64,000 nt of DNA from an archaeon GW2011_AR15 (GTDB lineage: Archaea > Nanobdellota > Nanobdellia > Woesearchaeales > GW2011-AR15). Under the pieces are notes generated by a model. That model was not told where the DNA came from. It did no database searches and saw only the letters and a program-made list of their open reading frames with translations. The translations under genes and the position numbers were made by a program. Of this stretch, positions 1 through 64,000 are shown piece by piece (within the stretch, counting starts at the first letter, position 1; every line of letters starts with the position of its first letter). The stretch lies in assembly GCA_000830295.1 (NCBI GenBank), contig CP010425.1, positions 870,884 through 934,883 of the forward strand. Direction: 5' to 3'.

Positions 1-1
1 G

Positions 2-136
2 ATAAAAGAGATTGTAGTTGACCAGGAAGCATTATGCTCAAAAGCAACTTTCTACAGGTATGTTGACAGGATGAAATCAAGAGGCATGCTTGACTTTGTC
101 AAGATAAATGAAATGGACATTGTTGTCAAGGCCTAA
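2..136 (+). CDS. C-terminal end of an unidentified protein (partial)
   Basis: An open frame runs in from the left edge and stops at TAA 134-136, giving the last 44 residues of a protein whose start lies outside the window. The tail has the alternating helices and short strand expected of a winged-helix end (a segment around TFYRYVDRMKSRG, then a strand ending in VVKA). A DNA-binding role is therefore possible, but the fragment is too short to assign. It is convergent with the next gene, with only 20 bp between them. Confidence 0.5.
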   Translation: MKEIVVDQEALCSKATFYRYVDRMKSRGMLDFVKINEMDIVVKA

Positions 137-156
137 GTAAATATTAAGAAAATAAA

Positions 157-717
157 TTAATAATACTCTTCATTGAAGTCAAACTCTATATCAACAAGGT
201 TGTCTACAGGAATCTCGTTTTCTCTCTTCACTGCATTTGACCTTCTGAAATAATAGACTTCATACAGGAACTCCTCTCCGATTTCTTTCAGACCGAGCCT
301 TTCTTCTATCTGCTCAATAACCTTCTTTTCCTGGACAACATATTTTTCGTGTATCACTATGTCCACTCTTACATGGGGATCAAATTTCACGTAAAGGAAA
401 TTCTTTATGTTTTCGTCATCTATTGTGAAAGTCCATTTCTCCAGGAATTCCTCCTTGTAGACACGCTTAAGCATTATTCCCTGGCGGCTTCTGAAAAGCG
501 ACGTATCTCTCTTAAGCCTGTTTATGAGCTTGAGGGCCTGCTTCCTGTCTTCTATAAAATGCTCGGATATAAGGTTGGACGAATCTCCGTCAATCCTTGT
601 CTTGAAAACTTCCCACCCGTTATTCCTTTTTCTGGCCTCTATCTTGATTTTATGCTTCTTCGTCTCGTTTTCAAACACAATAATATCATTAGATTCAGCA
701 ATTTTTTTCCATGTCAT
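157..717 (-). CDS. Hypothetical protein, 186 aa
   Basis: I do not recognise the family. The protein is charged and soluble, with no signal peptide or membrane segment. The first 60 residues look like a small beta domain (WKKIAESNDIIVFENE, then alternating strands). The middle is lysine- and arginine-rich and the tail acidic (ending FDFNEEYY). The start at 717 is preceded by GGAGGG about 8 bases upstream, a convincing ribosome binding site. The gene is divergent from rpl10e, with AT-rich promoter sequence between them. Function cannot be stated. Confidence 0.65.
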   Translation of the reverse strand: MTWKKIAESNDIIVFENETKKHKIKIEARKRNNGWEVFKTRIDGDSSNLISEHFIEDRKQALKLINRLKRDTSLFRSRQGIMLKRVYKEEFLEKWTFTIDDENIKNFLYVKFDPHVRVDIVIHEKYVVQEKKVIEQIEERLGLKEIGEEFLYEVYYFRRSNAVKRENEIPVDNLVDIEFDFNEEYY

Positions 718-835
718 GAATTAGCCCTCCACACAATTCCTCTTTTAAATAGTTAATATGAATTTAAATCTTTTCCTTTAGTTCTCTCTTTCACATCGAT
801 AGCTTTTTAAAGACCTGTTTTTTCTGCTATAGGAT

Positions 836-1357
836 ATGGCAAAATTAAGAAAATTTGTCTGCTACAGGAAGCTTGAAAGGCCTAATACAAGGAAATCCAA
901 GTACAGAAAGAAATCTTTCGTGAGGGGAGCGCCTATGTGCAGGATAGTCAAGTTCAATGTAGGAAACCTTACAAAGGAATTTCCCTACAGGGTTGACCTT
1001 TGCACAAAAGACAATATGCAGATAAGGGACAATGCCATAGAATCAGCCCGTCTTGTTGCAAACAGGACACTTGAAAAGGTTCTTGGGAAATCAGGCTTCA
1101 GGCTTCAGGTAAGGGTTTATCCCCACCATGTCCTGAGGGAGCACGCACTGGCATCTGGGGCAGGAGCTGACAGGTTTAGCTCAGGTATGGCGCATTCATT
1201 TGGAAAACCAGTGGGGAATGCCGCACAGCTAAGAACAGGACAGGCAATACTTTCAGCATATATCAATGAGAATAACCTTGATCTGGCAAGGACCGCATTC
1301 AAAAAGTCTATTCACAAGCTGCCATGCAGGGGTACAATAAAAGTCATCAAGCTTTAG
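836..1357 (+). CDS. rpl10e: Large ribosomal subunit protein L10e (uL16 family)
   Basis: The archaeal and eukaryotic member of the L16/L10e family, a 50S subunit protein near the A and P tRNA sites and peptidyl transferase centre. The 173-residue length is typical. The very basic N-terminus (YRKLERPNTRKSKYRKKSF), the RGAPMCRIVKFNVGN segment and the glycine-rich loop around HALASGAGADRF are family hallmarks. The start follows a TTTTTAAAGA TATA-like stretch about 25 bases upstream, suggesting a very short leader. The last 11 bp overlap the 3' end of the convergent GTPase gene. No anomalies were seen. Confidence 0.95.
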   Translation: MAKLRKFVCYRKLERPNTRKSKYRKKSFVRGAPMCRIVKFNVGNLTKEFPYRVDLCTKDNMQIRDNAIESARLVANRTLEKVLGKSGFRLQVRVYPHHVLREHALASGAGADRFSSGMAHSFGKPVGNAAQLRTGQAILSAYINENNLDLARTAFKKSIHKLPCRGTIKVIKL

Positions 1358-2309
1358 ATTTGATTATAAGTTCTTTTCTTATTGTTTCGATATCTTTTAT
1401 ATCAGGATATTTATCTTTGATTTCCTCTATTATCTTCCTGTCTGCAATATCAGTCTTGCTCATGTACAGCAGGATTTCTTTGCCGGTCTTTTTTAATTTA
1501 CTAAGCAGTTTCTCCTGTTCATCAAGAGGAGTTTCCAGCCTAGGGTCAAACACATAGATAACTAAATCTGCCAGGTATTTCAGCGCAAGATAAGCCTGCA
1601 TCTCTATATAATTCATCTTGTCAACCCTGTTTAAAGTGCCGGGAGTATCTATTATCTGGACAGAAATTCCTGGTTCTCGTATATAGCCAAGATTGAGTTT
1701 CTTTGTCGTGAAGGCATACGCCTTTATTTCAGGAGTTGCAGTTGTCAGTTTGCTGAGGAGAGTGGATTTGCCTGCATTCGGGAAGCCAAAAAGGCAGACA
1801 GTGAACATTGAGGTTTTCACTGCAGGATAGCCTTTCATTGTTTTTCTTGCTTCTTCCAGATAATTAAGATTGGTCTTTATCTGTTTCAGCACGCTGGAAA
1901 CCCTTCCATAGTATTCCCTTCTCAGCCTGTTCATTACCCCGAAATCATTTGTCCTGTTTATCTTGTGCATATATGATTTTGATAGCTCAGATACCTTATC
2001 GACAGCCCATTTTACAGCGCCAAGGGATTTCTTCAAATCACTGTAATCAAGAGTCAGCTTTATGAGCTCATTATAGAATGGGTCAAGCCTGTCAATGCTG
2101 GGGAATGAAGTCAGGATAGCCTGCAGATGCTCACTGAGCACAGATCTTATAACTTCCAGCTTTGCAGTCTCAAGCTTCTTTGACTTTGCAAGCCTGTCGC
2201 TTCCTTTTGCCCTCTGCCTCAATTCATTTGCAGCAGCAGTTGCCCTTCTGAAAGCCACATCAAGATAAAAATCAGCAGCTTCTATTTTCTTGAGATCCTG
2301 GAAATTCAT
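1347..2309 (-). CDS. NOG1-family GTPase (ribosome biogenesis)
   Basis: An Obg-related GTPase of the archaeal NOG1 group; eukaryotic NOG1 acts in 60S ribosome maturation. A helical N-terminal domain of about 165 residues precedes the G domain: P-loop GFPNAGKST at 175-183, DTPG near 221, and SKTD near 285 in the place of the usual NKxD. The replacement of Asn by Ser in G4 is noticeable but occurs in the wider superfamily. At 320 residues it matches short archaeal NOG1 proteins that lack the eukaryotic C-terminal extension. Its neighbour is rpl10e, fitting a ribosome assembly role. It appears to have its own leaderless promoter. Confidence 0.88.
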   Translation of the reverse strand: MNFQDLKKIEAADFYLDVAFRRATAAANELRQRAKGSDRLAKSKKLETAKLEVIRSVLSEHLQAILTSFPSIDRLDPFYNELIKLTLDYSDLKKSLGAVKWAVDKVSELSKSYMHKINRTNDFGVMNRLRREYYGRVSSVLKQIKTNLNYLEEARKTMKGYPAVKTSMFTVCLFGFPNAGKSTLLSKLTTATPEIKAYAFTTKKLNLGYIREPGISVQIIDTPGTLNRVDKMNYIEMQAYLALKYLADLVIYVFDPRLETPLDEQEKLLSKLKKTGKEILLYMSKTDIADRKIIEEIKDKYPDIKDIETIRKELIIKSKA

Positions 2310-2382
2310 GTATAGTGGAGATTGCGGTTAGTTTATATGTTTTTAGTTAAATTTTATATATAAGAATTTATGACCATCGGGG

Positions 2383-3282
2383 ATGGATACGTTTTATGAC
2401 AAAATAGACACTGTAAGGACGTATATTGAAATAGACCCTGAAGAGAGATTTGTCGATTATGTTAAGCTTGGAACAGGAGATACAAAGATCCCTGCGTTCG
2501 ATGAAAAAGCGCATCTGAAGCCTGAATTCACAGGGTTCGTAAGCATTAGGGGCCATCATGGACTTATTGAGATAAGTGATTATGTCAGCGCCTGCAGGGA
2601 TACAATCACGATGTGGGAGATTCTGGGAAAAAGCATGGTTCTGCAGCCCAGAATAATAGAGGGGGATTATATGTACATCGAAAACGGCATAGGCAAGTAT
2701 ATGCAGGTTCCTTTGGAAATTAAGCAGAACAGAGCATCTGCAAGCAGCATATATGTTCAGGACAACTGTATTGTGACTGAAGACTATTTTTCTGAGATAG
2801 ACAGAGAAGCAGGCATGAGAATAGGCGGGAACGATCTGCCGCTGAAATTTGGACTCAGGGAATATCTCTTTAATCTTGGAAGGTGGCACATTAATGCGAA
2901 AATAACGACTTATAATCCTCCCTACGGTGGGCCGGAGAATTCTGTCTGGATTGATTTTTCACTGCCTGAGATTAAAAATGGCAGGCACATATGCCAGAGG
3001 GAAAACCATCACATAATAAGCCTGATGGAATCAGGAGGAGATAGTAATTATAATGCCATACTTGATGAGATGGAGGCATTAGGCAGCTCTATGTTCAGCA
3101 GCATGGAGAATATAATAAAAGCTCTGGGCACAATAAGAATCTACCAAGATTCCAGGATTTATGATGAGGCATGCCAGGAAAAAAACGGGCTTACAAATGT
3201 TCCGCTGATGCCTCCAACAGAAGAATTCCTTTCCATGACTTTCGAGGACGCAATATCTTTTTTTAAGGATACTTTTATATAA
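2383..3282 (+). CDS. Hypothetical protein, 299 aa
   Basis: I do not recognise this soluble protein. It has mixed alpha/beta character, no signal peptide and no membrane helix. Blocks that stand out are GFVSIRGHHGLIEISDYV near residues 51-68, the NPPYGGPENSVWIDFSLPEI segment near 178, and a C-terminal helical part. The start is preceded by CGGGG, with a TTTTATATATAAG promoter about 25-30 bases upstream. The ITPase gene follows after 21 bp, and its TATA-like box overlaps this gene's last codons, so the two may share transcription. Function unknown. Confidence 0.6.
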   Translation: MDTFYDKIDTVRTYIEIDPEERFVDYVKLGTGDTKIPAFDEKAHLKPEFTGFVSIRGHHGLIEISDYVSACRDTITMWEILGKSMVLQPRIIEGDYMYIENGIGKYMQVPLEIKQNRASASSIYVQDNCIVTEDYFSEIDREAGMRIGGNDLPLKFGLREYLFNLGRWHINAKITTYNPPYGGPENSVWIDFSLPEIKNGRHICQRENHHIISLMESGGDSNYNAILDEMEALGSSMFSSMENIIKALGTIRIYQDSRIYDEACQEKNGLTNVPLMPPTEEFLSMTFEDAISFFKDTFI

Positions 3283-3303
3283 CCGGGTATTCTGGCTTAA
3301 TTT

Positions 3304-3888
3304 ATGAAACTTTATATTGTTACCACGAACAAACATAAGGTACAGGAAGCAAAGGATGTTTTTTCTGAATTCGGGATTGAAGTCGAGCAGATAAATGAGG
3401 AGAAATACGAGCCGAAGGAGTTTGATTTAAAGAAGACAGCAGAATACAATGCAGACATATTTTATAAAAAATACAAAAAGCCGATTATAGTTGATGACAC
3501 CGGGGTTTTCTTCAAAGCATACAAAGAATTCCCGGGTAACCACCCCAAGCTTATGTTTGAGACTCTTGGGTATAAAGGCCTTCTTAAATTACTGGAGCAT
3601 GAAGCCAGAGAGGTTCAGTTCAGGACAGTTATTGGCTATTGCGATGCAAATGGGGTAAGGACATTTGAAGGAGTGCTTGACTGCACTGCAGACACAGAAG
3701 TCCATGACATGGATAAAGATGTTCTGCCCTATGAGAGAATCCTTCTTGTTGATGGAACACCGATATCATCAATGTCAAGGGCAGACAAGAATAAAATATC
3801 ACACAGGGCAAAAGCGTTCAGGAAGACTGCTGGGTGGCTGAGAGCCAACGAAAATGATAGAAAGGGCAAGGTGCGCTTTTCCCGCTGA
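3304..3888 (+). CDS. XTP/dITP diphosphatase (Ham1/RdgB family)
   Basis: House-cleaning nucleotide pyrophosphatase that hydrolyses non-canonical purine NTPs (ITP, dITP, XTP) to monophosphates. Family motifs are clear: the N-terminal T-x-N-x-x-K signature (VTTNKHK), the DDTGVFF...EFPGNHPK active-site segment, and the C-terminal SHRAKAF motif that contacts the base. The 194-residue length is normal. Together with EndoQ and MutS elsewhere in the window, it adds to the capacity to handle deaminated or mispaired bases. The start lies just after a TATATAA element at the end of the upstream gene. Confidence 0.93.
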   Translation: MKLYIVTTNKHKVQEAKDVFSEFGIEVEQINEEKYEPKEFDLKKTAEYNADIFYKKYKKPIIVDDTGVFFKAYKEFPGNHPKLMFETLGYKGLLKLLEHEAREVQFRTVIGYCDANGVRTFEGVLDCTADTEVHDMDKDVLPYERILLVDGTPISSMSRADKNKISHRAKAFRKTAGWLRANENDRKGKVRFSR

Positions 3889-3961
3889 ATCTGCTATTCT
3901 CGGAAAACAAAAAATTTAAATAGTATATTAAGAGATATAAGATAAAAAAGAGGTTGGTGAA

Positions 3962-4519
3962 ATGCATAAGATGCGCAAAGGGTCCTTAGATCTTTCAATT
4001 AATTCAATCGTGGTTCTTATTCTGGCAGTTACCCTGCTTAGCCTGGGCCTGACTTTTATCAACAGGAGCTTTGGCGGAGCAACAGAGCAGCTTGAGAAAT
4101 CCCTACAGGGGATAAGCGAGGACAGGAAGACACAGTTAAGGGAGAAATGTGTTGACGACCTGTGCCTTGAAACAACATCAATAGTCCTGCCAAGAAACAA
4201 GAAAGAGACGATACTTATGGTTCTGAATAACAAGCTTGACTGCGATGTTGATGCTGAGATAGTCATTAATACAAACAACTGCCAGATAATAGGGAATACA
4301 AGGCCAAGTGCCAGCGAGTGCAGCGCAGTTGTTCTGAGCACATTTGAAGAACAGAGAGTAGGCTCAAAACAAAAAGAAATAGTTCCCCTTGAGATAAATC
4401 CTAAAAATAATGCAGAGACTACAACATACAGATATGAAATAGGCGTTGAAGGGTCATGCTCAAGATCGTCAGAAAACAGGATGGCAGGCACAGAATACCT
4501 GGATGTGATTGTTGAATGA
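3962..4519 (+). CDS. Type IV pilin-like exported protein
   Basis: The N-terminus carries a short positively charged leader ending in Lys-Gly (MHKMRKG) directly before a hydrophobic helix (SLDLSINSIVVLILAVTLLS). This is the arrangement of class III signal peptides cut by archaeal prepilin peptidases. The remaining 150 residues are extracytoplasmic, with six cysteines that could pair. A GAGGTTGGTG ribosome binding site precedes the ATG. It is the first gene of a three-gene operon and its stop overlaps the next start as ATGA (4516-4519). A prepilin peptidase is encoded at 19868-20740. It is probably a minor pilin or surface filament component, not an archaellin. Confidence 0.7.
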   Translation: MHKMRKGSLDLSINSIVVLILAVTLLSLGLTFINRSFGGATEQLEKSLQGISEDRKTQLREKCVDDLCLETTSIVLPRNKKETILMVLNNKLDCDVDAEIVINTNNCQIIGNTRPSASECSAVVLSTFEEQRVGSKQKEIVPLEINPKNNAETTTYRYEIGVEGSCSRSSENRMAGTEYLDVIVE

Positions 4520-4740
4520 AAAAAATGAAAAAGCGCCTGACGCAGGCAGAGGAGTTTGACATACTAAAGCTGGTTCTTGACAAGATATTGTGGTTTGGCT
4601 TTGCAGTCATGGGCTATGGGTTCTATCTTTCAGTAGTTTCCCTTGAAATGGCCCGAGGCATGTCATTTGTACTGGGGGGAGCTGTGGTGCTGGTCCTGTT
4701 CATGTTCCTTTTAATCAAGGAATATGAGGTAGTAAAGTGA
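4516..4740 (+). CDS. Small membrane protein, two helices
   Basis: A 74-residue protein translationally coupled to the pilin-like genes on both sides (ATGA overlap upstream, TGATG downstream). A basic, amphipathic N-terminal helix (MKKMKKRLTQAEEFDILKLV) is followed by two hydrophobic segments, about residues 23-43 and 50-68. The position between two pilin-like proteins suggests a role in their assembly or anchoring. No family is recognised, so that role is inference from context only. Confidence 0.65.
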   Translation: MKKMKKRLTQAEEFDILKLVLDKILWFGFAVMGYGFYLSVVSLEMARGMSFVLGGAVVLVLFMFLLIKEYEVVK

Positions 4741-5309
4741 TGGATAAGAAGGGATTTGAGCTCTCAGCGACTTTCCTTGTCGGTCTTATTTTAGGTATAA
4801 TCCTCTTCAGCCTTGGCATGATTTTCGTCTTTAGGCTTCTCGGAGGTGTTGATGACATACAGGTTGCCGGTCTTCCAGGCTATTTTGAAACAGAGGCAGA
4901 AAACTGCGTTGAGAGGAATGAGATGGTCTGCGTGCCGAAAATAAAAGCAGACCTCCAGACCACAAAATCAGAATCTTTCGGAGTGATTGTAAACAATATA
5001 TACGGTTCTGCAAGGAAATTTAAGCTGCACGTAAGGTTCAGGGGAGGCATTACAGAGCAGGGAGAGGAGATAAACTCTGTAGATATAAGCCAATGGACTT
5101 TTACTGATTTCAGTGAGGTTTTTCTTGAAAACAACAACTATAAGATTGTAGAAGTGCCAATGAGGCCTCCAAGAGGCACTCTGCCTGGGGATTATATATT
5201 TAATGTTGATGTCTGCTTCAATGCCAATGACAATCTATCCGGAAAATGCAGTGCAGGCTATCCTTCCCTTTACGGATTGACGCATCAGGTAACAATAACA
5301 GTGATATAA
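4740..5309 (+). CDS. Type IV pilin-like exported protein
   Basis: The ATG at 4740 overlaps the upstream stop by one base (TGATG), a re-initiation arrangement; a GTG one codon earlier is possible but less likely. The leader MDKKG is followed by the hydrophobic helix FELSATFLVGLILGIILFSL, matching a class III signal peptide cut after Lys-Gly. The extracytoplasmic domain of about 150 residues has beta character and four cysteines. The layout matches the first gene of the operon (leader, helix, Cys-containing domain), suggesting two related minor pilins. It ends 3 bp from the convergent lgt stop. Confidence 0.7.
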   Translation: MDKKGFELSATFLVGLILGIILFSLGMIFVFRLLGGVDDIQVAGLPGYFETEAENCVERNEMVCVPKIKADLQTTKSESFGVIVNNIYGSARKFKLHVRFRGGITEQGEEINSVDISQWTFTDFSEVFLENNNYKIVEVPMRPPRGTLPGDYIFNVDVCFNANDNLSGKCSAGYPSLYGLTHQVTITVI

Positions 5310-5312
5310 GGA

Positions 5313-6062
5313 TTATTTCTTCAGCTTGTATAGCTGATAAATGCTTAAACCAAGCAGGCTGATGCTTAGCAGCTGCACGAGGCTTAATCCAAGAACATCT
5401 ACATAAAGCGGAGCCCGGAAGAATTCAGTTATAAGCCTGAGGATGCTGTATCCTGCAATGAAAGACCATATCAGGAAGCCATGCTTTCTTTTTCTTCTGT
5501 TAAGGTAAAGCATCATGCCGAACAGGACCAGCATTGAGAAGGATTCATACAATTGCGCAGGATGCCTGCATACATCATCAATTTTTTGGTAGACAACACA
5601 CCATGGCAGATTTGTTGCTGTGCCTATGTGCTCAGAATTCATAAAATTGGCTATCCTTCCAAAAACCAGTATAAGCGGGAATGGAACAGAAAGGGTATCA
5701 AGGATATGCATCATGCTTACTTTATGCTTTTTGCAGTAGAAATAAACAGCAAGCACACCTCCCAGGATGCCGCCATGAAAAGCCAGCCCACCATTCCATA
5801 TGGCAAATACTCCAAGCAGGTTATTTGCATAAAGAGGAAAGTCAGTAATGACATGCACCAGCCTTGCGCCTATAAGCCCGAACACCAGCATGTAGATGAT
5901 TACGTCAACTGCCTTGTCTTTGTTGAGGTTCTTTATCTTATGTGCGTTCTTAGATAATATATAAGTAAGCAGGATAAAGCCTAAGGCGTAGACTATACCG
6001 TAAAATCTTATTGAGAACGGACCAACAGAAACAAGATCCGGGTTTATATTATTTATGAACAT
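5313..6062 (-). CDS. lgt: Prolipoprotein diacylglyceryl transferase (Lgt homologue)
   Basis: Integral membrane enzyme that in bacteria moves a diacylglyceryl group from phosphatidylglycerol to the lipobox cysteine of prolipoproteins. About seven hydrophobic segments and the Lgt signatures are present: GGLAFHGG with His96, GRIANFMNSE with Arg136 and Asn139, RHPAQLYE at 166-172, and EFFR at 213-216. By motif alignment these match residues important in E. coli Lgt (His103, Arg143, Asn146, Glu243, Arg246). At 249 residues it is slightly shorter than the E. coli protein. It is divergent from a lipobox protein. Lgt is unusual in archaea, where membrane lipids are ether-linked, so the lipid donor is an open question. 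Confidence 0.88.
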   Translation of the reverse strand: MFINNINPDLVSVGPFSIRFYGIVYALGFILLTYILSKNAHKIKNLNKDKAVDVIIYMLVFGLIGARLVHVITDFPLYANNLLGVFAIWNGGLAFHGGILGGVLAVYFYCKKHKVSMMHILDTLSVPFPLILVFGRIANFMNSEHIGTATNLPWCVVYQKIDDVCRHPAQLYESFSMLVLFGMMLYLNRRKRKHGFLIWSFIAGYSILRLITEFFRAPLYVDVLGLSLVQLLSISLLGLSIYQLYKLKK

Positions 6063-6099
6063 TTTTACCTGTGAATCAATCTCAATATTTATATCTTTC

Positions 6100-6204
6100 C
6101 AGGATATGGTATTACTGTCGAGTTACCAAAGTTACCACAATCTTTTTATATTAGCTATTATTCAACAGTTTAACTAGTAGTCATATCTTAAGGGGGAGAA
6201 AACT
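6100..6204 (+). promoter_or_regulatory. Promoter and leader of the Ig-repeat lipoprotein gene
   Basis: The stretch CTTTTTATATTAGC (about 6141-6154) is a good archaeal TATA-like box. The leader ends in TTAAGGGGGAGAAAACT, with a strong GGGGGAG ribosome binding site before ATG 6205. Two GTTACC copies (around 6120-6135) lie just upstream of the TATA box. A proper leader with a strong binding site contrasts with the nearly leaderless starts of most neighbours and suggests high expression. Confidence 0.5.
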
Positions 6205-7395
6205 ATGAATAAAAACGCAATTGTTATGTTAGCACTTGTCATGGTGCTGGTATTAAGTGCATGCACGACATATCAGTATAATGTAAACCAGACAGAAGAA
6301 GCTACAGGAGAAGTAGAGATTAATGAATCCGCAGGCGAAGTCATAGAGACCACGCCGGTAGTTGAAGATACAGGAGAAACAGCTGATATTACAGTAACAG
6401 AAGGCGAGGTAGTAGACCTTAAGCCAGCAGTCTGGGATCCTGACGATGATCTTGTGGAGGTAAGTTTCACAAGTCCATTTGATGCAAACGGCGAATGGGA
6501 AACAGAAGCCGGGGATGCAGGATTCTATTCATCAATTGTAACTGCAACAGATAACAAAGGCTCACTTGTTACTATGCAGGTGACAATAAGGGTTCTCCCA
6601 TTGAACACACCTCCAACCATAGCAGCTCCTGATGTCCAGGAATTCAACGAAGGGGATTTTATAGCACTTGAAGTTGATGCTGTTGACAGAGAGGGAGACG
6701 AGGTTGTAGTTACATATTCCGGCTGGATGAGAGCAAGGAGATACCAGTCAACATTTGATGATGCCGGAGAGCACAAAGTCACAATAAAGGCAGATGACGG
6801 CTTTAACATTGTTACAAAGGAGATTACAGTCATTGTTAAGGATGTCAACAGAAAGCCAGTATTATCCTTTATAGGCCTTGGCGGGGATGACTCAGTCACA
6901 GCCACAGAAGGTGACCTTATTGAGATAACAGTTGAAGCAAGCGACCCAGACGGAGATCCTCTTACAGTAGGCTTCTCACAGCCAATGGACGCAAATGGCA
7001 GATGGCAGACAAAAAGAGGGGACGCCGGAGAATACACTGTTTTAGTAACAGTCAGCGATGGCACAACTGAACTGACAAAGGAAGTCTCAGTTACAGTCCT
7101 TAAGAAAAACGAAGCCCCTGTAATCGAATCATTCACAGTTTCACCAGAGGAAGTCGTGCTTAAGAAACCAGGCGACCAGGTTACAATAAAACTAACCTTG
7201 GTTGCATCTGACTCAGACGGAGACGAGCTTACAGTTACCTACTCAAGTTACATGACCTCAGATGAGAAAACAGTAACCTACGGAGAGAAAGGCGGTGTAA
7301 AGACAGTTACTGTAACAGTCAGTGATGGTGAAGAATCAGACACAGCAGAGCTGAGCTTCAACATGAACAACTGGCCATGCTTTGACTGCCAGTAA
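6205..7395 (+). CDS. Surface lipoprotein with four Ig-like/cadherin-like repeats
   Basis: The N-terminus has a lipoprotein signal peptide ending in the lipobox LSAC, with the cysteine at residue 20. After an acidic linker, four repeats of roughly 80-95 residues follow. Each starts near a D-x-(D/E)-(D/G)-D-x-(L/V)-x-V motif and contains an aromatic or Gly-rich turn and a D-A-G or G-x-K-x-V-T segment, typical of bacterial-type Ig/cadherin-like folds. The C-terminus ends in WPCFDCQ, a CxxC pair. It lies divergent from lgt, which could lipidate it. It is probably a cell-surface structural or adhesive protein; the binding partner is unknown. Confidence 0.75.
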   Translation: MNKNAIVMLALVMVLVLSACTTYQYNVNQTEEATGEVEINESAGEVIETTPVVEDTGETADITVTEGEVVDLKPAVWDPDDDLVEVSFTSPFDANGEWETEAGDAGFYSSIVTATDNKGSLVTMQVTIRVLPLNTPPTIAAPDVQEFNEGDFIALEVDAVDREGDEVVVTYSGWMRARRYQSTFDDAGEHKVTIKADDGFNIVTKEITVIVKDVNRKPVLSFIGLGGDDSVTATEGDLIEITVEASDPDGDPLTVGFSQPMDANGRWQTKRGDAGEYTVLVTVSDGTTELTKEVSVTVLKKNEAPVIESFTVSPEEVVLKKPGDQVTIKLTLVASDSDGDELTVTYSSYMTSDEKTVTYGEKGGVKTVTVTVSDGEESDTAELSFNMNNWPCFDCQ

Positions 7396-7459
7396 ATTTA
7401 ATTTATTTTTTATTACCTTTTTTCTTATTGTCCTATAATCCAAAGAAAGTTTTAATTTA

Positions 7460-7521
7460 GTGAGAACTACGTTCTCACACTCTCCTTAATCGTTGGGGAG
7501 CGCGGGGGGATATCCCCTCAC
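7460..7521. repeat. Palindromic GC-rich mini-repeat, copy 1
   Basis: A 62-bp element in the gap between two convergent genes. It has two inverted arms. The left arm is an 8-bp perfect hairpin (GTGAGAAC-TAC-GTTCTCAC, 7460-7478) followed by ACTCTCC. The right arm, read on the minus strand, is GTGAGGGGATATCCCC followed by the sequence CCGCGCTCCCC. The arms therefore resemble each other in inverted orientation. The same architecture and similar sequence recur at 25640-25712, with a single arm at 18851-18877. It could act as a bidirectional terminator or be a MITE/REP-like element. Confidence 0.6.
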
Positions 7522-7564
7522 CACAATAAAAAGCAATGAGTGATAATATTCTAACTTGTTAATT

Positions 7565-10066
7565 CTACAATTCGTCCAGCCGCATCTGCTTTGACTTTAT
7601 CAGTCTGTCAACTTCTTCGACTTCATCCCTAAGTATGTCTTTCTCTTTTGTTTTTCTTGATTCTATTATTATCTTCTCTGAAATGTCATCATCCTGCTCC
7701 AGCCTGAATTGTATCTCTCTGCTCCTGCTGATGACCTCTTTAGGCATGCCTGCGAGCTTTGCAACGTGGATGCCGTAGCTCTTGTCGGTTCCTCCCTCAA
7801 TTATCTTTCTCAGGAAGAGTATCTTGTCCTCTTTCTCCTCAACTGCAATGTTGTAATTTTTTACTCCGCTGAGCTCTTTTTCCAGGTTGTTCAGCACATG
7901 GTAATGCGTTGCAAACAGCGTTTTTGCCTTTATTTTCTTTGTTATATATTCAGCGACTGACCACGCAATCGCGACTCCGTCATAAGTGCTTGTTCCTCTC
8001 CCGATTTCATCCAAGAGTATCAGCGATCTTTCTGTTGCGCTGTTTAATATCTGGGCAGTATCGGACATCTCTACCATGAACGTGCTCTGTCCTTTTGAGA
8101 TGTCATCACTGGCACCTGTCCTGAAAAATATCTTGTCAATTATCCCGATTTCAGCGTTTTTTGCGGGCACAAAGCAACCGGCCTGCGCCATTATTATATT
8201 GAGAGCGGCCTGTTTAAGATAAATAGATTTTCCTGCCATGTTGGGACCTGTTATTATCATTGTCCTGTTCTTCTCGCCTATAAGAACATCATTTGCAACA
8301 AAGTCAGTGAGCTGCTCTATGACGGGATGCCTGCTTTCCTCCAGTACCAGCTTATACTCTTCATCGACACTTGGTTTTCTGTAGTTGTTAATTATAGAAA
8401 CTTTGGCAAAAGAGCACAGCATGTCAACATATGCTATTTTTTCAGCAGCATCCTGTATCTTTTTCGTCTCTTTTTTTATCTCTCCCTCTATCTCCCCAAA
8501 CAAGTTCTGTTCCAAAACTATTCTTTTTTCCTCGGATGTAAGGATATCCTCCTCAAGCTTTTTCAGCTCTTCTGTTATAAATCTCTCGCTGCTGACAAGA
8601 GTCTGTTTCTTTATGTAATTATCGGGCACGAGATTCAGGTTTGTTTTTGTAACGTCAATATAATACCCGAAGATTTTGTTGTATCTTATCTTTAGGGATT
8701 TTATGCCTGTGCTTTCCCTCTCTTTGTCTTCAATCTGGCTGATAAGCTTTTTTCCCTCCCGGGAGATTTTCCTGAGCCTGTCAAGCTCTTCATTATATCC
8801 TTCCCTGATGAACCCGCCGTTCAGCGTATTGGCAGGCGCATCATCAGATATGGCCTCATCTATAAGTTCCGCCACATGGCTTAAACTCTCAAATTCTGAA
8901 AGCTTTGAAAGAAGATCTGCATCAGTTTCAGCAAGATATTTTTTTATTTGTGGGATTAATTCAAGAGAACCCTGCAGCGACACAAGATCCCTTGGATTTG
9001 AATTGCCGTAATTTATCCTTGAAATGAGGCGCTCAATATCTGATACATTCTTCAGCAGATCCCTTGTTTCCTCAAGCACAAAGTTCTTTTTTATCAGCTC
9101 TTCCACAGAACTTAGTCTTTGGTTTATCTCCTTTAGGTCCCTTAGAGGCTGAAGCAGGGATTTTTTCAGCAGTCTCAATCCCATTGGTGTAAGAGTCTTA
9201 TCAAGCACTTTCAGCAGTGAAGGCTTCTCTCTGCTGTTTATTATCTCAAGATTATTTGCAGTTGTGCTGTCAAAAGCAAGAAACTCAGAGTCTGAGTAGT
9301 ATTTTAGGGTGTTTATGTGTGATAATGAACTTTTCTGCATATCCTGGAGATAAGAAAGCATTGCTCCTGCAGAGGATACAGCATTTTCTTTTCTCTTGAG
9401 CCCGAAACCATCAAGCGACATAACTCCGAAATGCTTCTTGAGGCAGGCCCTTGCATTATCAAAATAGAACTCAACATCGTTCCTGAACGTCAGATAGAAC
9501 TTTTTCCCCCGGAATTGCTCCTCTGTCCTGCTCCCTTCCATGCTCATGGGAAGTATGACCTCTTTTGGCTCATAGATTACCAGCTCAGCTATTGCCTTTT
9601 CCATACTTTCTGACTCAGTGGCAAAAAACTCTCCTGTAGATGCATCCACAAAAGATAATCCTATTTTCTCGCCCTTGTATATTGAAGCGATAAAATTGTT
9701 TTCCTTGTCAAGCATCTTTTCTTCTATAACTGTTCCTGGGGTAACTACTCTTATGACTCCCCTTTTTACAACGCCTTTTGCATCTTTTGGATTTTCCAGC
9801 TGCTCAACTATTACAACCTTATGACCATGCTTTATCATCTTTGACAGGTAGGAATCAAGCGCGTGATATGGAATTCCGGCCAGAGGGATTGCCTGCGAAT
9901 TCTTCATGCCTCTCCTTGTCAGGGCTATATCAAGGGTCTTTGAGGTTATTTTTGCGTCCTCAAAAAATGTTTCGTAGAAATCGCCCATCCTGAAAAAGAC
10001 GATGCAGTCCTTATACTGCCCCTTTATCTCCATATACTGCTTCATAGCAGGCGTTAATTTTTCCAT
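7565..10066 (-). CDS. mutS: DNA mismatch repair protein MutS
   Basis: ATPase that recognises mismatches and small loops and starts mismatch repair. The N-terminal mismatch-binding domain has the F-x-E motif (GDFYETF, Phe30/Glu32). Connector, lever and clamp regions follow, then the ATPase with Walker A GPNMAGKS near residues 607-614, the helix STFMVEM, Walker B LLDEIGRGTST and the ATHYH switch. At 833 residues it is a full bacterial-type MutS1. MutL is not in this window. MutS1 occurs only patchily in archaea and is usually explained by transfer from bacteria. The gene is divergent from the AbrB-PhoU gene and convergent with the lipoprotein gene. Confidence 0.95.
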   Translation of the reverse strand: MEKLTPAMKQYMEIKGQYKDCIVFFRMGDFYETFFEDAKITSKTLDIALTRRGMKNSQAIPLAGIPYHALDSYLSKMIKHGHKVVIVEQLENPKDAKGVVKRGVIRVVTPGTVIEEKMLDKENNFIASIYKGEKIGLSFVDASTGEFFATESESMEKAIAELVIYEPKEVILPMSMEGSRTEEQFRGKKFYLTFRNDVEFYFDNARACLKKHFGVMSLDGFGLKRKENAVSSAGAMLSYLQDMQKSSLSHINTLKYYSDSEFLAFDSTTANNLEIINSREKPSLLKVLDKTLTPMGLRLLKKSLLQPLRDLKEINQRLSSVEELIKKNFVLEETRDLLKNVSDIERLISRINYGNSNPRDLVSLQGSLELIPQIKKYLAETDADLLSKLSEFESLSHVAELIDEAISDDAPANTLNGGFIREGYNEELDRLRKISREGKKLISQIEDKERESTGIKSLKIRYNKIFGYYIDVTKTNLNLVPDNYIKKQTLVSSERFITEELKKLEEDILTSEEKRIVLEQNLFGEIEGEIKKETKKIQDAAEKIAYVDMLCSFAKVSIINNYRKPSVDEEYKLVLEESRHPVIEQLTDFVANDVLIGEKNRTMIITGPNMAGKSIYLKQAALNIIMAQAGCFVPAKNAEIGIIDKIFFRTGASDDISKGQSTFMVEMSDTAQILNSATERSLILLDEIGRGTSTYDGVAIAWSVAEYITKKIKAKTLFATHYHVLNNLEKELSGVKNYNIAVEEKEDKILFLRKIIEGGTDKSYGIHVAKLAGMPKEVISRSREIQFRLEQDDDISEKIIIESRKTKEKDILRDEVEEVDRLIKSKQMRLDEL

Positions 10067-10167
10067 TTACCCCACTGGAAAGGAGAAAAGTTGGAGCTAT
10101 TTAAAAAAGTATACACTTGGCTGTATCATGGCAAAAACCAAGGTTTAGGGATTAAATTTATATATTT

Positions 10168-10189
10168 CTACTTAGTTATGCTTAGTTTA
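10168..10189 (+). promoter_or_regulatory. Direct-repeat element at the AbrB-PhoU gene start
   Basis: CTTAGTT occurs at 10171-10177 and again at 10181-10187, spaced ten bases apart and so on the same DNA face. The second copy runs into the ATG at 10189. The TATA-like box (AAATTTATATAT) lies just upstream. The longer string CTACTTAGTT (10168-10177) reappears in inverted form at 11068-11077, before the ATP synthase operon. Because the encoded protein has an AbrB-type DNA-binding domain, this is a candidate autoregulatory operator. Confidence 0.35.
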
Positions 10190-11064
10190 TGGATTCAAGG
10201 AAAATACAAAGGTCAGGCACAACCTATTACCTTTATTTGCCGGCATCATGGTGCAGAGAGCACAAGATAACCACGGACTCTATCGTGTACTTGGATAAAT
10301 CTTCAAGGGGAGACCTTGTTGTAAAGCCAAAAAAATCAGAAAGCAACCTTTCCTCTCTCAGCATAGAGCTTGCTGACAGCACTCCTGAGGTCATAAACAA
10401 GATGATTATTGCCTCGTATATCAATCCTGTTAAAGAGTTTACTATCTCCCTGAAAGACAGCATAAGCGCTGACCAGATACTCCAGCACAAGCAGCTTCTT
10501 GGCGGGCTTGAGCTCGTTGATTTTGAGGAGTCACAGATAACATGCAGGACATCCCTTGCACTCAGCGACCCGGACAGCCTTCTCAGGGGAGTCATAAAGA
10601 AGGTCCTGAGCATAGCAAAGCTGATGAAAAAAGACAGTGGCCATGAGCTAATCAAAAGATATGAGGAAGAAGTTGACAAGAGCAATCTTCTCATACACAA
10701 GGCAATAATAACAACACTGATGTACAGGCATGAGTCAAAGCTGAGGCATATAGACCTCTTTTATATAGGCAGGCTTTCAAGGCTTGCAGAGCAGATTGCG
10801 GATATACTGATAAGCCTGGGAGATAACAAAAAGCTGGTGGATACAATAGAAAGGATGTCTGAAATGCTGCTTTTTACCCTTGATAATCTGAAGCAGCAGA
10901 ATGTGATAAGATTTATTAAGGAAGCAGAGAAGCTTGATAGAGTAGAAGTGAAGAGTCTTGAGACGTACAAAGAAAAAAGGATTTATTCTCTCTTTGCGCA
11001 CATTGCAGAAGTCCTCTGCAACTGGCTTATAACGAAGAAGACAGAAGAGAAAGACTTATATTAG
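10189..11064 (+). CDS. AbrB-domain PhoU-family regulator
   Basis: An archaeal fusion of an N-terminal SpoVT/AbrB-like swapped-hairpin DNA-binding domain (residues 1-50, with RKIQRSGTTYYLYLPASWC) and a C-terminal PhoU-like helical region (about 90-290). PhoU proteins usually tune phosphate transport, yet no pst genes lie nearby. The gene instead sits directly upstream of the A-type ATP synthase operon, 31-64 bp from its first gene depending on start choice. It is probably a regulator that responds to phosphate or energy status; the link to the ATPase is inferred from position and the shared motif. The start appears leaderless. Confidence 0.8.
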   Translation: MDSRKIQRSGTTYYLYLPASWCREHKITTDSIVYLDKSSRGDLVVKPKKSESNLSSLSIELADSTPEVINKMIIASYINPVKEFTISLKDSISADQILQHKQLLGGLELVDFEESQITCRTSLALSDPDSLLRGVIKKVLSIAKLMKKDSGHELIKRYEEEVDKSNLLIHKAIITTLMYRHESKLRHIDLFYIGRLSRLAEQIADILISLGDNKKLVDTIERMSEMLLFTLDNLKQQNVIRFIKEAEKLDRVEVKSLETYKEKRIYSLFAHIAEVLCNWLITKKTEEKDLY

Positions 11065-11067
11065 GTA

Positions 11068-11095
11068 AACTAAGTAGATTAACTTTTTAATATGT
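11068..11095 (+). promoter_or_regulatory. Putative ATP synthase operon promoter with inverted CTTAGTT site
   Basis: AACTAAGTAG at 11068-11077 is the exact reverse complement of the site at 10168-10177 before the AbrB-PhoU gene. It is followed at about 11083-11092 by a TATA-like CTTTTTAATA. A start of transcription about 25 bases after that box would fall near 11113, which favours the second ATG (11129) of the first atp gene. Transcription from the upstream regulator gene is also possible because the gap is so short. Confidence 0.4.
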
Positions 11096-11128
11096 ATGGA
11101 ATTTCGAGGACAGGTCAGAAAGAAAAAA

Positions 11129-11482
11129 ATGGAACACAGTGAAGAAGAAACCAAGGAAACTGATAATTTTGCACTGCAGGTTAAAAAGATAGAAGAAGAG
11201 GCAGAAAAAATTATCGCGGATGCGAACCGGGAAAAGGAAGAGATTATTTCTGAGGCAAAGACAAAATCTGTTTCTCTTTTGGCTGAAAAGCAAAGAAAGC
11301 TTGAAGGGGAGAAAGAAGAGATAGTAAAGAAAGAAAAGCAAAAAATTTCAAAGGAAAAAGATAAGATACTGGCCAAGGGGAAGGAAGACCTTGAGGCATT
11401 TGAAAAAAAAGCCTCAAAAAATGTTGCCAAGGCAGCTGAACTTGTTCTAAAAAAGCTCGATGAGAAAATAGGGGAATTATAA
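11129..11482 (+). CDS. atpH: A-type ATP synthase subunit H (peripheral stalk)
   Basis: A 117-residue, almost wholly helical and charged protein forming the coiled-coil partner of subunit E in the peripheral stalk. Heptad-like runs of Glu, Lys and Ala fill the length, and the C-terminus has the conserved-looking NVAKAAELVLKKL pattern. I chose ATG 11129 because the TATA-like box at 11083-11092 would place the transcript start between the two candidate ATGs. Starting at 11096 would add 11 residues. The next gene, atpI, begins immediately after the stop. Position as first gene of an H-I-K-E-C-F-A-B-D cluster confirms the assignment. Confidence 0.82.
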   Translation: MEHSEEETKETDNFALQVKKIEEEAEKIIADANREKEEIISEAKTKSVSLLAEKQRKLEGEKEEIVKKEKQKISKEKDKILAKGKEDLEAFEKKASKNVAKAAELVLKKLDEKIGEL

Positions 11483-13438
11483 ATGATGAAAGCAAAAGAC
11501 ATGAACAAGGTTACAGTATTCGGCCCGAAGAGCTATATGAAGGAGATCATAGAAACCCTCTATAATCTGAACGTCGTCCATATAGAAGATTATACAAAAA
11601 AGACAGAAGAGGATTATTTTGAGATAGGAGAGCCTTATGCAGAGAATGAAAAGTATGCAGATATCCTTATTAAGCTTAGGACCATGATATCAAAGCTTGG
11701 GCTCAGGAAATCAGGAAAAAACCCAAGCAAGATTTCCATAAAGGAAATTGAGTCAAAAACCAATGAGCTTTATGACAGAATCACCGCACTCCTCAGGAAG
11801 GAGGAGTATTTTTCAGATATAAAACGGGCATATGAAAAAAAGAAAGTGGAGGAAGCTGTTTCGTCCCTTAAGCTCGGCTCTGAGTCAGATTACTCATCAA
11901 TGGCTCATTATGTTGGATTTATCAATACCAATGAGGCAGAGTTTAAAGAGAAAGTAGGAAAATTAACAGCAAAATTTGAGCTGTACTGGACAAACTATGA
12001 CGGAATTCCGGTAATGGCCTTGCTTGCAGGAGTCAAAAAGCATGACAAGATAATCCGGCTGCTTAATGAGTACGAGTTTTCACCAATGGACAACCCACTT
12101 GTAAAAAAGCAGCTTAAGCTGAAATCAAAATCAGGGATTAAATTCGTCAAAGAAGATTATCAGCTTAAACTTGTTACAGAAAAACTTGAGCATATAAAAA
12201 AAGAGATTGAAAAGCTAAAGGAGCATAACAGCGGATTCTTAGAAGAGGCAGAGAAAAAATTAAGCATTGAAGCTGAGAAAGCGGAAGCGCCATTGAGGAT
12301 AGCAACCACAAAGAACACATTCCTCATAAAAGGGTGGGTTCCTGTTGAAAACAAGGAGAAGCTCCAGTCTTCCCTTGAAGCAATAACAAAAGGCAGGGTA
12401 ATGGTGGAATTTGAAAAGCCGACCACAAAAGAAAAGCCGCCAATAGCTTTTAACCATCCGAAAATAGTCGAGCCGTTTGAGGCATTCATGAATCTCTATA
12501 CGCTTCCGAGCTACAAGGAGATAGACCCGACATTCTTCATGTTCCTTACATTTCCCATATTTTTCGGATTCATGCTCGGTGATGTTGGCTATGGACTTGT
12601 AATACTCACCTTATTCTTGATTTTGAAGAAGAAAATGCCGGGAGCAAAGAATTTCCTGAATGCATTTATCATAGCTGCAGTTGCATCAATAGCATTCGGA
12701 GCGGTATTTGGGGAATATTTCGGATATGAAGAAGTTTCTCCAGGGGTTGCAGCAGCCCTTGGCATACACCCGGAAGAGATATTTTCCCACGGGGAAATTG
12801 AGACAGTATACCCTATCCCGCATCTGTTCAGCAGAAGCCATGGGATAAACGATTTACTCTCAATGGCAATACTATTCGGAGTTGTGCATGTCCTGATTGG
12901 TTACATGATAGGATTCATCAATGTTGCAAAAGCGCACGGCATTAAGCACGCAATCTTTGAAAAAGCAGGATGGATGCTGTTATTTCCTGCAGTGATATAC
13001 CTGCTGACTGATTTTCTCGGTGTCGTGACAGGATTTATAGCGCTGATGCTTGCGCCATTAATACCGCCAATGCCGGTAATGATAGCTTTGGCACTACTAG
13101 GGGTATTATTAATAATTAAAGGAGAAGGGGTCCAGGGTGCAATTGAGCTTCCTGCATTGTTGTCAAATATACTTTCATATGCAAGGCTGATGGCAGTCGG
13201 CCTGGCCTCATTAAGCCTGGCCCTTGTAGTTAATGATCTTGCAGGCCAGATGTTTTCATCAGGAATAATAGGGATAATAATGGGCACAATAGTACTGGTG
13301 CTGGGGCACACAATCAACATAGCTCTCGGCGTGCTGAGCCCATTCTTGCATTCTCTCAGGCTTCACTATGTTGAGTTTTTCACAAAGTTCTTCAAAGGCG
13401 GAGGAACAAAATACAATTCATTTGGATACAAAAATTAA
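11483..13438 (+). CDS. atpI: A-type ATP synthase subunit I (a-subunit equivalent)
   Basis: Membrane stator subunit that forms the ion channel against the c-ring. Residues 1 to about 345 make the cytoplasmic coiled-coil domain that binds the E-H stalks. From FFMFLTFPIFFGFMLGDVGYG onward (about 349) come the membrane helices, including the characteristic segment LSYARLMAVGLASLS, whose arginine near residue 568 is the expected essential charge facing the c-ring carboxylate. The length of 651 fits the family. The start is effectively immediately after the atpH stop. Within the first codons MMKAKDM, the second or third Met could also be used. Confidence 0.95.
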   Translation: MMKAKDMNKVTVFGPKSYMKEIIETLYNLNVVHIEDYTKKTEEDYFEIGEPYAENEKYADILIKLRTMISKLGLRKSGKNPSKISIKEIESKTNELYDRITALLRKEEYFSDIKRAYEKKKVEEAVSSLKLGSESDYSSMAHYVGFINTNEAEFKEKVGKLTAKFELYWTNYDGIPVMALLAGVKKHDKIIRLLNEYEFSPMDNPLVKKQLKLKSKSGIKFVKEDYQLKLVTEKLEHIKKEIEKLKEHNSGFLEEAEKKLSIEAEKAEAPLRIATTKNTFLIKGWVPVENKEKLQSSLEAITKGRVMVEFEKPTTKEKPPIAFNHPKIVEPFEAFMNLYTLPSYKEIDPTFFMFLTFPIFFGFMLGDVGYGLVILTLFLILKKKMPGAKNFLNAFIIAAVASIAFGAVFGEYFGYEEVSPGVAAALGIHPEEIFSHGEIETVYPIPHLFSRSHGINDLLSMAILFGVVHVLIGYMIGFINVAKAHGIKHAIFEKAGWMLLFPAVIYLLTDFLGVVTGFIALMLAPLIPPMPVMIALALLGVLLIIKGEGVQGAIELPALLSNILSYARLMAVGLASLSLALVVNDLAGQMFSSGIIGIIMGTIVLVLGHTINIALGVLSPFLHSLRLHYVEFFTKFFKGGGTKYNSFGYKN

Positions 13439-13464
13439 GTTCAAAACACACGGAGGTTAAAAAA

Positions 13465-13698
13465 ATGGCAGCAGATATCGGAACAGGATTGATTGCTATC
13501 GGTGCATCGCTGGCTGTAGGCCTTACTGCTCTTGGTACAGGAATGGCAGAGCAGGCAATAGGTACAGCAGCAATCGGTGCAATGGCTGAGAAAGAAGAAC
13601 TTTTCGGTAAAGGGCTTATCCTTACAGTTATCCCGGAGAGTATCGTTATTTTCGGTCTGGTAGTAGCTATCCTGATAATTGGATTGGCAGCAGCATAA
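13465..13698 (+). CDS. atpK: A-type ATP synthase subunit K (c-ring proteolipid)
   Basis: A 77-residue single-hairpin rotor subunit. Helix 1 (about 5-40) is glycine- and alanine-rich; helix 2 (about 47-76) carries the ion-binding carboxylate Glu58 in IPESIVIF. The Ser59 after Glu58 and the Gln30 in helix 1 are the kind of polar residues found in sodium-binding c-rings. However, Gln30 may be one position off in alignment, so the coupling ion is not settled. A strong GGAGG site precedes the ATG after a 26-bp gap, the longest between consecutive genes from H through B, in keeping with the many copies needed per complex. Confidence 0.95.
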   Translation: MAADIGTGLIAIGASLAVGLTALGTGMAEQAIGTAAIGAMAEKEELFGKGLILTVIPESIVIFGLVVAILIIGLAAA

Positions 13699-13716
13699 AA
13701 ACTGCTTTGATCTAAG

Positions 13717-14259
13717 ATGGGGATAAACGAAGTAAAAAAAGAAATACTGGACAATGCCGGAAAAGAGGCATCCAGAATTCTGGCAGAAGCTGGGAAAGAG
13801 GAGAAAGAGATAGTAGGCTCAATAGCCTCAGCAGTAAAGCAGAGCAAAGAGAAACAGGAAAAAGACATAAAGAGGACAGTTGAGCAGTACAGGTCCTCTG
13901 TGCTTTCAGAGGCAGAATCAGCAGTCAAGAAAGAGAGGCTTTCCCTTGAGAAGAAGATTATCAGCAAGGTTTTCTCCAGTGCAGCCGAGAAGCTTGGCAG
14001 CCTTAGCCAGAAAAAGAGGGAGCAACACCTAAACAGGCTTTCAAAAAAGATAAAGGAGCTTGGATACCCTACGGTCTATTGTTCTCTGAAAGACCAGAAG
14101 CACCTCAAGAAATATAGTCCGAAAGCAGCAGATATTCTTGGAGGCATAGTTCTTGAAAACAAACAGGGAGATACAAGGGTAGATCTGAGCTACGATATGC
14201 TTCTTGAAGAAGTTAAGAAGGAGGAAATGTCAGCGATTGTCAGGACATTGTTTGCATAA
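13717..14259 (+). CDS. atpE: A-type ATP synthase subunit E (peripheral stalk)
   Basis: A 180-residue stalk subunit pairing with H. The N-terminal two thirds form a long charged helix (KKEILDNAGKEASRILAEAG onward); the C-terminal third is the globular head that caps A3B3, recognisable by the late DILGGIVLENKQGDTRVDLSY segment typical of V/A-type E subunits. It is fully embedded in the atp operon, 18 bp after atpK and 5 bp before atpC. No oddities were seen. Confidence 0.93.
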   Translation: MGINEVKKEILDNAGKEASRILAEAGKEEKEIVGSIASAVKQSKEKQEKDIKRTVEQYRSSVLSEAESAVKKERLSLEKKIISKVFSSAAEKLGSLSQKKREQHLNRLSKKIKELGYPTVYCSLKDQKHLKKYSPKAADILGGIVLENKQGDTRVDLSYDMLLEEVKKEEMSAIVRTLFA

Positions 14260-14264
14260 TAAAA

Positions 14265-15317
14265 ATGACAGAGCAAAAATTCAGGTATAAGTTTAATCCG
14301 TATACATTTGCCAGAATCAGCGCTATGAGGTCCCTTCTCCTGAAAAAAGAAGATTATGACAAGATAATGAAGATGGACACTTCAGAGATAGTAAAATTTC
14401 TCCAGGAGGGAGTCTACAGCCAGGAGATAAGCGATGCGGCAATAAGGTATTCAGGCCTGAAGCTTGTGGAAGTCGCCCTAAGCAGGCACCTTCAGAAAAT
14501 ATTTCTGAAGCTGAAACTGATTTCAGACCCAAGCATTGAATTCCTTATGAACCAGTATCTGAAAAGGTATGATTTCTACAACCTGAAAACAATACTGAGG
14601 GCAAAACAGACAGGAGCCCGGGAAGAGGAAGTCAGGGATCTCCTGTTGCCTGTCGGCTCGCTCAGGACAGAGAAACTGAGGCAGCTTTTTGGAAAGGATA
14701 CGGCAAGAGAGATAATAGCATCGTCAGGCGTGGTTAATATGAAGGATTTCTCTTCAGCAATAAACAATTATGAGCAGACACATCAGCTGAGCGAGATTGA
14801 GAACCTGTTTGACTACCATTATTATATTGATACATTGCAGTTCTCAGAAAAGATACCTAAAGAAGGGAAGCTTTTCGAGGAATTTTTCAGGCATGAATTT
14901 GATGTATACAACCTAAAGCTGCTGCTAAGGAAGATATTCTTTGAGCTTCCTGAAGACTATGTAAAAAAATACGTCATATACGGAGGAAAGAACATATCAA
15001 AGGCTGCCCTTAACTCGCTTCTGAAGGCAGAGAATTATTCCGAATTTATGAATGCCCTAAGCAGGACGAAATACAGCAGAATACTTCCGGATATGAAAGG
15101 GAAAAAGGGAGCACTTCTTAGGACAGAGATTGCACTTGACTCGATGCTTCTTGAGAAAAGCATATTATTATTTCACCAGCATCCTCTTACAGTAGATATA
15201 GTTCTTGGCTATATGTTTGCAAAAGAGATTGAAGTCAGGAATCTGAGGATAATAATAAAATCAAAAAAACTGGAATTTACAGAAGATTATGTCAAGGACC
15301 TAGTGATGGTGAGATAA
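14265..15317 (+). CDS. atpC: A-type ATP synthase subunit C (rotor-stalk adaptor)
   Basis: The 350-residue AC39/C-type subunit that links the central stalk (D-F) to the c-ring. It is all helical, with family features such as the N-terminal YKFNPYTFARISAMRS, repeated FYNLKTILR and VYNLKLLLRK blocks, and the C-terminal EVRNLRIIIKSK, reflecting its three-fold internal repeat. The stop at 15315-15317 is followed directly by the atpF ATG. The length is standard. Confidence 0.93.
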   Translation: MTEQKFRYKFNPYTFARISAMRSLLLKKEDYDKIMKMDTSEIVKFLQEGVYSQEISDAAIRYSGLKLVEVALSRHLQKIFLKLKLISDPSIEFLMNQYLKRYDFYNLKTILRAKQTGAREEEVRDLLLPVGSLRTEKLRQLFGKDTAREIIASSGVVNMKDFSSAINNYEQTHQLSEIENLFDYHYYIDTLQFSEKIPKEGKLFEEFFRHEFDVYNLKLLLRKIFFELPEDYVKKYVIYGGKNISKAALNSLLKAENYSEFMNALSRTKYSRILPDMKGKKGALLRTEIALDSMLLEKSILLFHQHPLTVDIVLGYMFAKEIEVRNLRIIIKSKKLEFTEDYVKDLVMVR

Positions 15318-15629
15318 ATGGCAGATTTGGCAGTTGTCGGGGATAGCGAATTCGTAATGGGGTTCGAGCTCATAGGAATAAAAAAAATCTTTGAAGGAGA
15401 GACGCCAGCAGAGCTGAAAAACTCATTCAGCCGGGCACTGTCAGATAGGACAACAGGAATAATAGTCACAAATGATAAGGCTCTTGGAAAGCTTGACCTT
15501 AATTTCAGGAGAAATGTTGAGAACTCAATAAGCCCGGTCACGGTTGTGCTTTCCACAAGCATGGCAGCACAGCAGAACCTTAGGGACATGATAAAAAAAG
15601 CAATAGGAATTGATTTAATGAACAGATAA
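15318..15629 (+). CDS. atpF: A-type ATP synthase subunit F (central stalk)
   Basis: A 103-residue protein with the Rossmann-like fold of V/A-type F subunits. The N-terminus LAVVGDSEFVMGFELIGI and the middle GIIVTNDKALGKL are characteristic. It binds subunit D in the rotor and can affect ATPase regulation. Its ATG abuts the atpC stop with no gap, indicating coupled translation. Confidence 0.93.
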   Translation: MADLAVVGDSEFVMGFELIGIKKIFEGETPAELKNSFSRALSDRTTGIIVTNDKALGKLDLNFRRNVENSISPVTVVLSTSMAAQQNLRDMIKKAIGIDLMNR

Positions 15630-15639
15630 TAGGTGAATC

Positions 15640-17391
15640 ATGATGAAAGAAAAAGGAAAACTAGTAAGGATTGCCGGCCCGGTTGTAGTGGCAGTAGGCA
15701 TAAATGCAAGAATGTATGACCTTGTTAAAGTCGGTAACGAAAACCTGATGGGAGAAGTTATTCAGGTTGACGGCGACAGGGTGACGATCCAGGTATATGA
15801 GGACACTTCAGGCATAAAGCCCGGAGAGCCCGTGGTAAATATGGGCCTTCCTCTCTCAGTAAAGCTCGGGCCAGGGCTGCTTACAAGCATCTATGACGGA
15901 ATCCAGAGGCCTCTCCCGGTCCTTTCAAAGAAAATGGGGGATTATATCCAGAGGGGAGTTACAGCATCAGGGCTTGATGAATCAAAGAAATGGGAGTTCA
16001 GGGCACTTGTCAAGAAAGGCGATAAAGCCTCTCCTGGGATGATTATCGGGGAGGTTCAGGAAACAGAAACAATAAAGCACAGAATACTTGCTCCGCCAGA
16101 AGAAAAATATGAAGGAAAAATAAAGGAAATCAAGTCAGGCAAGTTTACAGTAAATGATGTAGTGGGAAAGCTTGAAAACGGCGCAGAATTAAGACTGAGC
16201 CATGAATGGCCGGTAAGGGTCCCAAGAAGGCTGGCAGAGAAATCAGCTCCGAATATGCCGCTTATAACAGGGCAGAGGATTTTTGACGGACTTTTCCCTC
16301 TTGCAAAAGGTGGAGTGGCAGCTATCCCCGGGCCGTTTGGGGCAGGGAAGACAGTTTCACAGCAGCAGCTTGCCAAGTGGTCTGACGCGGATATTGTGGT
16401 ATATATCGGCTGCGGGGAAAGGGGGAACGAGATGACAGAAGTTCTTACAGAATTCCCGCATCTGAAGGATCCGAAGACAGGCAAGCCGCTGATGAACAGG
16501 ACAGTGCTTATAGCAAACACATCAAATATGCCGGTTGCTGCAAGGGAAGCTTCAATCTATACAGGAATCACAATTGCAGAATATTACAGGGACCAAGGAT
16601 ATTCAGTCGCCCTGATGGCAGACTCAACAAGCAGGTGGGCAGAAGCAATGAGGGAGATTTCATCAAGGCTTGAGGAAATGCCCGGAGAAGAAGGCTATCC
16701 TGCTTATTTATCAACAAGGCTTGCAGAATTTTACGAAAGGGCAGGCATAGGAAAAACACTTTCAGGAGATATCGGTTCAGTATCAGTTATCGGAGCAGTA
16801 AGTCCGCCCGGAGGAGATTTTTCAGAGCCTGTTACACAAAATACCCTGAGAGTTACAAAAACATTCTGGGCCCTTGATGCAAAGCTTTCCCAGAGAAGGC
16901 ATTTTCCGAGCATCAACTGGCTTACATCTTACAGCCTTTACAACAAGACACTGGAGCCATGGTATTCTGAGCATGTTAATCCAAACTGGTCAAGAATGAT
17001 GGCAGAGATAATGTCTATACTTCAGGAAGAAGAGAAACTGCTGGAAATTGTCCAGCTTGTAGGCTCTGATGCCCTGCCGGAAAAACAGCAGCTTACACTG
17101 GAAGTTGCAAGGATGATAAGGGAATTTTTCCTTCAGCAGAACGCTTTTCACGATATTGATACATACTGCGAGCCAAAGAAGACATATATGCTTGCAGAGA
17201 CAATCCTTTACTTCGGAGACAGGGCAAAGCAGGCCCTGGAAGAGGGAATTGCAATCGCCACCCTCCTTAACCTGAAGAGCAAGGATGAGATTGCAAACGT
17301 GAAATTTGTCAAGGATTATGAAAAAGAGCTTAACAAAATCAAGCTGAGCATTGACAGGGAATTCAATAAAGTTGAGCAGGGTGGTCAATAA
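15640..17391 (+). CDS. atpA: A-type ATP synthase catalytic subunit A
   Basis: Catalytic nucleotide-binding subunit of the A3B3 head. Visible features are the N-terminal beta barrel ([15 protein letters not shown]), the A-specific non-homologous insertion of about 90 residues (120-205), the P-loop GPFGAGKT at 231-238, the catalytic GERGNEM, the Walker B region [15 protein letters not shown] and the helical C-terminus. At 583 residues it is full length and free of the inteins that interrupt this gene in some archaea. Its final base is the first base of atpB (TAATG overlap), so the two are coupled. Confidence 0.97.
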
Positions 17392-18842
17392 TGTTACAAA
17401 AAGAATATAAGACAATCAGGAGAATTGCAGGGCCTCTGGTCTTTGTAGAAAAGACACACCCGGTTGGCTATGGTGAGCTTGTAGCTATAAAGCTTTCAGA
17501 CGGCTCTCTGAAGAATGGCCAGGTGCTTGATACAAGCGAAGACCTGGTTGTTGTCCAGGTCTTCGAAGGGACATCCAGGATTGACAAGGCATCATGGGTA
17601 AAATTCCTCGGAGAGACAATCAAGCTTCCTGTATCTGAGAAGATGCTTGGAAGAATCCTGACAGGGGCAGGCAAGCCAAGGGATGGCGGTCCTGAAATTG
17701 TTGGGGAGAAAAGGCTTGACATTGTTGGGGCAGCCATAAATCCGCATGTCAGGAGAAGCCCGGCTGAATTCATCCAGACAGGAATTTCAACAATCGACGC
17801 GACAAACACGCTGGTAAGAGGCCAAAAACTGCCTATTTTTTCAGGCTCCGGGCTGCCGCACAACGAGATTGCACTGCAGATAGCAAGGCAGGCCAAGGTT
17901 CCTGGCAGCGAGGGAAAGTTTGCAGTAATATTCGCAGCAATGGGCATCACGAACGAGGAAGCCCAGTATTTTATGAGAGATTTCGAGGAGACAGGAGCTT
18001 TGCAGAGGGCAGTTGTCTTCCTTAACCTTGCAGACGACCCGGCTGTCGAGAGGCTTATCACTCCGAAAATGGCGCTTACAACCGCAGAGTATCTTGCATT
18101 TGAGAAAGATATGCACGTACTTGTTATTCTTACAGATATGACAAACTACTGCGAGTCACTAAGGGAGATAGGTGCAGCAAGAGAAGAAATTCCCGGAAGA
18201 AGGGGATTCCCAGGGTACATGTATACTGACCTCGCATCAGTCTATGAAAGGGCAGGCATGATTGAGGGAAAGAAAGGATCAATCACACAAGTGCCGATTC
18301 TTACAATGGTAGGGGACGATATTACGCACCCTATTCCTGACCTTACAGGATATATAACAGAAGGCCAGATTGTGCTTTCAAGGGAACTGCACAGGAAAGG
18401 CATCTATCCTCCTGTTGACGTGCTTCCGTCATTGTCAAGGCTGATGAATTCAGGAATAGGGGCAAAGAAGACAAGGGATGACCACAAGCAGGTAAGCGAC
18501 CAGATGTATGCTTTCTATGCAGAAGGCCGCGACTTAAGAGGGCTTGTAGCAATTGTCGGTGAAGAAGCCCTGTCTGACAGGGATAAAAGGCTGCTTAAGT
18601 TTGCAGAACAATTCGAAAAGAAGTTCGTCCGGCAGAGCACAAAAGAGAACAGGGACATAGACAGGACACTTGAGATCGGCTGGGAACTGCTGAGAATGCT
18701 TCCGAAGAAAGAGCTTACAAGGGTAAGCCCAGAGCTGAGAGAAAAGTATTATGGCAATGAGGAAGTTGCTCTTGACGGCCAGAAGCATGAAACTCCTCTT
18801 GAATCCGATGAAGACGAAGAAAAACTTAAGAGAGCCAAATAA
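17391..18842 (+). CDS. atpB: A-type ATP synthase regulatory subunit B
   Basis: Non-catalytic partner of subunit A in the hexameric head. It has the N-terminal barrel, the [19 protein letters not shown] segment in place of a true P-loop, and the [13 protein letters not shown] and GYMYTDLA motifs of B subunits. At 483 residues it has a short charged tail ([13 protein letters not shown]). Its start overlaps the atpA stop by one base. A GC-rich hairpin repeat follows in the gap before atpD, the only sizeable break after this point in the operon. Confidence 0.96.
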
Positions 18843-18850
18843 TTAGCGAA

Positions 18851-18877
18851 GGGAGGTTCGGAGGGCAGAGCCCTCTG
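18851..18877. repeat. Single-arm GC-rich hairpin inside the atp operon
   Basis: Between atpB and atpD, GAGGGC-AGA-GCCCTC (18861-18875) is a perfect 6-bp hairpin preceded by GGGAGG. Read on the minus strand it has the same layout as one arm of the longer elements at 7460-7521 and 25640-25712: a GAGGG/CCCTC hairpin, a short spacer, then CTCCC. It has no U-run after it. Within an operon it could slow or partly stop transcription, or mark an RNA processing or stability site that lowers atpD relative to atpA and atpB. Confidence 0.45.
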
Positions 18878-18913
18878 ATGACCCTGGCAAAACAAAAACC
18901 ATAAAACTGCAAT

Positions 18914-19531
18914 ATGACAGACATAAAACCAACCAGGAGCGAGCTGATTAAGCTCAAGAACAAGATTAAGCTGGCTAAATCAGGGTATAAGCTCCTGAAA
19001 AAAAAGAGAGACGGGTTAATCCTGGAGTTCTTTGAGATACTTAAGGAAACAAAATCCGTCAGGCAGGAGATGACTGAGAAGTATAGGGAGGCCATTAAAA
19101 AAATAAACATGGCAAGAATTCTTGATGGTGATATTGTAATTAAGTCTGTTTCAATGGCCATAAAAGATAAGCCGGTTATTGAAGTTGAGAACAAGAACCT
19201 TATGGGTGTTGTTGTCCCGAAAATAAACAGCAGGAATGTCAAGAAAACCCTGAAGACAAGAGGATACGGCCTTGTTACAACAAGCGCAGCAATAAACGAG
19301 GCCAGCGATGCCTATGAAGAACTTCTCGAGTACATTATCCTTGTAGCAGAAATTGAGACTGCAATGATACGGCTGCTTGAGGAGATTGACAAGACTAAGA
19401 GAAGGGTCAATGCGCTTGAGTTTGAGGTTATCCCGAAGCTTGAGAAGACAAAGAGCTTTATCCAGCTAAGACTTGAAGAGCTGGAAAGAGAGACAATCTT
19501 CAGGAGCAAAAGGATAAAAAAGAAGAGATAA
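18914..19531 (+). CDS. atpD: A-type ATP synthase subunit D (central rotor shaft)
   Basis: A 205-residue rotor shaft. Long N- and C-terminal helices form the coiled coil inserted into A3B3 (ELIKLKNKIKLAKSGYKLLKKKRDGL and the C-terminal RRVNALEFEVIPKLEKT), which are signature D-subunit segments. It lies 71 bp after atpB, separated by a hairpin repeat, the widest gap in the operon. It ends the operon; the next gene is convergent. Confidence 0.95.
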   Translation: MTDIKPTRSELIKLKNKIKLAKSGYKLLKKKRDGLILEFFEILKETKSVRQEMTEKYREAIKKINMARILDGDIVIKSVSMAIKDKPVIEVENKNLMGVVVPKINSRNVKKTLKTRGYGLVTTSAAINEASDAYEELLEYIILVAEIETAMIRLLEEIDKTKRRVNALEFEVIPKLEKTKSFIQLRLEELERETIFRSKRIKKKR

Positions 19532-19558
19532 CAATCTCATTAGATTTTTCAGATTTAT

Positions 19559-19816
19559 CTATCTCAAGTTAGGGTCTTCCAGAGGCTCTTTCAGCGAAAC
19601 ATAATATCTTTTCGGCCTTGGGGCTGCGTTTTCCTTTTCGACCTTGCTTATGGCAGAATTCACTTTATCCTTATCCCAGTGGCTGAGAATCTCGTATATC
19701 TTCTCATTTGGATATTTTTTCACGTTTATGGCATACCTTATGTATTTCAGAACCTCGACAGAATTTGGATTCTTCTTTGCCTTTATCTCATCCATCCTTT
19801 CCCTGGTATCATGCAT
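19559..19816 (-). CDS. Hypothetical small protein, 85 aa
   Basis: A small soluble charged protein with helical N-terminal two thirds (EVLKYIRYAINVKKYPNEKI then ILSHWDKDKVNSAISKVEKE) that could form a compact helical bundle, and a proline-rich tail. It is not recognised. A GGTGAGGA stretch lies just upstream of the ATG, a likely ribosome binding site, and a TATATATAA box lies further upstream. It lies between atpD (convergent) and the prepilin peptidase on the same strand, with separate promoter sequence between them. Confidence 0.6.
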   Translation of the reverse strand: MHDTRERMDEIKAKKNPNSVEVLKYIRYAINVKKYPNEKIYEILSHWDKDKVNSAISKVEKENAAPRPKRYYVSLKEPLEDPNLR

Positions 19817-19867
19817 TTCTCCTCACCTTTTACATATATATAATGCAGTCCGGGATTTTAAATATTT

Positions 19868-20740
19868 CTATCTTATAAATAAGAAAAGCACAATATCATC
19901 AGCAATAGTCGTGTAAATCATTGCTATAAGAAAGCTTGGTATGAAAGGAATGCCGTATTTCACTTTTACTGTCTTTATTTTTCCCTCTGCCTTATACTTC
20001 AGCAGCTTTTTTATCTGGTCTTTTTTTATTCCCAGTTCCTTTGGCCCTGTTATGTATTTTCCGCCTACCTTGACTTCCTCAACTATCCAGTCCCCTTCGG
20101 TCAGCTTTTCAGGTGGCACGGATTTTATCATGGAAGCTTCTTCAATTGCCTTTATTACTATAACAAGATAGTTGGCGGAATAGAGGAAGACAGACATAAA
20201 TGCGAAGATAATCTTTATGCCCGCGGGTATGTCAATAAAAAATATTACTGCAAGCCCCAGAATGACTACCCCACCTGAATAATACCTCAATCTTCTTAAT
20301 TTGTCATCTTTCATCAGCTTCATAAAATTCCTGCCTATTTTCTTTCTGTTCCTTATGCCTTCTATAATTGTCCATACTGTCACATACAGGGCGCCTGCAA
20401 AGAACATATTTATGAGGAATTTTACAAAAAAGTCATCCAGGAGCGGAAAGCCCAGGCCAAGCATGGCTCCAAGGCCGAAAATCATCTTGCTGTCTCCCCC
20501 GCCCCACTGTCCTGTATAATACATGAAACAGCCCAAGGCAAGCGCAACACCCAGGCCGGTAAGTCCCTTTAGGATGTATGAATAATCCGAATATATGATT
20601 GTATAGATAAGGTTCAGCCCTATCCCAATAGCTATAAGCGAGTAATTGAACCAGTCAGGGACTTCCCGTGTCTTTATGTCTGTATAGGTGCCTATTACAA
20701 TAGCTATCAGGGCAGTAATAATGAAAAAGTCAATAATCAT
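19868..20740 (-). CDS. Prepilin/preflagellin peptidase (A24 family, PibD/FlaK-like)
   Basis: Membrane aspartyl peptidase that removes class III signal peptides from pilins and archaellins. The two catalytic aspartates are visible: Asp21 in TYTDIKTREVPDW at the end of helix 1, and Asp83 in the GGGD motif (WGGGDSKMI). There are six or more hydrophobic segments. A cytoplasmic insert of about 60 residues near the C-terminus (from PPEKLTEGDWIVEEV) before the last helix makes it longer than minimal FlaK. Likely substrates in this window are the pilin-like proteins at 3962-5309 and 57485-59106. Confidence 0.88.
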   Translation of the reverse strand: MIIDFFIITALIAIVIGTYTDIKTREVPDWFNYSLIAIGIGLNLIYTIIYSDYSYILKGLTGLGVALALGCFMYYTGQWGGGDSKMIFGLGAMLGLGFPLLDDFFVKFLINMFFAGALYVTVWTIIEGIRNRKKIGRNFMKLMKDDKLRRLRYYSGGVVILGLAVIFFIDIPAGIKIIFAFMSVFLYSANYLVIVIKAIEEASMIKSVPPEKLTEGDWIVEEVKVGGKYITGPKELGIKKDQIKKLLKYKAEGKIKTVKVKYGIPFIPSFLIAMIYTTIADDIVLFLFIR

Positions 20741-20776
20741 AGAAGGGAATCTTTCTGCATCCTATATAAATTTTTC

Positions 20777-21031
20777 TTAGAGATACAGCCTTGGCCTGTA
20801 CAGTTTGTGGAATATCAGGTAAATTCCGCCAAGCACGCTTCCTCCTGCACAGATATAAATCAGGACTGATTCAGGAATAAAAGGGATAAGGTCGTTTCCG
20901 AGTTTCTTTAATAATAGTAAAGCACCAGTAGCTAAAAACAGAAATCCAAGGATAAACTGGGCAGGCAGCTCAAAGTGAGAGGTCCTTGGTCCGCTATAAT
21001 GCCTTTGTGGATGAGGTTCACGCATAGCCAT
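20777..21031 (-). CDS. Small membrane protein, 84 aa
   Basis: A short cytoplasmic N-terminus (MAMREPHPQRHYSGPRTSHFE) precedes two hydrophobic segments (about residues 25-43 and 52-73) joined by a short charged loop, with a basic tail. The family is not recognised. The TTTAAAT stretch upstream of the ATG at 21031 could be a promoter. It lies 36 bp upstream of the prepilin peptidase on the same strand and could be co-transcribed with it. Confidence 0.6.
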   Translation of the reverse strand: MAMREPHPQRHYSGPRTSHFELPAQFILGFLFLATGALLLLKKLGNDLIPFIPESVLIYICAGGSVLGGIYLIFHKLYRPRLYL

Positions 21032-21134
21032 TTAATAGGATAGTTCCTATTTAAATTTTTGCATATAAACATACCCCCGTATACCCTCTATAGAAAGGTT
21101 TAAATATTTCAGAGGGGATTAATTGAGTCATTAA

Positions 21135-22214
21135 ATGAGAATTAATGGAAAATTTGTTGCAGCGGTAGTGATATTAGTTCTTTTGTCTAGTTTTGCATAC
21201 GCGCAAAGCCAGAATTATTCACAGATATTTGATCCTCTTTTTGACCTTTTTGATTATATCTTCAATCAGCTTGGCACGCAGATAGTGTTCAGGAAATTCC
21301 TGCTGTGGATGCTGCTGTTCGCTCTTCTGACTACGCTTGTCAAGAACCTCCCCTTCCTGAAAGATCAAACCGAGAACAGAAGAGGAAATGTGATTGCGTT
21401 TGCGCTTTCCCTTATAATGGTTCTGGGAATCCCAACCAATGTAATAAACCTGATATATGACCAGTATGCACTCATAACCGCAATCGCGCTTTATCTTCTT
21501 GTTCCGGCTTTGCTGTTCTATGCGACAAAAGATGTGCAGTCCTCACTCATAAGAGGGATATTATTCTTAGGACTCGGCATATTGCTTCTGATACTTTCAA
21601 ACTCATTTTTGGCAGGCCCAAGTAATTCAATGAGATTTTTCATAAACTGGATGAGGCTGGGAGCTGCCATACTGATGCTGGTCGGCCTTATTATGATACT
21701 TTCAGGCGGGTTCAGTGCAGCAAGGGGAGGACTGGGGTTCGGGTTTAATCCTTTAAACAGGAGAGCTCCGGGGGCAATACCCACGCCCGCAACACCTCCG
21801 CCAGCCGCATTCGTAAATGCAGGCAATGCGCTTGATGTGCCTCTCAGGGCAGCTCAGGCTGCTGTAAGGGCAGTGTATGACAAAATCCATACACAGCTTA
21901 TTGTTGCCGGAAATACCCATCTCATAAATAATGCAAATGCAATAAGGGATAATAATGCCACTGCCCAGGCCCAAAACAATAACTTTGCAACAAATTTCCA
22001 TAATGTGATGCACAGCCTTATCATGACAGACTTTGCAAATGCAGTGAATGCAATAGCAACTGTCAGAGGCCATGCAGCAATAGGATCAATAACAGCTCCC
22101 CAGGCAACTGCATTGACAAACCTGAGCAATGAACTGATTGCTTATGCGGATGATGTAGCAGATTACTATACTGTTTACGCTCAAAGACTGGCAAGAGCAC
22201 AGGAGCCAACATGA
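21135..22214 (+). CDS. Multi-helix membrane protein with Ala/Asn-rich C-terminal domain
   Basis: An apparent signal peptide or first helix (residues 1-24, ending SFAYA), a hydrophobic helix near 50-70, then four to five membrane helices up to about residue 200. A glycine-, proline- and alanine-rich linker follows (PGAIPTPATPPPA), then about 130 residues of Ala/Asn-rich helix. No family is recognised. Its stop overlaps the start of the next gene as ATGA (22211-22214), so it forms a two-gene unit with a coiled-coil protein. A promoter with TTTAAATATTT lies upstream. Possibly a membrane anchor for a cytoplasmic coiled-coil partner. Confidence 0.65.
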   Translation: MRINGKFVAAVVILVLLSSFAYAQSQNYSQIFDPLFDLFDYIFNQLGTQIVFRKFLLWMLLFALLTTLVKNLPFLKDQTENRRGNVIAFALSLIMVLGIPTNVINLIYDQYALITAIALYLLVPALLFYATKDVQSSLIRGILFLGLGILLLILSNSFLAGPSNSMRFFINWMRLGAAILMLVGLIMILSGGFSAARGGLGFGFNPLNRRAPGAIPTPATPPPAAFVNAGNALDVPLRAAQAAVRAVYDKIHTQLIVAGNTHLINNANAIRDNNATAQAQNNNFATNFHNVMHSLIMTDFANAVNAIATVRGHAAIGSITAPQATALTNLSNELIAYADDVADYYTVYAQRLARAQEPT

Positions 22215-23338
22215 CAGAGCAACACCAAAATCCGGAGAAAGTCCCAGGACATAACATACCGGAAGGAATAAGGAAGGTAAAGGAAGAAAATAAAATGCAT
22301 CTTGCCAGAGTTAACCCTCTTATTGAATTGCTGAAAAAAGAAATGGAGAAGTTCAAGCAGGTGCTGGAATCATCAAGAGAGAAGATACCCGGCGAAGGAA
22401 ATGAGCTTGGAAAAAGCGTAGATGGGGCCGAGAAAGCTATTAAGAAGCTCGATGCTGCAGAAGAAGCAGGCAAGAAGGCTGAAGAAGAAATTGATAAAAT
22501 TGAGGAAAAAGAGAAGAAGGACCGCTCCCATGATGAAGAGACTATTGAAAAGGAGCTGGAAAAACTCGTTAAATCTTTTGAGAGGACAAGGCATGAGCTT
22601 GAGGAAATAAAGGCTGTTGACGATGAGGAATTCAGGGACATAAAAAAACTTCATGACCTTCTTGTGCCTATAAGGGAAGGGCTGCTGTATGCCTCTAAGC
22701 TTCCGGAAGACAAATGCATTGAAGCCCTTAAAAAAATGAATACTATACACAGAGGAATATACAGCCTGAGAAAAGAATTCTCCAAATCACACAATGCTAT
22801 GAAGGGGGCATTGTGGACTATTTACAGGTTCTCCAGGCTGGAATACAGGCACTACAACACTTTAGGGAAAGATGTAAGGAAATTTATAAACAGGCCGGAT
22901 GTTGATCCTGGTGCAAAGCAGTATTTAGAGAGAATGCTTGAGCAGCTGGAAAGGCCAATCCAGGTGATAATTGCCTATGAGAGAGAGCTGACAGGAAAGG
23001 AAAAAGAGGCAGTGCATTCAGAAGAAGAAATAATGAAATATATGGATAGTATGAAGAAGAAAGTTGAGGAGATATTCAAAGGCCTGACAAGCCCGAACCC
23101 GAAAAAAGAGACCCTTGAAAAAAGGATAACTGCCAATAAGCAGCACGTCCTTGAGCTTATAGCAATCATAAAGAGACTTGATGATGCAGCAATCGCTTTT
23201 AGGAGGCTGCTTGTAACTAATTTTGAAACGACGAGAAACTTCTATAGCGCAGTGAACCAGCTTATACAGGTATTATCACAGAAAGAAAGGGCATTGAAGT
23301 CTATAGAAGTCAGCAGAAAAACTGCTGCTAGGGCATGA
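22211..23338 (+). CDS. Charged coiled-coil protein, 375 aa
   Basis: A soluble protein rich in Glu and Lys with long predicted coiled coils throughout, and a run of almost pure Lys/Glu/Asp near residues 95-115. It has no signal peptide or membrane segment. Translation is coupled to the upstream membrane protein by an ATGA overlap, suggesting the two work together. No motif for a catalytic activity is seen. It ends 40 bp from the convergent hypothetical gene. Could be structural; unknown. Confidence 0.65.
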   Translation: MTEQHQNPEKVPGHNIPEGIRKVKEENKMHLARVNPLIELLKKEMEKFKQVLESSREKIPGEGNELGKSVDGAEKAIKKLDAAEEAGKKAEEEIDKIEEKEKKDRSHDEETIEKELEKLVKSFERTRHELEEIKAVDDEEFRDIKKLHDLLVPIREGLLYASKLPEDKCIEALKKMNTIHRGIYSLRKEFSKSHNAMKGALWTIYRFSRLEYRHYNTLGKDVRKFINRPDVDPGAKQYLERMLEQLERPIQVIIAYERELTGKEKEAVHSEEEIMKYMDSMKKKVEEIFKGLTSPNPKKETLEKRITANKQHVLELIAIIKRLDDAAIAFRRLLVTNFETTRNFYSAVNQLIQVLSQKERALKSIEVSRKTAARA

Positions 23339-23377
23339 AAGTAATTCTAAAAAAGAAAGGAATAAAAAATTAAATAA

Positions 23378-24316
23378 TTATATCTCGTAATCCAGGTCGC
23401 TTGTCGGCTCAGCCATGGCTACAGGCCTTACGCCGTCTAATACACGCAGTTCGCCATCATATCCTGACAGCTTTTCCCTGTCTATCCTTAATGCAGGATT
23501 GCTGTTTACCCTTGCCATTTCCTGGGCAAGCTGCGGTATGCCAAGCTCTCCTTCAAGAGTTGCTACATTCTTGTATTTCAGGGCAATTGCAGCTGCATCC
23601 ATAAGGTGTCCGTCAAGCATATAGCCCGGGCCTTTTTGTGAAACATAGGCTTCAGCAACTTTCTCAAGCACAGCATATCCTGCTTTGAGCGTATCAATAA
23701 TGCCCTGCTTTCCTGTCCATACATTCAGATGGATATCTTCATCTCCAAGAGCCTCTGTAAGAGCCCTTTCAATTTGGTTGGCATTTGTTCCGTTATAGAG
23801 TGTATTTTCCAGAGTTGAATGGTAGGCTGCTTTTGCCTGTGATGCATGAAGAAGCTGCTCTACCACAGCTACTCTTGCGCGGGAACTATCTGCTCCCCAT
23901 GCAGTATCCATTTCTATCCCCTGGTAATCAACAGCGACATCAGCTACCTGTGTCTTGCCGAATGCTTCAAGGTATGTGCTTATATCAAACAGAAGCCCTG
24001 TTTTGAAAACTTCATCTTCTGCTCTTGTGCCTTGTATCTGGGAAGTTTCCTCAAGCAAATCTGAAAGCCTTAGCATATCGCTATATGCTGTAGAAACATC
24101 AAGTGAGGCTACATTAGGGGCTGGGCCATACATTGATTCCAGTGAATTTGTCCTGTAATCAAGATTTTTCTTTACTTCTGCATAATTTTCAGCAGGCACT
24201 CCGCCTGAAAGACTCAGGTTAAGAGCCCTCATTTTCTGTCCTTTTGGCGCATGTCTTGCTGCGCTGAATGCTTTGCCAAACCTTGAATTTCTTATTATTG
24301 ACATAAGTGATGCCAT
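23378..24316 (-). CDS. Hypothetical protein, 312 aa
   Basis: A soluble, largely helical protein with no signal peptide and no recognised motif. The N-terminal 50 residues are basic (IIRNSRFGKAFSAARHAPKGQK), the rest acidic. Notable strings are YGPAPNVASLDVSTAYSDML and the late GELRVLDGVRPVAM. It is preceded by a GGTG ribosome binding site and a promoter containing a TATA-like box and a 13-bp palindrome in operator position, so it is likely regulated. Unknown function. Confidence 0.6.
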   Translation of the reverse strand: MASLMSIIRNSRFGKAFSAARHAPKGQKMRALNLSLSGGVPAENYAEVKKNLDYRTNSLESMYGPAPNVASLDVSTAYSDMLRLSDLLEETSQIQGTRAEDEVFKTGLLFDISTYLEAFGKTQVADVAVDYQGIEMDTAWGADSSRARVAVVEQLLHASQAKAAYHSTLENTLYNGTNANQIERALTEALGDEDIHLNVWTGKQGIIDTLKAGYAVLEKVAEAYVSQKGPGYMLDGHLMDAAAIALKYKNVATLEGELGIPQLAQEMARVNSNPALRIDREKLSGYDGELRVLDGVRPVAMAEPTSDLDYEI

Positions 24317-24358
24317 TGTTTTTCACCTTTTTACCACTTAAACGTGGTTATTATTTAC

Positions 24359-24385
24359 TTGTTAGTAACAATTACTATATAAATG
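24359..24385 (-). promoter_or_regulatory. Promoter with palindromic operator candidate
   Basis: On the minus strand a TATA-like CATTTATATAG (24385-24375) is followed within a few bases by TTGTTACTAACAA (24371-24359), a perfect 13-base palindrome with a single central base. The predicted start of transcription lies just past it (about 24354), so the palindrome sits where an archaeal repressor would block RNA polymerase recruitment. It belongs to the hypothetical gene at 23378-24316. Confidence 0.4.
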
Positions 24386-24452
24386 TTTCGTTTTCCTATT
24401 CTGACAGAGGATAACCAAACATTTTTATACCATTCCCCATATTTTCTTCTGT

Positions 24453-25160
24453 ATGGAGATAAGGCTGTCCAGAAAACCTTTAAGGCCGAAGATAATAGAA
24501 GGCTTTCCTGGATTTGGGCTTATTGGCACCATTTCAACGGAATTTCTTATAGATCATCTTAAGGCAGAAAAAATAGGTTCATTCCACTATACAGAGCTGC
24601 CTGCCACAGTTGCTGTGCATGGTGGAAGGATAGTTGATCCGATGGGCGTCTTCTACAGCCGGGAGCACAACCTTGTGATATTGCATACAATACTTGATAC
24701 TATAGGGCTTGAATGGGCCATTGCAGAAAATATAAACAGAATGGCAAAAGAGCTGAGAGCTGCTGAGATTATAGGCCTTGAGGGAGTCTCCTCTCTGCAG
24801 AAATCTGACTCAGGCAGAGTTTTTTTCTACTCCACAAGCTCAAAGACCAAAGAAAAGCTGGAAAAAGCAGGCCTTTACCCGCTGAAAGAGTCAGTGATTG
24901 TAGGAGTTTCAGGAGCGATGCTGCTCCGCTCAGCCATTCCTGTCACATGCTTCCTTGGAGAGACCAAGACAGAAACACCTGACAGCAGGGCAGCAGCCGG
25001 AATAATAAAGGCACTGGACGAATACCTCAACTTAAAGGTTGACTACAGGCCGCTGCTTAAACAGGCGCAGGAAGTAGAAGAGAAGTTTAAGTCCATAATG
25101 AAACAGAGTTCAGCAGCCTCAAAGATAGCTGATAAAAAAAGGCTTGATTATCTCGGCTGA
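24453..25160 (+). CDS. PAC2-family (proteasome assembly chaperone-like) protein
   Basis: A member of the archaeal PAC2/DUF75 family related to eukaryotic proteasome assembly chaperone 2. The family signature is the N-terminal IIEGFPGFGLIGTISTEFLI, followed by the alternating alpha/beta core with LVILHTILDTIGLEWAIAE and VGVSGAMLLRS. The 235-residue length is usual. In archaea the role of these proteins is not well defined. It begins after a TATACCATTCCCC promoter region, with a very short leader. No neighbouring proteasome genes were found. Confidence 0.85.
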   Translation: MEIRLSRKPLRPKIIEGFPGFGLIGTISTEFLIDHLKAEKIGSFHYTELPATVAVHGGRIVDPMGVFYSREHNLVILHTILDTIGLEWAIAENINRMAKELRAAEIIGLEGVSSLQKSDSGRVFFYSTSSKTKEKLEKAGLYPLKESVIVGVSGAMLLRSAIPVTCFLGETKTETPDSRAAAGIIKALDEYLNLKVDYRPLLKQAQEVEEKFKSIMKQSSAASKIADKKRLDYLG

Positions 25161-25200
25161 ATCCAAAAAATATATATACCCCCCTATCTAAGGTTCTTCC

Positions 25201-25593
25201 ATGGCAGAGCTTGTTATAATCCCGGCAATAGTCTTTGGGCTTGTAATAGGGCTTGTAGAGATGATTTTTGTCCATTCTGATGAGATTGGAATGGGCTGGT
25301 TCATGCACGGGCTTCATGCACTTCCCTTCACTATCCTGTTCACATTCGCAAGCATGAATGTATCATGGGTGCTGGGATTTTTCGGCGGGATAGGAGAGAC
25401 ATTCCTTATTGATTTGGGAGTCAGGCTCGCAATAGCCATCATAGGCATGATAAAGATAGGAGCAGCCGCCGCCATTGCAGGAAGGGTCGGGGAGAGGTTC
25501 TACCACATACTGATAATAGGAGCACTTCTATTCGCCTCTTCATATGTCTGGATGTTCTTCGGCTCATTTATACCAATCCCTAACTGGATATAA
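25201..25593 (+). CDS. Small membrane protein, four helices
   Basis: A 130-residue protein that is hydrophobic over most of its length with about four membrane helices (roughly 3-22, 35-58, 74-98 and 105-124). The motifs GLVIGLVEMIFVHSDE and GWFMHGLHALPFTILF place charged residues and histidines near the membrane surface. I do not recognise the family. It starts just after an ATATATACCCCCC region that can serve as TATA box, giving a short leader. The repeat element at 25640-25712 follows its stop. Confidence 0.65.
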   Translation: MAELVIIPAIVFGLVIGLVEMIFVHSDEIGMGWFMHGLHALPFTILFTFASMNVSWVLGFFGGIGETFLIDLGVRLAIAIIGMIKIGAAAAIAGRVGERFYHILIIGALLFASSYVWMFFGSFIPIPNWI

Positions 25594-25639
25594 TGCAGTT
25601 GGATTCTGTAGAAATTAAAATCAGATTTCTAATAATTTT

Positions 25640-25712
25640 TAGTGGGGGGAGACTCCCCTCACGCTCCCCTCTACACGCTTCCCTGGGTGGTGTGGAGGGT
25701 ATCCCTCCACTA
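25640..25712. repeat. Palindromic GC-rich mini-repeat, copy 2
   Basis: A 73-bp element with terminal TAGTGG/CCACTA. Each arm is itself a hairpin. The left arm GTGGGGGGA-GAC-TCCCCTCAC (25642-25662) is followed by GCTCCCC. The right arm GTGGAGGG-TAT-CCCTCCAC (25692-25710) is, on the other strand, followed by ACCACCC. The left arm plus GCTCCCC closely matches the reverse complement of the right end of copy 1 at 7460-7521. It lies in the gap between a membrane protein gene and rel, upstream of the rel promoter. Confidence 0.6.
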
Positions 25713-25782
25713 CATTAAAATTTATTGTTTCTTCTCTTTGTCAATACAAAAATTTAAGAATAATCAGAGGTTTACACCTGCC

Positions 25783-27690
25783 ATGGACCCGGAACTCCAG
25801 GAACTCATAAAGGAAGTTGTATCCTATGATAAGAATGCGGATGTTGAGCTTATAAAAAAGGCATATAATTTTTCAAAGGATGCGCATAAAGGCCAGAAAA
25901 GGCATTCGGGCATGGATTATTTCAACCATCCTCTTGGAGTTACAAAAATCCTTCTTGAGCTGAGGCCGGATATAGAAACAATATGCGCGGCACTCCTGCA
26001 TGATGTTGTTGAGGAAACAGATCATACGCTGGAAGAACTGAAGAGGGAATTTGGGAAAGAGATTGCCATGCTTGTGGAAGGCGAGACAAAGACTGCCAAA
26101 GTCGAGTTTGAAAGCGCAGAGGACTATACTGCAGAGAACTGGAGGAAGATTCTCCTGGCGACAACAAAGGATGTCAGGGTTATACTGATAAAACTGGCTG
26201 ACAGGCTGCATAATATGAGGACCTTAAAGCATGTGAGGCCTGACAAGCAGAAGAGAATATCGAAAGAGACAATGGAGATATATGCGCCCATAGCCCACAA
26301 ACTGGGGCTCTACAGCCTGAAGGGAGAGCTGGAAGACCTTTCCCTGAGGTATCTTAAGCCCGATATCTACCAGTATATGAAGAGCAAGATAAATGAAAAG
26401 AGGACAAAAAGAGAGGAGAAGGCAAGGATGATAATGAAGCTTGTCACAGATGGCCTTAAAAATGCAGGGATTGAGGTAGCGGAGGTCTCAGGTAGGGCAA
26501 AGTATTTTTACAGCATATACAAGAAGATGGTTATTGAGAAGAAAAGCTTTGATGAGATATACGACCTCATTGCAATAAGGATTATAGTGAATACCATCCC
26601 TGAATGCTACAGGGTCCTGGCGGAAATCCATCATCTCTGGAAGCCGATACCCGGGAGATTCAAGGATTATATAGCAGTTCCCAAGTCAAACGGCTACCAG
26701 TCGCTGCATACAGACGTTGCAACACCTTTTGATGTAGTGCTGGAAGTGCAGATAAGGACAGTTGAGATGGATTACAATGCCCGTTACGGGGTTGCAGCGC
26801 ACTGGCGTTACAAAGGGACTGAAAGGGACAGGAAATTTGATAAGAGGATATCTTGGCTGGAGCAGGTGCTGGACTGGAAGAGGAAAGCCCCGAATGAGTT
26901 TCTTGAAACACTTAAAGTTGACCTGTTTCAGGACGAGATACTTGTGTTCACGCCAAAGGGAGACCCGGTTATACTCCAGGAAGGCTCCACTCCTGTTGAT
27001 TTTGCTTATGAGATCCATACAAATGTGGGAAATGCCTGCACAAAAGCAAGCGTAAACAAGAAACTGGTCCCTCTTGACTATAAGCTGAAAAGCGGGGATG
27101 TAGTCCAGATAATTACTTCGCCTAAGGCAAAGCCTTCCAGGAGCTGGCTGTCTTTTGTTACTTCAAGCAAAGCCAAGCAGAAAATAAGATCCAGTTTGGG
27201 TATAGAGGTGGAGACAGACCCAAAGCAGGTAAGAGACAAAAAAGAGCATATCAGCCTTGAGAAATACATTTCCTATAAGGGAAAGAAAGCCCAGCTCAAG
27301 CTCTCCAAATGCTGCAACCCGAAATTTAAGGAGAATATTGTTGCTTTCCGGACCAAGGACGGCAGCATTACAGTCCACCAGAAAGGCTGCCCAAATATCC
27401 ATACGCTTGATAAGTCCAAGGAGGTTGAGGTAGGATGGAACGTGCCGGCAGAGCATATAAAAACAATAGATATCTATGTAGAAGACAAGCTTGGCATGGT
27501 AGAGCAGATACTGAACACGCTTACAAGATCCAGGATAAATGTGCTGTCAATAAACATGAAGCCTCACAAAAGGACAATACATATTTCCATGAATATAAAG
27601 GCAGAAAGCGATGATGAAGTGGAGAAGACAGTAAGGATTCTGCAGAAAATTAAAAACATTACATACGTGACTTCCGGGAGCAGCCAATAA
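25783..27690 (+). CDS. rel: Bifunctional (p)ppGpp synthetase/hydrolase, Rel/SpoT family
   Basis: Long RelA/SpoT homologue of 635 residues, with all domains of bacterial Rel. The HD hydrolase domain has His49, HD at 73-74, Glu77-Glu78 and LADRLHN at 138-144. The synthetase domain has RFKDYIAVPKSNGYQSLHT with the RxKD form typical of bifunctional Rel, and Glu321 in EVQIRT. TGS (about 380-440), a Cys-rich region (CCNPKF...GCPNIH) and a C-terminal ACT domain follow. Glu78 replaces the usual Asp of HDxxED. I start at ATG 25783, since the longer frame would translate through the repeat element. Full-length Rel is very unusual in archaea and suggests transfer from bacteria. Confidence 0.93.
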   Translation: MDPELQELIKEVVSYDKNADVELIKKAYNFSKDAHKGQKRHSGMDYFNHPLGVTKILLELRPDIETICAALLHDVVEETDHTLEELKREFGKEIAMLVEGETKTAKVEFESAEDYTAENWRKILLATTKDVRVILIKLADRLHNMRTLKHVRPDKQKRISKETMEIYAPIAHKLGLYSLKGELEDLSLRYLKPDIYQYMKSKINEKRTKREEKARMIMKLVTDGLKNAGIEVAEVSGRAKYFYSIYKKMVIEKKSFDEIYDLIAIRIIVNTIPECYRVLAEIHHLWKPIPGRFKDYIAVPKSNGYQSLHTDVATPFDVVLEVQIRTVEMDYNARYGVAAHWRYKGTERDRKFDKRISWLEQVLDWKRKAPNEFLETLKVDLFQDEILVFTPKGDPVILQEGSTPVDFAYEIHTNVGNACTKASVNKKLVPLDYKLKSGDVVQIITSPKAKPSRSWLSFVTSSKAKQKIRSSLGIEVETDPKQVRDKKEHISLEKYISYKGKKAQLKLSKCCNPKFKENIVAFRTKDGSITVHQKGCPNIHTLDKSKEVEVGWNVPAEHIKTIDIYVEDKLGMVEQILNTLTRSRINVLSINMKPHKRTIHISMNIKAESDDEVEKTVRILQKIKNITYVTSGSSQ

Positions 27691-27725
27691 AAACCATTAT
27701 AAATCATAGTGTATTTAGCAATATC

Positions 27726-28403
27726 ATGAAAACCCTGATTCTTTCTCTCGGAGGTTCGCTTATAGCTCCTGATAAACCGGACTATTTTTTTCTGAGGGAA
27801 TTCAAGAATTTTGTGATATCAAGACTGGACAAGTACAGGTTCGTTATTGTATGCGGCGGAGGGAAGACAGCATCCTATTACGTGCAGGCAGCCGGAAGGG
27901 TTTCCAGGATGAGCGATGAAAGCCTTGACTGGATAGGTATCATGGCAACAAGGCTGAACGGAGAGCTTGTGAGGGCAATTTTTGGAGAGCTGGCATGTGA
28001 GAACGTGGTATATAATCCAAAAGAGAAGATAAAGACAGATAAGAAAATAATCGTGGCAGCTGGATATAAGCCCGGCTGGTCCACGGATTATGACAGTGTG
28101 CTGCTGGCAAAGCAGTTTAGGGCTGCAGAGATAATCAACATGACAAACATTGATTATGTCTATGACAAGGATCCAGGAAAAAATAAGGATGCAAAAAAGC
28201 TCCTGGATATAAGCTGGAGGGAATACAGGCGTATAGCAGGCAGCAAATGGTCCCCGCGCCTCAACCTTCCGTTTGACCCGATAGCAAGCAGGGAGGCACA
28301 GAAAAAGAAGCTTAAAGCAGTCATACTGAACGGAAAAGATTTGCAGAATTTGGACAATTACCTGCTTGAAAAGGACTTCAAAGGCACGATTATTCACGGA
28401 TGA
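27726..28403 (+). CDS. pyrH: UMP kinase, archaeal type
   Basis: Amino acid kinase family enzyme that phosphorylates UMP to UDP. The N-terminal KTLILSLGGSLI, the GGGKTASYY loop and the archaeal-type NMTNIDYVYDKDPGKN segment define it. The length of 225 matches archaeal UMP kinases. It follows rel by 35 bp behind a TATA-like stretch (ATTATAAATCA), so it may be transcribed separately. No anomalies. Confidence 0.92.
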   Translation: MKTLILSLGGSLIAPDKPDYFFLREFKNFVISRLDKYRFVIVCGGGKTASYYVQAAGRVSRMSDESLDWIGIMATRLNGELVRAIFGELACENVVYNPKEKIKTDKKIIVAAGYKPGWSTDYDSVLLAKQFRAAEIINMTNIDYVYDKDPGKNKDAKKLLDISWREYRRIAGSKWSPRLNLPFDPIASREAQKKKLKAVILNGKDLQNLDNYLLEKDFKGTIIHG

Positions 28404-28454
28404 AACAAAAAAAATATAAACAAGTATACCTAAAATTTTACCAGGGAGAAAATA

Positions 28455-29876
28455 ATGGGTAAAAAATTACTGGTTTTGGCGATTCTGATAATACTTCTAA
28501 GCCTACCTGTCTATGCAAAGATATCTGTGACCAGCCAAGCAGAAAAGAGCAATATATACATGGATGAGCAGGCAGTGTTTAAAGTTACAGTGCGCAACCA
28601 CGACCCTAATGCAAAAACAATAAACGTATATACCACAGACCTGAGATGGTATGTTGATGTCGAGCCAGAGGTAACAACAATAAAAGCAAACTCTGATATC
28701 AATTTTGACCTCATGCTTGTTCCAAATGTATGGGCTCAGCCAGGCTCTCAGATAGTGAAAGTCAATGTTGAAGACCCAAATGGTGGATCAGGCGACAAGG
28801 TCGTGCTTGAACTCCCTGTATTTGTAAAATCTTATGATTCTGCGCAAAGAGAATACAGCCCGTCCATAGAGGTTATAGTTACCATACCTGAGGTAGTGGA
28901 CCCAAGAGAAGGCCTTTCCCTTGATGTATACCTTAGAAACAGGAATAAAAGAGATAACCAGGACCTTCAGATTACTCTAAGCTCAGACCTCTTTTCAGAC
29001 AACAAGACGCTTTCATTTGGGCCTCTTGAAGAAAGGACTGAAAAATTCCTGTTTGATATTGACAATGCTGCAGAGGCAGGAGAGCACCAGCTCCAGGTAA
29101 ACCTCTTTTCCGGAGACAGGATAATAAACAGGCAGTCTATAGAGTACAATATCCTTGGATATTCAACTTTTGTAGTGCAGGATGACATCACAGAAGCTCT
29201 TTTCAAGGAGACAACAGAATATACAGTTAAGAATGAGGGCAATATAAGAAAAACAGACAACTTCAGAGTCAGCATGGGTTTCCTGCAGAGATTATTTACT
29301 TCTTTCTCTGTAAGGCCCGACAGGTTTGACTTTGGAGGCAGCTATATTGAATGGGAACTTGACCTGGCTCCGATGGAAGAAGTGAATATAAGGGTAGTAA
29401 GGAATTTCAGGCCGACAATTTATGCAATACTTATAGTAATAGTGACAGTAATGATGTATTTCATCTACAGGAGCCCTGTTATACTGAAAAAGGAATCAGT
29501 AATCACCGGCTCTTCAGAAGACGGCATATCAGAACTGAAGGTCCTTTTGCATCTCAGGAACAGGGGCCCGGATCTTATAGAAAACCTTACACTTACTGAT
29601 CTTATTCCCTCTCTGGGCGATTATGTGGATGAAAAGAGGGTTGGCACGCTTTCGCCTTCAAAGGTTATAAAGCATCAGCAGAAAGGAACCCTGCTTAGAT
29701 GGGAATTTGAAGCCCTTGACCCATTTGAGGAAAGGATAATAACTTACAGGATAAAGACAAAGATGACTGTTGTAGGAGGGTTTAATCTACCCCCGGGTAA
29801 GATAAGGTTTGTCACAAAGAAAGGAACAGAAAGGATAGTAAGGTCAAACAGGTTTCTTCTTGGTCTAGGTCTATAG
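28455..29876 (+). CDS. Exported membrane-anchored protein with beta-sandwich domains
   Basis: A signal peptide (residues 1-21, ending VYA) is followed by about 290 residues of repeated Ig-like or CARDB/NEW3-like domains (segments such as VFKVTVRNHDPNAKTINVY and YTVKNEGNIRKTDNF). A membrane helix lies at about 320-341. After it come 130 more residues that again look like a DUF11-type beta domain (LLHLRNRGPDLIENLTLTDL). With one helix, that last domain would be cytoplasmic, which is odd. The start has a CCAGGGAG binding site. Function unknown; probably cell-surface structure or transport support. Confidence 0.7.
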   Translation: MGKKLLVLAILIILLSLPVYAKISVTSQAEKSNIYMDEQAVFKVTVRNHDPNAKTINVYTTDLRWYVDVEPEVTTIKANSDINFDLMLVPNVWAQPGSQIVKVNVEDPNGGSGDKVVLELPVFVKSYDSAQREYSPSIEVIVTIPEVVDPREGLSLDVYLRNRNKRDNQDLQITLSSDLFSDNKTLSFGPLEERTEKFLFDIDNAAEAGEHQLQVNLFSGDRIINRQSIEYNILGYSTFVVQDDITEALFKETTEYTVKNEGNIRKTDNFRVSMGFLQRLFTSFSVRPDRFDFGGSYIEWELDLAPMEEVNIRVVRNFRPTIYAILIVIVTVMMYFIYRSPVILKKESVITGSSEDGISELKVLLHLRNRGPDLIENLTLTDLIPSLGDYVDEKRVGTLSPSKVIKHQQKGTLLRWEFEALDPFEERIITYRIKTKMTVVGGFNLPPGKIRFVTKKGTERIVRSNRFLLGLGL

Positions 29877-29936
29877 ATTTTGCATTGATGTCAGTGATAT
29901 AAATATTTATATAGCCGGTTTTTCTTAACAATAACC

Positions 29937-31130
29937 ATGGTTACATTAAAATACCAGAATTTGGCTTTTTCAGAGAAAGAAGGCAGGATAAGAATACTAT
30001 TCCTTAAGATATATTACTTTTATCTGGACAGGAAAGAGCTTGAGAAGATAGGCAAACTCAGGGTAAACAGGCATTCCATCAGTTTCAGGACTGACAAAAG
30101 AGAGGAAAATGTCAGGCAGAAGTTTGAATTTATGCTGACACAGGGTTTTGAGCACCTTGTAAGCACAGTCAACGGAAAGCCTGCGCTTTATGTGCACAGG
30201 AATTCAGGCATCCCGCTTATAGGCAGCAATGATTTCGGCATCATTGACAGAGGGACGAATACAATAGAGATAAAGCCCCTCACCACCTGCAATATAGACT
30301 GCATATTCTGCTCAGTTGACCATCTCAAAAGACACTCGGATATTGTTGTTGAGACAGATTACCTTATTGAAGAGCTGAAAAAGGTCATAGAGAAGAAAGA
30401 AAACAGGGTCAATATCCATATAGGGAGCCAGGGGGACCCGTCTTTATACGGAGAGCTTGTCAGGCTTGTAAGGGAGATAAGGAAGATAAGAAAAGTAAAT
30501 GCAATCTCAATGGTTACAAATGGCATTCTTATCAATAGGACAATGGCAGACAAGCTGATAAAAGCAGGAATGACCCATTTTCACATCTCCCTGCACAGCC
30601 TTGATCCGGAGCGGGCCTCTAGGCTGGCCAACGCACCCTATCCTGTCAAAAAAGTCATGGAAACATGCAGGTATATAGTAAAGCACGCGCATCTCCTTCT
30701 TGTGCCTGTCTGGATGGCAGGAATAAACGATAAGGATGTGGAGGATGTAATTCTTTTCGGAAAGGAGATTGGAGCTGATTTGGGAGTGCAGAATTACCTG
30801 GAATACAGTTTCGGGAAGAAGCCAGTGAACCCAATGCCTATGAAATTATTCTTTATGAAGATAAAAGAGCTGGAGAAAAAGCTTGAAGTCAATCTTACCA
30901 CGCTTAATGAGGATTTGGGGTTCAAGGTGGATACTAAGCTGAAAAAGCCTTTCAGGAAGGGCGATACTATTAATGTGGAGATAAAGGCCAGGGGAAGGCT
31001 TCTTAACTCTTATATTGCAGTTGCAGGAGAAAGGATTGTAACAGTGATAAGCTCGGATAACCTCAAAGGGCATGTAAAGGCCAGAATTATAAGAGATAAG
31101 GACAATATTTTTTCTGCCGTTCCAGCATGA
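29937..31130 (+). CDS. Radical SAM protein, uncharacterised archaeal type
   Basis: A 397-residue enzyme with the radical SAM motif Cx3Cx2C at Cys118, Cys122 and Cys125 (TTCNIDCIFC), the glycine-rich GSQGDPSLYG region and ISLHSLDPERASRL typical of the SAM barrel. About 110 N-terminal residues precede the barrel, and the last 60 residues look like a small TRAM/OB-type beta domain. It resembles the uncharacterised archaeal Fe-S oxidoreductase group often listed as COG2100; that label is from memory. A TRAM-like domain hints at an RNA substrate, by analogy with methylthiotransferases. It has its own promoter. Confidence 0.78.
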   Translation: MVTLKYQNLAFSEKEGRIRILFLKIYYFYLDRKELEKIGKLRVNRHSISFRTDKREENVRQKFEFMLTQGFEHLVSTVNGKPALYVHRNSGIPLIGSNDFGIIDRGTNTIEIKPLTTCNIDCIFCSVDHLKRHSDIVVETDYLIEELKKVIEKKENRVNIHIGSQGDPSLYGELVRLVREIRKIRKVNAISMVTNGILINRTMADKLIKAGMTHFHISLHSLDPERASRLANAPYPVKKVMETCRYIVKHAHLLLVPVWMAGINDKDVEDVILFGKEIGADLGVQNYLEYSFGKKPVNPMPMKLFFMKIKELEKKLEVNLTTLNEDLGFKVDTKLKKPFRKGDTINVEIKARGRLLNSYIAVAGERIVTVISSDNLKGHVKARIIRDKDNIFSAVPA

Positions 31131-31184
31131 GTTGGTTAATCAGAATTTTCAGAAAAAAGAAAAGAAAAAATAAAATTATTTCTC

Positions 31185-33497
31185 TTAGACTGTGTTGACT
31201 CTTAGGTCAGCTAGGTTTGTTGAAACTACTTCAACTTCGTCGCCTGATAGGTCGTAGTTGTCATAGTCAGCCAAAACATAAGCTGCGCCTTTTGTGTCAT
31301 CAGCACTGTATCCAGCTACTAGCAGAGCGCTCTTTGAACCCCTGTCGTAGAATTTGATCATGCCTTTACCGGCTTCAAATCCTTCTGTGCAGACATCTGG
31401 GTCGCCCATCAGTTCAGCAGCTATTGTGTTAGCACATGGACCGCCAACAACTACCATGTTTTTGTCCATGCTCTCAGCTACTGAATCAAGTACAGCAAGA
31501 CCTACGCTGAAAGGATTAACCTGTTCACCGGATCCTGTGCCTGATACGCTGGTTGTTGCGCTTAGTGGTGCAATGAAAACGTTTGCATATACGTCTTCCT
31601 CAGGGTATGTTACATACAAGTATGAGTTCTTATCGTTGTCATACTCGAACACTAGACCCTTTGTACTTGCGTACATCTGTACATCGTTGTCGTTGTACTC
31701 TTTGTTCTCAGAGCTTGCAATCCAAGCACTTGATAAGTTAGTAGGTGCTGACACGTCGATTTCTGTATCGCTTGAGTCATATGTCAACTGTAGCCTAAAC
31801 TCGTCATCGGCTGTTTGCTTGTCTGAATCTTCATCAGGTGAGGTTATGTTAATCGCTGTTGCGTTTATAATCCTCAACTCAGCACCAAGTTCTGTTTCAG
31901 CTACATAAGGTGTAGCGTTGAACCATAGCACATTATCTGCTTCGTTGAAAGCCAGTTGGATTGAACCAAGGCTTCCAAGCACAACAGACTCAAGTGCACC
32001 TGCGGTAGCAGTGAATGCTGCTGATGTAACTTCGTTTCCTGATGTCAGGTCATCGAATGTTGCCTTGTTGTCGTCATCGTCCCATTCTGAGAATTCAAGA
32101 ATGTGGACTTCTCCGCCTTCAAGTACAAACCACAGCTTTACATCTGGATCAGCATCAGTATCAACACTGATTGTTCCGTTGAATGTAGCGTTCTGGTTTG
32201 CAACTGCCTGCCATAATAGTGGTCCACTTGAACTGTCTCCAAGTGCGATTGCACTATCATAGTGCCATTCAAGTACAACTTCCTGTCCCTTCTTGTTGTT
32301 GAAGGTAAAGGCTGCTTCGTCAGCGCTTCTCTCTAGCTTAAACATTTCTGTTTTCTTTGTTGTTCCCTCAAACAGCACTTCCCAGTTTCCGAAAACAGGG
32401 TCAATCCATGCTTCGCCTGGTGCAAAATACTGCATGTAAGGATCAATGTCGTCTTTGTCAGTTGTGTAGACTATTGTTAAGCCTGTGAATGTTCCAGCTG
32501 TGTTGTTACCTGTAAGGGTAACGGCTGAACCATCAATATCTACACTATTCCTTTCAACTTTTCCGCCTGAATTAAGCACAAGCTTATCAGCACCCAAAGT
32601 CACTTCACATGTCTTCAGGTTTGTTGAATAGAATGATGAGATAATACCAACTGTCAGACCACTGACTGCTTCTGTGTCTCCTACATCTATTGTCTTGCTT
32701 ACGCCGTCCACATTGATGACACACTTGTCTTCTGCTTCGTTAACGCTTCCCAGTGTAACAGTGTGGTCGCCGAATCCGATTGGCTCATCCTGTACAAGGT
32801 TGTGTGTTGCTGAACCAGCAAGAAGTGTCATATCTGTGTATGCACCGCTTGTTCCATAGCTTATTGAGGAGATTGTGTACTCTCTTCCCTGTATTGTAAG
32901 GGCTTCTCCTTCAAGCTCTGCTGCAGCTTCATTCAGTGTTGACTCCATTGTCAGCGCATAGCTGTAAACCTGGTTTCCTTTAGGGAAGTACAGGTAATCA
33001 CCAGCACCGTATTCAACATCATCCACCTTACCAGGTGAATCATATTTGAATGTTGCTGTACTTGCGCTTATTGTCAGTGTCTGCGTATATTTTTTGTCTT
33101 TTAATGTTTCATCTGCCAGTACGTCAGGCAGCTCTGCGTCATCAAAGACAGTCTGCAGTGTAGCAATCTCTTCGTCGTAGTTCATCTTGTTTCCGCTCTG
33201 TGAAACCTTGACACCTTCGCTGATGGTTACTTCACCAGTTGAGGATGTTGTTGTCTCTGTTGCGGATACTGCGGATGCCTGCAATGAAGCAGCTATATCT
33301 ACAGCTCCTAGAACATCTGCTGTTGCTGCTGATTCGCCGACAACAATTACTGTGTCGCTTAGCACGCCATTCTGGACGAATGGTGCTGGATAATCAGCCA
33401 GGTCAGCTACCGCCAATGCGCCCGTAAGCGTTGCTCCGAGCATCAGCGCGCCTGTTCCTAGGGCAGCTATTTTCTTTGCCCAATTTAGTTTTTCCAT
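31185..33497 (-). CDS. S-layer protein, Methanococcus-type family
   Basis: Main surface-layer subunit candidate of 770 residues. A signal peptide of about 30 residues (MEKLNWAKKIAALGTGALML, ending at ALA) is followed by the conserved N-terminal block DYPAPFVQNGVLSDTVIVVG. The C-terminal block has NPFSVGLAVLDSVAE, NMVVVGGPCANTIAAEL and KSALLVAGYSADDTKGAAYV. Both blocks are typical of S-layer proteins of methanogens and relatives. The composition is acidic and rich in Ser/Thr with few Lys in the middle. The strong promoter, long leader and perfect ribosome binding site fit very high expression. Confidence 0.85.
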   Translation of the reverse strand: MEKLNWAKKIAALGTGALMLGATLTGALAVADLADYPAPFVQNGVLSDTVIVVGESAATADVLGAVDIAASLQASAVSATETTTSSTGEVTISEGVKVSQSGNKMNYDEEIATLQTVFDDAELPDVLADETLKDKKYTQTLTISASTATFKYDSPGKVDDVEYGAGDYLYFPKGNQVYSYALTMESTLNEAAAELEGEALTIQGREYTISSISYGTSGAYTDMTLLAGSATHNLVQDEPIGFGDHTVTLGSVNEAEDKCVINVDGVSKTIDVGDTEAVSGLTVGIISSFYSTNLKTCEVTLGADKLVLNSGGKVERNSVDIDGSAVTLTGNNTAGTFTGLTIVYTTDKDDIDPYMQYFAPGEAWIDPVFGNWEVLFEGTTKKTEMFKLERSADEAAFTFNNKKGQEVVLEWHYDSAIALGDSSSGPLLWQAVANQNATFNGTISVDTDADPDVKLWFVLEGGEVHILEFSEWDDDDNKATFDDLTSGNEVTSAAFTATAGALESVVLGSLGSIQLAFNEADNVLWFNATPYVAETELGAELRIINATAINITSPDEDSDKQTADDEFRLQLTYDSSDTEIDVSAPTNLSSAWIASSENKEYNDNDVQMYASTKGLVFEYDNDKNSYLYVTYPEEDVYANVFIAPLSATTSVSGTGSGEQVNPFSVGLAVLDSVAESMDKNMVVVGGPCANTIAAELMGDPDVCTEGFEAGKGMIKFYDRGSKSALLVAGYSADDTKGAAYVLADYDNYDLSGDEVEVVSTNLADLRVNTV

Positions 33498-33834
33498 TTA
33501 CTTAACACCTCCGTGTTAATAAGCATTAATCGTGTTCTCTCCTCTTCTCTGCACGTTAAACACTGTCGTCTCTATAAATATGCTCAATTGATGTTTGAAT
33601 GTTGAGTTTTGTTTATAAAGTTTTCGCAATTATATGTTTCTTTCGGACCATTTCAAGCATTTCAGAGCCTGAATCCCCCGAAATCAGCCATCTTAGGTTG
33701 TGATAACTTTGTAGTGACTAAATTTTAAAATCAGTCTTATTTCAAAAAGCTTTATAAACAGGCTTTAAAGACGGATATTCTGTGTTTTTAATACCGGCTA
33801 TAACTATTTAAACCATTCCCTATTTAGGTGTGAT
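33498..33834 (-). promoter_or_regulatory. S-layer promoter and leader with hairpin around the ribosome binding site
   Basis: This 337-bp gap contains no gene. On the minus strand a TATA-like ATATTTATAGA lies near 33581-33571, giving a leader of about 50 bases. Just before the start, TTAACAC-GGAG-GTGTTAA (33519-33502) is a perfect 7-bp hairpin whose loop and 3' arm hold the GGAGGTG ribosome binding site. Toward the right end, CTTTATAAAC and CTATTTAAACC boxes probably serve the plus-strand helicase fragment. The central AT-rich part shows nothing further that I can name. Confidence 0.6.
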
Positions 33835-34494
33835 ATGAGGTTATCTTCTATTGAAAAAAAGATTCACCCTGCATTGTATAATATAATCTCTAAGGACTTT
33901 CCCGAACTCAGGCCGGCACAGGCAAAAGCCATAGAAGCAGGGCTTTTAGAAAGGAAAAACCTGCTGGTATGCACGCCGACAGCGTCTGGAAAGACCCTTA
34001 TAGCAGAGCTTGCCATGATGCAGGCCATATACAATAATATAGGGAAAGCGGTCTACATAGTCCCCCTGAAGGCGCTGGCATCTGAAAAATATGAATATTT
34101 TAAGAACAAGTACAAAGATATCAAAGTGGCGCTTTCTATAGGAGATACAGACTCCTCTGACACGTATCTGGAAAGATATGATATAATAATAACAGTATCT
34201 GAAAAGCTGGATTCCCTGATAAGGCATAAAGCACCCTGGCTCCGCTACGTCTCCACAATAATCATAGATGAAATCCATCTTATGAATGATTCCCACAGGG
34301 GCCCGACCCTTGAAGTCGTGATAACTATCCTGAGGAAAGTGCTTAAAAAAGCCCAGTTTATTGCCCTTTCTGCTACAATAGGAAACCCAAAGGAACTTGG
34401 GGAGTGGCTGGACGCAGAAGTTGTTATGGATGACTGGAGACCACTGGAGCTGCATAAGGGGATATATCACGAGGGTTCTGTCAGATTCTATTAA
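33835..34494 (+). pseudogene. Truncated Hel308-type helicase (RecA domain 1 only)
   Basis: The 219 residues match the first third of a Hel308/Ski2-like DNA helicase: RPAQAKAIEAGLL, Walker A CTPTASGKT, VPLKALASEKY, the DEIH box (IIIDEIHLMND), SATIGNP and WRPLEL. The frame then ends at TAA 34492-34494. The second RecA domain, winged helix and ratchet found in complete proteins of about 700 residues are absent, and no continuation is visible in other frames. It cannot be a working translocase alone. It is most likely a gene remnant, or less likely a stand-alone regulatory fragment. The break borders the unknown tandem paralogue block. Confidence 0.7.
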
Positions 34495-34573
34495 TATAGT
34501 AGCTTTAAATATAAGGTATTTTTACCCCAAAGTACATATAACCTTGTTTATATATGGAGAGAGGCGGAACAAA

Positions 34574-35113
34574 ATGAAGAAAAAACTTACTCTTGAAGAA
34601 AAATTAGGATTTATGAAAGAATTCTTTGGCGGCAAAGTTCCAGAGTATCTCTGGTATAATCTCGGATCAGCCAGCTCAGGCATATTTAATGACACAGCCA
34701 TAGCCGGGATAGCAGACCAGACCGGGATAAGAGGCCATATAAGCGATCTGATGAAAGTATATGATGTATATCCAAATGACCTCGGAGGAGGAGTTATACC
34801 TCTTGGCGTGCCGCAGTACAGGCACAAAGAGCCAATGTGGATGCCTCTTGCAAAGCTAATAGGGAAAGAAGATAAGGCACTCCTTGTAAAAGATGCCAAA
34901 GAATTGGTTGCGGGGCTTCAGCTGCCAGACAGGGTTATTGAATTATATGCTGCAACCACAACAGACCATATTGAGTATCCTGCACCTAAAGCAAAGGAGG
35001 GGATAGTCCTGAAAGTGAATTTTGCAAAAATGAAAGCGTATGGCCCTATAAGGCTTGCAAAAGTAGCAGGAGAGTACGGCCTTAATTTCTATACAAGCAG
35101 GCACGGGTTTTAA
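34574..35113 (+). CDS. Unknown protein, member 1 of a tandem paralogue pair
   Basis: A 179-residue soluble protein starting at ATG 34574 behind an AGAGAGGCGG site; a longer frame upstream is a shadow overlapping the helicase fragment. It is clearly related to the next gene. Both start with L(T/S)LEE(K/R) followed by F(F)xGKxPxYLWYN(L/I)G, and share VYP, a (L)GVPxYRxKxPxWM block, a GK(E/G)DxAL block, NFA(K/Q)M and a C-terminal (E)xxGxxxx pattern. No family is recognised and no catalytic motif is clear. The gene may belong with the GAPDH-like gene downstream. Confidence 0.65.
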   Translation: MKKKLTLEEKLGFMKEFFGGKVPEYLWYNLGSASSGIFNDTAIAGIADQTGIRGHISDLMKVYDVYPNDLGGGVIPLGVPQYRHKEPMWMPLAKLIGKEDKALLVKDAKELVAGLQLPDRVIELYAATTTDHIEYPAPKAKEGIVLKVNFAKMKAYGPIRLAKVAGEYGLNFYTSRHGF

Positions 35114-35130
35114 TTTTATTTATTACTTTT

Positions 35131-35205
35131 CCAGTAGTTAAAAATAAGTAGGTTTAAATTTAACTTATTTTTACCCGGTTCTATACTTACAGAAGGTGAA
35201 TAAAA
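35131..35205 (+). promoter_or_regulatory. Promoter enclosed by a 10-bp inverted repeat
   Basis: AAAAATAAGT (35140-35149) and ACTTATTTTT (35163-35172) form a perfect 10-bp inverted repeat around the TATA-like GGTTTAAATTTA. The preceding CAGTAGTTAAAAA, together with the TTTATTACTT before it, recurs before the lipoprotein gene at 36858, so the two promoters or gene ends share about 30 bases of sequence. An AGAAGGTGA site precedes the ATG at 35206. The inverted repeat is a good candidate operator or structural element. Confidence 0.45.
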
Positions 35206-35703
35206 ATGACAGACATAAAGATGAGCCTTGAAGAAAGAGCAGCTTTTATAGACCAATTTTTTGACGGAAAAACCCCGGGCTATTTGTGGTACAATATCGG
35301 TCCTGTTGAAGAGGGGAAGTACGATATTACCCCGATACAGGAGCAGACAAAATGCGGAAAAAACTTTGGGGATGTAGAGATACACACAGTTTATCCTGAT
35401 TTCAGCTTTGAGAATCCCGTAGAATTAGGTGTTCCAGAATATAGGGAAAAAAAGCCATGGTGGATGAATATTGCCAACCTTGTAGGAAAAGGAGATACCG
35501 CCCTAAGGGTAAGAGGGCCGGGGGAAGTCCCGCTCACACTTGATTTTATCGGAAGGCAGCCTGAACTATATGAAGTTAATGGCAGAATTAAAGAAAAGCA
35601 CGCAGGTGCAAACTTTGCCCAGATGATTGCATGGGGTCCTGAAAGCAAAAAGGAGCTGGCAGAATCATTCGGATTTAAATATGACTTACACAATAGCAGG
35701 TGA
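35206..35703 (+). CDS. Unknown protein, member 2 of a tandem paralogue pair
   Basis: A 165-residue soluble protein paralogous to the product of 34574-35113 (shared blocks include GKTPGYLWYNIG, LGVPEYREKKPWWM and GKGDTALRV, and the C-terminal FAQMIAWGP). It is followed by the GAPDH-like gene with only 4 bp between them, and its 3' end (CAGGTGA) supplies that gene's ribosome binding site. The two are surely co-transcribed. The tight coupling suggests a partner or modulator of the dehydrogenase, but this is inference. No known domain is recognised. Confidence 0.68.
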   Translation: MTDIKMSLEERAAFIDQFFDGKTPGYLWYNIGPVEEGKYDITPIQEQTKCGKNFGDVEIHTVYPDFSFENPVELGVPEYREKKPWWMNIANLVGKGDTALRVRGPGEVPLTLDFIGRQPELYEVNGRIKEKHAGANFAQMIAWGPESKKELAESFGFKYDLHNSR

Positions 35704-35707
35704 AAAA

Positions 35708-36778
35708 ATGCAGAAAAAAGTCATGATTAATGGGGCTGCAGGAAGGATTGGAAGGGCAGTTACATACGAAATTATGAAGGCAAGAAAGCTTGGAGAGGGG
35801 ATGCTTGAACCTGCAGTTCTTAATGATATAGTTGGAATTGACGGGATTGTAGCAAGCCTGTCAGGAAACGACAGCGTTCACGGCAAATTCGACTGGAACA
35901 TTGCAAAGGTTGACGACTTCACAATAGAAATAGACGGGCTAAGAGCACGGGTGTATTCAGGAGTGGACATTAAGACTATCCCTTTTGCGGATTTGGGTGT
36001 TGATATTGTAGAGGAGTGCACAGGCCGCTACGGGGATGATAAGAAAAACCCGGGGATTAGAAAAAGCGAAGATTTCCTTTATGCAGGTGCAAAAAAGGTT
36101 GTCCAGTCATATCTGGCAAAGAGATCCTCTGATGTTGTTCTTGTTATGGGTGCAAACCATGAGATTTATAATCCTGAAAAGCACCATATCATTTCAAACG
36201 GCTCATGCACAACAAAAGCAATTGCAGCACCTTTGCGTGTATTGCTAGATGAAGGGATTAATATTGCAGGACTCTATATGAGCACAGTCCATGCAGCAAC
36301 AGTTTCCCAAAAGACTTTAAAAGTGCTTTCCGGCGTCTATACACACACGACAGGGGCTGCACAAGCAACCAGCATACTCTTCCCACAGTTAGAGGGCAGG
36401 ATGGACGGAATGTCATACAGGGTCCCGATTCTTGACGGAAGCATTGCCGAGGTGAACATGGTGGCATGGTATAAAGGCCAGCTTACAGCTGAATCCATAA
36501 ATGAAGCCATGCTAAAAGCCGAGAGCAACCCGGCATATGCAGGCAGGATTAGCACACTTAAAAGCAATGATGAAGGCGAGATACAGGTTAAAGAGGACAT
36601 AGTCGGAAGAACAGAGAACGGACTTGTTATCCTGGACGAAACAAGGGCCATGCCAATAGAGGGAGCCAGCAGCGAGAAGGGCAATCTTTATTTCATAAAA
36701 CTATTATCCGGCTACGACAACGAGAGGGGCCCTCCGAAAGATCAGGTTAAGCTTACTGAGTATATTGCACAGTTTTAA
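35708..36778 (+). CDS. Glyceraldehyde-3-phosphate dehydrogenase-like protein, class I fold, divergent
   Basis: A 356-residue protein with the GAPDH layout. The Rossmann start is INGAAGRIGRA (one residue longer than the usual INGFGRIGR). It also has NDSVHGKF, EECTGR, the catalytic Cys167 in SNGSCTTK (usual SNASCTTN), His195 in STVHAAT, RVPILDGSIAEV and the late YDNERG. Archaea normally use class II GAPDH, so a class I-like enzyme points to transfer. The altered nucleotide loop and the Lys after SCTT make a changed substrate or cofactor possible (for example an erythrose-4-phosphate-type activity). The start at 35708 fits the binding site in the upstream stop region. Confidence 0.82.
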   Translation: MQKKVMINGAAGRIGRAVTYEIMKARKLGEGMLEPAVLNDIVGIDGIVASLSGNDSVHGKFDWNIAKVDDFTIEIDGLRARVYSGVDIKTIPFADLGVDIVEECTGRYGDDKKNPGIRKSEDFLYAGAKKVVQSYLAKRSSDVVLVMGANHEIYNPEKHHIISNGSCTTKAIAAPLRVLLDEGINIAGLYMSTVHAATVSQKTLKVLSGVYTHTTGAAQATSILFPQLEGRMDGMSYRVPILDGSIAEVNMVAWYKGQLTAESINEAMLKAESNPAYAGRISTLKSNDEGEIQVKEDIVGRTENGLVILDETRAMPIEGASSEKGNLYFIKLLSGYDNERGPPKDQVKLTEYIAQF

Positions 36779-36857
36779 TTTATTTATTACTTAACAGTAG
36801 TTAAAAAATAGAAAGATTTATATAGTTACATCTTCTAATTTATTTCAGGTGATAAAG
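36778..36857 (+). promoter_or_regulatory. Gene-end/promoter repeat before the lipoprotein pair
   Basis: The stretch from the GAPDH-like stop (TAATTTATTTATTACTTAACAGTAGTTAAAAA) nearly repeats the bases after the stop at 35111-35113. TTAAC-AGTA-GTTAA makes a short hairpin. The TATA-like GATTTATATAG follows, and a CAGGTGA site precedes ATG 36858. The shared sequence suggests that the cassettes downstream were copied with their promoter or terminator. Confidence 0.4.
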
Positions 36858-37304
36858 ATGAACCTTACTTCAAGACTAAGAAAAGGCGCTGTTATTACAG
36901 GACTTGTAGCAATAATCGGCGGAACAGTGCTTGGAGCATGCGCTCCAATGCAGCCATACCAGTTTGAAGCTGGTGATAGGGTTCAGGTTATTAATGGCAA
37001 TTTAGCATACGCCCCATTTTCAGAAGGAAACAGATATGACCCGCCCGGAGAGGGCAAGACTATAGGGGAATACGCACAGGTCCCTGATGGTGCAACCTGC
37101 ATGGTAACTGACAGGATGCCATATGCAGGAGAAGGCAATGAATTTGAAAGATGGTATAAATTAGACTGCCGTGAAGAAGTTCCTGAAATCGATTTGGCTG
37201 GTCTTTGCTTTCATCCTATTAAAGGATCTATTAAACCAAGCAATTGCGGCGAAGAGCCGGTTGGATATGCACCTGAAGATAATCTAAGACCAATACAAAA
37301 ATAA
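36858..37304 (+). CDS. Small lipoprotein with SH3-like domain
   Basis: I start at ATG 36858, correctly spaced from a CAGGTGA site; a GTG three codons earlier is possible. The signal peptide (RLRKGAVITGLVAIIGGTVL) ends in the lipobox LGAC. The mature part resembles a bacterial SH3 domain: FEAGDRVQVINGNLAYAP, then IGEYAQVPDGATCMV, WYKLDC and a C-terminal YAPEDNLRP. Four more cysteines could pair. It is followed 11 bp later by a second lipoprotein gene. It may bind surface polymers, but this is a guess from the fold. It would be a substrate for the Lgt homologue. Confidence 0.7.
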   Translation: MNLTSRLRKGAVITGLVAIIGGTVLGACAPMQPYQFEAGDRVQVINGNLAYAPFSEGNRYDPPGEGKTIGEYAQVPDGATCMVTDRMPYAGEGNEFERWYKLDCREEVPEIDLAGLCFHPIKGSIKPSNCGEEPVGYAPEDNLRPIQK

Positions 37305-37315
37305 AAGAGGCAAAA

Positions 37316-37642
37316 ATGACACTAAACGCAAAACTGAAAACTGGCATTTTGGCAGCAGGGCTTGCTGCAACTGTCTTGACAGCATGTAGCGGCCAGGGAG
37401 AGAGAATACTTGAAAGAGAAAGGCAGTCTGGCTTACAGGTTGAAGTCCTTGCTAACAACTATTGTAATGCCCCTCCCAGGCTTCCAGACCAAAACCTATG
37501 GTATTATGAAGTCATTGTGGAAAGAGAGGCAAACGAAAATAATCAGGAGAGATTCTCTGTGATTGCCCTTCAATATGATGGCCGTGATTATTCCTGTACA
37601 GGACCATGGCAGGATATTGGATATTCACCACAAACACCTTAA
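37316..37642 (+). CDS. Small lipoprotein, 108 aa
   Basis: The signal peptide (LNAKLKTGILAAGLAATV) ends in LTAC, a clear lipobox. The mature protein is about 85 residues with beta character (WYYEVIVEREANENNQERFS) and two further cysteines. Its N-terminus is similar in layout to the lipoprotein just upstream, but the mature parts differ. It is co-transcribed (11-bp gap, AAAGAGGC site). Function unknown. Confidence 0.65.
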   Translation: MTLNAKLKTGILAAGLAATVLTACSGQGERILERERQSGLQVEVLANNYCNAPPRLPDQNLWYYEVIVEREANENNQERFSVIALQYDGRDYSCTGPWQDIGYSPQTP

Positions 37643-37714
37643 TTTTTCTTTATTTATTCAAAACAATTATATATTAGCGCGTCTTAAGATTCTAAAACAA
37701 CGTGGGGTGGTAGA

Positions 37715-38167
37715 ATGTATCTGAATTTAATATCTTTACAGGCAGGCCCTGAGTGGTATGGGCCCTTGGGGATGGGATTCCTCGGCTTTATGCTAGGTTC
37801 AATGCTTCTGATGTTTGCGCTGCTTGTCGGGCTGTATGTGTATACAAGCTTTACTCTGATGAAAGTAGCTGAAAGGCTGAAGACGAAGCCAGCATGGCTG
37901 GCATGGGTGCCAATAGGAAATCTTTATCTGATGTCCAAAATGGCAAAAATGCAGTGGTGGCCTATACTGCTCCTGCTGGCATGGTGGATACCGGTTCTGG
38001 GACAGGTGGCATTCCTGGTGTTTGCAGTTTTCGCATTCATATGGATGTGGAAAATCCTTGAGGCAAGAAAAAGGCCCGGCTGGTGGTCGCTCTTTGCGCT
38101 CATACCTATGGTCGGATTGATATGGTATCTTGTGATGTGGGGAATACTTGCCTGGTCCAAGAAATAA
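37715..38167 (+). CDS. DUF5684-like membrane protein
   Basis: A 150-residue protein with four hydrophobic segments (about 20-46, 60-80, 85-112 and 120-146). The pattern WLAWVPIGNLYLMSKMAKMQWWPILL followed by RPGWWSLFALIPMVGLIWYLV is like the DUF5684 family of small bacterial and archaeal membrane proteins, with repeated W-x-x-(L)-P-(I/V)-x-N/G elements. The role of that family is not known to me. Its start follows GGGGTGG. It is convergent with the Ski2-like helicase. Confidence 0.65.
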   Translation: MYLNLISLQAGPEWYGPLGMGFLGFMLGSMLLMFALLVGLYVYTSFTLMKVAERLKTKPAWLAWVPIGNLYLMSKMAKMQWWPILLLLAWWIPVLGQVAFLVFAVFAFIWMWKILEARKRPGWWSLFALIPMVGLIWYLVMWGILAWSKK

Positions 38168-38204
38168 GCAATTTTATTTTAACTTTATTTTTCTTTAATC
38201 TTTC

Positions 38205-40112
38205 TCAGAATTCAAATCTTATGACGTCCCTGTAAAGCTTCTCATGGCAAATATGGAGCCTCTCTACAAGCTCATGGCTATTTGAGGCATGCCTTATCTG
38301 CCTCAGCATATCTATGACCCTTCTTATCAGCCTTATAAGGTCGCCTTCCTCCAGGCTGCTCAGTTCCAGGAGATTCCTGAAATCCGTTCCAGCTGTAAAA
38401 TCGCCTATTACCCTTACCATCCTCTTCACATAGAGCTTATTCAGGTTTTTTGAGACATAGCTTCTTTTAGAAATGACTCTCATTATATGGGCATAAGTCT
38501 TATCTATACCTTTCAGCGAGAAATAGTCTTTTCTTCTCGGCTCGTATATTGCAGCAGCGACCAGTACGTTTATTTCTTCATCAGACAGCTCCTTGTAGAT
38601 ATTATCTGCAAACATTTCCGTCACGAGAAGCTCGTTTGAATATATCTTTGTGGCAAAAAGCCCCTTGTCAGAAAGGCCCTCTCCCTGGATGTAGCCCATA
38701 CTTTTCAGTATCTTGACTTTGTGGTTGTAAGAAGACATCACCCTTACCTGCCTGTTGCTCTGCTGCCTTCTTATGAAATAATCAAAGTTCATCTTCAGGA
38801 TAATCTCCCTTTCCTCGGGAGTGTGGTTGTTTATGAGATTGAGGACAGTGTTGAAGCTGAGCTTGAACTGAGATTGGATAGGGATATCGTCTTTTGTAGA
38901 AATTTCTTTTATCTTCTGGAAATTCGTGTGCACCCTGTCAATCATCACAATTGCATAGCCAATCTTATCTATCCCCCTTCTTCCAGCCCTTCCGGCCAGC
39001 TGGAAATACTCCTTTGAATTCACATACCTGAATGTAATGCCGTCATACTTTTCAACAGAGGCAAAGCATACTGTCTTCGCAGGCATGTTTATGCCGACAG
39101 CAAAAGTTTCTGTGGCATAAAGCACTTTTATCAGGCCTTCTGAAAACAGCACTTCAACAAGCTCTTTTGCCTTCGGAAGCACGCCGGCATGATGGAAAGC
39201 AATCCCGTGCGACAGCGCCTGCTTCAGCTTCTGGATGCTTAAGAGAGACCTGTATTCGCTGGAGATGAGCGTGTTAGACATTTCTATTATGTACTTTCTA
39301 TCTTTGTCGCTGAGGAAATTTTTTTTCTTTGCGAGCTCTAATGCCTTATCCTCGCAGTCCTTTCTTGAAAAGCTGAAAAATATGCAGGGCAGCTTGTCTT
39401 CTATTTTCCTTATCAGGTCAATGTGTGATGACTTCTGGATTCCTCTTCCCTTGTTTTTTTTCGCCTGCTGCTTAAGAAATTCAGTCGTTGACCTGTCTTT
39501 CATTATATTTTCTATCTTGGTGACGCCAAGATGGGTATCGTATACAAAGTGTTCAAGCGGCACAGCCCTTTTGCTGTATTTCACCACATCAACCGTATGC
39601 TTTTTTATGCTTTCTATCCAGTCTGCAAACTCCCGGGCATTTGGTATTGTTGCAGAAAGGCAGAGGAACCTGACATGCTCTGGCGAGAAGATTATTGATT
39701 CTTCCCATACTGTGCCCCTTTCTATATCATTTATGTAGTGGATCTCGTCAAAAATCACATAGGACACATGCTCGATTATAGGGTCCTTCGTAAGAAGCAT
39801 GTTCCTGTATATTTCTGTTGTCATTATCAGCACAGGGGCCTCTGCATTGATTACGATGTCGCCGGTCATTATGCCAATATTGCTTTCCCCGTGGTCCCTC
39901 TTGAAATCCCTGTACTTCTGGTTGGAAAGGGCCTTTATAGGAGCAGTGTAGACAATCCTTCGCCTGCCCTGTATATACTTGTCAATTATATAATCTGCAA
40001 TAAGCGTCTTTCCTGTTCCGGTTGCAGCAGACACAACAACTGAATGGCCTTTTTCTATTGATTCAATTGATTCAACCTGGAATGGGTCAAGAATAAAATT
40101 TTTGAATTTCAT
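38205..40112 (-). CDS. Ski2/Mtr4-like SF2 helicase
   Basis: A 635-residue helicase with both RecA domains: ATGTGKT Walker A near 32, TAPIKALSNQKY, the DEIHY box (IFDEIHYIND), SATIPNA, YATETFAVGINMPA and QLAGRAGRRG. The C-terminal helical region resembles the ratchet-like part of Ski2/Mtr4 proteins but without the arch. Close bacterial and archaeal relatives process RNA in exosome-like or maturation roles; the substrate here is not evident. It is divergent from endoQ across a 114-bp promoter region. Confidence 0.85.
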   Translation of the reverse strand: MKFKNFILDPFQVESIESIEKGHSVVVSAATGTGKTLIADYIIDKYIQGRRRIVYTAPIKALSNQKYRDFKRDHGESNIGIMTGDIVINAEAPVLIMTTEIYRNMLLTKDPIIEHVSYVIFDEIHYINDIERGTVWEESIIFSPEHVRFLCLSATIPNAREFADWIESIKKHTVDVVKYSKRAVPLEHFVYDTHLGVTKIENIMKDRSTTEFLKQQAKKNKGRGIQKSSHIDLIRKIEDKLPCIFFSFSRKDCEDKALELAKKKNFLSDKDRKYIIEMSNTLISSEYRSLLSIQKLKQALSHGIAFHHAGVLPKAKELVEVLFSEGLIKVLYATETFAVGINMPAKTVCFASVEKYDGITFRYVNSKEYFQLAGRAGRRGIDKIGYAIVMIDRVHTNFQKIKEISTKDDIPIQSQFKLSFNTVLNLINNHTPEEREIILKMNFDYFIRRQQSNRQVRVMSSYNHKVKILKSMGYIQGEGLSDKGLFATKIYSNELLVTEMFADNIYKELSDEEINVLVAAAIYEPRRKDYFSLKGIDKTYAHIMRVISKRSYVSKNLNKLYVKRMVRVIGDFTAGTDFRNLLELSSLEEGDLIRLIRRVIDMLRQIRHASNSHELVERLHICHEKLYRDVIRFEF

Positions 40113-40226
40113 ACAATCTAGCCTTTTTTACTTCTTTAAAATAGTTTGCCTTTTTTCAGGCAGCCGGCAGCGAAGGAGATTGCATAAGTTTTAAATAAGC
40201 ACTCCAATTATCCAGCAGAGGGGAAA

Positions 40227-41495
40227 ATGGAAATAATATCTGATTTGCATCTTCATTCAAAATACAGCAGGGCATGCTCCAAAGACCTTGATATCAGGAA
40301 TATGGAGAAATATGCCAGGATAAAGGGGGTCAATCTTATGGGAACAGGGGATTTCCAGCACCCTGAATGGCAGAAGGAACTGAAAAAAGAGCTGGCAGAA
40401 GATGGCACGGGAATACTGAGGACAAAGACAGGTTTCCCTTTTATGCTGACAAGCGAGATTTCCCTTATCTATTCACAAGGCGGAAAGGGAAGAAAAGTCC
40501 ATAATGTGATATGGTGCAAAAGCCTTGAAATCGCTTCGCAGGTTTCTCAGGCATTGCTTAAGCATGGCAGGATTGATTATGACGGAAGGCCGATATTCGG
40601 CATGACCTGCCCTGAATTTGTTGACCTTATGAAGGGCGTTGACGAAGACATAGAGATAATTCCCGCGCACATCTGGACGCCGTGGTTCAGCCTGTTCGGA
40701 AGCAATTCAGGATTTGATTCTGTTAGGGAGGCATTCGGTGACAGGATAGACAAGATACATGCAGTTGAGACAGGCCTGTCTTCAGACCCGGAAATGAACT
40801 GGAGGCTCTCGCAGCTTGACAGGTTCGCTGTTGTAAGCTTTTCAGACAGCCACAGCTTCTGGCCGTGGAGGCTTGGAAGGGAGGCAACAGTGTTTGAGCT
40901 TGAAGAGCTGACTTATGGTAACATAATAAAAGCGCTGAGGACAAAAAAAGGCCTGAAGGAAACAATTGAGGTTGACCCCGGATATGGAAAATACCATTAT
41001 GACGGCCACAGGAACTGCAATGTTTCCCTGAGCCCGAGAGAATCGAACAGACTCAATAAACTCTGCCCCAAATGCGGAAGGCCTCTTACAATAGGGGTTG
41101 AGAACAGGGTCGAAGAGCTGGCAGACAGGCCTGTTGGGTATAAGCCTGAAACTCCAATCCCATTCAAAAAATATATTCCTCTTTCAGAACTTATTTCAGC
41201 AGCCGCAGGAAAAGCTGTGGCAACAAAAGCAGTCTGGGCTGAATATTACAAGCTGGTCGGAAAACTTGGAAGTGAGTATGATGTTCTCAGGGCAGTTCCT
41301 GAAAAGGAGCTTGAGAAACACGCAGGAAAAAAACTGGCTGAAGTCATTATGAAAAACAGGAACCAGCAGATTAAAGTCACTCCCGGATATGACGGCGTTT
41401 ATGGAGTGCCTATAATTGATGAGAGCCAGAAGATCGAGCAGCCCGAGGTTGACATAAGAGACAGGCAGAAAGGACTGCAGGATTATATGTCCTGA
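40227..41495 (+). CDS. Endonuclease Q (deaminated-base DNA repair)
   Basis: A PHP-family nuclease of the EndoQ type, which cuts DNA 5' of uracil, hypoxanthine, xanthine and abasic sites. The PHP domain starts with SDLHLHSKYS (metal-binding His-x-His) and continues with GTGDFQHPEW, IPAHIWTPW and SFSDSHSFWPWRLG. A zinc-finger region follows at about 263-285 (NCNVSLSPRESNRLNKLCPKC). The length of 422 is close to the characterised Thermococcus enzyme, as I remember it. With XTP/dITP diphosphatase and MutS it completes a set of deamination and mismatch defence genes. It has its own short-leader promoter. Confidence 0.86.
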   Translation: MEIISDLHLHSKYSRACSKDLDIRNMEKYARIKGVNLMGTGDFQHPEWQKELKKELAEDGTGILRTKTGFPFMLTSEISLIYSQGGKGRKVHNVIWCKSLEIASQVSQALLKHGRIDYDGRPIFGMTCPEFVDLMKGVDEDIEIIPAHIWTPWFSLFGSNSGFDSVREAFGDRIDKIHAVETGLSSDPEMNWRLSQLDRFAVVSFSDSHSFWPWRLGREATVFELEELTYGNIIKALRTKKGLKETIEVDPGYGKYHYDGHRNCNVSLSPRESNRLNKLCPKCGRPLTIGVENRVEELADRPVGYKPETPIPFKKYIPLSELISAAAGKAVATKAVWAEYYKLVGKLGSEYDVLRAVPEKELEKHAGKKLAEVIMKNRNQQIKVTPGYDGVYGVPIIDESQKIEQPEVDIRDRQKGLQDYMS

Positions 41496-41498
41496 ATT

Positions 41499-42140
41499 CT
41501 AGTTTGTGCTCTCTTTTTCTTCAGAAAAGAAGCCATGCCTGAGCTTGTGGAACAGGCTCAGCACAAACTCAAGGAGGACTATCGCTATCAGATACTGGAC
41601 TATTATATGCGTGAATAAGGGCAGGGACATGAACTTCTCGATTGTGGTTTCAATGGAAAAATAAGTTGTATCAACTATAAAAATACCAAGCAGCACAAAA
41701 GGCACGAGCTTGGCAACCTCCTTTGACAGTTCCTCATTATAATATGCTGTTATCCTTGAAACCACAATGACTGTCATTGAAATAAGCAGCACAGTAGCTA
41801 CTTCATGGCTTTTTGAAAGGAAAAGCAGGAAGCCGCCTAAAATAAGGAACCATAATGCCGTTATTAATGGGTATATCACAAGGGACTTCACTATAAATAC
41901 CACAACCCCCCAGGCACTGACAAAAAATGCAAAGAAATTATTTTTTGGTTTTTTGAGCTTTATGCTTATTATCTCTCTTTTTGCCAGGTGCCTGTAGAAA
42001 TGCCATATGACAACAACATAGATAAACATCCCCAGGGAATAGAGAGCCAGGTTTGTCAGGTTGCTCCCAATATCTTTTGTTATAAGCTCAGGAAGAGCAG
42101 AAAAATAAGTTGAGTTTAGGAATGAAGTAAAGTCAACCAT
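41499..42140 (-). CDS. Membrane protein, 213 aa
   Basis: A protein with five or six hydrophobic segments spaced along the length and basic loops (HLAKREIISIKLKKPKNN) that place the first loop inside. The C-terminus is charged (RHGFFSEEKESTN). No conserved motif is known to me. It is convergent with endoQ, only 3 bp from its stop, and divergent from the hypothetical gene at 42224 across an AT-rich promoter region. Confidence 0.62.
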   Translation of the reverse strand: MVDFTSFLNSTYFSALPELITKDIGSNLTNLALYSLGMFIYVVVIWHFYRHLAKREIISIKLKKPKNNFFAFFVSAWGVVVFIVKSLVIYPLITALWFLILGGFLLFLSKSHEVATVLLISMTVIVVSRITAYYNEELSKEVAKLVPFVLLGIFIVDTTYFSIETTIEKFMSLPLFTHIIVQYLIAIVLLEFVLSLFHKLRHGFFSEEKESTN

Positions 42141-42223
42141 GAAATAAAAATTGATACAATGGTATATAAATATTTCTCTTCAATTCCTTAACTTTAAATA
42201 TAAAATTTAGTTCCCGCAAATTT

Positions 42224-43267
42224 ATGAGCGATGAAGAAAGTCTTGAGGAAAAGATTGCAGCGATTGGAAAAAGAACCAAGAGCATGCTCAGCGATTTTCA
42301 TGTTCTTCTTAAATCAGGAGATTTTAAGGGCATATATGTCCCTGAATTCATACAGTTTGAGACTATGTGGCTGGAGCTTGGGTTCTATATTGACAGGTAC
42401 AACATACTATATCATGAAAGGACAATAGCCAGTGATGATATCAAGGAAGGAAGCCTTGGCATATTCCTGCTGAACCAGAACAAATGGGGATACAGGAAGC
42501 TTTTGAAGCACAATTTCCGTAATCACCTGGCAAAAAGAAAACTGCTCCATAGCAGGGTTAAATTTACATCTCCGGATAAATACCTTGAGACAGTAGAAGA
42601 TTACCTAAATAATACTGAATCTATGATACTCAAACTTTCCCAGGGGGATGTGCAGCATAATATAAAATACCTGTCTGAATCAATTGCAAAAAAAGGAGAG
42701 GCCAATTATCTCAGCGAGCTTGAGAAATTTCTCAATGGATTAAAGGAAGAATTCGCTCTTCTGGATAGAGACAATGAGTATGGTATGACAGATGAGAACA
42801 GGCGAAAGCTCGGCATGATTGGATTTGACCTGAATTCCGAAGGGACGGCCTACAGCACAAAAGTGGAATACCGTCCTGTAGGCTCTCTAGAGATTCTTGC
42901 CAACAAGTCTACTTTTGATGTCAGGTTCAGCAATTATAGCATGCATGATAGGATTGCAATAATAAATAATGACAATTATCCATGCCTTCCGGAGCGGCAT
43001 GTCTCAGGCAGGATAGACATTTCAGAATATCCCGGAAATTATGAGATTAACATCTATTCAGCATCAGGATACTCAGTCCTTAAACTTTTAAACTTTATAG
43101 GGCAGGACAATACCATAGATTTTCAGAGGCCCGGCAATATACAGGTATATGTAAACGGGATTAATAACAGGGTGTATACGCAGAGCATGATAAATATCAA
43201 GATGAACAAGCACCCGAGCAACCAGATATTAAATGAGACATTAAAGGAAAAAAAGCAGAGAAAATAA
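42224..43267 (+). CDS. Hypothetical protein, 347 aa
   Basis: A soluble two-part protein. Residues 1-190 are helical and charged (SLEEKIAAIGKRTKSMLSDF; NHLAKRKLLHSRVKFTSPDK). Residues 200-340 have beta character and resemble a small Ig- or jelly-roll-like domain (RPVGSLEILANKSTFDVRFS; SGYSVLKLLNF; PGNIQVYVNGINNRVYTQ). There is no signal peptide. It has a short leader behind TTTAAATATAAA. It ends 3 bp from the convergent serS stop. Unrecognised. Confidence 0.6.
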   Translation: MSDEESLEEKIAAIGKRTKSMLSDFHVLLKSGDFKGIYVPEFIQFETMWLELGFYIDRYNILYHERTIASDDIKEGSLGIFLLNQNKWGYRKLLKHNFRNHLAKRKLLHSRVKFTSPDKYLETVEDYLNNTESMILKLSQGDVQHNIKYLSESIAKKGEANYLSELEKFLNGLKEEFALLDRDNEYGMTDENRRKLGMIGFDLNSEGTAYSTKVEYRPVGSLEILANKSTFDVRFSNYSMHDRIAIINNDNYPCLPERHVSGRIDISEYPGNYEINIYSASGYSVLKLLNFIGQDNTIDFQRPGNIQVYVNGINNRVYTQSMINIKMNKHPSNQILNETLKEKKQRK

Positions 43268-43270
43268 GAT

Positions 43271-44548
43271 TTATTTTTTCTTTCCGATTACTTTGACCGG
43301 CATGTATGGGTGCAGTGCCTTTGGTACATCAAAGCTGCCGTCCTTGTTCTGGTAATTCTCCATGATTGCAACGATTGCCCTTGATGTCGCGATTGCAGTT
43401 GAGTTAAGGGTATGGACAAATTTCCTGTCATTACCTTCCTGATATTTTGTATTCAGCCTTCTTGCCTGGTAGTCTGTGCAGTTGCTGCATGAGACAGCCT
43501 CCCTGTATGTCTTTTGTGCGGGCATCCACACTTCAATATCATATTTCTTTGCTGCAATCCCGCCCATGTCGCCGGTACAGACGTTCACAACTCTATACGG
43601 CAGCTTTAATTTCTGGAATATCTCCTCCGCGTTTTTCAGCAGCTCCTCGTGGAGCTTCCATGAATCCTTTTCGCTTGAGAAAACAAACTGCTCAACCTTG
43701 TGGAAATGGTGGACCCTGAAAATCCCCTTTGTATCTTTCCCGTGGCTTCCGGCCTCTTTCCTGAAGCATGGCGATACTCCTGCATATTTCAGGGGAAGGT
43801 CTTTCAGCTCGAGGGTTTCATTCATATGATAAGGGCCTATTGAATGCTCTGAGGTTGCTATAAAATAGAGGTCTTCTCCTTCAACCTTATACATTACTTC
43901 TTCAAAATCGCCCATGGAGACCATCGCAGAATATGGTGCTTTCCTCATCATATATGGCGGCTCCATAAGTATGAATCCTTTGCTGTAGAGATGGTCAAGC
44001 GCAAATTTAAGAAGTGCATAATCAAGAAGGACAAGCTCGTTTTTCAGGTAATAAAACCTTGACCCTGCGATTTCAGAAGCCTTTGCAGTGTCTGCAAGGC
44101 CTTTTTCCTCAAGCAGGTCAACGTGGCTCTTCAGCGGGAAATCAAACTTTGGCTTCTCGCCCCATGTCTTTATTGTCTTGTTCTGGGAATCATCTGCTCC
44201 GACAGGAACTGACTCATGCAGGATATTCGGGAGCAAAAACATTATCTGGTCTATCCTGCCTTTTAGCTCTTCTGTTTTTTCCTGCTGCTTCTTTATCTTA
44301 TCAGGTATGTCTTTCACAAGCTTTAACTTCTCAGCAGCATCTTTCCCCTGCTTCTTCAGGTCAGCGACTTCCTGGCTGAGTATATTCCTCCTGTGTCTCA
44401 GCTTCTGCTCTTCCTGCAGGGATTCCCTCCATTCCACATCAAGCTTCCTTACTTCCTCAAGCTTTTTCAGGAGGTCCGGCCTGTCCCTTTTTTCCAGGTC
44501 TTTTTTTATTATCTCAGGAGTTTCTCTTACAAGTCTGATATCAAGCAT
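43271..44548 (-). CDS. serS: Seryl-tRNA synthetase
   Basis: A class II synthetase of the common (bacterial/eukaryal-type) SerRS, not the rare methanogen form. The N-terminal long coiled coil that grips the tRNA variable arm (about 30-100) precedes the catalytic core. Motif 2 is FRKEAGSHGKDTKGIFRVHH, and motif 3 is LNSTAIATSRAIVAIMENYQ; TSEHSIGPYH binds serine and ATP. The length of 425 is standard. The convergent neighbour ends 3 bp away. Expected to be an essential housekeeping gene. Confidence 0.96.
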   Translation of the reverse strand: MLDIRLVRETPEIIKKDLEKRDRPDLLKKLEEVRKLDVEWRESLQEEQKLRHRRNILSQEVADLKKQGKDAAEKLKLVKDIPDKIKKQQEKTEELKGRIDQIMFLLPNILHESVPVGADDSQNKTIKTWGEKPKFDFPLKSHVDLLEEKGLADTAKASEIAGSRFYYLKNELVLLDYALLKFALDHLYSKGFILMEPPYMMRKAPYSAMVSMGDFEEVMYKVEGEDLYFIATSEHSIGPYHMNETLELKDLPLKYAGVSPCFRKEAGSHGKDTKGIFRVHHFHKVEQFVFSSEKDSWKLHEELLKNAEEIFQKLKLPYRVVNVCTGDMGGIAAKKYDIEVWMPAQKTYREAVSCSNCTDYQARRLNTKYQEGNDRKFVHTLNSTAIATSRAIVAIMENYQNKDGSFDVPKALHPYMPVKVIGKKK

Positions 44549-44614
44549 TATTCTCTCACCATAGTGTGTTGTGAAACATACAGCATATTAAAATCTTTTT
44601 GAAAAAGGAGGGTC

Positions 44615-45961
44615 TTACGCATCCGAAAGGTTAGTTGACCTCTTTATGAAATAAGCCAGAAGAGGGGGCACAATGAAGGAAGTGAGGAGGGCCATTGCTG
44701 AGATTACTGAGTATTCAGCTGCAGGGAGCACACCATTGGCAAGTCCGATTGAGGCTATTATAAGCGCAACTTCTCCCCTTGGAGCCATGCCTATTCCGAC
44801 AAGAAGAGACTCATTTGGGCTTAGCTTTGAAAGCAGCGCCATTCCGCCGCACGCAATCAGCTTTGTGAGGAGGGCCAGGGCAGTAAGTATCAGGATTGGT
44901 ATAAAAAATGCCACAACTGCCTTTACATCAACAAGAAGGCCAAGCGATATAAAGAATATGGGTGTAAAGACAAGCTCCAGGGCAAAAGTCTTTTCTTCAA
45001 GTATAGCAAGATTCTTGCTTTTGTTAAGAATGATGCCTGCGAGGAAAGCGCCGACTATTGCAGACAGGTTTATCACTTCTGCGACATAGGCAAGAAGAAG
45101 CATGAATGACAGGGACAGCAGGAGCCTTTTTGTCCCCATCTCTTTCCTGTCAATATATCCTATAAAATATTTTCCGGTTACGATTGCACCCAGTAGGAAT
45201 ATAGTGGAGATTACAGACACCCTTATTAGTGAAGCAACAGCATTTCCCTGGATATCGACAATATTTGTAACCGCTGAAAGCAGGAGAAGGGCGAGGATGT
45301 CATCTATAACCGCTGCGCCTATTATGATTTCAGAAAATTTTTTCTGGAGCAGCTTCATTTCTTTCAGTATCCCCACAGTCACACCAACGCTGGTCGCAGT
45401 CAGCGCAGCTCCCACAAACATGGAATATCCGAAGCTGCCTCCGCTAAGTACAGCATAGAAATAGCCTGCCACAAAAGGGAAGACAATTCCTGCAAGGGCA
45501 GTCAGCAAGTTTTCTTTTGAAAAGAGCTTTTCTATCTTGCTGTGCAGGCCAACCTTAAACAGCAGCACTATGGCTCCGAGCTGTGCAAACAGGTGGATAA
45601 CCTCTTCATGATAGAAGAAGACTGGAGCCTCTGCTGAGATCTGGAAGGGCAGGTTCAGCGAGTGCAGGAAGTCCCAGGTTATATTGAGGAACCCGGGGCC
45701 TATAAGAATCCCAAAAATCATCAGCACTACTACAGTCTGCTGCCTGAAATAGAACACCGCAACTTCAGCCAGCACTGCCAGGAGCAATAAGAATACAATC
45801 TCAAAGTAGATATGCTTCTCAGGATCCAGGTTTCCAAAAAAAGATGCCCTTATTGTTGCGAATATCAGAAGGAGGAAGAGAAACCCGATAACGAGAGCAC
45901 CAATCTTATAAACATGCTCAGTAACATTCTTATTCTTCAACCTCTCCGTTATCCTTCTCAT
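44615..45961 (-). CDS. CPA2-family cation/proton antiporter (NapA/GerN-like)
   Basis: A membrane protein of 448 residues with about 12-13 helices. I start at ATG 45961 (MRRITERLKNKN) because the longer frame would extend back over the start codon of the divergent gene. The family features are TATSVGVTVGILKEM and the paired acids AAVIDDILALLLL that bind ions in electrogenic NapA-type exchangers, plus GAFLAGIILNKSKN. Likely role: Na+ or K+ exchange for H+. With an ATP synthase that may use sodium, this pump could link the two gradients. No TrkA-N domain is fused. Confidence 0.82.
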   Translation of the reverse strand: MRRITERLKNKNVTEHVYKIGALVIGFLFLLLIFATIRASFFGNLDPEKHIYFEIVFLLLLAVLAEVAVFYFRQQTVVVLMIFGILIGPGFLNITWDFLHSLNLPFQISAEAPVFFYHEEVIHLFAQLGAIVLLFKVGLHSKIEKLFSKENLLTALAGIVFPFVAGYFYAVLSGGSFGYSMFVGAALTATSVGVTVGILKEMKLLQKKFSEIIIGAAVIDDILALLLLSAVTNIVDIQGNAVASLIRVSVISTIFLLGAIVTGKYFIGYIDRKEMGTKRLLLSLSFMLLLAYVAEVINLSAIVGAFLAGIILNKSKNLAILEEKTFALELVFTPIFFISLGLLVDVKAVVAFFIPILILTALALLTKLIACGGMALLSKLSPNESLLVGIGMAPRGEVALIIASIGLANGVLPAAEYSVISAMALLTSFIVPPLLAYFIKRSTNLSDA

Positions 45962-46059
45962 CCAATCAGTGCAATATGAATTATTCTTATATATTTTTCC
46001 TCTTTTTTCACAAAATTTAAAAACAATCCAGATATGGGAAAAAGTAGAGAGGTGCCACA

Positions 46060-46680
46060 ATGGATTTTACGCTTATCTTGATAATTGGTTTAGGGATTGT
46101 TTTTGTTATACTTGCATTGAAGATTGTAAAGATAGCACTGAAACTTATCGCAGTCTCCCTTATAGTGTTAGTACTCTCTACTGCGGTATTCGGCTATTTC
46201 TTCATAAAAGATGCACAGGACATAGCATCTGACTTTTCAGAAGGGAGGACACTTATACTTTTCACAGAAAGCGGAGACATAGTTGCCGGCCTTACAAAAG
46301 AGGATAACGAGACTATTGTGTTTGAAAGGAGGCAGCTTGATGAATTTGAGGCATATTACCGCAGAGGAGAATATACTGAGATTGCTGAGACTGACAAAAG
46401 AGTTTTTTTTATGGAAGCGGAGGAAGTAGATGAAGAGAACAAGACCGGAATTATCTTTAGCTTCCTGCAGAAGAGAATACCTGCGCTGAATATATCAGCC
46501 AGGGTGGCAGAAAAAGTTCCGGACAGAGCCACAGCCCAGATTATCATAAATATTATCGATAAGATGAGAAGCGACCCTCTTTATATATTCAAGGCCTACA
46601 AAGAAAAAAAGCTTTTTGTCTACCCTGAGACATTTGTCTTCAAGACACTAAGATATCTTACCCGAGGAAAAAAATCATGA
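46060..46680 (+). CDS. Membrane-anchored protein, 206 aa
   Basis: The N-terminus holds a long hydrophobic region of about 50 residues, probably two helices (TLILIIGLGIVFVILAL; LIAVSLIVLVLSTAVFGY). The remaining 150 residues are soluble with charged alpha/beta character. Its stop overlaps the next gene as ATGA (46677-46680), so it is translationally coupled to the large secreted protein, possibly as its membrane partner. The start follows a GAGGTGC site. No family is recognised. Confidence 0.65.
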   Translation: MDFTLILIIGLGIVFVILALKIVKIALKLIAVSLIVLVLSTAVFGYFFIKDAQDIASDFSEGRTLILFTESGDIVAGLTKEDNETIVFERRQLDEFEAYYRRGEYTEIAETDKRVFFMEAEEVDEENKTGIIFSFLQKRIPALNISARVAEKVPDRATAQIIINIIDKMRSDPLYIFKAYKEKKLFVYPETFVFKTLRYLTRGKKS

Positions 46681-49073
46681 GGAAACCAGTCTTACTAATT
46701 ATTTTTTTGTTCCTTATCAGCATCTCTGCAGTTTCAGCCGAGGAACTGGCATTTGAAGGCTGGGTGTATAACAACAAATCGCTTAACCTGGACACGACAT
46801 CATATAAGACGTTCATATCAGCAAACAAGAATCTTCTGATTTTATCAAACAAGTCAATAAATCTTGCTCTCAATACCTGCTCTACAGAAGGCGTGACAAA
46901 ATTCTGCTATAACCTCTCGGAATATGACTCAGATCTGGGGGAATACAAGGCATATGTATATGCCTACTACAGGCAGCCTGAGATAACCATAACCAGGACA
47001 GCAACAAACAACCAGATGAACGTGGGGGAAAAGGCAACATTTACTGTAACTATAAAAAACACAGGAGACGTCGATGCAAAGGATGTTATTTTTTCAGAGG
47101 ATTTTCCCAGCAATATCGTAATAACAAAAGTGAAAAATGCGGATGCTGCAGGGCGGGCAATCTACTGGAAGGGAAACCTTGCAGCAGGAAAAAGCATGAC
47201 TTTCGAGTATGATGTAACATCTACTGGAATTGTTAATACGTACCTGAAAGCAAGCGTTCTTTATTTCGACGGCTTTGAGGAAAAGGAGGTTTTTTCCACT
47301 GAAATAAACCTGAAATCAGAGCAGGTAATTACTGTGGAGCTTGTGACTGATAAGGAAGAGTATGGGCTTAATGAAGAGATGCTGCTCAACCTCAGCCTCG
47401 AAAACAGCGGCGATGATGATGTCACGGTCAAATCACTCAGCATACTGGTGCCAACAACCATCCAGGTTACAGATAAAAGCACAATGGAGAAAAGTGAACT
47501 TGGACTTGTCTGGTCTGGAAAACTTGAAGAGAATAAGACTAAGACATTTGGCCTGGGGCTGAAGAGCAACAAAACCGGCCAGTCATTTGTGATTGTTAAT
47601 CTTGTATATGAATACAAGGATCAGGAATACAGGATAGAGAATACAAACAAGGAATTTTCTTTGTCTAATGAGGGGGTAGCTCTTACGACATCACTTTCAG
47701 ACACTGAGACAGTAAATTCAGAGCAGGAGCTTTCTATATGGGTCAAGCTATGGAACAAGAACCTCTATTCAAAAATAAAGAATATCGCTTTTTCAGCAGA
47801 GACAGAGGTAGCGAGGCTTGGGACTACATATATTGATTCTGTTGGAGCAAATAATACAGTTCTGCTCCTGAACACAAAAATAAGTGTCCCCAAATCGGAT
47901 GAAGAGGTTTCTTTCCCTGTTGCTTTTTATGTAAATTATTCAACCGAAGACGGCCAGGCATATTCAGGCGAGCTGAAGAAAACAATTGTTGTAAAGCCGT
48001 TTAAGCAGGTTGCAATAACCCCGAGCGTGACGTCAGTTACACTTGAAGAAGGAGAGGCAAAAGCAATCAGCGTAGAGCTTTCAAACCCCTCAGATAAGGA
48101 CATAGAATTAATCTCAATTGAAGCATCTATACCTGATATATTTTCTGTCAAGGGATCTACAGCCGCATCAGCTAGCCTTAACAATGGTGAGAGCATTGAA
48201 ATTATATCCTTTACAGTAACTCCTGGAACTGCAGAGAAGGAAGAGAAATATGAGATAGATCTGTTTGTGGATTATACGGTGGAGGGAAGCCAGTACAGCA
48301 ATGCAGGAGCAATAGAGATAACAGTTGTCCCAAAAAAGCCAGAAGTGAAAATTGAAAAATCCTTTGATAAAAGTGAGGTGTATCAGGGAGAGCAGTTTGG
48401 CTCAAGCTATATAATAACTAATGAGGATGATATATCTATATACAACCTTACTCTTGTTACAACACAGGACTACCGGCTGGATACTTTGTCATTCTTTAGT
48501 TATTTTATACCGAAGCTTGACCCCGGGGAGAAAATAACTTTTGATGCAGACCAGCTGAGGGCAAAAGAGAAAGGCACTTTCAGCATAGCAGAATCCAGGC
48601 TTGAATATTATAACAAATACAGCAAGAATTTCTCAGAAACTTCAAATTCCCCCGCGCTTACTATTAAGGAAGCCAGGATAACAGGGCCCGTCCTTATGGT
48701 AAAAATAACTGCTCCGGAAAAAATTAACGCAGGAGAATCTTTTGAAGCTGAAATAAAGCTGACGAGTCTAGGGACGGAGGGGGTTTATGCGACTATTGAC
48801 AACAAAATAGTGGGCATAGATGAGGAATATATCATAAAAAAAGAGATGAAGTATGATGAACCCGGCACTTATACGATTGAGAAGGTATTTTTCGACTATG
48901 ATTATCTTGACGGCAAGGCAAGGGCATTCTCAAATACTGTGACAGTTAGTGTGATTGCGGATGAGCCGGCAGCAGAGACAGCAGTCTCGGAGCCTCCTGC
49001 AGAACCTGAGAAAAAAGGGATCATCCAGAGCGTTGTAGATTGGTTCAAAAGTCTTTTAGGGATTGAGAGCTGA
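46677..49073 (+). CDS. Large secreted protein with repeated CARDB/DUF11-like domains
   Basis: A signal peptide of about 22 residues (ending VSA) leads to roughly 700 residues of repeated beta domains with motifs like ITRTATNNQMNVGEKATFTV and VTIKNTGDVDAKDVIFSEDF, typical of CARDB, NEW3 and DUF11 folds. The C-terminus has an EPPAEPEKKG linker and an amphipathic helix (IIQSVVDWFKSLLGIES) instead of a membrane helix. It probably associates with the surface or the membrane protein coded just upstream. At 798 residues, it is one of the largest secreted proteins here. Function unknown. Confidence 0.72.
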   Translation: MRKPVLLIIFLFLISISAVSAEELAFEGWVYNNKSLNLDTTSYKTFISANKNLLILSNKSINLALNTCSTEGVTKFCYNLSEYDSDLGEYKAYVYAYYRQPEITITRTATNNQMNVGEKATFTVTIKNTGDVDAKDVIFSEDFPSNIVITKVKNADAAGRAIYWKGNLAAGKSMTFEYDVTSTGIVNTYLKASVLYFDGFEEKEVFSTEINLKSEQVITVELVTDKEEYGLNEEMLLNLSLENSGDDDVTVKSLSILVPTTIQVTDKSTMEKSELGLVWSGKLEENKTKTFGLGLKSNKTGQSFVIVNLVYEYKDQEYRIENTNKEFSLSNEGVALTTSLSDTETVNSEQELSIWVKLWNKNLYSKIKNIAFSAETEVARLGTTYIDSVGANNTVLLLNTKISVPKSDEEVSFPVAFYVNYSTEDGQAYSGELKKTIVVKPFKQVAITPSVTSVTLEEGEAKAISVELSNPSDKDIELISIEASIPDIFSVKGSTAASASLNNGESIEIISFTVTPGTAEKEEKYEIDLFVDYTVEGSQYSNAGAIEITVVPKKPEVKIEKSFDKSEVYQGEQFGSSYIITNEDDISIYNLTLVTTQDYRLDTLSFFSYFIPKLDPGEKITFDADQLRAKEKGTFSIAESRLEYYNKYSKNFSETSNSPALTIKEARITGPVLMVKITAPEKINAGESFEAEIKLTSLGTEGVYATIDNKIVGIDEEYIIKKEMKYDEPGTYTIEKVFFDYDYLDGKARAFSNTVTVSVIADEPAAETAVSEPPAEPEKKGIIQSVVDWFKSLLGIES

Positions 49074-49125
49074 AGCGCAGCATTGAACAGTAAATTATAT
49101 AAATCTCGCACAACAAGATTCTACT

Positions 49126-49587
49126 ATGGCCGAGATACCCGCACTGGTATGGATTGTTGTTGGAATCTTTGTATCCATATTTTCAGTTATAATTGTATTC
49201 AGGAGCGGTGAGCCATTCTTTATACTGATGATTTTTGCCGGCATCGGCATGCTTGTTTTCGGAGGCATCAAAATTTTCTTAAGGAACAGGAATCAGGAGA
49301 GCCTTGTCGATGAGATGAGAAAAAGACACTCATCAAGAGGGGACAGCGAAGCAGAGATTAACATGGATGACTACAGAAGACAGAGGTCTGGCCAGCACCA
49401 CCAGCAGGCGCATCAGCAGACGCAGCAGGCGCAGAGGCAGCAGGCACCTTCTCCAACTCCCAAGTCTCCTCCTCCCCAGCAGCAGAGCAATAGCCCGCCC
49501 AAAGGCCAGCAAGGCTTCTGCTCACAGTGCGGGACACCGCTGCTAAAACAGCATAAATTCTGCCCTATATGCGGCGCAAGAGTATAA
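49126..49587 (+). CDS. Membrane protein with Q-rich linker and C-terminal zinc ribbon
   Basis: Two membrane helices lie in the first 55 residues (LVWIVVGIFVSIFSVIIVF; FILMIFAGIGMLVFGGI). A low-complexity linker of about 45 residues follows, rich in Gln, His and Pro (QHHQQAHQQTQQAQRQ...). The C-terminus is a zinc ribbon with two CxxC pairs (FCSQCGTPL...FCPICGA). The ribbon would be cytoplasmic if both ends face inside. It starts 52 bp after the large secreted protein and may belong with it, but has TATA-like sequence of its own. No function can be assigned. Confidence 0.65.
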   Translation: MAEIPALVWIVVGIFVSIFSVIIVFRSGEPFFILMIFAGIGMLVFGGIKIFLRNRNQESLVDEMRKRHSSRGDSEAEINMDDYRRQRSGQHHQQAHQQTQQAQRQQAPSPTPKSPPPQQQSNSPPKGQQGFCSQCGTPLLKQHKFCPICGARV

Positions 49588-49690
49588 GAGGCCCGGCATA
49601 TGGTTGATAAATATGGTTGATAATATAGTATCCACTTTGTATCATACTGAAGGCATATCTTTTTAAAACCCTCCGGATTTCAATTAGGGG

Positions 49691-52600
49691 ATGCTGGAGT
49701 TCATAAAAAAACCCAATACTGACAGGGAAATTTACAGTATTCTTCATCCTTTTCTGGCAAAATGGTTCAGGGATAAATTCGGGGCTTTCTCAGAGCCGCA
49801 GAGATACGGCATCATGCCTATCCATAACAAAGAAAACACCCTTATTTTTGCCCCTACAGGGACGGGAAAGACGCTTACTGCCTTTACTTCTATAATAAAT
49901 GAGCTTTCTTTCCTGGCAGAAAAAAATGAGCTGGAAGACAGGGTCTACTGCGTCTATATCTCTCCGCTGAAAGCGCTTTCAAGAGATATCAGGGTAAACC
50001 TTACGGATCCGCTCTCAGAAATAAAGAAAATAGCAAAAGAGGATAAGAAAAAAATAAACATAAGGGTTGAGGCAAGGACAGGAGATACTAGCACGAGCGC
50101 AAAATCAAGGATGCTGAAGACACCTCCCCATATCCTTATTACAACTCCGGAAAGCTTTGCAATTGTCCTGACATCAAAGAAGTTCAGGGAGCACCTGGCA
50201 AAAGTAGATTGGGTGATAGTTGATGAGATACATTCCATGGCATCAAGCAAGAGGGGAGTCCATCTCTCGCTTTCCCTTGAAAGATTGCGGAACCTGACAA
50301 ATTTTACAAGGATAGGGCTTTCTGCAACAGTAGCCCCGCTAGAAGAGGTCGCCAAATTTCTCGCCGGAAAAGAGGGAGATAGTTTCAGGAAGTGCAAAAT
50401 AGTCGATGCGCAGTTCATAAAAAAGATGGACCTGAAAGTACTTAGCCCTGTTGAAGACATAATAAGGACAAGCCACCAGCAGACACACCAGAGGATGTAT
50501 GAGATTATTGATGACCTTGTCCAGAGCCATAAGACTACATTAATATTTACAAACACAAGGTCTGCAACAGAGAGGGTTGTCCATTACCTAAAAGACAAAT
50601 TCCCCGGGCATTATACAGAAAACCCCGGGGAAGAGGATTCAAGATCGCTTATAGGGGCGCACCATGGCTCGCTTTCAGCAAGCCACAGGATTAAGATAGA
50701 AAACCAGCTGAAAGAAGGGAAGCTGAAAGCCATTGTCTCTTCAACCTCGCTTGAGCTTGGGATAGATATAGGCTATGTTGACCTCGTTATCCTGCTGGGA
50801 AGCCCAAAGTCAGTTGCAAGGGCGCTCCAGAGAATAGGAAGGAGCGGGCACAAGCTGCACGATACAGCCAAGGGGAGAGTTATAGTGCTGGACAGGGATG
50901 ACCTTGTGGAATGTGCAGTGCTCCTGAAATCAGCCATTGAAAAAAAGATAGACAAGATCAGCATCCCAAAAAACTGCCTTGATGTCCTCGCGCAGCAGAT
51001 ATTCGGGATTGCGATTGAGGATGTATACCACATAGACAAAATCTATGAGACTGTAAAGAGAAGCTACAATTATGAAACCCTGACAAGAAAGGACTTTGAT
51101 TCTGTAATAGATTACCTGGCGGGCGAGCATGTTTCCCTTGAAGACAGGAACGTGTATGCAAAAATATGGGTTGACAAGGAAACAGGCAATGTTGGAAGGA
51201 GGGGGAAGCTTGCAAGGATGATTTACATGACAAATATAGGGACTATACCGGACGAATCGTATATAACAGTAAAGCTCGGGGAAGAGATTGTAGGAAAGCT
51301 TGATGAGAATTTCCTTGAAAAGCTGAAGAGAGGGGATGTCTTTGTCCTTGGCGGAGAGACTTACGAGTTCCTGTATGCGAGAGGCATGTCTGCTGTTGTA
51401 AAGACAAGTGCAGGAAGGCCCCCCACAGTGCCGTCATGGGTTTCAGAGATGCTCCCCCTGAGCTTTGACCTTGCGCTTGAGATACAGAAATTCAGGAGAC
51501 TCATGGAGGAGCAGCTTAAGGCAAACAAGAAAAAAAGCGAAATTCTGGATTTTGTTAATGGCTACCTCTATGTTGACAAATACGGGGCCAACTCAATATA
51601 TGAGTATTTCAGGGAGCAGTTCCTCTATTCAGAGATACCGAATGACAAGAAAATTGTAGTCGAGCATTTCAAAGAGGAAAACAAGAAGTACATTGTCTTT
51701 CATATGCTTTACGGGAGAAGGGTAAATGATGTCATGAGCAGGGCGCTTGCTTATGCTATCTCAAGGAAGCAGAAGCAGGATGTTGAGATCTCAATCTCTG
51801 ACAACGGATTCCTGCTGAGCTATCACGGCAGCCTGCAGGCGCTCCATGCACTTAGGATAATCAAAAGCTCGGATTTGAGGAAGATAATGGAGCTTGCCCT
51901 GGAAAAGACAGAAGTGCTAAAGAGGAGGTTCAGGCACACTGCCTCAAGAGGGCTGATGATACTCAGGAACTACATGGGAAGAAGAAAGACAGTGGGAAGG
52001 CAGCAGGTCAGCTCAATGCTGCTTCTCAATGCTGTGAAGAGGATATCCAATGATTTCCCTATGCTTAGGGAAGCAAGGAGGGAAGTGCTTGAGGACCTGA
52101 TGGATATAGATAATGCGCAATATGTGTTTGAGCAGATAGAAAAGGGGAAAATTAAGGTTGTGGAATCATACAAGGATTTTCCAAGCCCATTCTCCTTCCA
52201 TCTTGTAATGCAGGGGTATTCTGATATATTCAAGATTGAGGATAAGATTGAGTTCCTGAAGAGGATGCATGAAAAAGTTCTGAAAAAAATAGAGAACCCT
52301 GAGGAAAAGACAGAGCTTAACTACCATGAACTCTGGAGGAAGATGGAAGAGGGCAGGGAAAAGGAAAAAGAAGAAGAAAAGGAGGAGCTGAAGAGACTGG
52401 CGTGGAATGTTGAAAAAGCACCCATGTTTGCAAAAGAAGAGATAGTAAAGATGATAGAAGGAGAGGATGTTGAGCAGGGAGTAATTGACAATTTCAAAAA
52501 ATACAAAGAAGAAATCGAACTCAATTTTCCGAACAGGCTCAGGAAATTTGTCTTTAAATACATAGAGGCTCATGATTACAACAGTGTGCTGCTGAAGCAG

Positions 52601-52798
52601 TTTGAGGATGCATACAGGAAAGTAAGATTCGATGCAGACATATATTTTGAGGGAAAGGCTGTTATAAACGGGAAAAGGGCATATGTCAGCAAGAAATTCA
52701 GGGACTGGCTGGATACACTGCTTAAAGGTGCAGTGCCATATGCATGGAAGAATGAAATAATCAAGTTTTTCATGAAGGTAAGAAAAGAGATCGAGTAG
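49691..52798 (+). CDS. lhr: Lhr-family ATP-dependent helicase
   Basis: A large SF2 helicase of 1035 residues. It has Walker A APTGTGKT near residue 57, SPLKALSRDIR, the DEIH box (VDEIHSMASS), SATVAPLEE, TSLELGIDIG and the QRIGRSGH motif. A winged helix and the long Lhr-core domain then fill the second half. Archaeal Lhr proteins unwind DNA with 3'-5' polarity and are tied to repair; some act on RNA. At over 1000 residues it is somewhat longer than typical, with a Glu/Lys-rich stretch (REKEKEEEKEEL) near residue 895. Its own promoter lies in the 103-bp gap upstream. Confidence 0.9.
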   Translation: MLEFIKKPNTDREIYSILHPFLAKWFRDKFGAFSEPQRYGIMPIHNKENTLIFAPTGTGKTLTAFTSIINELSFLAEKNELEDRVYCVYISPLKALSRDIRVNLTDPLSEIKKIAKEDKKKINIRVEARTGDTSTSAKSRMLKTPPHILITTPESFAIVLTSKKFREHLAKVDWVIVDEIHSMASSKRGVHLSLSLERLRNLTNFTRIGLSATVAPLEEVAKFLAGKEGDSFRKCKIVDAQFIKKMDLKVLSPVEDIIRTSHQQTHQRMYEIIDDLVQSHKTTLIFTNTRSATERVVHYLKDKFPGHYTENPGEEDSRSLIGAHHGSLSASHRIKIENQLKEGKLKAIVSSTSLELGIDIGYVDLVILLGSPKSVARALQRIGRSGHKLHDTAKGRVIVLDRDDLVECAVLLKSAIEKKIDKISIPKNCLDVLAQQIFGIAIEDVYHIDKIYETVKRSYNYETLTRKDFDSVIDYLAGEHVSLEDRNVYAKIWVDKETGNVGRRGKLARMIYMTNIGTIPDESYITVKLGEEIVGKLDENFLEKLKRGDVFVLGGETYEFLYARGMSAVVKTSAGRPPTVPSWVSEMLPLSFDLALEIQKFRRLMEEQLKANKKKSEILDFVNGYLYVDKYGANSIYEYFREQFLYSEIPNDKKIVVEHFKEENKKYIVFHMLYGRRVNDVMSRALAYAISRKQKQDVEISISDNGFLLSYHGSLQALHALRIIKSSDLRKIMELALEKTEVLKRRFRHTASRGLMILRNYMGRRKTVGRQQVSSMLLLNAVKRISNDFPMLREARREVLEDLMDIDNAQYVFEQIEKGKIKVVESYKDFPSPFSFHLVMQGYSDIFKIEDKIEFLKRMHEKVLKKIENPEEKTELNYHELWRKMEEGREKEKEEEKEELKRLAWNVEKAPMFAKEEIVKMIEGEDVEQGVIDNFKKYKEEIELNFPNRLRKFVFKYIEAHDYNSVLLKQFEDAYRKVRFDADIYFEGKAVINGKRAYVSKKFRDWLDTLLKGAVPYAWKNEIIKFFMKVRKEIE

Positions 52799-52858
52799 AC
52801 TTATGCTGGACAAGAAATCTCGCAAATCTTTATAAAACACCCATGTTTCCCCTATATC

Positions 52859-53539
52859 ATGCATGTTGACACAGCTGACTACAATGGAAATCCGAACATA
52901 GGGCTTTTCTGCTATGCCAATAACAAGTACTGCCTGGTCCCGTCAGATTTTCCGGACAAGCTTTCAGCAAAATTCGAGAAAATCCTGAAAGTGCCGGTTC
53001 ATAAGATGAGGGCGGCAGGAACAGACCTGCTTGGCGTGTTTTTTTCAGGGAATGACGATGTTCTTCTGGTGCCCATGATAATGTTTGATTCAGAGCTTGC
53101 AGAGTTGCGCAGGCTGAAAATCAATTACAGGATTATCGAGTCGGAACTCACAGCACTCGGCAATAACCTCATTGTTACAGAAAAAGCCTGCATAGCAAAC
53201 CCCGACTATACAGAAAGCATGCTGAAAAATATAGAAAAAGACCTTGGAGTAAAAGCTGTCAGCGGAAAAATATCTAAACTGAATACAGTTGGCTCCCTTG
53301 TCAAAATAGGCAGGGGAAGCTGCCTCGTAACACCGGAGATAGAGCCATTTGAAGAAAAATTCCTGAAGGACAAGCTTAAGATTGCCGTAAAAAAAGGGAC
53401 AGTAAACTTCGGCTCTCCATATATAAGCTCAGGAGTAGTATGCAATTCCAACGGGTTCATAATAGGCGAGGCCTCAGGCGGACCTGAGATACAGAATGCT
53501 GATGAAGCTCTTGGATTTATAGATACAGGGGGTGAGTAA
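52859..53539 (+). CDS. Translation initiation factor aIF6
   Basis: Archaeal anti-association factor that binds the large ribosomal subunit. The fold of five repeated alpha/beta units is visible in the repeated patterns GLFCYANNKYCLVP, VPMIMFDSEL, NLIVTEKACIANPDY and VVCNSNGFIIG. The length of 226 is standard. It seems to be leaderless behind CTTTATAAAAC. It starts a cluster of aIF6-prs-pfdA-ftsY. In many archaea, L31e, L39e and LX are also present here; these are absent, with prs inserted instead. Confidence 0.94.
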   Translation: MHVDTADYNGNPNIGLFCYANNKYCLVPSDFPDKLSAKFEKILKVPVHKMRAAGTDLLGVFFSGNDDVLLVPMIMFDSELAELRRLKINYRIIESELTALGNNLIVTEKACIANPDYTESMLKNIEKDLGVKAVSGKISKLNTVGSLVKIGRGSCLVTPEIEPFEEKFLKDKLKIAVKKGTVNFGSPYISSGVVCNSNGFIIGEASGGPEIQNADEALGFIDTGGE

Positions 53540-53542
53540 GAT

Positions 53543-54508
53543 ATGTCCGACATAAAGGTTTTTTCAGGAAGCGTGCACAGGGAGTTTGCAGAAGAGATAT
53601 GCAGGCACCTTAAAATATCCCTTTCAGAAGTAATACTGAAAAAATTCCATGACTCTGAAACGTATGTTAAATATCTGGAGAAAGTCAGGGGGGAGGATGT
53701 TTTCATAATCCAGCCGACATCAAGGCCTGTCAATGAGAGCCTGATGGAGCTGCTTATAATGATAGATGCCCTGAAGAGGTCAAGCGTCAACAGGATAAAC
53801 ATTGTTGTGCCATACTATGGATATGCAAGGCAGGACAGGAGGGCATCTGCCAGGGAGCCCATAACTGCAAAGCTTGTCGCAAACCTTCTTACAGCAGCCG
53901 GAGCAGACAGGATAGTGACTGTTGACCTGCACAGCCCGCAGACAGTAGGATTCTTTGATATAGATGTTGACCATTTTGAGGCATATCCCCTATTCGCGGA
54001 ATATTTCAGGAAAAAGAATCTTAAGGATATTGTTGCAGTTGCCTCAGATTCCGGGTTTGCAAAAAAGACAAGGAAATTCGCCAAGCTTATGGAATGCCCG
54101 ATGGCGATAATAGACAAGAGAAGGCAGGTGCACAACAAAGCAGAGATTGTGAATGTCATAGGGGAGGTAAAAGGGAAGATCTGCCTTCTTATTGATGATA
54201 TGATTGATACAGGCGGGACTGTTTCAAAAAGCGCTGATGCACTGATGGAAAAAGGAGCTAAAGAAGTCTATATTGCTGCAACACACGCAGTCTTCAGCGG
54301 GGACGCAGTAGAGAAGCTTGAAAAATGCGGGGCAAAGGAGATTATTGTAACAGATACGGTCCCTATTCCAAAAGAAAAGAGAATATCAAAACTGAAGATA
54401 CTTTCAGTTGCAGAGCTCATGGCGCAGGTTATACAGAGGATACATGACCATAAGTCCCTAGGCGAATTATTCTCATGGGAGGAGAAAGTGGATGTCAGGC
54501 ACAAGTAA
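53543..54508 (+). CDS. prs: Ribose-phosphate pyrophosphokinase (PRPP synthetase)
   Basis: Makes PRPP from ATP and ribose-5-phosphate for nucleotide and amino acid synthesis. The features are VPYYGYARQDRR, the VDLHSPQTVGFFDIDVDH metal/nucleotide region and the PRPP-binding LLIDDMIDTGGT. At 321 residues with a long flexible loop, it is more like bacterial class I enzymes than the short archaeal class. It lies 3 bp after the aIF6 stop and overlaps pfdA by 17 bp, a surprising position in an otherwise translation-related cluster. Confidence 0.95.
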   Translation: MSDIKVFSGSVHREFAEEICRHLKISLSEVILKKFHDSETYVKYLEKVRGEDVFIIQPTSRPVNESLMELLIMIDALKRSSVNRINIVVPYYGYARQDRRASAREPITAKLVANLLTAAGADRIVTVDLHSPQTVGFFDIDVDHFEAYPLFAEYFRKKNLKDIVAVASDSGFAKKTRKFAKLMECPMAIIDKRRQVHNKAEIVNVIGEVKGKICLLIDDMIDTGGTVSKSADALMEKGAKEVYIAATHAVFSGDAVEKLEKCGAKEIIVTDTVPIPKEKRISKLKILSVAELMAQVIQRIHDHKSLGELFSWEEKVDVRHK

Positions 54509-54884
54509 GGAAGAATTATACACAGAGCTGAAAGCCCTTGACGAGGAAGTAAAGGCCCTCAATTCCCATCTTGAGAGGATAGATGAGCAGCTTTCTGAAC
54601 TGGGCTCTTCAAAAAGAGTTGTCAATGAATTCTCAGAGCTGAAAAAGGGAGAAGAGCTGAGGGTCCTGCTGTCATCCGGCATATATGTAAAAGCAGAGCT
54701 GGCAGATACAAAAAACCTCATGGTGAATGTAGGGGCAAATGTATCCGTTGAAAAGACCCCAGAAGAAGTTGCCAAAATCCTCGATTCCCAGCTTGTCGAG
54801 CTTTCGGGCTACAGGGAAAGCCTTGTCGGGCAGATGCGCACAATAATAAAGAGAATTGAAGAGATACAGAAAGAGTTTGAATAA
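54492..54884 (+). CDS. pfdA: Prefoldin subunit alpha
   Basis: A 130-residue chaperone subunit with N- and C-terminal coiled-coil helices (ELYTELKALDEEVKALNSHL and SLVGQMRTIIKRIEEIQKEF) around a central beta-hairpin core (SSGIYVKAELADTKNLMVNVG), giving the jellyfish-like hexamer with beta subunits. The start overlaps prs by 17 bp. The neighbouring gene order (prefoldin alpha before ftsY) is widely conserved in archaea. The start is chosen at ATG 54492 behind GGGAGGAGAAAG. Confidence 0.92.
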   Translation: MSGTSKEELYTELKALDEEVKALNSHLERIDEQLSELGSSKRVVNEFSELKKGEELRVLLSSGIYVKAELADTKNLMVNVGANVSVEKTPEEVAKILDSQLVELSGYRESLVGQMRTIIKRIEEIQKEFE

Positions 54885-54888
54885 CGAA

Positions 54889-54983
54889 AATCCGCTACCA
54901 AGTATTCTCAAGCTAAACCCCGGAATTTACGACTCTCGTTTAACAGCGGATTCTCGGGCTAGAAAATTTCTGCAAAATTTTCT
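54889..54983 (+). ncRNA. Candidate structured intergenic RNA or regulatory element
   Basis: The 135-bp gap between pfdA and ftsY has notable order. AATCCGCT (54889-54896) pairs perfectly with AGCGGATT (54945-54952). ATTCTC-AA-GCTA-A is repeated as ATTCTC-GG-GCTA-G (54904 and 54951). A perfect 9-bp hairpin AGAAAATTT-CTGCA-AAATTTTCT (54961-54983) follows. It does not fit a tRNA or C/D box RNA. It could be a 3' UTR, terminator or small RNA; the last hairpin adjoins the ftsY TATA-like region. Confidence 0.35.
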
Positions 54984-55019
54984 ATAAATTTATAAGGAAT
55001 GCATTTCTTCCTGAATTCT

Positions 55020-56339
55020 ATGTTTGGATTTTTGAAAGACAAGCTTAAGGAAGCCATTGGCAGGTTTACCAGGAAGGCTGAAGAAGAGGCAAAGGTAGTT
55101 GAGGAAACAGAGGAGATTAAAGAGAAACCCGTAGAGAAGAAGCCTGCTGAAAAGAAAGAAAAGCCAAAGGAAAAGAAAGAAGAGAAAAAAGAAGAAAAGA
55201 AAAAAGAGATTAAGAAAGGTAAACCAGAGAAGGAAACAACAAAGAAAGAGAAAATTGAGGAAGAAGAAGCTATAGTTCTAAAAGAACCAATCGATGACTC
55301 CAAAGAAGAAAAAGCAGAGGAAGAAAAGAAAGAAGAAAAGAAGGAAAGCTTCTTTGGCAAACTGTTTAGAAAGAAAGAAGCTGAGGAAGTGCCGGCTGGG
55401 AAGCCAGGACAGGAACCAGAAAAGAAAGAAGAGCCCGAGGAAAAAGAGCCTGAGGAGAAAAAAGGATTTTTTGAAAAGATAGCTGAGAGGATTACAAAAG
55501 TCTCGCTTTCTGAGAAAAAATTTGATGAATTGTTCTGGGAGCTTGAGCTTATAATGCTGGAGAATAATGTTGCGGTCGAGGTCATTGAAAAAATCAAGCA
55601 GGACCTTAAGAAAGACCTTGTTGACAAGCTAATCCCAAGGAAAAATCTTCAGGAACAGATTATAGACTCACTGAGGAAATCCATTGAGAGCCTGTTTGAT
55701 GTTGAAAAGATTGACCTGATTAAAGAGGCAAAAAAGAAAAAGCCGTATATCGTTGCAATAATAGGCATAAACGGCTCCGGAAAGACAACCACTCTTGCAA
55801 AAATTGTCCATCTCCTGAAGAAGAACAAATTGGAGCCAGTAGTTGCAGCCTGCGATACTTTCAGGGCGGCTGCCATACAGCAGCTTGAGGAGCACACGGC
55901 AAAGCTTGGGGTAAAGCTGATAAAGCAGGATTACGGCTCTGACCCTGCAGCAGTTGCCTATGATGCTATTGAGCATGCAAAGTCAAGAGGGAAGGACGTC
56001 GTGCTTATTGATACGGCAGGAAGGCTTCATTCCGACAAGAACCTGATGCAGGAGCTTGAGAAGATAATAAGGATTTCAAAGCCTGACCTGAAAATATTTG
56101 TCGGGGAGAGCATTGCAGGGAATGACGTTGTGGAGCAGGTGAATTATTTCAATGACAAGGTCGGAATAGATGCAATTATACTTTCAAAGGCAGATACTGA
56201 TGAGAAGGGCGGAGCTGCTATTTCTGTTTCTTATGTCTCCGGAAAGCCCATAATGTTTCTTGGCACAGGCCAGGGGTATGATGATCTCGAAGAGTTTGAC
56301 AAAAAGAAACTTATGAAGCAGATCGGGCTAATGCAGTAG
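55020..56339 (+). CDS. ftsY: Signal recognition particle receptor FtsY
   Basis: SRP receptor GTPase that brings ribosome-nascent chain complexes to the membrane. I start at ATG 55020, 21 bases after the earliest in-frame ATG and at the usual distance after a TATA box (TCTATAAATTTATAAG). An amphipathic start (MFGFLKDKLKEAIGRF) is followed by about 120 residues of Lys/Glu-rich low-complexity sequence, then the NG domain with GINGSGKTTT near 249, DTAGRL and LSKADTDEKGG. The last 12 bp overlap the convergent membrane protein gene. The length of the charged segment is large but not unusual. Confidence 0.94.
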   Translation: MFGFLKDKLKEAIGRFTRKAEEEAKVVEETEEIKEKPVEKKPAEKKEKPKEKKEEKKEEKKKEIKKGKPEKETTKKEKIEEEEAIVLKEPIDDSKEEKAEEEKKEEKKESFFGKLFRKKEAEEVPAGKPGQEPEKKEEPEEKEPEEKKGFFEKIAERITKVSLSEKKFDELFWELELIMLENNVAVEVIEKIKQDLKKDLVDKLIPRKNLQEQIIDSLRKSIESLFDVEKIDLIKEAKKKKPYIVAIIGINGSGKTTTLAKIVHLLKKNKLEPVVAACDTFRAAAIQQLEEHTAKLGVKLIKQDYGSDPAAVAYDAIEHAKSRGKDVVLIDTAGRLHSDKNLMQELEKIIRISKPDLKIFVGESIAGNDVVEQVNYFNDKVGIDAIILSKADTDEKGGAAISVSYVSGKPIMFLGTGQGYDDLEEFDKKKLMKQIGLMQ

Positions 56340-56894
56340 CCATACAATTACATCGCTGAATATGAGGAACCAGATAAGATTGTTTGTTACATTTGCTATA
56401 CCGTCAGCAGCTGCCAGCACAAAAGGCTTCATCACAAGGCTGATGAATATGCCTCCGATGTACTGGAGTATGCTTGTTATGAATCCTACTGTCTGAAGGC
56501 TTAACCCTGTCATGTAAAGCGAGATTAAATTTGCTATTACCGACACGCCAACAAAAGCATATGATTCCCATTTCATGCCCTGCCCGGCAAGGACTTTAGG
56601 GATTATATAGCCGAACAGGATAAAAGCGAGGGTGTATGTAATTCCATAATATCTTGTTACCACTATTTCAAAAAAGAAAAGAGGGCTTACATCAATCGGC
56701 AGATGGTACAGCTTTGAATAGTAAATTATAACAGCATTTATCCCTACAAAAAGCACGTAGAAAGAAGCTTTTTTTGCAAACAGCAGAAGCACCAGAATAA
56801 AGGCCACGAGAAGAAATAACCTGAACTTCTTTGATTGTATAATCCGTCCTATAGCTAGATTATCCTCTCTTTTGGCATTCCTTCTCCTTTTCAT
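56328..56894 (-). CDS. Membrane protein, about six helices
   Basis: I start at ATG 56894, which overlaps the stop of the CBS gene as ATGA, giving 188 residues; the longer frame would overlap that gene. A basic N-terminus (MKRRRNAKRED) is followed by about six hydrophobic segments. The translational coupling suggests it works with the CBS protein, perhaps as a regulated transporter or membrane sensor. The family is not recognised. Its 3' end overlaps ftsY by 12 bp. Confidence 0.65.
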   Translation of the reverse strand: MKRRRNAKREDNLAIGRIIQSKKFRLFLLVAFILVLLLFAKKASFYVLFVGINAVIIYYSKLYHLPIDVSPLFFFEIVVTRYYGITYTLAFILFGYIIPKVLAGQGMKWESYAFVGVSVIANLISLYMTGLSLQTVGFITSILQYIGGIFISLVMKPFVLAAADGIANVTNNLIWFLIFSDVIVWLLH

Positions 56895-57409
56895 CTGAAC
56901 AGTAGGTAATTGAGCAAGAAGAACAGCGTTACTATGAGAAACAGGATGAAATAAAACCTTGAGTCCCACAGCAGCATCTTGTAGGCACTATAAATCTTGT
57001 TCATGCTGTTTATTATGTCTGTCTGGGATATGACCCCCACCATTTCGCCCTCAGAATTCACAACCACAAGCTTCCTCACTCTTTTTTCCCTCATCAGGTT
57101 TCCGGCGCTTAATATTGGTGAGCCCGGGGAGATAGTCACAGGATTTCTTGTCATGATAGCAGAAACTTTTGTTTTCTTTGGGTCCTTGCCGGGCAGCACA
57201 ATTTTTTTTGTGAGATCCCTCTCTGTTACTATCCCGAGGATATGCTTACCCTCAGAAACAACAAGGGTGCTTATTGAATTCTCGCTCATGATTTTGGCTG
57301 CTTTGTGCACGCTGTTATCCCTGTCAATTCCTATGACAGGCGATGACATGATGTCCATAACTACAACATTTCTTTTTATTTTTGACAGGTTTTTCAGCAT
57401 GTTTTTCAT
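56891..57409 (-). CDS. CBS-pair protein with C-terminal membrane anchor
   Basis: A 172-residue protein with two CBS domains (MDIMSSPVIGIDRDNSVHKA...GIVTERDLTKKIV and VSAIMTRNPVTISPGSPIL...GVISQTDIINSM), which usually bind adenine nucleotides. The C-terminal end is a hydrophobic helix (FYFILFLIVTLFFLLNYLL), an unusual anchor. It is coupled to the downstream membrane protein by ATGA. Together they might form an energy-sensing membrane unit; this is inference from gene order. Confidence 0.78.
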   Translation of the reverse strand: MKNMLKNLSKIKRNVVVMDIMSSPVIGIDRDNSVHKAAKIMSENSISTLVVSEGKHILGIVTERDLTKKIVLPGKDPKKTKVSAIMTRNPVTISPGSPILSAGNLMREKRVRKLVVVNSEGEMVGVISQTDIINSMNKIYSAYKMLLWDSRFYFILFLIVTLFFLLNYLLFR

Positions 57410-57484
57410 TAGCCATTGTAGGATGTTGTATTATAAAAATCTACCTAAAACTATTTAAACTTTGAAGCCAATATCTGGTCTGTC

Positions 57485-58723
57485 ATGCAAAAAAGAGGGA
57501 CTTCTCAGATAGACTGGATTATGAGCCTCGCTCTCTTCCTTCTTTATATAGGGTGGTTTTTTGTCTTCATAAGCCCGCAGATTTCCCTGGGTGCAAACAA
57601 GGACTCCCTGATGATAGTATTGAAAGATAATTTCCATGACCAGTTCAGCTGGGAGCTTGACAAATTCCCTGTCTTTATTGAGTCAGAAAAAAGCGGGCTT
57701 TATCCTATAGTATTTGATTACAATCCTAATAATTCAGATATACGCTTTCTGGATGGTACAGAATTCGTAATCTGGGACAGCAAGCTCATATTCCAGGCGA
57801 ACCTCACGCCAAACATGACAACATACTGGGTGACAAAAGGAGGCGGCTACAGCCACAATTATGAGTCCACAGGATTTGACCGTGACGAGGACCAGGCCAC
57901 AGTGGAGAATATGACTGTAAGATTTGAAAACATGCTCCTGGACTATGTAAATTACAGGAACCAGGAAAAGATAACAGATGTGCAGTACAGGGTAAACAAT
58001 GAGGCTCTTTTTGCGGACAATACAAGCTTTGAAGATTATGGCTTTGCCGCCTTTTACAGGTCAAACAGTGAGATAAACCACACGACGATTGTATTCTCAG
58101 GCGGGAAAGAGATATACAATTTTGTAAACACTGGTGATGCCGAATATACGCTGGCGCTGGATATTGTCCTCGATGATTACCAGTCTTACTACACTGACAA
58201 TACTTATTTCGGGAACTTCACGTATGCAGAAGGGAGTGAGATAATAAATTATACAGCGGACCACGTTACTGTATATGACGGGCATGACCTGCTGTCGATA
58301 TTTTTTGACAACAATGTATCCCTTAACTTCTCAGCCTATAACACGACACTTGATCTTGAGGTAAGAATGCCTCTCACGAACGGCTATGAATACAAATATG
58401 TATTCCACGAAGGAGATTATGAGAATGTCTCAAGAAGGGAATTTGATTACAGGTATGGGGTCAGCGAAGTGATAACAGGGATAAACCTGGACAACATAAC
58501 TACCGGTTATGCCTCTCTCAAGGCTGAGTGGCAGTTTCCCAAAGATTTCAATATCAGGGTATATGAGAACAGCTCGGCATTTATCTATGCTGCTGAGCCG
58601 ACCTATGAGATAGGGATAGAAAGCTCAAGCATAACAAATGTCTATGCGGAAACCGAGGATTCGTTTGCGCTCACAGCAAACGGAAGCCTGATACCGATAA
58701 GCGTGAACTACAGGATATGGTAA
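57485..58723 (+). CDS. Pilin-like exported protein, 412 aa
   Basis: The short leader MQKRG is followed by TSQIDWIMSLALFLLYIGWF, a hydrophobic helix in class III signal peptide position with the Arg-Gly cut site variant. About 370 residues of extracytoplasmic beta-rich domain follow, without cysteines, rich in Asn, Tyr and Asp. It overlaps the next gene by 7 bp. It could be a large minor pilin or archaeal adhesin tip. The start follows a short leader promoter region in 57410-57484. Confidence 0.62.
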   Translation: MQKRGTSQIDWIMSLALFLLYIGWFFVFISPQISLGANKDSLMIVLKDNFHDQFSWELDKFPVFIESEKSGLYPIVFDYNPNNSDIRFLDGTEFVIWDSKLIFQANLTPNMTTYWVTKGGGYSHNYESTGFDRDEDQATVENMTVRFENMLLDYVNYRNQEKITDVQYRVNNEALFADNTSFEDYGFAAFYRSNSEINHTTIVFSGGKEIYNFVNTGDAEYTLALDIVLDDYQSYYTDNTYFGNFTYAEGSEIINYTADHVTVYDGHDLLSIFFDNNVSLNFSAYNTTLDLEVRMPLTNGYEYKYVFHEGDYENVSRREFDYRYGVSEVITGINLDNITTGYASLKAEWQFPKDFNIRVYENSSAFIYAAEPTYEIGIESSSITNVYAETEDSFALTANGSLIPISVNYRIW

Positions 58724-59106
58724 AAAAAGCATTCATGAAAACAATAGAGATGCTCATAGTTATTGTGCTGAGCGCAATATTCCTTATTATGCTTCTCTCA
58801 AAGCCCGCATCTCTAAATCAGGCTGAAGTAAAGGACTACTTCATTAAACTTGAGGAAAACGAGGAGTTCCGGCAGTATATCCAGAACACCACAGGATGCT
58901 TTAATTCATCAGTGGATAGTCCCGCGGCTACGCTTCTCATGAGATATATGACAACAAGCTATGATTATCTCCTCTGCTCTGGCACAGTCGCTACATCTGC
59001 ACAGCTTCCCCCACAGACCGTATATATCGATTCTCTTGTTTTTACTGGCAATTATACAGACACAAGATTCAAGAAACTCTCGTTATATTATTGGCTGAGG
59101 CAGTAA
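58717..59106 (+). CDS. Small pilin-like membrane-anchored protein
   Basis: A 129-residue protein with a short positively charged leader (MVKKAFMK) and a hydrophobic N-terminal helix (TIEMLIVIVLSAIFLIMLLS). The remainder is extracytoplasmic and has two cysteines. The Lys-containing leader and a Glu in the helix resemble type IV pilins, but the usual Gly before the cut is missing. Overlap with the upstream gene suggests a shared operon and shared filament or complex. ATG 58735 is an alternative start. Confidence 0.58.
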   Translation: MVKKAFMKTIEMLIVIVLSAIFLIMLLSKPASLNQAEVKDYFIKLEENEEFRQYIQNTTGCFNSSVDSPAATLLMRYMTTSYDYLLCSGTVATSAQLPPQTVYIDSLVFTGNYTDTRFKKLSLYYWLRQ

Positions 59107-59147
59107 AAAAATAAGATTTAAATATCAGGATATCATTGGACAGCAAT

Positions 59148-59312
59148 ATGGAAAAAATAAAATATGTCTGCACAAGCTGCAATTATGACTTCTCAAGGAA
59201 AGAGAATATACGGTTTAGCAAATGCCCGTACTGCGGCAAGGAAGGCACAGTTGAGGTAAAGAAGGACAATTATGCCTCAAGGCTGCTGAATGAAGTTTCT
59301 GACAGCGGATAA
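59148..59312 (+). CDS. Zinc-ribbon mini-protein, 54 aa
   Basis: A short open frame with a convincing zinc ribbon: CTSC at residues 8-11 and CPYC at 26-29, a spacing of 14 residues between pairs. It is similar to rubredoxin-like or transcription-type ribbons found in many short archaeal proteins. A TATA-like GATTTAAATATC lies about 25-30 bases before the ATG. The tail is helical and charged. Length and motif support a real gene, but function is open. Confidence 0.7.
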   Translation: MEKIKYVCTSCNYDFSRKENIRFSKCPYCGKEGTVEVKKDNYASRLLNEVSDSG

Positions 59313-59424
59313 TAAAGTTGCGCGACCCCAGGGGCTATAAGTCTGGTTCTTATGATTATATTGGTAAGATAAAGTATTATATCATAAACACTTAAATATA
59401 GGTTTATCCAACTTTCTGGTTAAG
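59313..59424. other. Gap with inverted repeat before the nucleotidyltransferase gene
   Basis: No gene is visible. TTATGAT (59350-59356) and ATCATAA (59381-59387) form an inverted repeat around an AT-rich loop, and ACCCCAGGGGC lies upstream. A TATA-like CTTAAATATAGG at about 59391-59402 probably serves the gene starting at 59425. The inverted repeat could be a terminator for the zinc-ribbon gene or an operator; the evidence is weak. Confidence 0.3.
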
Positions 59425-60429
59425 ATGGCCAAAATAAAAGCAATAATACCGGTGGCAGGCATAGGCACCAGGCTGAGGCCGCACACGCATACGATTCCCA
59501 AGGCATTGCTCCATGTGGCAGGCAAGCCCATACTCGGCCATATACTTGACCAGGTAAAGGAGCTCGGGATAAAGGAAGTAATACTTATCCTTGGTTATCT
59601 TGGAGAGAAGATAGAGGCGTATGCAAAGAAAGAACACCCAGGGATAAAGTTCCACTTTGCATATCAGGAGAAAGCGCTTGGCCCGGGGCATGCAATATAT
59701 CTGGCAAAACCCTTTGTGAAAGATGGGGATCCTCTTCTCATAATTTATGGCGACACTATTTTTGTAGGAGATATGAAGAAATGCCTCAAGACGAAAAAAG
59801 ACGGGGCAATAGCAGTAAAGAGGGTCAGTGACCCGAGAAGATTCGGGGTGGTCAGGATGAAAGGCGACAGGGTTGTCGACGTAGTGGAGAAGCCCGATTA
59901 TGTCAGGCCAATGGATGCAATGATCGGAATATACTTTATGAGAAACTCAAAGCTGCTGTTTGATGCACTGGATGAGATGGTAGAGACAAAAAGAATGACC
60001 AAGGGAGAATTCTATCTTACAGATGCTTTTAAGATCATGTTGGAGAAAAAAGCCAGCCTCACAACATTCAGGATGGAGGGATGGTTTGACTGCGGGAAGC
60101 CGGAAACGCTTCTTTCTACGAACAGGTATCTTCTTGGAAAAAAAGGCAATGGGAAGACAAAAGTAGTTGCTGAAAACACTGTCATAATCCCCCCTGTATT
60201 CATAGGCAAGAAGGTTATGTTAAAGAATTCCATAATAGGACCCTATGTTTCTATTGCCGACGGGGCAATCATAAAAACCTCAATAATAAGGGACAGCATC
60301 ATAAACAGGAATGCCGTGATAGAAAATGCCCAGCTTCAGGAGTCCCTGATAGGGGAAAACGCAATTGTCCAGAACATAATAGAGAAGCTCAATGTCGGCG
60401 ACAATTCAGAAATAAGCTTTAATTCCTAA
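59425..60429 (+). CDS. Sugar-1-phosphate nucleotidyltransferase with left-handed beta helix
   Basis: A 334-residue NDP-sugar pyrophosphorylase. The catalytic domain starts with IIPVAGIGTRLRPHTHTIPK (nucleotide-binding and catalytic Lys region), and has IIYGDTIF, VEKPD and FDCGKPETLL. From about residue 250 it has hexapeptide repeats (NSIIGPYVSIADGAIIKTSI) of a short left-handed beta helix. It is similar to GlmU/RmlA-like archaeal enzymes; the sugar is unknown. It probably supplies activated sugars for the glycosylation of surface proteins. It overlaps the convergent trxB stop by 4 bp. Confidence 0.88.
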   Translation: MAKIKAIIPVAGIGTRLRPHTHTIPKALLHVAGKPILGHILDQVKELGIKEVILILGYLGEKIEAYAKKEHPGIKFHFAYQEKALGPGHAIYLAKPFVKDGDPLLIIYGDTIFVGDMKKCLKTKKDGAIAVKRVSDPRRFGVVRMKGDRVVDVVEKPDYVRPMDAMIGIYFMRNSKLLFDALDEMVETKRMTKGEFYLTDAFKIMLEKKASLTTFRMEGWFDCGKPETLLSTNRYLLGKKGNGKTKVVAENTVIIPPVFIGKKVMLKNSIIGPYVSIADGAIIKTSIIRDSIINRNAVIENAQLQESLIGENAIVQNIIEKLNVGDNSEISFNS

Positions 60430-61370
60430 TATTTCCCAGTTGCCTTCAAATGCTCTATAAATCTTTCTGCTTCTATAGCAGCCATGCATCCTGTTCCTGC
60501 TGATGTGACTGCCTGCCTGAAGACATGGTCCTGGCAGTCGCCGGCAGCATATACTCCCTCAACATTCGTATGGGCCCTCTTATCAGTTATTATGTACCCC
60601 ATTTCATCAAGCTTGATTTTTTTCTCAAATATTTTTGTGTTTGGGATATGGCCGATTGCAAGGAAAAAGCCGTCTGCCTTTATCTCTGCTTCCTGGCCTG
60701 TTTTCAGGTTCTTTACTTTTACTCCTGTGACAAATTTGCCGTCTCCCATAACTTCTTCCACACCAGTGTCCCACTTAATATTCACTTTATCCTTTAGCTT
60801 GAATATCCTGTCCTGCATTATCTTGCTGGCCCTGAGTGCATCCCTCCTGTGGACCAAGGTAACCTTATCTGCAAACTTGTATAGTGCCATTGCTTCTTCC
60901 ATTGCAGAATCTCCGCCGCCAACCAGAACAACCTCTTTCCCTTTATAGAGTGCAGCATCGCACACAGCACATGTTGACACTCCTTTTCCAAAATAAACAT
61001 CCTCTCCCGGAATCCCCAAAAGCCTTGGAGAAGCGCCGGTGGATATTATCACTGTCCTTCCCCTGAATTTCCTGTCGTTTGAACCCAGCTCGAAATAATC
61101 TTTTTTCTTTTCAAAAGAATCAACATATACTCCTTCATACTCTGCCCCGAATTTCTGCGCCTGTTTTCGTGTATTCTCCACAAGCACAGGTCCCATTATC
61201 CCGTCAGGAAACCCCGGAAAATTCTCAACTGTGGTTGTCAGGCTCAGCTGGTCAGGGTCATGGCCTGAAAGAACCAGCGGGTTTAATTTTGCCCTTGCAG
61301 TATACAATGCTGCAGTATGGGCTGATATTCCGCCGCCGATAATTATTACGTCCCTTATTTCTTCTGCCAT
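60426..61370 (-). CDS. trxB: Thioredoxin reductase
   Basis: FAD/NAD(P)H enzyme of 314 residues with the redox-active CAVC (Cys134 and Cys137), the N-terminal FAD site IIGGGISAHTAALYTARA, the second nucleotide site VGGGDSAMEEA with HRRDALRASK (Arg residues that suggest NADPH) and the C-terminal GVYAAGDCQD. The FAD loop has GISA in place of the common GPAG, a minor deviation. With superoxide dismutase nearby, it points to redox defence. Its promoter seems leaderless. Confidence 0.93.
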   Translation of the reverse strand: MAEEIRDVIIIGGGISAHTAALYTARAKLNPLVLSGHDPDQLSLTTTVENFPGFPDGIMGPVLVENTRKQAQKFGAEYEGVYVDSFEKKKDYFELGSNDRKFRGRTVIISTGASPRLLGIPGEDVYFGKGVSTCAVCDAALYKGKEVVLVGGGDSAMEEAMALYKFADKVTLVHRRDALRASKIMQDRIFKLKDKVNIKWDTGVEEVMGDGKFVTGVKVKNLKTGQEAEIKADGFFLAIGHIPNTKIFEKKIKLDEMGYIITDKRAHTNVEGVYAAGDCQDHVFRQAVTSAGTGCMAAIEAERFIEHLKATGKY

Positions 61371-61407
61371 AACGACCGAAAATTAAAATCTGTTTAAATA
61401 TGTTTGG

Positions 61408-61944
61408 TTAGAAAGGGACAGCATCGCTGACCATTTTCAGCGCAGAGTAATTTTTTATTCCAGTATGCCTGCCGTAAAAAAATCCTTTCCCTCCAGACTG
61501 GCCCAGCACCATACTCTTAGGGATTTCGCCGGATTTAACAGCGCTTATAACCCCTCTTATGAGTTCAGGCATCCAGAAATCAGCAGGGTGGTCAGAATTC
61601 GGCTTTACTTTCCCTATTACAGCAGCAAGGACTTCAGCGTCTCTTATGCTTTCCGCCCTTTCTATAATCTCTTCCACAGCATTGTATATCCATTTGTTCC
61701 CGTCGTATGTTGTATTCATCCCAGGGGTATCGTATTCCGGGAGCCTTATGTCCTTGTTCAGGGAATATGGCTCCAGAAGTTTATCCAGGCTTTCTGTCTC
61801 AGCATCAGCTATCGGCAGCGCCGAATATGTTTCTTCTGTAGAGGATTTGATCATGCTTACCCTGTAGAATCTGTGGTCTACATAAAGGTAAATAGGAAAG
61901 TTATTTACAGCATACAGGTCTGCGACCTGCCATACCTGGGCCAT
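61408..61944 (-). CDS. Hypothetical protein, 178 aa
   Basis: A soluble protein with mixed alpha/beta composition (AVNNFPIYLYVDHRFYRVSM; YDGNKWIYNAVEEIIERAES; VLGQSGGKGFFYGRHTGIKN). There is no signal peptide or membrane helix, and no recognised family. The gene lies 37 bp upstream of trxB on the same strand with AT-rich sequence between; it may share its transcript. Its own start follows a TATTTAAAAAATT region. Confidence 0.6.
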   Translation of the reverse strand: MAQVWQVADLYAVNNFPIYLYVDHRFYRVSMIKSSTEETYSALPIADAETESLDKLLEPYSLNKDIRLPEYDTPGMNTTYDGNKWIYNAVEEIIERAESIRDAEVLAAVIGKVKPNSDHPADFWMPELIRGVISAVKSGEIPKSMVLGQSGGKGFFYGRHTGIKNYSALKMVSDAVPF

Positions 61945-62019
61945 ACTTTTCGAGAAGCAGGACTTATTTAAAAAATTTGAGGCTTATTGGCTATCTTAAA
62001 CCAAAAATACAGTATGATA

Positions 62020-62679
62020 CTAGTTTTTCTCTCCCCACTTTGAAATGCCGTGAAGGGCCTGCAGGGCTTTCATCTGGTCGTCTTCGTTGATTATGAAGAT
62101 ATGTTCGCTTCCGCATATTACCCCGTCGATAATGCTTATATCGTTAAGCGCAAGCTCGCTTGTCAGCGCAGCGAAAACCCCGGGAGTTTCCTTTACATCC
62201 TCAGAGTAAATAATGCTTATCTCACCTATTTTCTTCTCAATCTCAACAATATCTTTTTTTGTGAAAAGCTCCTCTACTTTTTTGAGGTTGGCCTCATCTA
62301 TCACTATTTTTACGAACTGGCTCACTTCCAGTATCCTCAGAACTTCGCCTTTTGAGAAATCAATTTTATTATATAATTTTATCAGGGAATTCCTTACGTC
62401 CATTTCTTTCCTGAAGAGCACAGAAGCCATTCTTGTTCTTGAGGAGACTTTTGCTCCTGCAATAAGCTTGTACCTTTTCTTTATATACTCTTTTGGCTCT
62501 TCTTTTGTTTCGTATCTCCTTATCGCGCTTATCACAGCATCTATGGAAGATGAAAGCATAAGGTTCTTGTGGATGTACTTTGCCAGCGCCCTTGTATTGA
62601 TTATTCCTCTTGTGAGGCCTCTTCTTATGGAAACGTCCTGCTCGATGAAATTTGTCACTTCATTCTGTATATTTGTCAT
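62020..62679 (-). CDS. ACT-domain protein with N-terminal helical (HTH-like) region
   Basis: A 219-residue protein. The first 70 residues are helical and look HTH-like (RRGLTRGIINTRALAKYIHK). The second half contains two ACT-type beta-alpha-beta segments, including EISIIYSEDVKETPGVFAALTSELALNDISIID, similar to the amino-acid sensing ACT domains of aspartokinase. It is a likely ligand-responsive regulator in archaea, probably for amino acid metabolism. It is divergent from the phosphoserine-phosphatase-like gene. Confidence 0.72.
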   Translation of the reverse strand: MTNIQNEVTNFIEQDVSIRRGLTRGIINTRALAKYIHKNLMLSSSIDAVISAIRRYETKEEPKEYIKKRYKLIAGAKVSSRTRMASVLFRKEMDVRNSLIKLYNKIDFSKGEVLRILEVSQFVKIVIDEANLKKVEELFTKKDIVEIEKKIGEISIIYSEDVKETPGVFAALTSELALNDISIIDGVICGSEHIFIINEDDQMKALQALHGISKWGEKN

Positions 62680-62764
62680 ATTTAATAAAAATGTGTCATG
62701 ATTTAAATATTTATCTGATTTGTGTCGTTGCTTTTAAAAAATCTTTTTCTGTTCCTGAAGTGTT

Positions 62765-63424
62765 ATGGATTACGGCTGTTATTATATCACAGAAAAAGGA
62801 GACATACCGAGAAATGCGGAGTGGCTTGTGTTTGACATGGATGGCACCCTCACGCCAGAGTCACTGGATTATCTTGCAGGATTTTTCGGCCTGGAAAAAG
62901 AAATAGCTGAAATAACAGAGCTTGGCATGCAGGGGAAAATTAGATTTGAGGATTCTGTAAGGCAGAGGCTCGGGATCATGAAAGGCATGCACAGGGAAAA
63001 AGTAATCATGGCGGGATATGAGATGCCTCTCCAGCAGGGAGCATTGGAACTTATAAGGGAATTAGGGTATGTGACAGCAATAATTACCGGCGGATTTTCA
63101 GATATTGCATACACCGTAGCAAGGAGACTGGGAGCCGATGTATACTGGGCCAATGAGCTTGTCTATGATAACAACAGGACAACTGAGAAATTCCTTATGA
63201 ATGTCAACGGGAACAAGCATGATATTATGGATTATATTCTTATGGCTCATGCGCCTGCAAGAATGATCTATATAGGAGACGGCGCAAATGATGCCAAAGC
63301 CCTTGCAAAGGCAGATATAAGCATTGCCACATACAATGCAAAACAGCCTGCAGTTGAAATCGCCAGATTCCGGCTCCCTACACCTGATTTATATCAGGCA
63401 GCAGAAATAATAAGACAAAATTAA
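62765..63424 (+). CDS. HAD-family phosphatase, phosphoserine phosphatase-like
   Basis: A 219-residue HAD enzyme with motif I FDMDGTLT (nucleophile Asp24, Asp26), motif II ITGGFS and motif IV GDGANDAKALAKADISIA. The cap inserted between motifs I and II (about residues 35-85) and the order of motifs match SerB-type phosphatases, so a role in serine synthesis is likely but not certain. It lies divergent from the ACT-domain protein, which could regulate it. Confidence 0.82.
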   Translation: MDYGCYYITEKGDIPRNAEWLVFDMDGTLTPESLDYLAGFFGLEKEIAEITELGMQGKIRFEDSVRQRLGIMKGMHREKVIMAGYEMPLQQGALELIRELGYVTAIITGGFSDIAYTVARRLGADVYWANELVYDNNRTTEKFLMNVNGNKHDIMDYILMAHAPARMIYIGDGANDAKALAKADISIATYNAKQPAVEIARFRLPTPDLYQAAEIIRQN

Positions 63425-63433
63425 AATAAAAAA

Positions 63434-64000
63434 TTAAGCCCCGTCAAACCTTCTTGCAACTTCTTCCCAGTTCACTACATTCCAGAATGCCCCGACATAA
63501 TCCGGCCTCCTGTTCTGGTAGTTGAGGTAGTAGGCATGCTCCCAGACATCCAGTCCCAACAGTGGCGTTTTGGCTTCCATTAAAGGAGAATCCTGGTTTG
63601 CTGTGCTGTATACTTCTAATTTTCCTTTGCTGACAACAAGCCATGCCCATCCTGAGCCGAATCTTGTTTTTGCAGCATTTGAGAATTTTTCCTTGAAAGC
63701 ATCAAAGCTTCCAAAGTCCCTCACAATAGCTTCGTTTAGTTTTCCAGATGGCTCGCCGCCGCCATCAGGGCCCATTATTGCCCAGAAAAGGTTGTGATTA
63801 ACATATCCCCCGCCATTGTTCCTGACAACCATCTTTATGTCCTCTGGCAGGCTGTTAAGGTTTCCTACAATCTCCTCAGCAGACCCTGATATGTTTTTTC
63901 CCTGCAGGGCATCGTTGAAATTTTTTGTGTAGGCAGCATGATGCTTGCTGTGATGTATTTCCATGGTCCTTGCATCTATATGCGGCTCAAGCGCATTGTA
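63434..64000 (-). CDS. Superoxide dismutase, Fe/Mn type (N-terminus outside window)
   Basis: The 188 C-terminal residues of a Fe/Mn SOD; the frame continues past the right edge. The metal ligands are seen: His in HHSKHHAAY, His in [13 protein letters not shown], and Asp and His in [19 protein letters not shown]. The motif [19 protein letters not shown] resembles Mn- or cambialistic forms, but the metal cannot be settled from sequence alone. It is convergent with the HAD gene, with 9 bp between them. It removes superoxide and, with trxB, implies at least transient oxygen exposure. Confidence 0.93.

Follow-up and report, generated by a model that had tools for sequence, protein, structure and literature searches.

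The DNA analyzed here is a 64,000-nt stretch (hereafter, the window) of an archaeal genome that we place, by inference, in the Woesearchaeota-containing order of DPANN. Within it, a gene for a prolipoprotein diacylglyceryl transferase (lgt) adjoins a divergently transcribed gene for a putative surface lipoprotein. The signal peptide of the latter reads MNKNAIVMLALVMVLVLSAC and then TT (lipobox LSAC, then TT), and it is followed by Ig/PKD-like repeats. Two more putative lipoprotein genes and a trio of small genes are also found in the window (Table 1). Profile searches matched the products of the frames 36849-37304 and 37316-37642 to no known family, and none of the three small genes had a Pfam match.

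Table 1. Features of the window discussed in the text (positions are those of the window)
Feature	Position	Strand	Details
lgt, prolipoprotein diacylglyceryl transferase	5313-6062	-	249 aa, ATG start; basis: PF01790, TIGR00544, residues, fold
Putative surface lipoprotein, likely substrate	6205-7395	+	396 aa; LSAC lipobox, Cys20; Big_9 / Cadherin_4 / PKD-like
Putative lipoprotein, likely substrate	36858-37304	+	Lipobox VLGAC, then AP; longer frame from GTG 36849, internal ATG 36858
Putative lipoprotein, likely substrate	37316-37642	+	Lipobox VLTAC, then SG
Three small genes	3962-4519, 4516-4740, 4737-5309	+	Located downstream of lgt; in two, the N-terminus bears a hydrophobic stretch resembling that of pilins
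MutS1, full bacterial-type	7565-10066	-	Two genes from lgt; TIGR01070 931 bits, cut-off 642

By every sequence test, the window gene encodes an ordinary Lgt. PF01790 covers the whole length of the product (2.5e-65, 220.6 bits versus a cut-off of 24.9), and the equivalog model TIGR00544 scored 159.6 bits, exceeding its cut-off of 118.9. E. coli Lgt (5AZB) is the closest PDB entry and the sole PDB relative by sequence, and it is likewise the single significant PDB fold match (TM 0.79, E 2.6e-12) to the AlphaFold model of the window Lgt (pLDDT 82.6). Six residues, Y26, H103, R143, N146, G154, and R239, are absolutely required in the E. coli enzyme (PMC13251419), and alignment shows that all six are present in the window Lgt, as Y21, H96, R136, N139, G147, and R209, respectively. 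Across 56 aligned archaeal Lgts, the equivalents of R143, N146, and G154 are invariant (56/56), those of Y26 and R239 each show a single gap and are otherwise retained, and that of H103 is conserved in 53. E. coli G145, which is reported to be important, is Ala in the window Lgt, as it is in 24 of 84 aligned bacterial sequences.

The window Lgt thus has in common with bacterial Lgt (E. coli, 5AZB/5AZC) the fold, the GRxxNFxNxE signature, the essential residues, and the HGG loop, whereas it is only 28% identical to the E. coli protein, shorter, without the head-domain insertion, and carried by an archaeon. In addition, W256 and Y259 of the E. coli phosphatidylglycerol pocket are replaced, both positions being variable among bacteria too. 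Lgts from monoderms have been reported not to function in E. coli (PMC13251419). While the identity of the gene is shown, the transfer of diacylglyceryl to a lipobox Cys is itself inferred, without biochemical evidence. As a separate observation, the Lgt of a same-family genome (G222; L061:1230-2012) has FFGG instead of FHGG, i.e., Phe at the position equivalent to H103, where some bacteria have Y, W, or F (PMC13251419).

Lipobox motifs were counted in a 464-kb sample of this genome, comprising the window and 20 further spaced stretches (506 ORFs, 40% of the genome), and the expected number was estimated from how often the same motif ends in a residue other than Cys. A lipobox Cys was found in 15 ORFs versus 1.33 expected, an 11-fold excess (Poisson P 1.6e-11), and by eye 13 of these 15 lipoboxes look classical (e.g., LTAC followed by ST, IGGC by GP, and LAGC by TT). 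The excess was weak in three other Lgt-positive genomes, with 7 lipoboxes in 808 ORFs and 3.3 expected (5 vs 2.2, 2 vs 0.7, and 0 vs 0.4), and three Lgt-negative relatives yielded 8 in 1219 ORFs, with 4.6 expected. Given this weaker excess elsewhere and the lipoboxes in Lgt-negative genomes, the size of the lipobox cargo appears to vary, and some Lgt-less members may anchor lipoproteins otherwise. Elsewhere in the window's genome, three lipobox proteins are encoded within 5 kb (L164:6345-11317, minus strand), an arrangement resembling the tandem pair at 36849-37642.

An earlier note, made from the sequence alone, had described a full Lgt with the key residues H96, R136, N139, E213, and R216, an LSAC lipobox in the neighboring protein, and two more lipoboxes, LGAC at 36858 and LTAC at 37316. 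All five residues do align with E. coli residues (E213 and R216 with E243 and R246), and the lipobox scan confirmed the three lipoboxes. The residue list, in turn, omitted Y21, G147, and R209, which are present here and essential in E. coli, and it counted E213, whose E. coli counterpart E243 is non-essential for growth (PMC13251419). The further claim that Lgt is "paired" with lipobox proteins held only in part; it is true of the genome and not of a conserved gene pair, because the adjacency of lgt and its neighbor is not conserved in relatives. When the 6205-7395 product was compared by tblastn with ~55 related lgt loci, only a repeat-domain match was obtained, in L075, and a conserved pair of lgt and a neighboring lipoprotein gene is therefore unsupported. 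Lipobox genes near lgt also occur in L062, L063, L066, and L135, but these are few and no test shows that they exceed the genome-wide density.

In the tblastn comparison with related lgt loci, the small-gene trio was found again close to lgt in L061, L082, and L129, and part of it in L063. Inspection by eye of L061, L082, and L129 shows lgt and the trio to be separated by a triosephosphate-isomerase-like gene. We regard the trio as context only, since its membership in the pathway has not been shown.

A search of the genome for LspA, for which the earlier note had called, revealed one LspA alongside the one Lgt. It is the sole PF01252 match (119.8 bits versus a cut-off of 25), passes TIGR00077 (103 versus 73.95 bits), and is motif-complete, with SLDQ, NTGISFG (NTGxSFG), GGIIGNLIDR (GGxxGNxxDR), and FNIAD (FNxAD); GNxxDR and FNxAD hold the catalytic Asp. 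No match to Lnt (TIGR00546) was found in the window's genome, and only 2 of 60 genomes of the order had one over the cut-off. The N-terminus would thus not be acylated via the Lnt route. Absence calls in the window's genome, here and below, come from a fast first-look search of a 96.8% complete genome.

We searched 371 genomes drawn evenly from the phylum, 199 from the window's order and 172 from outside it. Lgt was found in 251 of the 371 (199 of the 243 good genomes) and LspA in 243. Both were present in 228 genomes, Lgt only in 23, LspA only in 15, and neither in 105 (odds ratio 69, P 4e-52, uncorrected for relatedness). Within the window's order, Lgt is present in 184 of 199 genomes and LspA in 182, with just 3 lacking both; outside the order, Lgt occurs in 67 of 172. 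Neither protein was found in any of four archaeal controls (M. jannaschii, H. volcanii, S. acidocaldarius, and M. acetivorans), on which the absence of Lgt in other archaeal phyla solely rests. Some of the "absent" calls must be false, since the fast first-look search missed the known B. subtilis lgt among the controls. Collectively, these data show that a complete Lgt-LspA gene set is a standard, near-universal trait of a large archaeal (DPANN) order, with the activity of the pathway remaining an inference. Separately, some members might carry lgt in multiple copies, as six matches were found in G077 and three in G346.

Given that Lgt has been described as bacterial only (PMC13251419) and that the nearest non-archaeal matches are bacterial, lgt and lspA could represent bacterial contamination or a recent, functionless transfer. 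Several observations weigh against this explanation and leave it next to no room. The genome is a single contig of 1,157,690 bases (96.8% complete, 0.67% contaminated), and archaeal genes surround the locus, the window encoding an S-layer protein (PF05124), NOG1, and an A/V-type ATPase catalytic subunit. Moreover, the gene is carried by 184 of 199 genomes of the order, its archaeal gene context is conserved, the essential residues are kept across 56 divergent archaeal copies, and the archaeal Lgts are not nested within any sampled bacterial phylum. Contamination as such is ruled out by the breadth of occurrence, synteny, and the single-contig genome. The earlier claim of an Lgt in an archaeon, which a bacterial contig would have refuted, therefore held, while the view of it as an oddity of one archaeon is corrected by its near-universal presence in the order.

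The phylogeny that the earlier note had also called for was built, and it did not reject a single archaeal group. In the named scan, the best matches included MAGs of Nanoarchaeota and Woesearchaeota, followed at ~30-42% identity by bacteria such as Nitrospirota and Pelagibacterales. In the trees, bacterial Lgts form a few well-supported clusters and archaeal Lgts a broad, deep set that is not nested in one sampled phylum. One archaeal group was not rejected in a quick tree of 100 rows (lnL +17.9 for the constrained tree, p-AU 0.68), nor in a careful tree of 74 rows, where three changes were needed (p-AU 0.18). Bacterial sampling was poor, with no known Patescibacteria and few monoderms, those mostly plasmid copies, and no donor can be named. 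The recurrence of the trio and the triosephosphate-isomerase-like gene at archaeal lgt loci suggests an old residence of lgt in the lineage. In addition, Lgt is encoded by 501 plasmid records, roughly half of them from Enterococcus, and by 29 phage records.

We consider it likely that a working two-step pathway of bacterial type, Lgt then LspA, operates with a scavenged lipid donor in this archaeon and in the majority of its order; activity, step order, and donor source are all inferred. In the proposed pathway, the Lgt substrates would be preprolipoproteins that are exported via Sec and bear a [LVI]-x-[AGS]-C lipobox, Lgt would move diradylglyceryl from a phosphoglycerol lipid to the Cys thiol with release of glycerol phosphate, and LspA would then cleave ahead of the lipid-bearing Cys. 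Both enzymes, lipobox substrates, and the lack of an Lnt match are what the window's genome has in common with the bacterial monoderm-like pathway (Lgt and LspA, no Lnt), from which it differs in belonging to an archaeal cell with an S-layer protein and no bacterial acyl-lipid synthesis genes found. The pathway is at most of this monoderm-like form, as the diderm criterion, N-acylation, is not met. The lipoprotein route of Haloferax is AliA/AliB (PMC12186497). This haloarchaeal pathway, which PMC13251419 and PMC12186497 attribute to Hong et al. 2025 (Nat Commun 16:8411), likewise involves lipobox proteins whose Cys carries a glycerol lipid as the anchor, but AliA/AliB are reportedly not homologous to the bacterial lipoprotein enzymes.

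A second explanation is that the Lgt homologues move diradylglyceryl or glycerol phosphate to or from another acceptor, in lipid or glycan remodeling, and that an unrelated, AliA/AliB-like route handles the lipobox proteins. In its favor, Lgt-negative relatives have lipobox proteins, Haloferax uses AliA/AliB, and there are 23 genomes with Lgt but no detected LspA and 15 with the reverse. Against it stand the tight co-occurrence of Lgt with LspA, the known cleaver of lipid-modified prolipoproteins, the retention of the HGG motif and the GRxxNFxNxE signature, and the strong excess of lipoboxes in the genome analyzed here; the single-enzyme genomes, moreover, may reflect incomplete genomes and tool misses. 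We judge this alternative very unlikely and retain the Lgt-LspA pathway.

The lipid donor of this pathway is a question in itself. The window's genome was searched for core-lipid genes, and no match to G1PDH, GGGPS, CarS, PlsC, or PlsY was found. The sole PF01066 match is a PgsA-like CDP-alcohol phosphatidyltransferase fused to DUF192 and below the pgsA cut-off (L168:9754-10662, minus strand, on the contig near 350 kb), which leaves some head-group synthesis of its own possible. An own supply of ester phosphatidylglycerol, for which we looked to PlsC or PlsY and a PgsA, is not supported, with no PlsC or PlsY and the PgsA-like transferase below cut-off. From the gene absences tested, we infer that the archaeon apparently cannot synthesize membrane lipids itself, whether of archaeal or bacterial type. 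The same absences make a scavenged phosphoglycerol lipid the most likely donor, with ether versus ester linkage untested, and they strengthen the proposal of the earlier note, according to which an active Lgt has to use either an ether lipid or lipids from a host or neighbor. Woesearchaeota subgroup J has been described as lacking GGGPS and DGGGPS and perhaps having no membrane lipid synthesis (PMC8421398).

Among relatives, a convincing GGGPS was found in only ~3 of 371 genomes of the phylum, and in 60 genomes of the order, CarS and PlsC-like acyltransferases were each found in 27. The presence of CarS in these 27 genomes, with GGGPS almost never found, could be explained either by divergence of GGGPS or by import of the precursors that feed the pathway. 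In the order sample, 22 of the 25 genomes that lack CarS and 16 of the 17 that have it retain Lgt, which is therefore not dependent on the CarS ether-lipid step.

In the Lgt reaction, the Cys attacks the glycerol C3-O-phosphate bond held by R143 and R239 (PMC4728403). Since this chemistry itself needs no ester chains, we infer that an archaeol-based donor is chemically plausible; some lipid contacts in the E. coli Lgt structure are made to ester oxygens. A cultured DPANN archaeon selectively recruits the lipids of its archaeal host, which include PG-archaeol (PMC11035636). Cultured DPANN with known hosts live on archaea, and our first guess for the donor is therefore a phosphoglycerol lipid based on archaeol, with ester phosphatidylglycerol not excluded. 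A bolder reading, which we think could as readily prove wrong as right, is that these Lgts use a host-derived, archaeol-type donor with ether chains and mirror-image glycerol phosphate, and would thereby yield diphytanylglyceryl-Cys lipoproteins, replacing AliA/AliB.

The contrary possibility is that the pathway works with ester-linked bacterial phosphatidylglycerol from bacterial partners, and that the membranes are at least partly of bacterial type. This is consistent with the lack of any detected archaeal lipid pathway in the window's genome, with the retention of the catalytic residues by which the E. coli enzyme handles phosphatidylglycerol, and with the PlsC-like acyltransferases of some relatives (27/60). 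However, PlsC and PlsY are missing from the window's genome, CarS in 27 of 60 relatives suggests that some of the order has archaeal lipids, and the DPANN hosts known so far are archaea (PMC8421398). We therefore regard bacterial lipids as an unlikely source and keep the archaeol-based lipid as the first guess.

Lgt has been described as absent from archaea on the basis of a RefSeq search of February 2021 (PMC13251419, 2026). A second paper states that no homologues of bacterial lipoprotein biogenesis proteins have been identified in archaea (PMC12186497, 2025). The genomes searched here contradict the reported lack of Lgt for a large DPANN group. The literature that we searched holds no description of Lgt in DPANN, but it did not cover Hong et al. 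2025, so priority is unsettled; moreover, automatic annotation probably names many such genes, and the sequence fact may thus be on record with its meaning undiscussed.

What is new is that the Lgt-LspA set is standard in a large archaeal order, and that it is found in a member that apparently cannot make membrane lipids. If the enzyme is active, either Lgt accepts archaeal ether lipids of inverted stereochemistry or these cells hold bacterial lipids, and either answer matters for the lipid divide and for the way in which symbionts auxotrophic for lipids build a surface. The list of predicted surface lipoproteins may include the host-contact proteins of these uncultured symbionts, and the lipid on their Cys would record chemically whose membrane lipids the cell uses.
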